A stretch of DNA of 28,192 nucleotides from IMG/VR virus record IMGVR_UViG_3300048033_000075, positions 1 to 28,192 of that record; one strand, written 5' to 3'. This stretch comes from a virus. The position numbers and the translations under genes were made by a program. The notes under the pieces are model-generated. The model was not told the DNA's origin and searched no databases. It was given only the letters and a program-made list of their open reading frames with translations. Numbering within the stretch: position 1 is the first letter of the stretch; every line of letters begins with the position of its first letter. Positions 1-28,192 of the stretch are shown piece by piece.

Positions 1-331
1 CCTCTTGCTGTCCTGAATAAGGTAGTTCACCTTTGTTATAGAAGTAAAGAGTAGTCCCCTTTTGAATAACAAGGAACTCTAGGTCTCCCGAACCACCCAC
101 GTTTATCCAACTACCTGTAGATATTAAGTCAGTGTCAGATACAGTAAATGTAGAAAGTACGTGGCTTTCCTCATAAGACGCACCTAAACGTCTACGTCGA
201 GAACCATCCCTACGTAGGTCGCAGTTAAGTTCATCTACAGAGGCACCCTCAGGAAATGTTAATTCACCTGCTTCAGTAATTAAACCTCTGACAAATGTAT
301 TAACTGCTTTCTGATTCAGACTTTGCGGCAT
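1..331 (-). CDS. Tail tubular protein B (T7 gp12-like), 5' part only
   Basis: Reading leftward from ATG at 331-329 the frame stays open to the window edge (110 codons), so only the N-terminus is present. The protein begins MPQSLNQKAVNTFVRGLI and continues with a PEGAS motif, an Asp-Glu-Leu-Asn stretch and an Arg-rich RRRRLG run. This is the N-terminal pattern I associate with gp12-like tail tubular B proteins of T7-like marine phages. Such proteins form the nozzle of the short tail under the gp11-like ring. The start overlaps the end of the upstream 99-residue gene by 32 bases, as expected in a compact late operon, and tail tubular A lies one gene further upstream, the usual order. The rest of the gene lies outside the window. 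Family call from recognition only. Confidence 0.75.
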   Translation of the reverse strand, partial: MPQSLNQKAVNTFVRGLITEAGELTFPEGASVDELNCDLRRDGSRRRRLGASYEESHVLSTFTVSDTDLISTGSWINVGGSGDLEFLVIQKGTTLYFYNKGELPYSGQQE

Positions 332-599
332 TACGTTGTTTCTTTCTTTCGTCTGCGTGTTCCCGTACCCTCTTAATTTTAGATACTGGTTGCTTCCGCA
401 AGTACTTTTCTAAGTGGCTTTGGGCAGAGGATATAGTTGAGTAGCGTCCAGATAGTTCTTGAGGTGTCTTACCTTTTGTGTATCTTAAAGTAAAGAACCT
501 GTAGCCACCTGCTTCTTTTTCAATAATAACATCTGTAAGTAATTTATCTGACTTACAGACACAGTATTGGTTGGCTGTGTCGTGGTCATATTTAATCAT
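300..599 (-). CDS. Hypothetical small protein between tail tubular A and B
   Basis: This is a 99-residue protein starting MIKYDHDTANQYCVC. The first half alternates polar and aromatic residues (YRFFTLRYTKGK). The last third is highly basic (KIKRVREHADERKKQR) and ends in a Ser/Glu tail. It has no membrane segment or signal peptide and I recognise no catalytic motif. The start abuts the stop of tail tubular A and the end overlaps the start of tail tubular B, so it is co-translated with the tail module. A tail-assembly or DNA-contacting role would be a guess. Coding status is supported by the full-length frame, tight packing and codon usage like its neighbours. Confidence 0.7.
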   Translation of the reverse strand: MIKYDHDTANQYCVCKSDKLLTDVIIEKEAGGYRFFTLRYTKGKTPQELSGRYSTISSAQSHLEKYLRKQPVSKIKRVREHADERKKQRNAAKSESESS

Positions 600-1324
600 T
601 AGGTTCTTCCGTAGCTATTCCGCTTGTTTGATTTGCGAATTTTAAATTGATCGTTCTGGATGTAGGACTTTAACCGTCGTGCTGCTTGTTCTACCTTAGG
701 GTCTGAACCACCCTTGAACAATGAGAAACAAGTTGACTTAGCCTCAGCGAGGAGTAACGGCATAAGTGTATTATCCAGATCAGGTTCAAAGGAATCTGTC
801 TGACTGAAAGATGGCATACTTTGCCCATAGGCTCTTACCTTATACTCACCTAAGGTAGCCTCTACGGAACTATCGTATGCGTCCATGATAATGTTGTTGT
901 CATCAAAGGAAGTGTAGTAAGTTGGAGGTCTGTCAGTAGAAACAAACAAGTCCACACCGTTAACTACGGAGTAAACTTTAAGACCATTCTCATTCATACG
1001 GTCAAGAAATTCAGCTGGCTCAAGAAAGAATATTTCTTTATAGTTGCTGTTAGCAGCCGTGCCTATGTTGTATTCGAGTCTCTCTAGGCTTTTAACATTA
1101 GTAGGGTACCTAAAGTGAGTTGGTTTAGACGAGTCATTTAAAGAAGTAATTCTGAGAAGAGCGTTATGCTCAGGGATGTACCTTGCGGATACAATATTGT
1201 AATAGGTATCCTCAACAACAGAAGCTACTTGCTGTGCTTCAATTGTATCTGAAAGACTGTTGACATCCTCTGAGTCCATATCAGAAAGAATAGACTGCAC
1301 TATCTGAAGAAGAGTAGTTTTCAT
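599..1324 (-). CDS. Tail tubular protein A (T7 gp11-like)
   Basis: This is a 241-residue protein starting MKTTLLQIVQSILSDMDSED. It has the helical N-terminus followed by the mixed middle (PAEFLDRM, DRPPTYYTSFDD) and helical C-terminal region (LAEAKSTCFSLFKGGSD) that I associate with gp11-like adaptor proteins of marine T7-like phages. These form the dodecameric ring that joins portal to tail nozzle. Length fits the family (about 190-240 residues). The gene sits between the capsid/appendage genes and tail tubular B, the canonical late order. Its stop and start codons touch both neighbours. The C-terminus is basic (RKSNKRNSYGRT). No truncation is seen. Confidence 0.75.
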   Translation of the reverse strand: MKTTLLQIVQSILSDMDSEDVNSLSDTIEAQQVASVVEDTYYNIVSARYIPEHNALLRITSLNDSSKPTHFRYPTNVKSLERLEYNIGTAANSNYKEIFFLEPAEFLDRMNENGLKVYSVVNGVDLFVSTDRPPTYYTSFDDNNIIMDAYDSSVEATLGEYKVRAYGQSMPSFSQTDSFEPDLDNTLMPLLLAEAKSTCFSLFKGGSDPKVEQAARRLKSYIQNDQFKIRKSNKRNSYGRT

Positions 1325-1887
1325 TAAACTGGTACTCCTCGTATAGTTAACGAAGCAGATGCTATTTCAAGAGAAAAAGCAGAACTACCTTTTACAAAAA
1401 TTTCTATGTAGTCGTTCTGTGCTAATGGCAGAACATCTGTCAAAACCGATGTACGCCACGCACCTGCCTCAGCTGTATTAATAGTATGAGATGGTGTAGC
1501 TATACCGTTTTTGTGGAAAACCATTTCAAGGTCTGCCGCCGAACCGGAAGCGTTTTTAAAGTTAATAGTAAAATTACAGAAACCAGTTAAATTATTAGTG
1601 TCCGAATAAATTAAACGAGCATTAGGTGAACTCGCGGCAGTAAACCCATCGACATTATTCGAAGTAAAAGTTGGATTAAAAGCTGTAAAACTTGTTGTCA
1701 CACTGTGTGTATACGCAGGAGTGGTAGCGTCAAAAGGTATGTACCCATTAATATGAGCATGGTCTTTAGTCCATGTTCCAGAACCCGCACCATTAGAAAT
1801 ATATACGTTACCTGCCCCTGCACTTGCGATACCCTTAGGTTCGTGTAAGTAAGGATCAGTTAGAGTAGAATGATTTACGTTAGCCAT
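1324..1887 (-). CDS. Probable virion appendage or decoration protein
   Basis: The protein has 187 residues. The N-terminal 45 (LHEPKGIASAGAGNVYIS and a Gly/Ser linker) resemble a short attachment segment found in several marine phage virion proteins. The remainder is rich in Thr, Ser, Asn and beta-branched residues (FTINFKNASGSAADLEMVF), suggesting a beta-sandwich head. It has no signal peptide or membrane segment. It is the first gene after the terminator and consensus promoter that follow the capsid gene, so it can be transcribed at its own high level, as expected for an abundant virion component. A head fibre or decoration protein is the favoured inference. I cannot name the family. Confidence 0.6.
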   Translation of the reverse strand: MANVNHSTLTDPYLHEPKGIASAGAGNVYISNGAGSGTWTKDHAHINGYIPFDATTPAYTHSVTTSFTAFNPTFTSNNVDGFTAASSPNARLIYSDTNNLTGFCNFTINFKNASGSAADLEMVFHKNGIATPSHTINTAEAGAWRTSVLTDVLPLAQNDYIEIFVKGSSAFSLEIASASLTIRGVPV

Positions 1888-1913
1888 TAGGAACCTCTGC
1901 CAGTGTTAAAGCT

Positions 1914-1942
1914 ATTATAAGGTACATAATAACTTTTGTCAA
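1914..1942 (-). promoter_or_regulatory. Consensus sigma70 promoter inside the late operon
   Basis: On the minus strand the -35 is TTGACA (1942-1937) and the -10 is TATAAT (1919-1914), separated by exactly 17 bases. Both hexamers match the sigma70 consensus fully. Transcription would start near 1907, about 20 bases before the ATG at 1887. The promoter directly follows the terminator at 1943-1967, so it restarts transcription for the appendage and tail genes after the capsid gene. Confidence 0.85.
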
Positions 1943-1967
1943 GAGAAAAGATGGCCCCGAAGGGCCA
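1943..1967 (-). terminator. Rho-independent terminator after the capsid gene
   Basis: On the minus strand the stem TGGCCC/GGGCCA (1967-1962 with 1957-1952) closes a TTCG tetraloop and is followed by TCTTTTCTC. It begins 12 bases after the capsid stop. It probably ends or attenuates the transcript from the 12.6-kb late promoter. The U-tract is interrupted, so termination may be partial. Confidence 0.75.
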
Positions 1968-1978
1968 CCCTTTACATT

Positions 1979-2953
1979 TTATACGTCAGGATCAGATACG
2001 ATTGTAACGATACCTTCTGGACGGTACTTCTTGACACCATAACGAGAAGTAGTTACATACTCGTGACGTTGGTAGTCTTTGTTGTACTCGTAGTCTACCT
2101 CAGGCATTTGACGCCATGCACCCACGAATGGGTTAGAACCTGCGTCAGCTGAGAAGAACAAGTTAGCAACACCGTTATTTGAAGAGAAGTCGTTAGCTGT
2201 TGTGCCATCTTTTTCCAAGAGTGCAGCATCAGCAACAGTTTTCTTCAAGTAGTTGGATGTGTATACATCGAAGCCATAGACGTTAGCTACGAAACGCATA
2301 CCTGTTGCAATACCGTCACGTACAATACCTTCAAACATTGGGTTGTTTGACACGTTGGTCAAGTTAGTCAATGTGTTGAGTTGGTACTCTACGGATGGGT
2401 CCACAATAGCAACCAAACCACGGTCAGCAACTTTAGACTTCTTCAATGCGTAACGTGCATATGCGAAGTCAGAAAGTTCCAACTTACCAGCATTACCACC
2501 GGAGATACGGTGCGCTGCCCCGTCAAGTGTTTCTGCGGAGTTTGCAGACACGCCGACTTCTGGTGCAGCCATAGTGGTTGATTCAAAATGCTCCATAATC
2601 GCACGGGCTTGTTCTGGAACAAAACGTGCTTCAAGCTGTGCTGCATAGAACGAATCCTGTGCGGCCTTCTTGGTGATGTAAGAAGCAGATTGCAGATACT
2701 TGTCAATGCTGAATTGGAACTCAGCTGTATCCATTGGAACGTATGAAACAGCAGCATCTTCAGTGTAGTCTGCTACAGTTGTTTCACCGATGGTTGGGAT
2801 AGTGAATGTGTCACCATCTGGGAATCCATCCAACATACGAACGACAGACTGTGCCATCATTTCGTCACGAAGGATTTCTTTAAGTTCTGAGGAGTAAACC
2901 TCAGCACGGATTAAGCGTTGCATATCCGTGTTGGAGGAAATCATACCAGCCAT
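1979..2953 (-). CDS. Major capsid protein
   Basis: This is a 324-residue protein starting MAGMISSNTDMQRLIRAEVY. It has features expected of an HK97-fold podovirus capsid protein: a helical N-arm, a long mixed core (TFTIPTIGETTVADYTED, and VADRGLVAIVDPSVEYQLN), and a C-terminal region with a bulky aromatic stretch (WRQMPEVDYEYNKDYQRHEY). The gene directly follows the scaffold gene and precedes the tail genes, the standard order. The start has AAAGGA about 8 bases upstream on the minus strand. A dedicated terminator follows, a common arrangement around the most abundant late product. Family assignment rests on context plus general sequence character. Confidence 0.85.
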   Translation of the reverse strand: MAGMISSNTDMQRLIRAEVYSSELKEILRDEMMAQSVVRMLDGFPDGDTFTIPTIGETTVADYTEDAAVSYVPMDTAEFQFSIDKYLQSASYITKKAAQDSFYAAQLEARFVPEQARAIMEHFESTTMAAPEVGVSANSAETLDGAAHRISGGNAGKLELSDFAYARYALKKSKVADRGLVAIVDPSVEYQLNTLTNLTNVSNNPMFEGIVRDGIATGMRFVANVYGFDVYTSNYLKKTVADAALLEKDGTTANDFSSNNGVANLFFSADAGSNPFVGAWRQMPEVDYEYNKDYQRHEYVTTSRYGVKKYRPEGIVTIVSDPDV

Positions 2954-2966
2954 TTGCTAGTCCTTT

Positions 2967-3737
2967 CTAAGTGTTTCCGAACTTGTCGCCCATTTTTACT
3001 CTGTCCTGCATAAGCTGTTGTTGGACTTTGGGCGTATAGTATTGATTTGGGTTTTCCCGACGTAAGCTTTGGTAATACTGCCAATTGCGTACATTCGAGG
3101 CTTGCATGTTGACACCTTCGGTACGGACAGAGCCTTGAACCATAGGGTTAAAGGTTTTCTGGGGTTGACCGATAAGAGAAAAGAAAGCTGTGGGAGACTC
3201 AGCTGCAATGTCACGCAAGCGTTCCATAGACATACCTAACTCTTGGGCCTTCTCTCGTACCTTAGCTTCCGCTTCGGTTCCGAAAGAATTAACTAACTCT
3301 TGATCTACTTGTGAAAGGTTCTGTTTTACAACAGAGTCCTTCTCACGTTTAACCAGTGTCTTCTCAACAAGGCTTTCAAGATCGTTCTCACTAAGACTCG
3401 CAGTGGTGTTCTGTGTCTCTGTGCTACCATTATTATTAGGCGTTGCAGTTTCTACTGTGGTAGAGTCAGTAGCCTTGTTCTGCAATTGTTCAAGAATTTG
3501 GGCCTGATAGTCTTGCTTCTTGATGTCCTCTCGCATTTGGTTTAATTGATCCTCTAGGGTCTTTATATAACCGTCTGCTTCAAGTTTACCTTTAGCTAAA
3601 GTTTCAGGGTCTCTCCAATTCTCTCCCTTTGCCTCAACGAGTTTCTGCAAAAAAGATTCCTGTGGTGGGGTTTCAGCTTGCGTTTGCTCTGTTACCTGTT
3701 CAGTCTGTGCGGTTGCAGCACTGTCAGAAAATACCAT
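2967..3737 (-). CDS. Capsid assembly scaffold protein
   Basis: This is a 256-residue, strongly charged, Gln/Glu-rich protein (TAQTEQVTEQTQAETPPQES near the N-terminus). It has long predicted coiled-coil stretches (KTLEDQLNQMREDIKKQDYQ, residues about 56-75, and the SENDLESLVEKTL region) and little hydrophobic core, typical of T7 gp9-like scaffolds that build the procapsid and then leave. It sits between the portal-side genes and the capsid gene, with only 13 bases before the capsid start. The basic C-terminal tail (QDRVKMGDKFGNT) could be the capsid-binding end, as in other scaffolds; that detail is inference. Confidence 0.8.
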   Translation of the reverse strand: MVFSDSAATAQTEQVTEQTQAETPPQESFLQKLVEAKGENWRDPETLAKGKLEADGYIKTLEDQLNQMREDIKKQDYQAQILEQLQNKATDSTTVETATPNNNGSTETQNTTASLSENDLESLVEKTLVKREKDSVVKQNLSQVDQELVNSFGTEAEAKVREKAQELGMSMERLRDIAAESPTAFFSLIGQPQKTFNPMVQGSVRTEGVNMQASNVRNWQYYQSLRRENPNQYYTPKVQQQLMQDRVKMGDKFGNT

Positions 3738-3739
3738 TG

Positions 3740-3982
3740 TTAATCCTTATCTAAGTTGATTATATCAAGCACTAGGTTTAGTGCTCTGTTATAGCCGATA
3801 CGATCAGCTTCCTTATACGCCCATGACGGACTATCATAGTCAGCTGTCGAAGGGGTATCTTTTAGTAATGACTCAAGAATATGTTCAAGACGAATGAGGC
3901 TTTCTTGATTTGAAAGAATAACCTGTTTAACCTTAGTCTTTTCTTCTTTAGTCTTACATTGTTTGAACCAGTGGGATTTCAT
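3740..3982 (-). CDS. Hypothetical small helical protein upstream of scaffold
   Basis: This is an 80-residue protein, MKSHWFKQCKTKEEKTKVKQ onward, predicted mostly helical. It has a basic N-terminal half and an acidic second half ending NLVLDIINLDKD. It lies three bases from the scaffold start and directly after the 17-codon microgene. It has no membrane or metal-binding motif beyond one Cys. The segment SWAYKEADRIGYNRALNLVL looks like an amphipathic helix pair. I recognise it only as a type of small protein seen near head genes of marine podoviruses, so its function is unknown. Confidence 0.65.
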   Translation of the reverse strand: MKSHWFKQCKTKEEKTKVKQVILSNQESLIRLEHILESLLKDTPSTADYDSPSWAYKEADRIGYNRALNLVLDIINLDKD

Positions 3983-4036
3983 TTATTTCTTTTTAATTGG
4001 TTTCTTTTTGGTTGGTTTCTTCATTCCGTAACCCAT
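3983..4036 (-). CDS. Lysine-rich microprotein, 17 residues
   Basis: This open frame encodes MGYGMKKPTKKKPIKKK and ends one base from the start of the next gene (TAAATG). Although tiny, it has a strong Shine-Dalgarno GGAGG five bases before the ATG on the minus strand, which supports translation. More than half of the residues are Lys or Pro. Together with the 41-residue gene upstream it occupies the only gap between portal and scaffold. A DNA- or scaffold-binding peptide is possible but unproven. Confidence 0.5.
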   Translation of the reverse strand: MGYGMKKPTKKKPIKKK

Positions 4037-4037
4037 A

Positions 4038-4163
4038 TTAACCTCCACATCCACACATACATTTAACTTTATTTTTTACAACCACAGATGTTTTAGTAGT
4101 CGTAGGTTCCTTTTTCTTAGCCCCTTTGCCGTAGGCTGTCTTTGTTCCGTTTTGATAGGGCAT
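4038..4163 (-). CDS. Lys-rich microprotein with Cys-rich C-terminus, 41 residues
   Basis: The frame starts MPYQNGTKTAYGKGAKKKEP and ends KCMCGCGG. AAGGA lies about 8 bases before the ATG, and the gene is packed one base from the portal stop. The N-terminal half is basic. The last eight residues contain three Cys separated by single residues, which might bind a metal or form disulfides. The layout (basic body, Cys cluster) resembles the small proteins encoded at 26074-26677. Function unknown. Confidence 0.6.
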   Translation of the reverse strand: MPYQNGTKTAYGKGAKKKEPTTTKTSVVVKNKVKCMCGCGG

Positions 4164-4164
4164 C

Positions 4165-5910
4165 TTACAATCCTTGTTCCATTGCGATTTGTTGTTCTTC
4201 CTCGAATTGAACTTGTGCTTCAGTAGCCATACGTTGTGTCTGCATTTGTTCTGTAACGCTTATGTTTTCTGAGAACAATTTAGGTTCACCAAGTTCCTCA
4301 GCGAGAAGACGTGCAAACTCTTTACCTGACAAGTGCGCTGCCATTGTAGGGTCGGACAGCTTTAGTTGATAAAGTTGTGTTAAGTTCTGTACACGGTTAG
4401 CACGTTCCGCATAGTGACGAGCACCCATAGGGACTAGCTTACCGTTAGCAATAATATCTTCCTTAGATATTTGTTCAAAGAAAAACAAACCTGAGTCATC
4501 GTTAAGAACACGAATTGTATCTGCATAGTCCATGTTTCGCCGTGCTGCCTCAAGCATCGCGTTAAGGATTGGTTCTAGGAAGACCCGCTCAAAGTGTGCA
4601 GTCTTATGTTGGAAGATACGCCCAGCCGCTGTCATCAACTGCTGAACTTCGAAGGCTGTCTTCTCACCTGCACTACGGATACCCATAGCTTCACGAGGCG
4701 CACCTGCAAGCATCTCCATTTTATTTTCTAAAGTCTGGATTTGGAAGTCAGCGTTAAGTGCCGTAGCGTCTGGAGCCAAGTAAGCTACATCACCCTCTTC
4801 ACCCATGTATATACGGGCAGCTGGTTCGAAGTCGAAGTCTTCTACGTCACCTCTGATCTTAATAATTGGGTAAGCAATCTGGTCAAAGACATCTGCCTTG
4901 AGGTTCTCTAGGTGGTCAATACGGTACTGCATACCGACAAGATTATCTAGTGGACCCATGGCATACAGGTTGTCTGGACGTTCACGCCACCCTGCGTGGA
5001 AGATAGATGCTTTACCTAGCCAACTGGGGTTCTGTTCGTTAAGCAACACGTAGGAACGATCAACAACTGTGATGACACGGTTCTTATGGAACTTGCCAGA
5101 TTCTGCGTCATGGATGTCTCCGTAGAATGTAAGAAGTTCTACATAGTTAGACTCGTAGTACTCCTGAAGAGTGGAGAAACCATCAGCTGTGTAGGCTTGA
5201 GATTTGTTAGTATCTACATCTTGACCTGACATGGCTGACCGATTGGCAAGCATCTTGTCAAGAATTTCTTTCATGTAGTTGTTATCTACTGTCTCTTCTA
5301 CCTTACGGGCAACTTCCCCTAGGGTTAGAATTGAACGGATAACTTTAGGGCTATCTCCGAAACTTGGGGAGAGAGGATTGAAACAGATGTCAAAGGGGCT
5401 GATACGGACAAGCTTAGGTCCAATATAGTTGACAATACGTTCTCCGTCTTCGTACTCAGTATAATCACGGGAGAAGTCAACGGTTGCAAAACAGTTTCCG
5501 TACTGAATATAGTCATTGATTAATTTACTCACAGTGTTTTCAAAGTCTGACTGACGTACTTTGTTGTCCATGTAAGATTGAATAGCATCACGCTTACGTT
5601 TTACATTACCGTCATCGTCATGCGCCTCAAACTTAAACCATTTTTGTTGAGGAAATAACGCAGAGAAATAGTTAGCGTGGAGGTTGTCTGCTATCTGAGT
5701 TAACTTAGGAGTTGTCGTGCTGTTAGTCCAAGGCAGTTTATTATTAGATGTTGTTCGAGTATCTGTTGCGTAAATATAATTACGGACTTCTTTCCACTCT
5801 TCAATCTTAGTCTGACGAGCGTTATTCCAGTTTGTCCACCGATCAGAAATATCTGATGCAAGAGCATGAGGCTCAATCAGCTGATCTATGTCAATAGTTG
5901 TTCCAGCCAT
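4165..5910 (-). CDS. Portal (head-tail connector) protein
   Basis: This is a 581-residue protein starting MAGTTIDIDQLIEPHALASD. The length and features match podovirus portals. There is an N-terminal helical region, SALFPQQKWFKFEAHDDD near residue 85, a central wing/stem with PRLDNLVG-type connector sequence (MGPLDNLVGMQYRIDHLENL), and the segment GAPREAMGIRSAGEKTAFEV, a portal signature I recognise from T7-like and P22-like phages. The C-terminus is Gln/Glu-rich (QTQRMATEAQVQFEEEQQ), as in many portals. The gene overlaps the stop of the large terminase by one base. Portal dodecamers form the DNA entry vertex and dock the terminase. Confidence 0.88.
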   Translation of the reverse strand: MAGTTIDIDQLIEPHALASDISDRWTNWNNARQTKIEEWKEVRNYIYATDTRTTSNNKLPWTNSTTTPKLTQIADNLHANYFSALFPQQKWFKFEAHDDDGNVKRKRDAIQSYMDNKVRQSDFENTVSKLINDYIQYGNCFATVDFSRDYTEYEDGERIVNYIGPKLVRISPFDICFNPLSPSFGDSPKVIRSILTLGEVARKVEETVDNNYMKEILDKMLANRSAMSGQDVDTNKSQAYTADGFSTLQEYYESNYVELLTFYGDIHDAESGKFHKNRVITVVDRSYVLLNEQNPSWLGKASIFHAGWRERPDNLYAMGPLDNLVGMQYRIDHLENLKADVFDQIAYPIIKIRGDVEDFDFEPAARIYMGEEGDVAYLAPDATALNADFQIQTLENKMEMLAGAPREAMGIRSAGEKTAFEVQQLMTAAGRIFQHKTAHFERVFLEPILNAMLEAARRNMDYADTIRVLNDDSGLFFFEQISKEDIIANGKLVPMGARHYAERANRVQNLTQLYQLKLSDPTMAAHLSGKEFARLLAEELGEPKLFSENISVTEQMQTQRMATEAQVQFEEEQQIAMEQGL

Positions 5911-7445
5911 TAGAAGGAAACTCCACCAAATCTTGAGTTAAATTGCACTACATTACTTTTATGCCGACGTACTGATCGTGCAGGTTTTACAGCCATGTCT
6001 ACCACTGAGGCGAGGGCATCTATCACGTCGTCGTGTGCAGGGTTACGTGACGATAGTTCTTCTTCTAGTATTTGAGAGTTACCACCACGGTAATGCCAGA
6101 TACTCATGTTGTCGTACCTAGGTTCTAAGATAGAGGATATACGCTCTTGCTTGTTACCTTGGCTTTTGTTGGGTCTGAACTCATCAATGCTAATTGACAG
6201 ACCATGCTGTTTGATTAATTCTTTTAACTGTCTGACGATTGCCATCTGAGCAACAGTTGTTTCTGCTCGTAGTTTTCTGAAAGACCACTTAGTAGATAGT
6301 TGAAGGATGTGTTCGAAGTATTCAGAAATCCTATCTGTTTTAAACCTGTCGATGTCTAAGACGTATACGTTATTATCGGAGTCAATCCCTACGACAACAA
6401 TTGCAGTATAGTCTGCCCGTTTACTTAAGCTGAAAGCAAAGTCTACAGCTGCAAATACGTTGAGGCGATTGTCCCTGTAGTAAAGGTAGCCGTTATCCTC
6501 TTTGATATGTTTACGGTCGTAGTACTGGAACTTGTCTGGGCTGACAGGCACATTGTCTGGATCAGAGGGGTCGTTATAGTACTGCGCTCTGAACTGGCCT
6601 TTGTCGAGATACTGTCCACGTTTTTTAGCTAGAATTTTTAGATCAAATCCAAACCACTTACCGTCCTTGCGTTGGCTACGGGGCCAAAGAAACTCGCCTG
6701 TACCGTCTCCGCAATCTTCTACAGGTTTTTCAAAAACTTCATAGATGTTATCTTCACCTATCTTTTCACCCTTGTCGTCATACTGGTCTTCTACCATTTG
6801 AAGCAAATCGTTGTAAAGATCAGCTGGGTGGTAGCGAGTACCTACGACCCACTCTTTTGCTTCAGCCCCTTCAATAGACGAGAGAAGAGAGTATTGACTT
6901 TTAACTTTATTACGTCCTTCGCCTGTGTAAGCATTTTCGTACACAACGACATCGTCCAAGACAGCAATGTCGCAATGAAGTCCTGTAAGTGACGTAGTAA
7001 GACCACCAGTGAAGACCGAAGGGTCTCTAACATTTTCTTTCCTCCTCAAGGGGTGGTCTAACATAATCTCTGAGTTAGTCCACCTAGTTCGTTTTCCTTC
7101 GTCTGCATGAACGTGCTCAGGCCAGTACCTACGGTATATCTCTGAGGTAAGGATACCTTTGATAAACCCTAGTTGTTTCTCCGCTAGGTTAGCGGTAGCA
7201 GATATGTATAGTATACGCAATGTCGGATTCTTTGTCAACTCCCAAGCAACACGAAATGCTATTAGTCTTGACTTGCCGTGGTCCCGTGGAAATAGAAGAA
7301 GCTGATGAGACTTATGATCTTCCCGTGTCCACCAGTTACAGACATCCTCATGGCATTGTCCTAGAACTTGCTCAGGGGCAACCAACTTGATGAAGGTTAC
7401 CAAGTCAGTTTCTGCCGCCTGTTTAATTTGTTCTAGGGTTGCCAT
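5910..7445 (-). CDS. terL: Terminase large subunit (DNA packaging ATPase/nuclease)
   Basis: The protein has 511 residues. The ATPase domain shows an adenine-region/Walker A segment LFPRDHGKSR (residues about 51-60) and Walker B CDIAVLDDV (about 158-166). The nuclease domain carries AAVDFAFSLSKRADYTAI (about 332-349; the Asp in VDF is a candidate metal ligand) and HDDVIDALA near the C-terminus, a classic RNase H-fold nuclease motif. It packages DNA into the procapsid through the portal and cuts concatemers. Portal follows immediately (one-base overlap). The small subunit is not adjacent but lies about 4.6 kb upstream beyond the fibre genes, an arrangement worth noting. Confidence 0.93.
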   Translation of the reverse strand: MATLEQIKQAAETDLVTFIKLVAPEQVLGQCHEDVCNWWTREDHKSHQLLLFPRDHGKSRLIAFRVAWELTKNPTLRILYISATANLAEKQLGFIKGILTSEIYRRYWPEHVHADEGKRTRWTNSEIMLDHPLRRKENVRDPSVFTGGLTTSLTGLHCDIAVLDDVVVYENAYTGEGRNKVKSQYSLLSSIEGAEAKEWVVGTRYHPADLYNDLLQMVEDQYDDKGEKIGEDNIYEVFEKPVEDCGDGTGEFLWPRSQRKDGKWFGFDLKILAKKRGQYLDKGQFRAQYYNDPSDPDNVPVSPDKFQYYDRKHIKEDNGYLYYRDNRLNVFAAVDFAFSLSKRADYTAIVVVGIDSDNNVYVLDIDRFKTDRISEYFEHILQLSTKWSFRKLRAETTVAQMAIVRQLKELIKQHGLSISIDEFRPNKSQGNKQERISSILEPRYDNMSIWHYRGGNSQILEEELSSRNPAHDDVIDALASVVDMAVKPARSVRRHKSNVVQFNSRFGGVSF

Positions 7446-7492
7446 TAGTTACTCAGGTTTAGTGGGCCAAGTGATGTCGGTTGGGAAGAATG

Positions 7493-7807
7493 TCAAAGGG
7501 GAGGTATAGGCCAAGTAACTGTATCAGGAAATCCGGCTTGCTGGGGCAAGTCAAGTAAGTCTTGACGATAAGTGGTCCATTCAGCTTTTTTATCATCCGT
7601 TAATTCATTCCATCGTATTTGGTTTGTAACGAGAGGGTCTACAAATTTAGTTAGGCAGTCATTGCGTAACTTTCTAAAATACGCAGCTTCACCTATTGTG
7701 TCTTCTGACCCTGCCTCGAATGTACAGTTAGGAAAATCAGAAAGTTTAGCCTCTATAGGAACAACAATACGATTTCCATCTGCTTCTATAAATACTTTTG
7801 TAGCCAT
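7493..7807 (-). CDS. Tail-fibre-associated assembly/chaperone-like protein
   Basis: This is a 104-residue protein. The central helix KKAEWTTYRQDLLDLPQQAG followed by FPDTVTWP is the typical C-terminal signature of small phage proteins encoded beside tail fibres and thought to help fibre assembly. It sits between the Gly-rich adhesin-like gene and terL. The usual family ending, as I recall it (FPxDITWPTKPE), is absent from this frame but occurs just past the stop in the -1 frame (7449-7490). The protein may therefore be extended by frameshifting, or it may carry a decayed duplication. The start ATG overlaps nothing and lies one base from the upstream gene's stop. Confidence 0.6.
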   Translation of the reverse strand: MATKVFIEADGNRIVVPIEAKLSDFPNCTFEAGSEDTIGEAAYFRKLRNDCLTKFVDPLVTNQIRWNELTDDKKAEWTTYRQDLLDLPQQAGFPDTVTWPIPPL

Positions 7808-7808
7808 T

Positions 7809-8855
7809 TTACAAATCCTCCGCAGATTTAAGGAATACTAAGTGTACAAATCCAACGCCGCCTCTTCCGCCACGACAGCTGTCATTTTGAGCGCCATTAT
7901 CATTTTTACCTTTGTAGTATGGTGTATTTTCGTGGCCGTGTACAACACCCCCACCTCCACCACCTAAGTGACCGGGTAATCCAGCTTCGCAATAAGTATA
8001 AGCATCGTAGTTTGTTACGCCTCTACCTCCCGCCGAATTAATACCGAAATACAGAGCGTTAGTGTTATAGTACAGGCCTGCCTTTCCGCCGGGAATTGTA
8101 TTTACACTGGTATGTGCCTGCGTAAACTGTTCATCTCTGGTATATGCTTCGGCGGTTAACAGAGTGGTAGTAAAGTTACCGCTACCCGTATTTTGGTCTA
8201 AGGTTGGTACGCCCTCTGTAGACGAAACACCACTAGCCATTGCTCCTGCTGCTGCCTTTCTGTTTCCGGGGGTATGCGCAGTTACATAGTTTGTGCTGCT
8301 CGTAGCGCCAGTAATATTAGTATCACCACCTGATGCGGAGCCGCCTGCATTAGATGTACGTTCTGTAGTATTTGCGGCAGCAGTACCACCGCCGCCACCG
8401 TTTCCGGTTAAAGTAGTGCCAGAATACGTTGCACTTGTATTCCCACCAGCACTTCCATTTACAGCCAGCGCACCACTGGTAACGGGTAATTGTGCGTTAT
8501 TACCTTTTGCACCAATAGTTACTGATACTGTGTCGCCAGCTGAAACCCCAGTAAATAATTTTACAGCAACACCGCCTGCTGCACCTCCGGTTGCTCGACC
8601 ATTGCCGCCCGCGGATGTGCCTGTTTGACAGGCGGCTCCACCGCCACCCGCTCCACACACTAAAACGTGCATATCACAGTCAAAAGGCACGGTATAGGTT
8701 TTGCTTGTTACAATAAGTTCGGTAGTTACGTTGTTTTTGCCACCACCAACACCCGCAGCACCAAGTGACGCCACTGTAGTCGCATCAACGGACGCAATGT
8801 TACTCAGCGCCCTACTGTCATCAATAACCGTAGTACCATTAACTTTAATCGCCAT
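7809..8855 (-). CDS. Gly-rich tail fibre tip / adhesin-like protein
   Basis: This is a 348-residue protein starting MAIKVNGTTVIDDSRALSNI, a short N-terminal motif shared with many phage fibre proteins and probably used for attachment. From about residue 55 the body is exceptionally rich in glycine, with separate GGGG clusters (CGAGGGGA, GNGGGGG, LGGGGGGV, RGGRGG). Polyglycine sandwiches of this kind form receptor-binding tips in gp38-type adhesins. The polypeptide ends with a short beta-type segment (GFVHLVFLKSAEDL). It is encoded with the main fibre and the assembly-like protein, which supports a role in host recognition. The structural analogy is inference from composition. Confidence 0.65.
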   Translation of the reverse strand: MAIKVNGTTVIDDSRALSNIASVDATTVASLGAAGVGGGKNNVTTELIVTSKTYTVPFDCDMHVLVCGAGGGGAACQTGTSAGGNGRATGGAAGGVAVKLFTGVSAGDTVSVTIGAKGNNAQLPVTSGALAVNGSAGGNTSATYSGTTLTGNGGGGGTAAANTTERTSNAGGSASGGDTNITGATSSTNYVTAHTPGNRKAAAGAMASGVSSTEGVPTLDQNTGSGNFTTTLLTAEAYTRDEQFTQAHTSVNTIPGGKAGLYYNTNALYFGINSAGGRGVTNYDAYTYCEAGLPGHLGGGGGGVVHGHENTPYYKGKNDNGAQNDSCRGGRGGVGFVHLVFLKSAEDL

Positions 8856-8885
8856 CTTCGTGTCCTTCCACTATTAGCGTTTAGA

Positions 8886-9188
8886 TTACCAAGGAACCCC
8901 AGCGGTAGTCGTTGGGTTCAACTCAGCGTTAATCTTGTCAGCGATTGCTGTCTCAACGTCAGCTTTCACGACAGTGTTCCAGACCCAAGCAAGCACGTTG
9001 GCCTGAGTTAAGTCAGCAAATGCAATGAAGTCAGAGGCAGATGCGTCCGGTGTCCATGAGGTTGTACCGTATGAGGAAGCAGTAGCCTCCCCATCAACAC
9101 CCTCGCAGCGCCAGTGTGCTACTGTGACACCACCGTCTGCTGTGTTGCGCTCAAGTTCTGCGATAGTCCATGTGTATGTGATAGCCAT
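8886..9188 (-). CDS. Conserved small fibre-module protein, function unknown
   Basis: This is a 100-residue protein starting MAITYTWTIAELERNTADGG, followed by VTVAHWRCEGVDGE and a C-terminal helical stretch (ETAIADKINAELNP). I recall closely similar proteins next to tail fibre genes of marine podoviruses and cyanophages, where they are called hypothetical. It has no signal peptide or membrane segment. It is separated by 2 bases from the fibre gene upstream and 30 bases from the Gly-rich gene downstream. A capping, trimerising or assembly role in the fibre is possible. Confidence 0.65.
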   Translation of the reverse strand: MAITYTWTIAELERNTADGGVTVAHWRCEGVDGEATASSYGTTSWTPDASASDFIAFADLTQANVLAWVWNTVVKADVETAIADKINAELNPTTTAGVPW

Positions 9189-9190
9189 GG

Positions 9191-12088
9191 TTATTCTCCT
9201 AGTTTAGCTTCTAATGCTTCGATGCGAAGCTGTTGTTCCTTCATGGCTTCGATCAAGAGAGCCACCATGTTTCCGTATTTAACTGACTTAATGCCTTGGT
9301 CATTTGTGCTGACTACATCTGGCAGTACAGCTTCCACTTCCTGAGCGATTACGCCGACCTCTGAGCCACCATTCTCAATCCAATCAAATGAGACACCACG
9401 CAAAGACTTAACGGCATCCAGAGAGCCTGTGAGCGTCTCTACGTTTGTCTTGAGGGTGGCGTCTGAGGTGGTGTTGAAGTTGGCTGCGTTGGCCGTGCCA
9501 GACAGGTAGAGGTCACGCCAACGAATTGAAGAATATCCTAGATCATGTGCAGCATCTTCAGTTGCACCGCTTTCATTACATGGGAGAATAAGTGTTGCTC
9601 CACTAGTTGTACCTAAACGAATGCCACCTGTTGTGCTATTTGCAAAATACACAGTGCCACTGCCAGTCCCAATACTCCCCACAGTGGAGCCGTCTTTGGC
9701 GAAGTTTACAATGTTACCATCGTTTGATTTACGGTTAAACAGAGCAGGTGCAGCACCAGAGCAAGTTGCTTCAAGGCTGTTATTAGCTTTTATCGCAATA
9801 CCCGCTGTGTTGCTTGAGTAAGGAGTTGCAGAGGTAGTCCCCACCAGCAAGTTACCGCTGCTGTCGATGCGCATGCGTTCTGTGTTGTTGGTGGTAAATA
9901 TCATATTACCATTACTGCGGTTTTGCAGATAAGCATCTAAGCCTGTCGCAAGTAACTCAAATCCATCTGGGAATGTCTGACCTGTGCTAGAGTTTGTCAG
10001 TGCAATTCGTGCATTAGTGCTGTCATGCACGTTGAGTGCAACCATTGGCGAACTCGTCCCAATGCCTACGTTACCGCTGCTGTCGATGCGCATCTTTTCT
10101 GTGGAACTAATACCAAAAATAATTGGGTTGGCTTCGGCAAACATCGTTAAAGAACCTGCCTGTGTCGTAATAGCCATGTTCCCCGTTGGCTGATAAATAG
10201 TATTTGACTGGTCAGCACCAGATATACGCAAACCATTTAAATAAGAATATGCGTCAGTAGTTACACCACCCGTAATGTCTACGCCTGTGCTGGTGGTGGC
10301 GAGTTTCTTGCTGTTGTCTGAATAAAGTTCTACAGCACCATCACCAAAAAACTTTGCATAATCTTCAGTGCCAGCATTGTTCCGAAGGATAATATTCTGA
10401 CCTTCCAAGATTAAATACGACGACAAACTTTCAATTTTATCTGAAGCCAAAGCCACGTCATGATATATGCTGAGGTCAGACCCAGCACCAAAGACAGCTT
10501 TGTCGTTGTCACCGAAGGACAGATCACCCGTCATACTATCGCCAGACTTGCTAACCTTAGTGGCAATATTGTTCGTTACTGTTGTGCTAAAGTTAGCATC
10601 ATCACCCAGCGCAGCCGCTAGTTCATTAAGAGTGTCCAGTGCAGCTGGTGCACTATCTACAATCCCTGCAACCTCAGTATCAACATACTGCTTTGTTGCT
10701 GCCCCCAATGCAACAGAAGGGTCTGCGTTTAGTACTAACGCACCAGTCATGGTACCCCCAGTGTTCAGAAGACCTGAGGCGTTTAGAACGTCTGTTGAGT
10801 TAAGAGTGACAGAACCTGTACGTGTGTTGAAGGATGTAACGGCACCTGAAGCACTTAGTGCAGCATCGTCCCAAGCGGAACCATCCCAGATGTAAAGCTG
10901 ACCAACAGTTGAGTTATAATACAGACAACCTGTAGTCAGGGCGTCTCCATCGTTGTCAGTGGAAGGTGCTGTAGTCTTTACCCCTAGGTAACGGTCATCA
11001 AATGAATCGTATGATGCAGCCGCAGAAGAAGCCGATGATGCAGCATTTGATGCTGAAGTTGAAGCATTAGACGCGCTTGTAGACGCAGCCGATGCACTTG
11101 CGGCAGCGTTGGTCTCAGCTGTTTCAGCATTAGTCTCCGCAGTTTCCGCAGCAACTTGGGCGGCAACACTAGCCACGCGAGAAGTTTCACTAGCTGTGGC
11201 GCTGGTTGCAGCATTGCTTTCGCTGGTGGCGCTGTTGGTCTCGCTGGTCGCCGCAGCATTTTTGCTGGCTAAAGAAGCAGCAGCACTAGCAGCACTCTCA
11301 GTAGCTTTAGTTGTAGAGATACCAGCTTGAGTTGTTGCAGTAGTTGCGCTAGTCGCAGCCGCTGTAGCTTCGTTACTTGCAGTTGTTGCTGAACCAGATG
11401 CTGAAGTAGCTGAGTTTGCAGCGGCTGTTGCTGAGGCAGATGCTTCGGCAGCTTTAGTTGTCGCTGTTGCTGCATTAGTATCGGCAGTTAGAACTTCTGC
11501 CATGTTAGTTGCAACTGAGTTTACATCTGAAATGTTAGACGCAACTGTAGTTACGTTAGTGCTGACACCAGCTACAGTCGTGACATCTGAAGAAATACCT
11601 GCGACAGTATCAATGTTCGCCTGTTCAGATGTAGTAGGTGTTGTACGCTTCCAAGAAGTATTTCCTTGGTCGTACACTTTCATTACGTTAAGGGTGGTAT
11701 CAAAAAATAATGCACCGTCTAGGAGTGCATTGCCATCATTGTCTGTTGATGGGTCAGATGTCTTTACACCTAGGTACCTGTCATCAAAGTTGTCATAAGC
11801 TAATTCAGCGGCTACCTTTGCGGCCTCAGCTGCTGTCTTGGCTGCCTCTGCCGCATTTTTATACGTTAGAGATTGCGCTAAGTAATCTACTCCACCGACA
11901 AGAACAGAAGACGCACCGATAATATCATTACCGTTCATGTCTAAGTCAGCTGACATCGTATTGGGTGTAGACCCATCACGTGATATTGTATTATCGAAAG
12001 CTTCTTGAAGAGCCTCGAAGTTGTCATTAAGGGTGGTCGTAGAAGCGTACCCCGACGAAATAGTGCTTATAGAAGGTCTCTTTGCCAT
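9191..12088 (-). CDS. Tail fibre with C-terminal S74 intramolecular chaperone
   Basis: This is a 965-residue protein. Residues 1-80 form an attachment-type N-terminus. Residues 101-150 and 363-412 are two copies of one module (FDDRYLGVKT then PSTDNDG and a Trp-containing strand). Between them residues about 157-359 are almost entirely Ala/Ser/Thr and should form a long trimeric coiled coil. Later come repeats MRIDSSGN followed by a GTSS-type turn, typical of fibre beta-helices. The last about 92 residues (TSDATLKTN, VSFDWIENG, GVIAQEVEAV, LIEAMKEQQLRIEALEAKL) match the peptidase S74/endosialidase chaperone, which trimerises and then cleaves itself off, probably at the Ser in TSDATLK. This is the main host-recognition fibre. 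Confidence 0.85.
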   Translation of the reverse strand: MAKRPSISTISSGYASTTTLNDNFEALQEAFDNTISRDGSTPNTMSADLDMNGNDIIGASSVLVGGVDYLAQSLTYKNAAEAAKTAAEAAKVAAELAYDNFDDRYLGVKTSDPSTDNDGNALLDGALFFDTTLNVMKVYDQGNTSWKRTTPTTSEQANIDTVAGISSDVTTVAGVSTNVTTVASNISDVNSVATNMAEVLTADTNAATATTKAAEASASATAAANSATSASGSATTASNEATAAATSATTATTQAGISTTKATESAASAAASLASKNAAATSETNSATSESNAATSATASETSRVASVAAQVAAETAETNAETAETNAAASASAASTSASNASTSASNAASSASSAAASYDSFDDRYLGVKTTAPSTDNDGDALTTGCLYYNSTVGQLYIWDGSAWDDAALSASGAVTSFNTRTGSVTLNSTDVLNASGLLNTGGTMTGALVLNADPSVALGAATKQYVDTEVAGIVDSAPAALDTLNELAAALGDDANFSTTVTNNIATKVSKSGDSMTGDLSFGDNDKAVFGAGSDLSIYHDVALASDKIESLSSYLILEGQNIILRNNAGTEDYAKFFGDGAVELYSDNSKKLATTSTGVDITGGVTTDAYSYLNGLRISGADQSNTIYQPTGNMAITTQAGSLTMFAEANPIIFGISSTEKMRIDSSGNVGIGTSSPMVALNVHDSTNARIALTNSSTGQTFPDGFELLATGLDAYLQNRSNGNMIFTTNNTERMRIDSSGNLLVGTTSATPYSSNTAGIAIKANNSLEATCSGAAPALFNRKSNDGNIVNFAKDGSTVGSIGTGSGTVYFANSTTGGIRLGTTSGATLILPCNESGATEDAAHDLGYSSIRWRDLYLSGTANAANFNTTSDATLKTNVETLTGSLDAVKSLRGVSFDWIENGGSEVGVIAQEVEAVLPDVVSTNDQGIKSVKYGNMVALLIEAMKEQQLRIEALEAKLGE
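9851..9874. repeat. 24-bp perfect direct repeat, copy 1 (in the fibre gene)
   Basis: This 24-base segment beginning GTTACCGCTGCTGTCG is identical to 10070-10093. Both copies encode the MRIDSSGN repeat of the fibre. Perfect DNA identity within a repeated protein motif can support recombination between repeats and so change fibre length. Confidence 0.85.
10070..10093. repeat. 24-bp perfect direct repeat, copy 2 (in the fibre gene)
   Basis: This is the second copy of the repeat at 9851-9874, 219 bases away. Because 219 is a multiple of three, recombination between the copies would remove 73 residues without breaking the reading frame. Confidence 0.85.
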
Positions 12089-12612
12089 TACTGAATTTTA
12101 ATCCCTAGCCTGTCGGCATCCTCTGACAGCAACGCCAGTGCCTGTTTGTCTTGGTCATGCTGTTCTTTTTGTTGTAGCTTCTTCTTTGCCTGAGAAGCAT
12201 TGTCTTTATCTAGCCAGCCTTTTTCTAAAAGTAACTTAGCTGCACTGAATGAACTACGTCCACCCTCTTTCATTTCCATTGCAATCGCTTGGATAGCTTG
12301 TGACTTAACCTTTACCTCAACTTCGTTCTGCCACTTCTTGATGAAGACAGAGAGTTGTGGAGCCTTCTTTATCTTTTCCCATACATCCCATGAACCAAAG
12401 ACCGTTTGAGCAAACTCATACTCAGTTGGATCGTTAGGTACCATTGCGACGTATAACTGTTGGAGAGAGACCATTGTCCGTCCGTTGACTTCAATGTCTT
12501 TCTCTTTAGTTGTAAAGATTGCGCACTCAGGGTCGTGATAGGATAACTCATAGAACAAGCTTTTAGTTCTTGTTATTCCATTTGAAGTCTTGAGTTGCTC
12601 GAAGGTGAACAT
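12088..12612 (-). CDS. terS: Terminase small subunit (probable)
   Basis: This is a 174-residue protein starting MFTFEQLKTSNGITRTKSLF. It has an alpha-helical centre (FAQTVFGSWDVWEKIKKAPQ) and a C-terminal Lys/Gln-rich coiled coil (QAKKKLQQKEQHDQDKQALA) followed by a short tail. I recognise this pattern from small terminases of SIO1-like and related marine podoviruses. The small subunit recognises phage DNA and stimulates the large-subunit ATPase. It is the first gene of the leftward late operon, about 30 bases after the predicted transcription start, with AGGGAA upstream of the ATG. The separation from terL by the fibre genes is unusual. Confidence is moderate because small terminases diverge quickly. 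Confidence 0.65.
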   Translation of the reverse strand: MFTFEQLKTSNGITRTKSLFYELSYHDPECAIFTTKEKDIEVNGRTMVSLQQLYVAMVPNDPTEYEFAQTVFGSWDVWEKIKKAPQLSVFIKKWQNEVEVKVKSQAIQAIAMEMKEGGRSSFSAAKLLLEKGWLDKDNASQAKKKLQQKEQHDQDKQALALLSEDADRLGIKIQ

Positions 12613-12646
12613 GGTTATTCCCTAGATAAAACGAATCACTTGCGCT

Positions 12647-12676
12647 ATAATAGCACAGTATATATTACGGTGTCAA
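12647..12676 (-). promoter_or_regulatory. Leftward sigma70-type promoter for the late operon
   Basis: On the minus strand the -35 is TTGACA (12676-12671) and the -10 is TATTAT (12652-12647), with an 18-base spacer. Start would be near 12640, leaving a 5' leader of about 28 bases before terS. It diverges from the rightward promoter at 12726. The two -35 boxes are about 50 bases apart across very AT-rich DNA that could act as UP elements for both. Confidence 0.75.
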
Positions 12677-12709
12677 TACATTTTAATTAATTTCTTAAAA
12701 AAGTTTAAA

Positions 12710-12722
12710 TGACGCTACGTCA
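12710..12722. promoter_or_regulatory. Palindrome upstream of the rightward promoter
   Basis: TGACG-CTA-CGTCA, five-base arms around three bases, ends three bases before the -35 of the rightward promoter. The position, just upstream of the -35, suits an activator or a repressor acting on the divergent pair. No regulator gene is recognisable in the window, so a host or unseen phage factor would be needed. Confidence 0.4.
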
Positions 12723-12725
12723 CTA

Positions 12726-12754
12726 TTGACAGGTGTGGCGTTAATTGCTATAAT
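12726..12754 (+). promoter_or_regulatory. Consensus rightward sigma70 promoter
   Basis: The -35 is TTGACA (12726-12731) and the -10 is TATAAT (12749-12754), with a 17-base spacer. Every promoter base matches consensus. The upstream 30 bases are AT-rich. The predicted start is near 12761. A terminator lies only about 110 bases downstream, so most transcripts from this very strong promoter should be short. Confidence 0.88.
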
Positions 12755-12760
12755 AAATTA

Positions 12761-12882
12761 TCCTTTCCGGATTCCCCTATAAGTATTACTAGATAAACAA
12801 CTACCCTTACTTTAAGTATTTACTTGGGGTAACCACATCCAGATTCTGCCCTCTAGGTATTTCCCTAGGGGGTTTTATTTTG
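12761..12882 (+). ncRNA. Predicted ~120-nt non-coding transcript (promoter to terminator)
   Basis: This segment is bounded by a consensus promoter and a strong terminator, and it contains no ATG or GTG, so it cannot encode a normal protein. The RNA begins with a pyrimidine-rich stretch (TCCTTTCCGG, complementary to AAGGA-type ribosome sites) and can fold centrally: TACCC (12811-12815) with GGGTA, enclosing AAGTA/TACTT. It could be a small regulatory RNA, or the terminated form of an early leader whose readthrough supplies the early genes, by analogy with lambda 6S RNA or the put RNAs of HK022. No RNA family is recognised. Confidence 0.6.
12849..12882 (+). terminator. Strong rho-independent terminator
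   Basis: CCCTCTAGG (12849-12857) pairs with CCTAGGGGG (12864-12872): nine pairs including one G-T wobble around a six-base loop. It is followed by TTTTATTTTG. It ends the short transcript from the 12726 promoter, before any gene is reached. Confidence 0.85.
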
Positions 12883-13016
12883 TCTTGGTGTCAATTTTAC
12901 ACCTCAGGAATTTTTCTTAGAAAATTTCTTCACGCATTGTACATACAATAGGCTACGCGCGACCCCCGGGGATGCCTCTACTATCTTACGAAAAAAAATA
13001 TCCCCCGTCAACCCCA

Positions 13017-13260
13017 AAAGTAAATCCCTTTTGTGGTCACAAAAAGTAATTCCTTCCAGTGTGCCGACTGTTTTTGTGGTCACAAATAGGAATTACTTAA
13101 GGAATTACTGCGGGAAATACGTTAACACCCAAAGTAACCCTATCAACCCTCTGAAAGTAATACACAAATAGTAATCACTGACAGAATATTTTTCTTTCCT
13201 ATTATATAGTATAAAATATACTTCGAAAATTAATTTAAAATAAATCATTTTTTCTCTTGC
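13017..13260. other. Candidate replication origin: iterons, palindromes and AT-rich tract
   Basis: Two near-identical palindromes, TTTTGTGGTCACAAAA (13029-13044) and TTTGTGGTCACAAA (13073-13086), have centres 43 bases apart, close to four helical turns. Each is flanked by AGTAATTCCT-type elements: 13044-13055 forward, 13088-13097 and 13099-13109 inverted, with degenerate copies AAAGTAA at 13017, 13131 and 13154. Immediately right, about 13184-13260 is almost pure A/T, a plausible unwinding element. This is the largest gene-free stretch in the window and lies between the divergent arms. Origin function is inferred from architecture. A regulator-binding array is the main alternative. Confidence 0.45.
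13178..13205 (+). promoter_or_regulatory. Possible early-operon promoter
   Basis: CTGACA (13178-13183) and TATTAT (13200-13205), with a 16-base spacer, form a fair sigma70 promoter inside the AT-rich tract. It would give a leader of about 385 bases before the first early gene. It is weaker than the 12726 promoter but has no terminator between it and the genes. Confidence 0.4.
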
Positions 13261-13524
13261 AATCCATTTTGACCTATGTCATTAATGATTCATCGGCAAA
13301 CAAACACCGGATCAACCGCCACGGCAAATGAATCCAACATGAGTTTCCGAGCAAGGCCTAGCAATCAAGAGGGCCACACGGAAATAAAAAGACTTGACTA
13401 CGCAGACAGAATATGCAGACTGAATAACAAGACGACACATAGACTAGCTTAAGGACAGCGTCCAAGATACGGGGCGGTAGAACGGTGACTTGAATCAGCC
13501 CGTCGAATGTTGGGGCTAGTGTGT
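13261..13524. other. Early leader region without a convincing gene
   Basis: I see no well-supported gene here. The longest rightward frame with an ATG (13339-13452, 37 codons, MSFRARPSNQEG onward) lacks a ribosome site and shows no recognisable motif. The long leftward frame across 13358-13807 runs antisense through a well-supported gene and is rejected. Base composition changes from AT-rich to mixed at about 13290. The stretch probably forms the 5' leader of the early transcript, ending in the hairpin at 13525-13582. Confidence 0.4.
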
Positions 13525-13582
13525 TTGATTGATATGGGGGCATCTGAAATCCTCCCTCAACGGGTGTCCCTTTATCAATCAA
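13525..13582 (+). promoter_or_regulatory. Long RNA hairpin just before the first early gene's ribosome site
   Basis: Bases 13525-13546 pair with 13561-13582: 21 of 22 positions pair, four of them by G-U wobble, with one U-U mismatch (13535/13572). The outer ten pairs (TTGATTGATA/TATCAATCAA) are perfect. The 14-base loop contains CCTCC, an anti-Shine-Dalgarno sequence that could pair with the GGAG of the ribosome site at 13587-13590. Wobble pairs imply selection as RNA. It ends two bases before AAGGAG, so control of translation is likely. Confidence 0.6.
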
Positions 13583-13597
13583 CCAAGGAGTAAGAAT

Positions 13598-13831
13598 ATG
13601 ACCTATAGAATAAACATTGCAGAAGGCAAGGGCCGTAACTGGAACGATACTGGCTTGCAGTATAGCCACTATTATGCTGTCGAGACAGATTATCAAGAGA
13701 CAATGCTCAGGATTGTCGATGACTTGATGCAGATATATCCGTATCCGGCCTATGACATAACGGTGTCTAAGTCTACTACGACTAGCACAAAGGTATTCTT
13801 GGCACAAAACATGCCACTAAATATGGGTTGA
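13598..13831 (+). CDS. First early gene, 77-residue protein of unknown function
   Basis: The start ATG 13598 is preceded by AAGGAG at 13585-13590, so upstream in-frame ATGs are not used. The protein begins MTYRINIAEGKGRNWNDTGL and contains YSHYYAVETDYQETMLRIVD, an aromatic, acidic segment. It looks like a small soluble alpha/beta protein. It is the first gene of the rightward arm, so by analogy with T7-like phages it may be an early host-takeover factor, but no motif shows this. Expression is probably controlled by the hairpin just upstream. Its stop codon lies within the foot of the next leader hairpin. Confidence 0.7.
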   Translation: MTYRINIAEGKGRNWNDTGLQYSHYYAVETDYQETMLRIVDDLMQIYPYPAYDITVSKSTTTSTKVFLAQNMPLNMG

Positions 13832-13870
13832 CTTATCAGGAGACATCTGCAAGGGTGTCTCTCAATAAGT
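13831..13870 (+). promoter_or_regulatory. Second leader hairpin with GCAA tetraloop
   Basis: The stem is 13831-13836 with 13865-13870 (ACTTAT/ATAAGT), then a 2x2 internal loop, then 13839-13848 with 13853-13862 (ten pairs, three of them G-U), closed by GCAA, a stable GNRA-type loop. It shares CATCTG and GGGTGTC, in the same arms, with the hairpin at 13525-13582. It starts at the last base of the previous stop codon and ends nine bases before AGGAG of the next gene, so it probably controls translation of that gene. Confidence 0.6.
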
Positions 13871-13892
13871 AAATCTTAACAGGAGCAAGACA

Positions 13893-14612
13893 ATGGCTTA
13901 TAAACTCTTAGGCGTAGGGACTAACGCAAAAACAGTCAAAGGTGATGGCGACGAATACCTCACCGCTATTGTATACATGACCCCATGGAAAGTAATGGTT
14001 GATGGCAAGGCGTTTAACTCTTGCAGCATGGCAGAACAAGCTGGGTGCATCAATGCCTGTCTCAATACCGCTGGGCGTGGCGCAATGAATAGCGTTCAAG
14101 CTGCACGAGAACGCAAGGCGCAATGGTTTTATCGTGATCGTGATGGTTTCATGCGACAGCTTATGGAAGATATTGCCAAGTTCCAAACCTATTGCAACAA
14201 GCGTGGCATTCAGCCTGTGGTGAGACTTAACGGCACAACAGATATACGCTGGGAATTGGTGAAGCTTGATGGCTATACTATCTTTGAATTGTTTCCACGG
14301 GTGGCGTTTTATGACTACACAAAGATTGCCAATCGCAAGGTCTCACATATCCCAAACTACCATTTGACTTGGAGTTATAGCGCCGCAAGTAAATCTTATG
14401 CGGCATTACTTGATAAAGCTTTGGCGGCTGGTATGAATGCGGCTGTAGTATTTCGCAAGGCAATGACCAAACCAACATGGAGCGGCTTGCCTGTGGTTAA
14501 TGGTGATGCGGATGACCTGCGCATATTGGACCCCAAAGGTGGTCACATCGTGGCGCTATATGCCAAGGGCAAAGCAAAGCGCGACACATCCGGCTTTGTG
14601 GTTGATGTATAA
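13893..14612 (+). CDS. Phage Gp88-like conserved protein (tentative)
   Basis: This is a 239-residue protein starting at ATG 13893 with AGGAG at 13880-13884. The hallmark is CSMAEQAGCINACLNTAGRG (residues 44-63) followed by NSVQAARERKAQWF and DRDGFMRQLMEDI, and a C-terminal LDPKGGHIVALYAKGKA with DTSGFVV. I recall this signature from a widespread phage family often labelled Gp88-like, biochemical role unknown. The Cys triad (44, 52, 56) could bind a metal or iron-sulfur cluster, which is inference. It is the second early gene and lies behind its own structured leader. No membrane segments. Confidence 0.65.
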   Translation: MAYKLLGVGTNAKTVKGDGDEYLTAIVYMTPWKVMVDGKAFNSCSMAEQAGCINACLNTAGRGAMNSVQAARERKAQWFYRDRDGFMRQLMEDIAKFQTYCNKRGIQPVVRLNGTTDIRWELVKLDGYTIFELFPRVAFYDYTKIANRKVSHIPNYHLTWSYSAASKSYAALLDKALAAGMNAAVVFRKAMTKPTWSGLPVVNGDADDLRILDPKGGHIVALYAKGKAKRDTSGFVVDV

Positions 14613-14620
14613 AAAAGGGG

Positions 14621-14652
14621 TTGACATCTAGGGTACACTCTGACAGTGTACC
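14621..14652 (+). promoter_or_regulatory. TTGACA followed by an 8-bp inverted repeat: possible regulated promoter
   Basis: TTGACA (14621-14626) is a perfect -35, but no good -10 lies 16-18 bases on. Instead GGTACACT-CTGAC-AGTGTACC (14632-14652), an inverted repeat with eight-base arms, covers that position. Either this is an operator over a weak promoter that needs an activator, or an RNA hairpin in the leader of the gene at 14701. The short T run after it (TTTACATG) makes a terminator unlikely. Confidence 0.4.
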
Positions 14653-14700
14653 TTTACATGCCAACGCATGAAACAAACTCAAACTCAAAAGGAGAACATC

Positions 14701-14925
14701 ATGTTCTATTGCATCGCAACAAAGCCACTCAATGACGACACTCAAGGCTTCCGCTTCAATGTTCTTGGCCTCAAGGGTCTGACCCGCAAGCGTGTCGCCA
14801 AGAAACGCTGGGGGATTACGTCAGGTAAATCCATGAAAGCAATTCACATCGGCTATCGTTCAGTTTACTTTGAGCGTGTGCTAAATAAAATGTCATCGCG
14901 TCGGATACGTCACTTTGCAGGATGA
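14701..14925 (+). CDS. Small basic early protein, 74 residues
   Basis: AAGGAG lies six bases before ATG 14701, fixing the start downstream of an earlier in-frame ATG. The protein begins MFYCIATKPLNDDTQGFRFN and becomes very basic (GLTRKRVAKKRWGITSGKS, and SSRRIRHFAG at the end). A compact basic protein of this size in the early region could bind nucleic acid. I do not recognise a family. The gene follows an inverted repeat with a -35-like box, so it may be regulated separately from the previous gene. Confidence 0.65.
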   Translation: MFYCIATKPLNDDTQGFRFNVLGLKGLTRKRVAKKRWGITSGKSMKAIHIGYRSVYFERVLNKMSSRRIRHFAG

Positions 14926-15055
14926 CCTGCCAAGATTTCTCGAAAGAGAATTAGATATGATGGGTGTCATGCCTCACAGTGTGACACCTAAACAACCACA
15001 AGAAAAACCTGAGCCACCTAAAGTATGGGATGGCAAAGGTGATTGCCCATTCTAA
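14915..15055 (+). CDS. Small proline-rich early protein (start uncertain)
   Basis: The frame from TTG 14915 gives 46 residues beginning (M)QDDLPRFLERELDMMG. It ends with a Pro/Lys/Glu-rich linker and the tail KVWDGKGDCPF. Overlap with the previous gene suggests coupled translation. ATG 14951 or 14954 would give a 33-34-residue form. The gene ends 10 bases before the next start, with TAAGGAG joining stop and ribosome site. Within it, GGTGTCA (14963-14969) and TGACACC (14982-14988) form a seven-base inverted repeat. Function unknown. Confidence 0.45.
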   Translation: MQDDLPRFLERELDMMGVMPHSVTPKQPQEKPEPPKVWDGKGDCPF

Positions 15056-15065
15056 GGAGAATTAA

Positions 15066-15245
15066 ATGGATAAATATATTGACAGCATAACAGACTTAGG
15101 TTATGGATGGACAGGTACACTATACAGTGATGGTACAATGAGGGTACAAGGTGACTTGCAGGAAAGTTATTGCATAGACCTACCTAAAAACAGTGTGGAG
15201 AGACTAGCCCGTATCTTCAGAGAGATAAAAGAGGAGTTAGAATAA
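15066..15245 (+). CDS. Hypothetical 59-residue protein
   Basis: The ATG at 15066 follows AAGGAG by seven bases. The protein starts MDKYIDSITDLGYGWTGTLY, continues DGTMRVQGDLQESYCIDLP and ends in a helical stretch RLARIFREIKEELE. The pattern, a short beta meander then an amphipathic helix, suggests a small folded domain. The stop overlaps the next start (TAATG). It is too short for standard gene-calling cut-offs but well supported by ribosome site and packing. No family recognised. Confidence 0.65.
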   Translation: MDKYIDSITDLGYGWTGTLYSDGTMRVQGDLQESYCIDLPKNSVERLARIFREIKEELE

Positions 15246-15424
15246 TGAAGGATAAAGAAAAACGCAGGTATGCATTGTCGGCAGTATACTCTAGGGTGCT
15301 CACTATAGAAACAATGGAAGACCCTGATGATCTGTACTATGACGACATGGATAGTATAGTTAGGGGGCTGGAGGGTACAACCCTATTATACAGAGAAAAT
15401 AATAATTGTCAAGAGGAAATGTGA
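15245..15424 (+). CDS. Hypothetical acidic 59-residue protein
   Basis: This gene is translationally coupled to both neighbours by TAATG at the start and TGATG at the end. The protein starts MKDKEKRRYALSAVYSRVLT and turns strongly acidic (ETMEDPDDLYYDDMDSIVRG). A charge-segregated helical protein with no Cys pairs or hydrophobic segment. It belongs to the run of small early genes just before the primase-helicase. Function unknown. Confidence 0.6.
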   Translation: MKDKEKRRYALSAVYSRVLTIETMEDPDDLYYDDMDSIVRGLEGTTLLYRENNNCQEEM

Positions 15425-15633
15425 TGAACCGTGAGAAATTAGCATACAAGAAGGGGGCAGGGGATGCTTACTATGGGCGTAGTTGGAATCCAAAATTACC
15501 CCTTGACGACGAGGGTACTTCTGTGCTAGAGATCGAAGACATGACAAAGCTAGAGATTGCGGAGTACAGTAAGGGCTACTACGCCGAACCATACGGACAG
15601 AAGGATTACGGAGATGATAACCCAACAGAGTGA
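15424..15633 (+). CDS. Hypothetical 69-residue protein before primase-helicase
   Basis: The start ATG 15424 overlaps the previous stop (TGATG). An in-frame upstream ATG at 15406 has no better ribosome site. The sequence starts MNREKLAYKKGAGDAYYGRS and contains EIEDMTKLEIAEYSKGYYAE, a motif of the kind seen in small phage proteins with alternating Tyr and acidic residues. The 3' end overlaps the start of the primase-helicase by 20 bases in another frame, so the two are co-expressed. Function unknown. Confidence 0.65.
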   Translation: MNREKLAYKKGAGDAYYGRSWNPKLPLDDEGTSVLEIEDMTKLEIAEYSKGYYAEPYGQKDYGDDNPTE

Positions 15634-17191
15634 CAGTAAGTTTGTCAGCCACGAACCTTGCCCAGAATGTGGGTCAAGTAATAACCTTGCACGATACGAT
15701 GACGGTCACGGCTACTGTTTCGGGTGTGAGTATTGGGAAGCAGGAGAAGGGGACGAGGTGGAGAGATCATTCAAGAAACTTGAGGTAGTACCTTTGGAAA
15801 AGATGACATCTATCTATCGGGGTATGCGTGGCATATCGCAGGACACCATGAAGTTCTTTGGCTGTCAGACATACATCAACTCTAAGGGCGAGGAAGAATA
15901 CCAGAACTATGTGTACCCTTCAGGTGGTATCAAGTCCCGTATCTTTCCCAAGGATTTTCGTGCTAAGGATGGCTTCAAATCAGACGAATTGTTCGGCATG
16001 AACCTATGGAACGCTGGCACATCCAAGACTGTGACCATCACAGAGGGTGAGTTAGATGCTATGTCTGTCTATCAGATGATGCACAACCCCAAGTATCCGA
16101 ACCCTGTCGTGTCATTGCCATCAGCTAAACCATCACGCAAGCTATGGGAAAACGTACACGATTGGCTGTCATCATTCGAAAAGATCGTCCTGTCTGTGGA
16201 CAATGATGAAGCAGGGAACGCAGTTGCCCAGCGCATCGCTAAGATGTACCCGAACAAGGTGTATCGTGTACCACACGACAAGTACAAGGACGCCAATGAG
16301 TTCCTACAGGCTGGTGCAGAACAGGCGTTCAAGGCTGCATGGTTCAACGCTAAGAAGTACACACCTGAGAATGTCATCAACACAACAGACCAATTCCTTG
16401 GGCTGTATAACAAGGCGGATGACCATGTCTATGTGGAGACAGGGCTGCAAGAGTTTGATGAGATGTGCCTTGGCTTAATGCAAGGACACTTCACCCTGTT
16501 CAAGGCGGCGACAGGTATAGGCAAGACAGAGTTTATGAGGTATCTTGAGTACCGTATCTTGAGCCAGTACCCTGATATAAAGATTGCTATCTGGCACATG
16601 GAAGAGACAAAGCTTCGATCACTCTTAGGCCTTGTGTCATACCACATACAGGACAACCTGACCCGTAAAGACCTGATCGAAGAGAAGAACATGGACGGTG
16701 CTGTCAAGAAAGCCATCGAAGAATTGACTAAAGACGAAAGGCTCTATCAATTTTATTTGAATGATGAGGATGACCCCCTTGACTTATTGGCTCATATAAG
16801 GTATCTATCTCAGGCGTGTGGTGTTCAGTACATCTTCTTCGAACCTATACAGGACATCAGCGCAGGTGTTGCATCGGAAGAAAGCAAAGAGCAATTCCTT
16901 GCAGACCTTTCTGTCAGACTATCCAAGCTGGCAGCTGAACTAGGAGTAGGCATTGTGACCATTGGACACACTAACGACGACGGTGCAGTAAAGTATTGTC
17001 GTATGATTGAGCAACGGGCTTCAGTTGTGGTTGACTTGAAGCGAGATAAACTATCGGAGGATTCCGAAGAACGTAACACAACCAAGTTACTTGTAACAAA
17101 GAACCGTCCAGTAGGGCCGACAGGTTATGCTGGTCAGTTACAATTCGAACCTGCTACGTTCACTCTGAGTGAGAAACCATATGACTTTTAG
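15614..17191 (+). CDS. DNA primase-helicase (T7 gp4-like)
   Basis: This is a 525-residue protein from ATG 15614. The N-terminal zinc ribbon has Cys16, Cys19, Cys35 and Cys38 (CPECG and CFGC), nearly the T7 gp4 positions. A Toprim primase domain follows, with TITEGELDAMSVYQ and LSVDNDEAGN (acidic metal-binding residues). The RecA-like helicase shows Walker A KAATGIGKTEF, IAIWHMEETKLRSL, Walker B YIFFEPIQDI, VTIGHTNDD and LLVTKNRPVGPTGYAG. It unwinds the fork and makes primers for the phage polymerase. It heads the replication module (primase-helicase, polymerase, SSB-like, exonuclease, endonuclease). The long in-frame region upstream of 15614 overlaps the previous gene and has no ribosome site. 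Confidence 0.93.
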   Translation: MITQQSDSKFVSHEPCPECGSSNNLARYDDGHGYCFGCEYWEAGEGDEVERSFKKLEVVPLEKMTSIYRGMRGISQDTMKFFGCQTYINSKGEEEYQNYVYPSGGIKSRIFPKDFRAKDGFKSDELFGMNLWNAGTSKTVTITEGELDAMSVYQMMHNPKYPNPVVSLPSAKPSRKLWENVHDWLSSFEKIVLSVDNDEAGNAVAQRIAKMYPNKVYRVPHDKYKDANEFLQAGAEQAFKAAWFNAKKYTPENVINTTDQFLGLYNKADDHVYVETGLQEFDEMCLGLMQGHFTLFKAATGIGKTEFMRYLEYRILSQYPDIKIAIWHMEETKLRSLLGLVSYHIQDNLTRKDLIEEKNMDGAVKKAIEELTKDERLYQFYLNDEDDPLDLLAHIRYLSQACGVQYIFFEPIQDISAGVASEESKEQFLADLSVRLSKLAAELGVGIVTIGHTNDDGAVKYCRMIEQRASVVVDLKRDKLSEDSEERNTTKLLVTKNRPVGPTGYAGQLQFEPATFTLSEKPYDF

Positions 17192-17393
17192 CCACATGGA
17201 TTCAGTAGCCGCAACACTATATTTCCTAGGTGTATACTTTCACTACGTACACCTTCAAACTATCTTCGATCTACTTGATAGACATGAAGACTTAGACAAA
17301 GGTAGGGCTAAACTAAGAAGTTTGTTTTGGCCTTGGACAGTAGTTTGTATCATATGGTATGACCTATTTGGAAATGACGAGGATGAAGAATGA
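17181..17393 (+). CDS. Small two-helix membrane protein
   Basis: The start ATG 17181 overlaps the end of the primase-helicase. The product of 70 residues (MTFSHMDSVAATLYFLGVYF onward) has two hydrophobic segments (about residues 8-28 and 47-64, the latter FWPWTVVCIIWYDLFG) separated by a charged loop (LLDRHEDLDKGRAKLRS), with an acidic tail NDEDEE. A two-pass inner-membrane protein is likely. It lies between helicase and polymerase and its stop overlaps the polymerase start. Holin-like features exist, but the early position argues against a lysis role. Function unknown. Confidence 0.6.
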   Translation: MTFSHMDSVAATLYFLGVYFHYVHLQTIFDLLDRHEDLDKGRAKLRSLFWPWTVVCIIWYDLFGNDEDEE

Positions 17394-18367
17394 AAACTGT
17401 AGCAATGGACATCGAAACAGAGAGCCTAGACCCTGAACATATCTGGGTTATCTGTGCCGAAGATGTAGACACTGGGGATCGTGAAAGATTCCTTAACGTC
17501 ACATCAATACCCGAAGAAAGAGATCGGTTTGTAGACTACCTCAAGGGCTGTGAATACTTTGTGTTTCACAATGGCATAGGCTTTGATGTCAAGGTAATCA
17601 ACAGGCTACTAGGTAACATCATGCCTACTGACAAGGTGATAGACACACTGATTGTGTCACGCCTAGTACAGTACGACATGAAAGATCAAGACGAAAAGAT
17701 GCGTAAGAAACTTCTCGCTAAGTACAAGAAGGAATCTCTAGTAGAAAAGAAATTTCCTAGGCGCATGATTAACCGCCACAGTTTAGCCTCATGGGGTTGT
17801 CGTCTTGGTGAGTACAAGACAGGCTTCAAGGACTTCGACAAACTATCTGACGAGATGATTGAATACTGTGAGCAGGACGTTATTGTGACTGTCAAATTAT
17901 ACAATCACTTTAGGAATATCATTGAAGACCCTGAATGGCATGAGGCTATTCGGTGTGAGCATGACATACAGATACTGTGTGAACAGATGTCTCACAATGG
18001 TTTCTTCTTTGAAGAAGATAAAGCAGAGGAGTTGTTAGGTGAAATCCATTCAAGAATGGAAGACCTTGAACGCAGTTTTCAAGAAGACTTCCCCCCTAAA
18101 CTTGCGGAAGTCAATCGTATCAAGTACCGAAGGAAAGCAGATGGTACTCTATTCTCTAGTGTCAGCAAAGCACAAGAAAAATACTTTGCTACGGCGCTAG
18201 ATAAATCGGTTGACCCCAATGAATTAGTGTGCTATGAGTACATCAACTTCAACCCAGCGTCACCTAAGCAGCGGATCGAAAGACTATGGGAAGCAGGTTG
18301 GGAACCATTTGAAAAAACGAAAGGACACATTGAGTATGAACGCGAACAACCAAGAGCGTGGCGCTAA
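17390..18367 (+). CDS. DNA polymerase A, N-terminal part (3'-5' exonuclease; frame broken)
   Basis: This 325-residue frame has the proofreading exonuclease of T7-like polymerases: ExoI with Asp7 and Glu9 (MDIETESL), ExoII HNGIGFDV, ExoIII YCEQDV (Tyr-x3-Asp). It then runs into the thumb region (NPASPKQRIERLWEAGW, EKTKGHIEYERE). After EYERE the similarity I recognise stops, and the frame ends at TAA 18365 while the homologous sequence continues one base out of phase in the next ORF. Repairing this needs one base skipped at about 18344-18366. It may be a programmed +1 frameshift, a true split polymerase or a sequencing error. It is encoded right after the primase-helicase and membrane protein. 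Confidence 0.85.
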   Translation: MKTVAMDIETESLDPEHIWVICAEDVDTGDRERFLNVTSIPEERDRFVDYLKGCEYFVFHNGIGFDVKVINRLLGNIMPTDKVIDTLIVSRLVQYDMKDQDEKMRKKLLAKYKKESLVEKKFPRRMINRHSLASWGCRLGEYKTGFKDFDKLSDEMIEYCEQDVIVTVKLYNHFRNIIEDPEWHEAIRCEHDIQILCEQMSHNGFFFEEDKAEELLGEIHSRMEDLERSFQEDFPPKLAEVNRIKYRRKADGTLFSSVSKAQEKYFATALDKSVDPNELVCYEYINFNPASPKQRIERLWEAGWEPFEKTKGHIEYEREQPRAWR

Positions 18368-19364
18368 GTTTGCCAAGTACGGATGGACATTGTCCGAAGG
18401 TAACTTAAGCACACTACCTAACTCTGCACCTGCCGGAGGCAAACGTCTCGCTGAGTGGCTTACCCTTGAGGGTCGGCGTTCATCTCTGGTGGAGTGGTTA
18501 GGCCATGTCAAAGAGGACTCACGGATACACGGTCAGTTCCAGCACATCGGTGCGTGGACAGGACGTATGTCTCACCGTGACCCTAACCAAGCTAACATCC
18601 CATCTGAGTTCCATGGTGAACCTAAGACAGAAGTAGAAAAGGTTAAGGCAAAGTATGACGGACAGTTTCGTGGTCTGTGGTCTGTGCCTGAGGGTTCATG
18701 GTTGGTTGGTACGGATGCAGAAGGTATCCAGCTACGTGTACTTGCGCACCTTATGAAGTCCGAAGAATATGTACACGCTATCGTGTCAGGTAAGAAGGAG
18801 GACGAAACAGATATTCACAACCTCAACCGTAAGGCTTTGGGTATGTCTCACATCACGAGAGACATGGCTAAGACATTCATCTATGCCTTTCTACTAGGGG
18901 CAGGTAACGCTAAGATTGCGCAGATACTCAAGGTAAAACCTAGAGAAGCAGCGGAGGCAGTAGATAACTTTATGGAATCTATCCAAGGCTTATCTAAACT
19001 AAAGAAGAAACGTGTGCCTGAGATTGCAAGCCGTGGTTGGTTCAAAGGTATTGATGGTCGTAAGGTAAAAGTTCCTAACGAACACAAGACCTTAGCTGGC
19101 ATGTTACAAAACGGTGAGTCTGTAATTATGAAACACGCTGCACTCAAGTGGGTACGCCGTGCGGAGAGACAGTGGATTAACTTCCGTCTTGTTACATGGC
19201 CCCACGATGAATGGCAAACAGAAGTTTGCGGAGATTATCCAGACGCTGAGTTGCTGGGTAAGATACAAAGAGAGTCTATTGAAGAGGTAGGCGAAGAGTT
19301 TAACATGCTATGTCCACTAGCCGGATCGACGGACATCGGTAGGAACTGGAGAGATACCCATTGA
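18336..19364 (+). CDS. DNA polymerase A, C-terminal part (polymerase domain)
   Basis: The polymerase half is in the +1 frame of the preceding ORF. I list it from ATG 18336 (MNANNQERGAK), which has AAGGA at 18321-18325; the frame is also open further upstream. Motif A is LVGTDAEGIQLRVLAH (catalytic Asp), motif B is RDMAKTFIYAFLLGAG, motif C is WPHDEWQTEV (catalytic His-Asp-Glu); all catalytic residues are intact. The motif B residue equivalent to E. coli Pol I Phe762 is Tyr, and the one equivalent to Tyr766 is Leu. Both halves together would be about 650 residues, close to T7 gp5 (704). The protein ends at TGA 19364, just before the overlapping microgene. Confidence 0.88.
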   Translation: MNANNQERGAKFAKYGWTLSEGNLSTLPNSAPAGGKRLAEWLTLEGRRSSLVEWLGHVKEDSRIHGQFQHIGAWTGRMSHRDPNQANIPSEFHGEPKTEVEKVKAKYDGQFRGLWSVPEGSWLVGTDAEGIQLRVLAHLMKSEEYVHAIVSGKKEDETDIHNLNRKALGMSHITRDMAKTFIYAFLLGAGNAKIAQILKVKPREAAEAVDNFMESIQGLSKLKKKRVPEIASRGWFKGIDGRKVKVPNEHKTLAGMLQNGESVIMKHAALKWVRRAERQWINFRLVTWPHDEWQTEVCGDYPDAELLGKIQRESIEEVGEEFNMLCPLAGSTDIGRNWRDTH

Positions 19365-19468
19365 TATGGATTATTTCTTTACTGCCTGTCATTTTTGTCT
19401 TGACAATCAGGCTAATAGTTGGTATATGGAATATAGAAGCTGCCAAGAAGGAGAGTAACATTGGCTAA
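19361..19468 (+). CDS. Predicted 35-residue membrane microprotein with TTG start
   Basis: TTG 19361 has GGAGAG seven bases upstream and opens a frame beginning (M)IWIISLLPVIFVLTIRLIVG and ending NIEAAKKESNIG. This is one clear transmembrane helix with a charged tail. It overlaps the polymerase stop and the TTG start of the next gene, so it fits the coupled layout. A competing frame from ATG 19366 (MDYFFTACHFCLDN, 30 residues) is less well placed from the ribosome site and less protein-like. Function unknown. A small inner-membrane regulator is possible. Confidence 0.5.
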   Translation: MIWIISLLPVIFVLTIRLIVGIWNIEAAKKESNIG

Positions 19469-19955
19469 ATACAAAGAAGTAACTACAACAGGTCCAATCG
19501 AATGGGCTAAAATCTTTGAGACCACTCGTGACATGGTTGGTTATGAAGGTTCTTATGAGGATTGCAACGGTGCCTATACCGTTAACCAAATCCTCGACAA
19601 GTCTGAGTTCGAGAAGCTTAAAGCTGCTGGTACCCAGAAGAAGCCTAATCAGAAACGTCTGATGGAAGGTGAACTGATGCTTAAGTTTGAGCGTAAGCAC
19701 CTTGTCGTTACCAAGGATGGTCGTGAGATTCCACAGGCAGGTGGCGCACCTAAAGTAACTGACGCAGATGGTCAGACTTGGGACCCAGAGATCAGTGGTA
19801 ACATCGGCAATGGTTCTATGGCTGCTGTGACTAACTTAATCACTACCTTCCAAGGAAGTGACGGTAAGACTTACTCACGTACAAGTCTTGTCTCAATCAA
19901 AATCTTAGAGTTCGTACCTATCCCTGAACGCGAAGACGAGATTGAAGCTGCCTAA
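19461..19955 (+). CDS. Probable single-stranded DNA-binding protein
   Basis: This is a 164-residue protein. The start TTG 19461 has AAGGAG seven bases before it. Features are a beta-rich body with aromatic residues (TRDMVGYEGSYEDCNGAYTV, and LMEGELMLKFERKHLVV) and a C-terminal acidic tail (PEREDEIEAA), the arrangement of T7 gp2.5-like and other SSBs, in which the tail recruits polymerase and helicase. It follows the polymerase directly and is closed by a strong terminator. It is shorter than T7 gp2.5 (232 residues). The family call rests on tail, size and position, since OB-fold sequence is hard to recognise by eye. Confidence 0.6.
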   Translation: MAKYKEVTTTGPIEWAKIFETTRDMVGYEGSYEDCNGAYTVNQILDKSEFEKLKAAGTQKKPNQKRLMEGELMLKFERKHLVVTKDGREIPQAGGAPKVTDADGQTWDPEISGNIGNGSMAAVTNLITTFQGSDGKTYSRTSLVSIKILEFVPIPEREDEIEAA

Positions 19956-19969
19956 AGTTTCCCTCAACT

Positions 19970-19995
19970 GGCAGGGCTTCGGCCCTGTCTTTTTT
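19970..19995 (+). terminator. Rho-independent terminator after the replication module
   Basis: GGCAGGGC (19970-19977) pairs with GCCCTGTC (19982-19989), eight pairs with one G-T, around a TTCG tetraloop, followed by six T (19990-19995). Canonical and strong. It separates the SSB-like gene from the ThyX operon, whose genes need readthrough or another promoter. Confidence 0.9.
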
Positions 19996-20018
19996 CTACC
20001 TTAGAAAGTGTTGTTTAA

Positions 20019-20198
20019 ATGAAAATAATCTACTTACTAATCTGGTTTCATGCAACACCAGATCAAGGTATCCGGTATCACCACTTAGGTACCTTCCCTA
20101 ATGAAACTATTTGTGAGGCTGAGTTAAGAATTGCATCGGTCTTAGTTAACAATCCTACTGAAACTATATCTTGCATAGGGGTGCGTGTGGATGATTAA
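20019..20198 (+). CDS. Small secreted-type two-cysteine protein
   Basis: This 59-residue protein starts MKIIYLLIWFHATPDQGIRY: a hydrophobic N-terminus of about 10 residues, then polar sequence with Cys32 and Cys52, ending SCIGVRVDD. The layout resembles the product at 25879-26073 (hydrophobic start, an Ile-Cys or Glu-Cys near residue 32, second Cys 20-23 residues later), so the two may be distant paralogues that act outside the cytoplasm, with the cysteines forming a disulfide. The stop codon overlaps the ThyX start. It begins 24 bases after the terminator. Its ribosome site is weak (TTGTTTAA upstream). Function unknown. Confidence 0.55.
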   Translation: MKIIYLLIWFHATPDQGIRYHHLGTFPNETICEAELRIASVLVNNPTETISCIGVRVDD

Positions 20199-20844
20199 GA
20201 CAACATACATTGACCACATGGGCAATGACTTGACTGTAGCTAACGCAGCCCGTGTGTCATTTGGTAAGACATCTGAGATGGAAGACGATCCGTGGGGACC
20301 ACCAAAGCTAAAGAAGAAAGACGATAAGCTTATTCGTTACCTTGCCAAGCATAAACATATCAGTCCCTTTGGGCATTGCTTTGCAAGCTTCCACGTCAAG
20401 GCTCCAATCTTTGTAGCACGACAGCTAGTCAAGCATAAGTTCTTGAGATGGAACGAGATTTCTAGGCGGTATGTTGATGATGAACCTGTGTTTTACGTAC
20501 CTGACACATGGCGGGGGCGTAGTGCTGACAAGAAGCAAGGGTCTGATGGGGTAAGTCATCCACCTCTATGGCTTGACTCAACTATGAACCAAGTCTTAGA
20601 CCTGTACGACCAGATGATCCATGATGGTGTAGCACCTGAGCAAGCACGTATGGTGCTACCACAAAGCACAATGACTGAATGGTACTGGTCTGGGTCACTG
20701 GATGCCTTTGCTGACATGTGCCGCTTACGTTGCGCCAGTGACACACAATACGAGACAAGGGTAGTTGCAGATAACATTAGTGAGAAGATGGCTACGTTGT
20801 TCCCTGTGGCGTGGGATGCACTAACGGAGGATGACGATGAGTGA
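20191..20844 (+). CDS. thyX: Flavin-dependent thymidylate synthase ThyX
   Basis: From ATG 20191 the protein has 217 residues. It makes dTMP from dUMP using FAD, NADPH and methylene-tetrahydrofolate. The ThyX signature RHR-x7-S appears here as KHKFLRWNEISRRYV: Lys-His-Lys in place of Arg-His-Arg, but with the conserved Glu-x-Ser-x-Arg-Tyr. Other family features are SPFGHCFASFHVKAPIFVAR and RMVLPQSTMTEWYWSGS. The start is chosen over GTG 20185 because ATG 20191 overlaps the previous stop and lies at a better distance from AGGGG. It stands in a nucleotide-supply set with the ribonucleotide reductase and MazG-like proteins encoded downstream. Confidence 0.93.
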   Translation: MIKTTYIDHMGNDLTVANAARVSFGKTSEMEDDPWGPPKLKKKDDKLIRYLAKHKHISPFGHCFASFHVKAPIFVARQLVKHKFLRWNEISRRYVDDEPVFYVPDTWRGRSADKKQGSDGVSHPPLWLDSTMNQVLDLYDQMIHDGVAPEQARMVLPQSTMTEWYWSGSLDAFADMCRLRCASDTQYETRVVADNISEKMATLFPVAWDALTEDDDE

Positions 20845-21001
20845 AGTAAAGATAACTGAAATAACTGAGCATGAGGATGGAAGTGCTACGTTGCAGGTAG
20901 AGTGTGACCCAGAGACATTTGCAGCCATCTTTAACGTGGGCTTTGTGTCCCTGATTAAGACAGGTCTATACTGGGAGACAGAAAATGATAAGACGGTTTA
21001 G
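20837..21001 (+). CDS. Small conserved hypothetical protein
   Basis: The start ATG 20837 overlaps the end of thyX and has GGAGG at 20826-20830. The product of 54 residues begins MSEVKITEITEHEDGSATLQ and ends FVSLIKTGLYWETENDKTV. It has a short beta hairpin with a compact hydrophobic core (FAAIFNVGFVSLIKTGL). I have the impression of closely similar proteins encoded near nucleotide metabolism genes in T7-like cyanophages and marine podoviruses, but no function is known. The stop codon overlaps the next start region, so it is fully embedded in the operon. Confidence 0.65.
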   Translation: MSEVKITEITEHEDGSATLQVECDPETFAAIFNVGFVSLIKTGLYWETENDKTV

Positions 21002-21242
21002 TGAAGAAGAAAGACAACGAGCAATTTACCGGGATACTGTTAACGATTGGAAGAGACCCTTGCGAGACCATGCTTTTAGTAATTCAGTACTAGCAGAAAA
21101 CACACCCTACACGGTGAGTGACTTGAAGAATATCATTACTGTGCTGGGTGACTGTCCCGACGTAACTATAGAGGATGTGGTACACCTAATCAAAGAACGA
21201 CAGGCGTACCTAGAACAGGAGCCGGACAATGGGAAAGCCTAA
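20985..21242 (+). CDS. Hypothetical helical protein, 85 residues
   Basis: The start ATG 20985 lies within the end of the previous gene with GGGAG about 8 bases upstream. The protein begins MIRRFSEEERQRAIYRDTVN, Arg-rich, followed by predicted helices (TVSDLKNIITVLGDCPDVTI, EDVVHLIKERQAYLEQ). No known motif. The 3' end overlaps the exonuclease start by 14 bases. Position between thyX and the exonuclease suggests a role in DNA or nucleotide metabolism, but the sequence does not prove it. Confidence 0.6.
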   Translation: MIRRFSEEERQRAIYRDTVNDWKRPLRDHAFSNSVLAENTPYTVSDLKNIITVLGDCPDVTIEDVVHLIKERQAYLEQEPDNGKA

Positions 21243-21942
21243 GATTTTAATTGATGGTGACATCTTTGCCTACCGTGCTGCATTTTCATGCGAGGATCAG
21301 GACGTTGAAGATGCGCTCGACAAGGTAGATGATCTATTGCAGTGGTCAATCTACGCCTGTACCTCTGAGTATGAAGAGAAGAAACATAAGGTCTTCCTGA
21401 CAGGTAAGGGTAACTTTCGTTTTAACATAGCTAAGACGCATGAGTACAAAGGTAACCGTAAGAATGTCGAGAAACCCCAGCACCTAGAGGCTATTCGCAA
21501 GCACATGATAAAGGCTTGGGATGCCGTTGTCTCTAAGAACGAAGAGGCTGATGACCTCATAGCTATCGCAGCTACTAACATCGGGCCTGAGGCTATCGTT
21601 GTGTCAGTAGACAAAGACATGCTACAGATTCCCTGTCGCCACTACAACCCCACTAAGGATGTACACACAGTGGTCACAGTATTCGAGGCAATGAAGTTCT
21701 TTTATAAGCAAATACTTACGGGTGATCGGGCAGATAACATCGTAGGTTTGTATGGGATCGGCCCTAAAAAAGCTGAGAAAATGGTAGCTGACTGTAAGAC
21801 TGAGCAAGACTTCTACCTTGAGTGTCTCCACCAATACGGCGGTGAAGAAGATCGGGTGCTTGAGAACGCCAGACTCCTGTGGCTACGCCGTTACCCTGAA
21901 CAACTATGGGAGCCGCCCAAATGCGATACAGATCAGGCTTAG
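21229..21942 (+). CDS. 5'-3' exonuclease (T7 gp6 / FEN-like)
   Basis: This is a 237-residue protein with the flap-nuclease motif set: ILIDGDIFAYRAAF (metal-binding Asp in DGD), YKGNRK, NEEADDLIAIAA (Glu-Ala-Asp-Asp), VSVDKDMLQIP (Asp-Lys-Asp) and the helix-three-turn motif GDRADNIVGLYGIGPKKAEKM. It would degrade duplex DNA from 5' ends, remove RNA primers and help break down host DNA. The following endonuclease overlaps its 3' end, matching the cooperation of gp6 and gp3 in T7. The C-terminus has the conserved LWLRRYPEQLWEPP stretch of phage members. Confidence 0.92.
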   Translation: MGKPKILIDGDIFAYRAAFSCEDQDVEDALDKVDDLLQWSIYACTSEYEEKKHKVFLTGKGNFRFNIAKTHEYKGNRKNVEKPQHLEAIRKHMIKAWDAVVSKNEEADDLIAIAATNIGPEAIVVSVDKDMLQIPCRHYNPTKDVHTVVTVFEAMKFFYKQILTGDRADNIVGLYGIGPKKAEKMVADCKTEQDFYLECLHQYGGEEDRVLENARLLWLRRYPEQLWEPPKCDTDQA

Positions 21943-22289
21943 AAAAGAGAACTGCGCAGTACCTAAGGAAACACAAAGTAAAGTTCGAGTATGAAACACT
22001 CAAAGTTAAGTGGCAAGACTTACGAATTAGAACCTACACACCAGACTTTGTACTACCTAATGGTATTATAATTGAAACAAAAGGGCGGTTCATTCCGTCA
22101 GACAGGGTCAAACAATTGATGGTAAAGGAACAAAACCCAGAACTAGACATCAGGTTTGTCTTCACTAATCCCAAGGCTCGTTTGAGTAAACTCTCTAAGA
22201 GTACCTATGGGGATTGGTGCGACAAGCATGGGTTTCAGTACGCCAAGGAAACAATCCCTTTATCATGGATTAAGGAGAAAAGGTCTTGA
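21921..22289 (+). CDS. Endonuclease I, Holliday junction resolvase (T7 gp3-like)
   Basis: The chosen start is ATG 21921, which has GGGAG eight bases upstream; the earlier in-frame ATG 21906 lacks one. The protein of 122 residues begins MRYRSGLEKRTAQYLRKHKV and shows all T7 endonuclease I catalytic elements: Glu in RSGLE, Asp in TYTPDFVLPNG, Glu-Thr-Lys in IIETKGRF. The later segment EQNPELDIRFVF and the C-terminal TYGDWCDKHGF with IPLSWIKE also match T7. It resolves branched replication and packaging intermediates. It overlaps the exonuclease gene by 22 bases. Confidence 0.95.
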   Translation: MRYRSGLEKRTAQYLRKHKVKFEYETLKVKWQDLRIRTYTPDFVLPNGIIIETKGRFIPSDRVKQLMVKEQNPELDIRFVFTNPKARLSKLSKSTYGDWCDKHGFQYAKETIPLSWIKEKRS

Positions 22290-22291
22290 CA

Positions 22292-22477
22292 ATGTTAACA
22301 GTAGAGGATAAGATAGCAGTTCTGGCTGAAGACTTTGAGATGGAATACGTCTTAGACAATGCAGAAATAACTAAGTTCAAAGTGTTTATGATGTTATACG
22401 AAGAAGGTCTATTAGATATAGACGACTTCATTAACACTGATAACGAAGAAGAAGAAATACAAGGATGGGAAGAATGA
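22292..22477 (+). CDS. Hypothetical acidic protein, 61 residues
   Basis: ATG 22292 is proposed, with AAAAGG nearby. A TTG at 22286 with AAGGAGA seven bases upstream is an equally good start and would add two residues. The protein (MLTVEDKIAVLAEDFEMEYV onward) is very acidic with one helical segment, ending TDNEEEEIQGWEE. The strongly negative, small design resembles DNA-mimic or binding-partner proteins, but that is speculation. It is coupled to the endonuclease (stop at 22289) and overlaps the MazG-like start. Confidence 0.6.
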   Translation: MLTVEDKIAVLAEDFEMEYVLDNAEITKFKVFMMLYEEGLLDIDDFINTDNEEEEIQGWEE

Positions 22478-22830
22478 TTACACAAGAAGATATAGATGCT
22501 TTCAGCATAGTCAATGTAACCCCTATGGAGTACTCATACTGGGTAGAGGGTAAGATTGTTACACGAGGTGAGAAGCGGTTGGTAGAAAACACCTTAGGTC
22601 TAGTCGGAGAGGCTGGAGAGGTAGCTGAGAAGATTAAAAAGTACCTTCGAGATGACACCAAGGTTAGTCAGAAAGAAATTATCAAGGAGTTAGGTGACGT
22701 TTTGTTTTACACGACAGCCTTAGCTAATTACTTCTACAGTAACTTACCTGAGGTCTTGGAAAGCAATATGGATAAACTAAACAGCCGTGCTAAACGTGGT
22801 GTCATTAAAGGATCAGGGGATAACAGATGA
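22474..22830 (+). CDS. MazG-like nucleotide pyrophosphohydrolase
   Basis: From ATG 22474 the protein has 118 residues. It contains the MazG/all-alpha NTP pyrophosphatase motif: ENTLGLVGEAGEVAEKIKKY (Glu residues for metal binding) and, after a helix, IIKELGDVLFYTTALANYFY (the Glu-x2-Asp motif). Such enzymes hydrolyse nucleoside triphosphates to monophosphates. Phage copies may change the nucleotide pool or ppGpp-related signalling in starved hosts. It sits between DNA-processing genes and the reductase. The start was chosen because AAGGA lies about nine bases before 22474. The stop overlaps the next ATG (ATGA). Confidence 0.85.
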   Translation: MITQEDIDAFSIVNVTPMEYSYWVEGKIVTRGEKRLVENTLGLVGEAGEVAEKIKKYLRDDTKVSQKEIIKELGDVLFYTTALANYFYSNLPEVLESNMDKLNSRAKRGVIKGSGDNR

Positions 22831-23021
22831 AACAGAAGTGGGTAAACAATATCTTTGTCAGGTTTATGCGGTACTGCGTGATGTGGTCAGAGCATCGGGA
22901 AGCAGTTAAGATTTTGAACCGATTGTCTGATAGGGAACTAAAGGACATTGGCATCAGTCGAGAAGACATTGACCGTATGGTCTGGCTAGAAGAAGATAAG
23001 ACAATGCGAGGGCGTGGCTAA
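22827..23021 (+). CDS. DUF1127 (YjiS-like) small protein
   Basis: This is a 64-residue protein starting MKQKWVNNIFVRFMRYCVMW, with the DUF1127 signature LSDRELKDIGISREDIDRMV at residues about 33-52 and a short Arg/Glu-rich tail. DUF1127 is common in alphaproteobacteria, where members are linked to phosphate and carbon metabolism and RNA turnover. I recall a DUF1127 gene as a feature of roseobacter cobaviruses. It is coupled to the MazG-like gene (ATGA overlap) and to the reductase start. A host-derived regulator acting during infection is a reasonable inference. Confidence 0.85.
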   Translation: MKQKWVNNIFVRFMRYCVMWSEHREAVKILNRLSDRELKDIGISREDIDRMVWLEEDKTMRGRG

Positions 23022-24925
23022 TGAGCAGCAACCAACTACCAACAGACTATCAATCCTTTATCCACAAGTCACGGTATGCCCGTTGGCTGGAAGAAGAGGG
23101 ACGCCGTGAGACATGGGGTGAGACAGTATCACGTTACATGGATAACCTCGTTTACCCTAAGATCGGCAAGGACAGCTACACCAAGGAGATCGAACAGGCT
23201 ATCCTGTCTCTTGAAGTAATGCCTTCTATGAGAGCCTTGATGACAGCTGGTCCGGCACTAGCACGAGACAACACAGCAGGTTACAACTGTTCTTACCTAC
23301 CCGTAGATGACCTTAAGTCCTTCGATGAGGCTATGTTCATCCTCTTGTGTGGTACTGGTGTCGGGTTCAGTGTCGAGCGACAGTTCATCAGTAAGCTTCC
23401 AGAAGTCCCGCAACTCTTCGAGAGTGACACGGTCATTGTCGTTAAGGACAGTAAGGAAGGTTGGGCTAAAGCTTTCCGTCAAGTTATTGCACTCCTGTAC
23501 AGTGGTGAGATTCCTCAGTGGGATGTGTCTAAGGTTCGTCCAGCTGGTGCTAAACTCAAGACCTTTGGTGGTCGTGCCTCTGGTCCTGCACCCTTGGTTG
23601 ATCTGTTTAACTTTACTATCCGTACCTTTAAGGAAGCACAAGGCCGTAAGCTGTCTTCTCTTGAGTGCCACGACATCATGTGTAAGATCGGTGAAGTGGT
23701 AGTGGTTGGTGGTGTACGCCGCAGTGCTATGATCTCTCTGTCTAACCTGAGTGATGACCGTATGCGTCATGCTAAGTCAGGTGCATGGTGGGAGAACAAC
23801 CCCCAACGTGCCTTGGCTAACAACTCTGTATCCTACACGGAGAAACCAGACAGTCTATCCTTCATGCGTGAGTGGATGGCTTTGGTTGAGTCAGGCTCAG
23901 GTGAACGTGGTATCTTTAACCGTCAGGCTTCTAAGGTACAGGCAGCTAAGAATGGACGCCGTGATGCTGACTATGACTTTGGGACCAACCCGTGTTCGGA
24001 AATCATCTTGCGCCCAAATCAGTTTTGCAACCTAACGGAGTGCGTGGTACGGGCAACAGATAGTATTGAAGACCTAGAGAAGAAGGTTCGTATGGCTACC
24101 ATCCTTGGTACGATACAATCTTCCTTTACAAAGTTCCCTTATCTCCGTAAGATATGGCAGAAGAACACAGAAGAAGAACGACTACTGGGTGTCTCAATGA
24201 CAGGGATCATGGACAACCCACTAATGACAACTAAAAACGCAGGATTGGAGAAGACCCTTGAACATCTTAAATGGATTGCAGTTGAAACTAACGCTGAGTG
24301 GGCTGGCCGCCTTGGTATTCCTGTTGCTACTGCTATTAGCTGTGTTAAGCCATCGGGAACAGTCAGCCAACTCGTTGACTCAGCCTCTGGGATTCACGCC
24401 AGACACAGTGCTTACTACATCCGAACCGTCAGAGGAGACAACAAAGACCCCTTGACACAGTTTATGAAGGACCAAGGTATTCCTAACGAGCCAGACGTAA
24501 TGAAACCAGATTCTACTACAGTGTTTAGTTTCCCTATGAAGGCCCCAGACAACGCTATCGTCACTGCTGACATGACTGCTATTGAACAGCTGGAGATGTG
24601 GTTAGCTTATCAACGGTCATGGTGTGAACACAAACCATCAGTGACTATCAACGTCAAGAATGATGAATGGTTTGAGGTAGGTGCTTTCGTTTACAAACAC
24701 TTCGATGAGATGAGTGGTGTTTCTTTCTTGCCCTTCAACGAACACACATATCAGCAAGCACCATACCAAGAGTGTGGTAAGTCAGACTACGAGACCTTGT
24801 TATCTGTTATGCCTGACGCTATTGACTGGTCAGGTTTGTCAGAGTACGAACAAGAGGACAACACAGCTGGTAGCCAGACACTTGCTTGCTCAGGGGACTC
24901 CTGTGAAATCGTGGACCTAGTATGA
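23021..24925 (+). CDS. nrdJ: Class II (B12-dependent) ribonucleotide reductase
   Basis: This is a 634-residue protein, monomeric RTPR type. Active-site cysteines match Lactobacillus leichmannii RTPR: Cys90 in GYNCSYLPV, the radical Cys325 in FGTNPCSEIIL and Cys336 in FCNLTE (spacing of 11, as in Cys408/419), plus the C-terminal redox pair Cys623 and Cys628 in ACSGDSCEIVDLV. GGRASGPAPLVDLF and SCVKPSGTVSQL are other family landmarks. It makes deoxynucleotides from ribonucleoside triphosphates using adenosylcobalamin, without oxygen or a second subunit. It is about 100 residues shorter than L. leichmannii RTPR (739). A glutaredoxin gene overlaps its end and may supply electrons. Confidence 0.95.
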   Translation: MSSNQLPTDYQSFIHKSRYARWLEEEGRRETWGETVSRYMDNLVYPKIGKDSYTKEIEQAILSLEVMPSMRALMTAGPALARDNTAGYNCSYLPVDDLKSFDEAMFILLCGTGVGFSVERQFISKLPEVPQLFESDTVIVVKDSKEGWAKAFRQVIALLYSGEIPQWDVSKVRPAGAKLKTFGGRASGPAPLVDLFNFTIRTFKEAQGRKLSSLECHDIMCKIGEVVVVGGVRRSAMISLSNLSDDRMRHAKSGAWWENNPQRALANNSVSYTEKPDSLSFMREWMALVESGSGERGIFNRQASKVQAAKNGRRDADYDFGTNPCSEIILRPNQFCNLTECVVRATDSIEDLEKKVRMATILGTIQSSFTKFPYLRKIWQKNTEEERLLGVSMTGIMDNPLMTTKNAGLEKTLEHLKWIAVETNAEWAGRLGIPVATAISCVKPSGTVSQLVDSASGIHARHSAYYIRTVRGDNKDPLTQFMKDQGIPNEPDVMKPDSTTVFSFPMKAPDNAIVTADMTAIEQLEMWLAYQRSWCEHKPSVTINVKNDEWFEVGAFVYKHFDEMSGVSFLPFNEHTYQQAPYQECGKSDYETLLSVMPDAIDWSGLSEYEQEDNTAGSQTLACSGDSCEIVDLV

Positions 24926-25158
24926 TGTACGTGATACTAAGTACACCCTACTGTAAGTTTTGCACCAAAGCAAAACACTTAATGCGAGAGAAAAGGGTAG
25001 GCTTTACGGCCTACTCGCTTGACGATCCAAGTAGTAAGTGGCTATTGACATTGCTTAAGAAAGCTGGTATAGGTACTTTACCTCAGATATGGGACAACAA
25101 AGGTAACTACATAGGTGGTTACACAGAACTGAAGGAATTACTAGATGGGAACGATTGA
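24922..25158 (+). CDS. Glutaredoxin
   Basis: This is a 78-residue protein. The active site TPYCKFCTKAKHLM (Cys-x2-Cys) lies at residues about 8-21, followed by KRVGFTAYSLDD, a conserved TLPQIW cis-Pro loop and GNYIGGYTELKELL, all typical of glutaredoxin (NrdH-like proteins have a similar fold). The start overlaps the end of nrdJ (ATG 24922 or 24925), so it is co-translated and very probably reduces the reductase's C-terminal disulfide. Its end overlaps the GIY-YIG gene start by 14 bases. Confidence 0.92.
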   Translation: MMYVILSTPYCKFCTKAKHLMREKRVGFTAYSLDDPSSKWLLTLLKKAGIGTLPQIWDNKGNYIGGYTELKELLDGND

Positions 25159-25636
25159 AGATACAGATGGCGAACTTTGGTACCACAGTCCATCAGGATA
25201 CCGCCAAACTCTTGCATCACACAATAGGAAAAACAATCGACGTATGTTTGTTGACGGTGAGTACATCCCCAAGAGTCATCCACTCTGGAAGTCTGGACGG
25301 TACAAGTCTTTCAACGAAGCTGCCTTCTCAAGCCTAGAAAACTTCACAAGCACCAAGGAAGGTTTTGTCTACGTCATTACAAACAAAGCATGGCCTGAGT
25401 GGGTGAAGATTGGTATGGCTATTGACGCAGAGGATCGTCTCAAAGGTTACCAGACAAGTAGTCCTATGCGTGACTTTGAATTGAAGTTCTTTGCTCCGTT
25501 CAAAGACCGTCGTAAAGCTGAGACCTTTGCTCATAGTGAGTGTAAGAAGCTTGGCGTGGAACAGAATGGTGAGTGGTTTAAGATGTCAGTGGAGACTGCA
25601 AAGAAAATCATTGGAGATTTACATGGCGCAAGTTGA
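25145..25636 (+). CDS. T5orf172-type GIY-YIG nuclease-fold protein
   Basis: This is a 163-residue protein. The C-terminal domain (residues about 77-155) has GFVYVITNKAWPEWVKIGMA, DRLKGYQTSSP, RRKAETFAHSECKKLG and GEWFKMS: the modified GIY-YIG core of T5orf172 proteins, with possible catalytic Tyr, Arg and Glu. The N-terminal part (TDGELWYHSPSGYRQTLA, then basic SHNRKNNRRMFVDGEYIPKS) may be a target-recognition module. AAGGA about 9 bases upstream supports ATG 25145. Role unknown: a homing-type endonuclease or host-DNA nuclease is possible. The coupling with glutaredoxin shows it is an operon member rather than a free insert. Confidence 0.75.
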   Translation: MGTIEDTDGELWYHSPSGYRQTLASHNRKNNRRMFVDGEYIPKSHPLWKSGRYKSFNEAAFSSLENFTSTKEGFVYVITNKAWPEWVKIGMAIDAEDRLKGYQTSSPMRDFELKFFAPFKDRRKAETFAHSECKKLGVEQNGEWFKMSVETAKKIIGDLHGAS

Positions 25637-25877
25637 ATTGTTTGGTGACAGTGAGATGTCCGACATAATAAATAACCCACCTCACTATGGAGATGGGTCT
25701 ATTGAGTGTATAGATTACATGAAGGACAACATGGATGACATGATGTTCTTGGGGTACTTAGAAGGTAACACTAAGAAGTATCTCCATCGTTATCGTCACA
25801 AAGGTAAACCCCTTGAGGATTTAAAGAAGGCGAAGTGGTACTTAAACAGACTGATAGAAGAGATGGAAGGAGACTAA
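25623..25877 (+). CDS. DUF3310 protein (possible gp1.7-like nucleotide kinase)
   Basis: The start ATG 25623 has GGAGA just upstream (25613-25617); the long in-frame upstream part overlaps the GIY-YIG gene and is not used. The 84-residue protein has the DUF3310 signature NNPPHYGDGSIECIDYMKDN (residues about 17-36), then FLGYLEGNTKKYLHRYRHKG and a helix DLKKAKWYLNRLIEEME. From memory this domain also occurs in T7 gp1.7, a nucleotide kinase; whether the short form keeps activity is unknown. Position at the end of the nucleotide-supply genes fits. Confidence 0.85.
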   Translation: MAQVELFGDSEMSDIINNPPHYGDGSIECIDYMKDNMDDMMFLGYLEGNTKKYLHRYRHKGKPLEDLKKAKWYLNRLIEEMEGD

Positions 25878-25878
25878 A

Positions 25879-26073
25879 ATGTTATTCACACCGTTGCTCT
25901 TGGTCTGTACTTTAGACTTTAGTGCCTGTAGGGCGCAGACATCTGGAGGAATCTACGGCACAGAACAGGAGTGTATGGTGGACCTTGCTGAGGGGGTGGC
26001 TTCTTTCGCTGACACTAATGTAATAGTGGTCGAAGCCCAGTGTACTAGGTGGATGAAAACAGAATCAGCCTAG
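25879..26073 (+). CDS. Small exported-type cysteine protein, last early gene
   Basis: The ATG 25879 follows the previous stop by one base, with AAGGAG upstream. The 64-residue product starts MLFTPLLLVCTLDFSACRAQ, a hydrophobic N-terminus with two Cys that could be a signal or lipoprotein-like leader, followed by GGIYGTEQECMVDLAEGV and AQCTRWMK. Layout and Cys spacing resemble the product at 20019-20198. It probably acts at the membrane or periplasm. Its stop is followed at once by the convergent gene at 26074. Function unknown. Confidence 0.6.
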   Translation: MLFTPLLLVCTLDFSACRAQTSGGIYGTEQECMVDLAEGVASFADTNVIVVEAQCTRWMKTESA

Positions 26074-26268
26074 TTACTTCCAGCTTACCCTGCGTTTACT
26101 TGTTTTCCTTTTGGTTGGTCCCTTCTTACACTGGGCCATCGTCGGACGACACGCAGGGTAGGCACCCTTAGTACGATCCTTACGACCACAAGGACCACCT
26201 GTCTTACAGTTAACCCAGCCTTTACCGTTATTCTGACTGAACCAAGTCTTCAATGAATTTTTAGCCAT
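26074..26268 (-). CDS. Small Lys/Cys-rich protein 1 (marine phage type)
   Basis: This 64-residue protein starts MAKNSLKTWFSQNNGKGWVN, with CKTGGPCGRKDRTKGAYPAC and MAQCKKGPTKRKTSKRRV. It has four Cys (CKTGGPC, AYPAC, AQC) in a lysine-rich background, perhaps a zinc-binding mini-domain. I recognise such small proteins from marine phages (cyanophages and pelagiphages), always of unknown function. It is the last gene of the leftward arm and abuts the end of the early arm tail to tail. Co-directional, stop-start overlapping neighbours share the MAK start. Confidence 0.7.
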   Translation of the reverse strand: MAKNSLKTWFSQNNGKGWVNCKTGGPCGRKDRTKGAYPACRPTMAQCKKGPTKRKTSKRRVSWK

Positions 26269-26429
26269 TACTTTTTCTTCTTACTTTTAGTACCCCAATT
26301 AGCGGCACCTACTTTACGGCACTGCACTAATGCTCCACTTGCATACGCAGAAGGCCAAGTACCACCGTTACGTGTGTACCTAGCTTTGACCTTCTTATAG
26401 CAAGCGTCTCTCTTTGGGTTCTTAGCCAT
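26268..26429 (-). CDS. Small Lys/Cys-rich protein 2, 53 residues
   Basis: This gene fills the gap between two recognised small genes and overlaps each by one base. The protein starts MAKNPKRDACYKKVKARYTR and continues NGGTWPSAYASGALVQCRKV, ending in a Lys-rich tail (TKSKKKK). The CYKKVKARY and ALVQCRKVGAANWG segments are reminiscent of conserved marine-phage microproteins. It has two Cys and no membrane segment. The packing in a TAATG chain and codon usage like its neighbours support translation. Function unknown. Confidence 0.65.
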   Translation of the reverse strand: MAKNPKRDACYKKVKARYTRNGGTWPSAYASGALVQCRKVGAANWGTKSKKKK

Positions 26430-26677
26430 TACCACTTCACCTTGTTAGCCCAGTATGCCGCAGAAGATTTACCCTTAGCAATGTTCTTCTTGTGTCGTGC
26501 CTTAAATGCTTTGTTACGGGCTGAACCGTCAGGGCTACCTTTGACACCCTTCTGACCAAACCTGATAATCTTTTCTTTACCGTCGTAACAAGCCTTTACA
26601 ACATGGGACTTAGTTTTGTGGTCAGGTGTCGCCCTAGGTTTATTGCATTTCATCTTTGACTTATCTAATTTAGCCAT
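26429..26677 (-). CDS. Small Lys/Cys-rich protein 3, 82 residues
   Basis: The protein begins MAKLDKSKMKCNKPRATPDH and then has KSHVVKACYDGKEKIIRFGQ, KGVKGSPDGSARNKAFKARH and SSAAYWANKVKW. It is extremely basic, with two Cys. I recall this type of conserved protein from many marine myo- and podoviruses; role unknown, perhaps nucleic-acid binding or packaged in the virion. It belongs to a chain of stop-start overlapping leftward genes with 26268-26429 and 26677-27147. Confidence 0.7.
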   Translation of the reverse strand: MAKLDKSKMKCNKPRATPDHKTKSHVVKACYDGKEKIIRFGQKGVKGSPDGSARNKAFKARHKKNIAKGKSSAAYWANKVKW

Positions 26678-27147
26678 TAGAATTTTCCCTGTTGTTTACC
26701 AATTAAGTAAGACACGAAGAGTAATCCTGCTACACCAGCTAGAGCGACTGTTATACCGACACCCCAGTTAATGCAGTTGTCTATAAACTCTTGTTTTTTG
26801 TAGACCTGTTCTCTCTGTTCCTTGCGCATACGCGCCTCAGTACGGACTATTTCATCCCAAGCTGATGGGCCGTGTACGAAACTGATGTAGCTTCGCAGTT
26901 CCTCTCGCATCTCTTGTGCTTGTTTCTTACATGACCAAGCTTCAAGAGCCTGACTCTGTGTGTCAGAGAACATCTTGTACATAGGTGGTTTAGATGCTTT
27001 CTCGTGGGCATAATCCAAGTCAGAGATAGCCTTAGACCATTGCTGTAGCTGGCTACCCATAGAGGATATTTCCTTGCCCACCTCAAAGCCTTTCTTGATA
27101 GCCTTGTAGGCTGTGCTGGCAGCAGCTATGCAAGTAAGAGGGTCCAC
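26677..27147 (-). CDS. Helical protein with C-terminal membrane anchor
   Basis: This is a 156-residue protein starting MDPLTCIAAASTAYKAIKKG. It is mostly amphipathic helix (GKEISSMGSQLQQWSKAISD, KKQAQEMREELRSYISFV) and ends with one transmembrane segment (VGITVALAGVAGLLFVSYLI, about residues 130-149) plus a short basic tail. A tail-anchored membrane protein facing the cytoplasm is the likely topology. It lies with three other membrane/coiled-coil proteins in the late arm, so roles in lysis or in DNA ejection are both open. Stop and start codons overlap both neighbours. Confidence 0.65.
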   Translation of the reverse strand: MDPLTCIAAASTAYKAIKKGFEVGKEISSMGSQLQQWSKAISDLDYAHEKASKPPMYKMFSDTQSQALEAWSCKKQAQEMREELRSYISFVHGPSAWDEIVRTEARMRKEQREQVYKKQEFIDNCINWGVGITVALAGVAGLLFVSYLIGKQQGKF

Positions 27148-27503
27148 TACTTCATGCCACCCTTCATATCCAAGTGGTCTTTGCCGATATACTTAATGTC
27201 GTTCTCAATAATGGCTACACGTTGTTTGATCTTGTTGATCTCGTTGATGGTCATAGCCATACTCGCAAGTTCGTCCCAGATTTCCTCTAACTCGTTCCAT
27301 GTATAATCAAGTTCCATTGAGTTATCCAGAACATCACGCTTTAGATTTACATTATCCTCAATAGCCATACGAGAACCTAGCTGGCTTACTGTCTCCTCAA
27401 GGTTAGCTATTGTAGATGCTTGTTGTGACACCCACCACACACCAGCAGCAAGCTGTGCTGCCATTGCTAAGACAAGGGCAATAGGGAGTTTGATGTTGTC
27501 CAT
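27147..27503 (-). CDS. Single-pass membrane protein with coiled-coil ectodomain
   Basis: This is a 118-residue protein starting MDNIKLPIALVLAMAAQLAA. The N-terminal hydrophobic helix (residues about 5-24) can anchor it in the inner membrane. The rest is predicted coiled coil (ASTIANLEETVSQLGSRMAI, then EINKIKQRVAIIENDIKYIG). This type II architecture resembles inner-membrane spanins (Rz-like) of phages, though no lysis gene has been recognised next to it, so the name is only a possibility. The start abuts the upstream gene's stop. Confidence 0.6.
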   Translation of the reverse strand: MDNIKLPIALVLAMAAQLAAGVWWVSQQASTIANLEETVSQLGSRMAIEDNVNLKRDVLDNSMELDYTWNELEEIWDELASMAMTINEINKIKQRVAIIENDIKYIGKDHLDMKGGMK

Positions 27504-27748
27504 TAATCAACACCCCTACTTGATTCCATCATTTCACGAATGGACTTTATGTTTTCATCCATACGTCCTAAGGTAACTGCCTGAGACTGGATAATAGTTG
27601 TTAGGTTGGTAATCCTAGCTTCGTGCCTCCCAATGTCACGAGCGTTCAGGTCAATAGCACTAGCTAGGCTAGACACATACCACACCAAAGCACCCGTCTG
27701 GAACAGAATACCAACAAGAAAAGAGATTGATATACTTTTGTCTTTCAT
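27503..27748 (-). CDS. Short membrane protein with coiled coil, paralogue-like neighbour
   Basis: The start MKDKSISISFLVGILFQTGA (ATG 27748) is preferred over a longer in-frame form, because the longer one would overlap the upstream gene in an unlikely sequence. The 81-residue protein has an N-terminal transmembrane helix (residues about 6-27) and a charged coiled coil (DIGRHEARITNLTTIIQSQA, LGRMDENIKSIREMME). The design copies that of the next gene downstream, so the two may be distant paralogues or partner subunits. The gene ends one base from the next start. Confidence 0.6.
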   Translation of the reverse strand: MKDKSISISFLVGILFQTGALVWYVSSLASAIDLNARDIGRHEARITNLTTIIQSQAVTLGRMDENIKSIREMMESSRGVD

Positions 27749-27749
27749 C

Positions 27750-28172
27750 TTACTTAGCAAACCCCGCACCAAAATATAATCCAACGATAGCTGACACAAT
27801 GTGTGTGTCCAGTGGTGTGATAACGAACCCTTGTGCTGACTGCCATACAATCTGCTTGTCAGGTCCGAACAGGAAGTTCCAGAAACCCCCTTGTACTTCT
27901 GTGTACCCTACAAACACGGGTACTTCTGGATACCACACAGCTACTAGCTTGGGTAGTACGATGATTGAAATGACAGCTGAGAGCGCTATGATCCTACGAG
28001 TCCAAGCAAAATGCTTGTCCTTTGATCCGTACTCTCTGGCTGTGTTAGTTGCTCCAATGAGCATAGCCTGTTGTTCAGCCTTGTTCTTGTTGCTCTGACC
28101 CCAGATGGACATGACACCACCAAGGATCGTAGAGAAAAGCATAGTTAGTAATTCTAAAGGAAGTCCGAACAT
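27750..28172 (-). CDS. Membrane protein, late arm, 140 residues
   Basis: This protein starts MFGLPLELLTMLFSTILGGV, a first hydrophobic segment, then a basic amphipathic part (SNKNKAEQQAMLIGATNTAR), a second membrane segment (IALSAVISIIVLPKLVAVWY, about residues 61-80) and a third, shorter one near the C-terminus (IVSAIVGLYFGAGF). I recall a related membrane protein in marine podoviruses, unannotated. It could belong to the lysis or virion-internal module. It is the first gene of the visible late segment. The 20 bases to the window edge hold only its upstream region (AGGTAAACTGTA on the minus strand). Confidence 0.6.
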   Translation of the reverse strand: MFGLPLELLTMLFSTILGGVMSIWGQSNKNKAEQQAMLIGATNTAREYGSKDKHFAWTRRIIALSAVISIIVLPKLVAVWYPEVPVFVGYTEVQGGFWNFLFGPDKQIVWQSAQGFVITPLDTHIVSAIVGLYFGAGFAK

Positions 28173-28192
28173 TACAGTTTACCTAAGTTAAT

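Follow-up and report, generated by a model that had tools for sequence, protein, structure and literature searches.

Two hairpins stand immediately before the ribosome-binding sites of the first two early genes of a marine phage, raising the question of what such a repeated element would do at the head of an early transcript. The stretch analysed here, termed the window, is a virus record of 28,192 nt. A preliminary description, made from the sequence alone, had read the two hairpins as a duplicated leader element that controls translation, or as a site common to both genes at which RNA is processed or a protein binds.

Hairpins of the early region and their setting

The gene set of the window is that of Cobavirinae, and its source is a cobavirus-like roseophage. 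Its two arms, together with the genes for primase/helicase, DNA polymerase, ThyX, 5'-3' exonuclease, MazG and ribonucleotide reductase, resemble those of the comparison phages, namely Roseobacter phages CRP-4 and SIO1 and Lentibacter phage ICBM1. The DNA polymerase is encoded in two overlapping plus-strand frames, 17390-18367 (exonuclease part) and 18234-19364 (polymerase part), and that of phage CRP-5 is likewise split (gp12, gp13). Between the arms lies a non-coding stretch (13228-13436) with 82% identity to CRP-4 and about 70-73% to ICBM1 and SIO1. This stretch probably carries an early promoter (TTGACT-16-CAGACT, 13394-13421, inside DNA conserved with CRP-4) or an origin; a simple consensus scan gave no convincing promoter candidate near 13394-13421. 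Palindromic GTGGTCAC / TTTTGTGGTCACAAA repeats, which resemble DNA-binding sites, occur in AT-rich intergenic DNA at 13019-13110 and 12818-12830. The plus arm opens with gene 1, a Gp88-family gene and gene 3, each preceded by a hairpin and a Shine-Dalgarno (SD) sequence (Table 1).

Table 1. Hairpins, ribosome-binding sites and genes at the start of the plus arm (window positions)
Feature	Position	Strand	Remarks
Hairpin A (leading, class A, long loop)	13525..13582	+	21/22 positions paired; model R1 64.7 bits (copy in training set)
CCTCCC in hairpin A loop	13551..13556	+	Most conserved loop element of class A
SD of gene 1, AAGGAG	13585..13590	+	Read from sequence
Gene 1, 77 aa	13598..13831	+	Without family match
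Hairpin B (class B)	13831..13870	+	Model R3 (not trained on the window copy) 46.7 bits, E 4e-7
SD of gene 2, AGGAG	13881..13885	+	Read from sequence
Gene 2, Gp88 family (PF17338, phrog_1617), protein of uncharacterised function	13893..14612	+	
Hairpin C (third intergenic hairpin)	14620..14665	+	Upper helix GGGTACACT/AGTGTACCT; lower helix with one A-C mismatch
SD of gene 3, AGGAG	14690..14694	+	Read from sequence
Gene 3, 74 aa	14701..14925	+	Without family match; 14701 is the likely start

Refolding reproduced hairpins A and B with the positions and pairing first described. In hairpin A, 13525-13546 pairs with 13561-13582, including four G-U pairs and one U-U mismatch, around a 14-nt loop (AAAUCCUCCCUCAA). 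Hairpin B consists of a 6-bp helix (13831-13836/13865-13870), a 2x2 internal loop (CA/CA), a 10-bp helix (13839-13848/13853-13862) and a GCAA tetraloop, and can be extended to 13825-13876. These structures are not products of chance. Shuffling gives z-scores of -6.0 for A and -6.5 for B, with none of 200 shuffles equally stable; the arms CATCTG and GGGTGTC, already noticed as common to both, occur as a pair (CATCTG-N(2-20)-GGGTGTC) at A and at B and nowhere else in the window, against an expectation of 0.01; and a generic two-helix hairpin scan scores them 36.8 and 34.8, where 0.14 matches of at least 34.8 are expected on both strands of 28 kb of Markov sequence. The SD begins 2 (A) and 10 (B) bases beyond the outermost pair, in line with the distance of at most about 10 bases reported before. 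The proposal that the structures form in RNA also held. On the opposite strand the folds weaken from -28.5 to -19.0 kcal/mol for A and from -22.4 to -13.0 kcal/mol for B, which assigns both structures to plus-strand RNA. Hairpin C, missed in the preliminary description, has a shuffle z of -3.8, and its opposite strand folds slightly more stably. At the gathering score the hairpins match no Rfam family, the sole similarity being a match in hairpin shape to mir-223, far below cut-off. Further downstream, a strong inverted repeat of unlike architecture (GGGTGTCATGCC..GTGTGACACC, 14956-14995, plus strand) overlaps the beginning of a reading frame of 33 codons that lies between genes 3 and 4.

Recurrence, covariation and the rule of position

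Relatives were gathered through the Gp88, primase and gene 1 proteins and a DNA pattern. The covariance-model search that had been suggested as a check was carried out with two models, R1 for class A and R3 for class B, alongside a structural scan requiring an upper helix of at least 8 bp, a small internal loop and a lower helix of at least 6 bp. Together they returned about 60 copies, from other phage contigs and from two cultivated isolates: in ICBM1 hairpins at 842-895, 1141-1188 and 1471-1518 of MF431617 stand ahead of genes 1, 2 and 3, and in CRP-5 one stands ahead of gp02. SIO1, searched with the models, gave no match. The element is thus repeated, as first proposed, but "duplicated" understates a family placed before many early genes. 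Outside its training set, R3 recognised window hairpin B, L063:5615 (70.8 bits), a copy in contig L075 (51.9 bits) and many further copies, among them L142:3018, L143:2363, L143:3863, L013:529, L013:1325 and L137:4901. Class A also occurs in contigs partly similar in DNA to CRP-603, CRP-2 and CRP-9, which we take to be HMO-2011-type roseophages, and in the unrelated-looking contigs L031 and L032.

The two classes differ in anatomy. Class B has a lower helix of about 9 bp, a 1x2 or 2x2 internal loop, an upper helix of about 10 bp (consensus GGNGGCAYYC/GGGTGTCNC) and a terminal loop of 3-7 nt, often GNRA-like; the medians over copies are helices of 9 + 10.5 bp and a 4-nt loop. Class A forms a nearly uninterrupted helix of 21-25 bp, usually with one mismatch among its 21-25 paired positions, closed by a loop of 6-16 nt with CCTCCC.

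Compensatory stem changes, the second check suggested at the outset, are present in both classes. In a plain MAFFT alignment of class A, 94.4% of cells are paired, compared with 75.8% in shuffled and 38-50% in slid alignments, a percentage biased upward because the structure tested was the RNAalifold consensus of the same alignment. The stronger evidence is the occurrence of changes on both sides in 14 of 19 pairs, equalled by none of 500 shuffles. For class B the corresponding values are 83.1% of cells paired (75.8% shuffled) and two-sided changes in 10 of 21 pairs, equalled by at most one of 500 shuffles. Base pairing is therefore under selection in both classes.

Position is equally regular. 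An open reading frame follows 60 of the 62 listed copies, the gap to its start being mostly 10-34 nt, and nearly all have an SD. In an unselected scan, 44 of 63 de-duplicated strong matches on the strand of the query genes have an SD and a start in the next 40 nt, compared with 2 of 17 on the opposite strand and 17% of random sites.

The proteins encoded downstream fall into 32 clusters of unrelated families, and one family may stand behind either class. Class A precedes the gene 1 family in the window and in L142, the MEIERVE family in L063, and Gp88 in L004, L023 and L031. Class B stands before the first two of these families in L143 and before Gp88 in the window, L011 and L013. Hairpin class tracks place in the operon, not gene identity, and gene-specific regulation by the hairpins is therefore unlikely. 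The CCUCCC hairpin comes first in all cobavirus-like loci that show several hairpins, but in the L031/L032 pair it leads in one contig and takes second place in the other. An array is found in L143, a 40-kb contig in which a full model search confined the copies to a 1.6-kb early stretch: six hairpins stand in a row, A and then B directly before each of five successive reading frames, so that hairpin-SD-gene units follow one another along the stretch. In this array an SD with a four-codon reading frame (MNWG*) separates hairpin A from the hairpin after it (2349-2372); it is perhaps what remains of a lost gene, or else a leader peptide. Because hairpin class goes with order and not with the gene, such units suggest how small early genes get swapped.

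Probable processing at gene boundaries and competing explanations

By analogy with phage T7, the hairpins are likely to be RNase III-type processing signals, one per leading early-gene boundary. The structure, covariation, position, recurrence and T7 likeness observed here all bear on this reading. The architecture is that of T7-type signals, an irregular hairpin of about 20 bp with two helices of about one turn each and a small internal loop; the placement agrees as well, between genes, shortly before the ribosome site and in several copies per transcript; and the two-sided changes show pairing maintained by selection. Of the two branches of the earlier proposal of a shared processing or protein-binding site, which pointed in the right direction, processing is now the best supported.

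According to this model, host RNA polymerase would produce a polycistronic early RNA. Folding and covariation show that each boundary forms about 20 bp of paired RNA, in which two helices stack on either side of a small, asymmetric internal loop. Host RNase III would then cut at each hairpin, as shape and position suggest. As in T7, cleavage would free the downstream gene with a short leader and its own SD, and would leave the upstream mRNA with a folded 3' end; in this way cutting may affect expression. Lying closest to the presumed promoter, class A would shorten the long leader, like T7 R0.3. Several points count against RNase III: the class B profile matches no T7 site, the enzyme of S. 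meliloti prefers longer duplexes, SIO1 has no match, and hairpin C is slightly more stable on the opposite strand.

Conservation of the upper-helix sequence exceeds what RNase III needs and could mean a specific protein. A phage or host RNA-binding protein might recognise the hairpins and co-regulate the early genes as one regulon, through translation or through antitermination. Some of the upper-helix sequence is indeed conserved both among the copies of one phage (GACATCTGCAA..GGTGTC) and across phages (A3), and every copy lies near an SD. This explanation is nevertheless rather unlikely, since copies in L008, L016, L126 and phage Lo5R7ANS swap most helix pairs while keeping the geometry, and no candidate protein emerged. 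ICBM1 carries the hairpins yet gave no Gp88 match, which excludes Gp88 as a dedicated partner; self-regulation by Gp88 was rejected likewise, as hairpins exist without it.

Stable stems directly 5' of each SD would also suit uncut stabilisers that block exonucleases or RNase E, or that insulate the SD from upstream structure. Such a role requires neither the recurring internal loop nor the fixed total of about 20 bp, yet both are kept, which makes it improbable. The preliminary description had pointed to CCTCC in the loop of hairpin A as able to pair with the nearby GGAG; such pairing with the SD of its own gene would make a switch in cis. Complementarity of 3-5 bp does exist, but class A loops pair on average as well with the SDs of other phages (4.43 bp) as with their own (4.29 bp). 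In hairpin A, moreover, 22 stacked pairs and about 2 linking bases separate loop and SD, and across copies the 2-6 linking bases cannot span a 22-bp stem. With the stem holding them apart and foreign SDs fitting equally, the loop is no simple lid on its own SD; class B has no CCUCC loop although its genes have the same SDs. The cis switch was accordingly rejected, and its probability is very low. Chance inverted repeats or transcription terminators, which have nothing in their favour except that the elements are hairpins, deserve practically no weight, given the shuffles, covariation and recurrence on the one hand and, on the other, the absence of any intrinsic terminator (T-run after a stem) in 13000-14750.

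Comparison with anti-Shine-Dalgarno RNAs and T7 sites

In addition to the proposed processing, a further role is suggested for the CCUCCC loop of class A. CCTCC is present in 16 of 17 class A loops and CTCCC in all 17 (14% of shuffled loops), and the letters CCUCCC are those of the anti-SD core of 16S rRNA. Alphaproteobacterial sRNAs (SmelA075/SmelA099; CcsR of Rhodobacter) combine variable stems with a constant CCUCC-containing loop, called anti-Shine-Dalgarno (PMC3927594). As such RNAs are known in alphaproteobacteria, hairpin A, once cut out, might persist as a stable sRNA of about 50-60 nt whose loop pairs in trans with the SDs of host mRNAs early in infection. This idea is speculative and, on balance, doubtful; if true, it would describe a phage anti-SD small RNA derived from the phage's own leader. 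Hairpin A is not a member of the SmelA075/CcsR type, in which three or four hairpins with a CCUCCUCCC loop stand in tandem, whereas class A is a single hairpin with a CCUCCC loop and a much longer stem, located in an mRNA leader. A small DUF1127 protein (PF06568) is encoded just upstream of ribonucleotide reductase (22827-23021, plus strand), 9 kb from hairpin A and thus without the linkage expected of that type. The Rhodobacter DUF1127 protein CcaF1 is an RNA-binding regulator working with CcsR RNAs (PMC10253847). Of the 19 phage records searched for DUF1127, 13 have it, among them SIO1, ICBM1, CRP-4 and CRP-5 and, more weakly, CRP-2, CRP-9 and CRP-603; this distribution does not track the loop, and a link between the two is not supported.

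The statement that no described element has this shape does not stand, as T7 R0.3, R0.5, R1 and R4.7 match in shape and position. RNase III cuts T7 early RNA at five sites (PMC4858673). In vitro, T7 R1.1 RNA is also cut by the purified enzyme of S. meliloti, an alphaproteobacterium; this RNase III prefers longer duplexes than that of E. coli and differs somewhat in site preference (PMC6121014). The same structural scan run on T7 recovered R0.5 and R4.7 at the strict threshold, R1 and R18.5 at a lower one, and R0.3 and R1.3 with relaxed settings, 16-27 nt before the gene (R18.5 at 48 nt); R0.7, R3.8 and R6.5 were not recovered by it, and the structures found at R1.1 and R13 are not clearly the known ones. 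T7 sites likewise consist of two stacked helices of about 10 bp, a small internal loop larger on the 3' side and a tetraloop that is often GNRA-like, and they likewise lie between genes, about 15-30 nt ahead of the next start, in several copies per early region. R0.3 (AAGGGTATC-GCAA-GGTGCCCTT) has the GCAA tetraloop of hairpin B. R1 reads AGTCTTATCT-ta-CAGGTCATC-(tgcg)-GGTGGCCTG-aat-AGGTACGATT, and hairpin B in the same layout GGGTTGACTTAT-ca-GGAGACATCT-(gcaa)-GGGTGTCTCT-ca-ATAAGTAAATCT. The agreement between CATCTGCGGGTG of R1 and CATCTGCAAGGGTG of hairpin B has no second instance in T7 (expected 0.06) and is suggestive only. The best match of the R3 profile on T7 (E 3.8) is not an RNase III site; T7 sites were thus not found to be sequence homologues of class B, and an analogy of working is claimed, not common descent.

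Strong RNase III-like hairpins also precede the first two genes of the T7-like Mesorhizobium phage Lo5R7ANS (Autographiviridae; 1055-1103 and 1686-1742). They lie a short way 5' of the starts and pair at 21-23 positions, arranged as one helix or two; their stem sequence differs from that of the window, the models miss them, and the record carries no processing-site annotation.

The cobavirus paper mentions terminators and the absence of a phage RNA polymerase (PMC6775973); neither it nor the RCA-phage papers mention a hairpin or an RNase. No description of an anti-SD-like loop heading an early transcript was found in a literature search that took in few subscription papers. If the processing model is true, gene-by-gene maturation of early mRNA by RNase III, best known from T7, extends to abundant marine phages, both cobavirus-like phages and those behind the contigs similar in DNA to HMO-2011-type roseophages, and the hairpin models offer a search tool for gene boundaries in uncultured phages. 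The internal loop is 2x3 in T7 and 1x2 or 2x2 in the phage hairpins described here, which, unlike those of T7, occur in phages for which the absence of an RNA polymerase of their own has been reported (SIO1, PMC6775973). Class A, with its nearly uninterrupted helix and conserved CCUCCC loop, is without a T7 counterpart, and this leading hairpin, as a distinct class, is what is new relative to T7.
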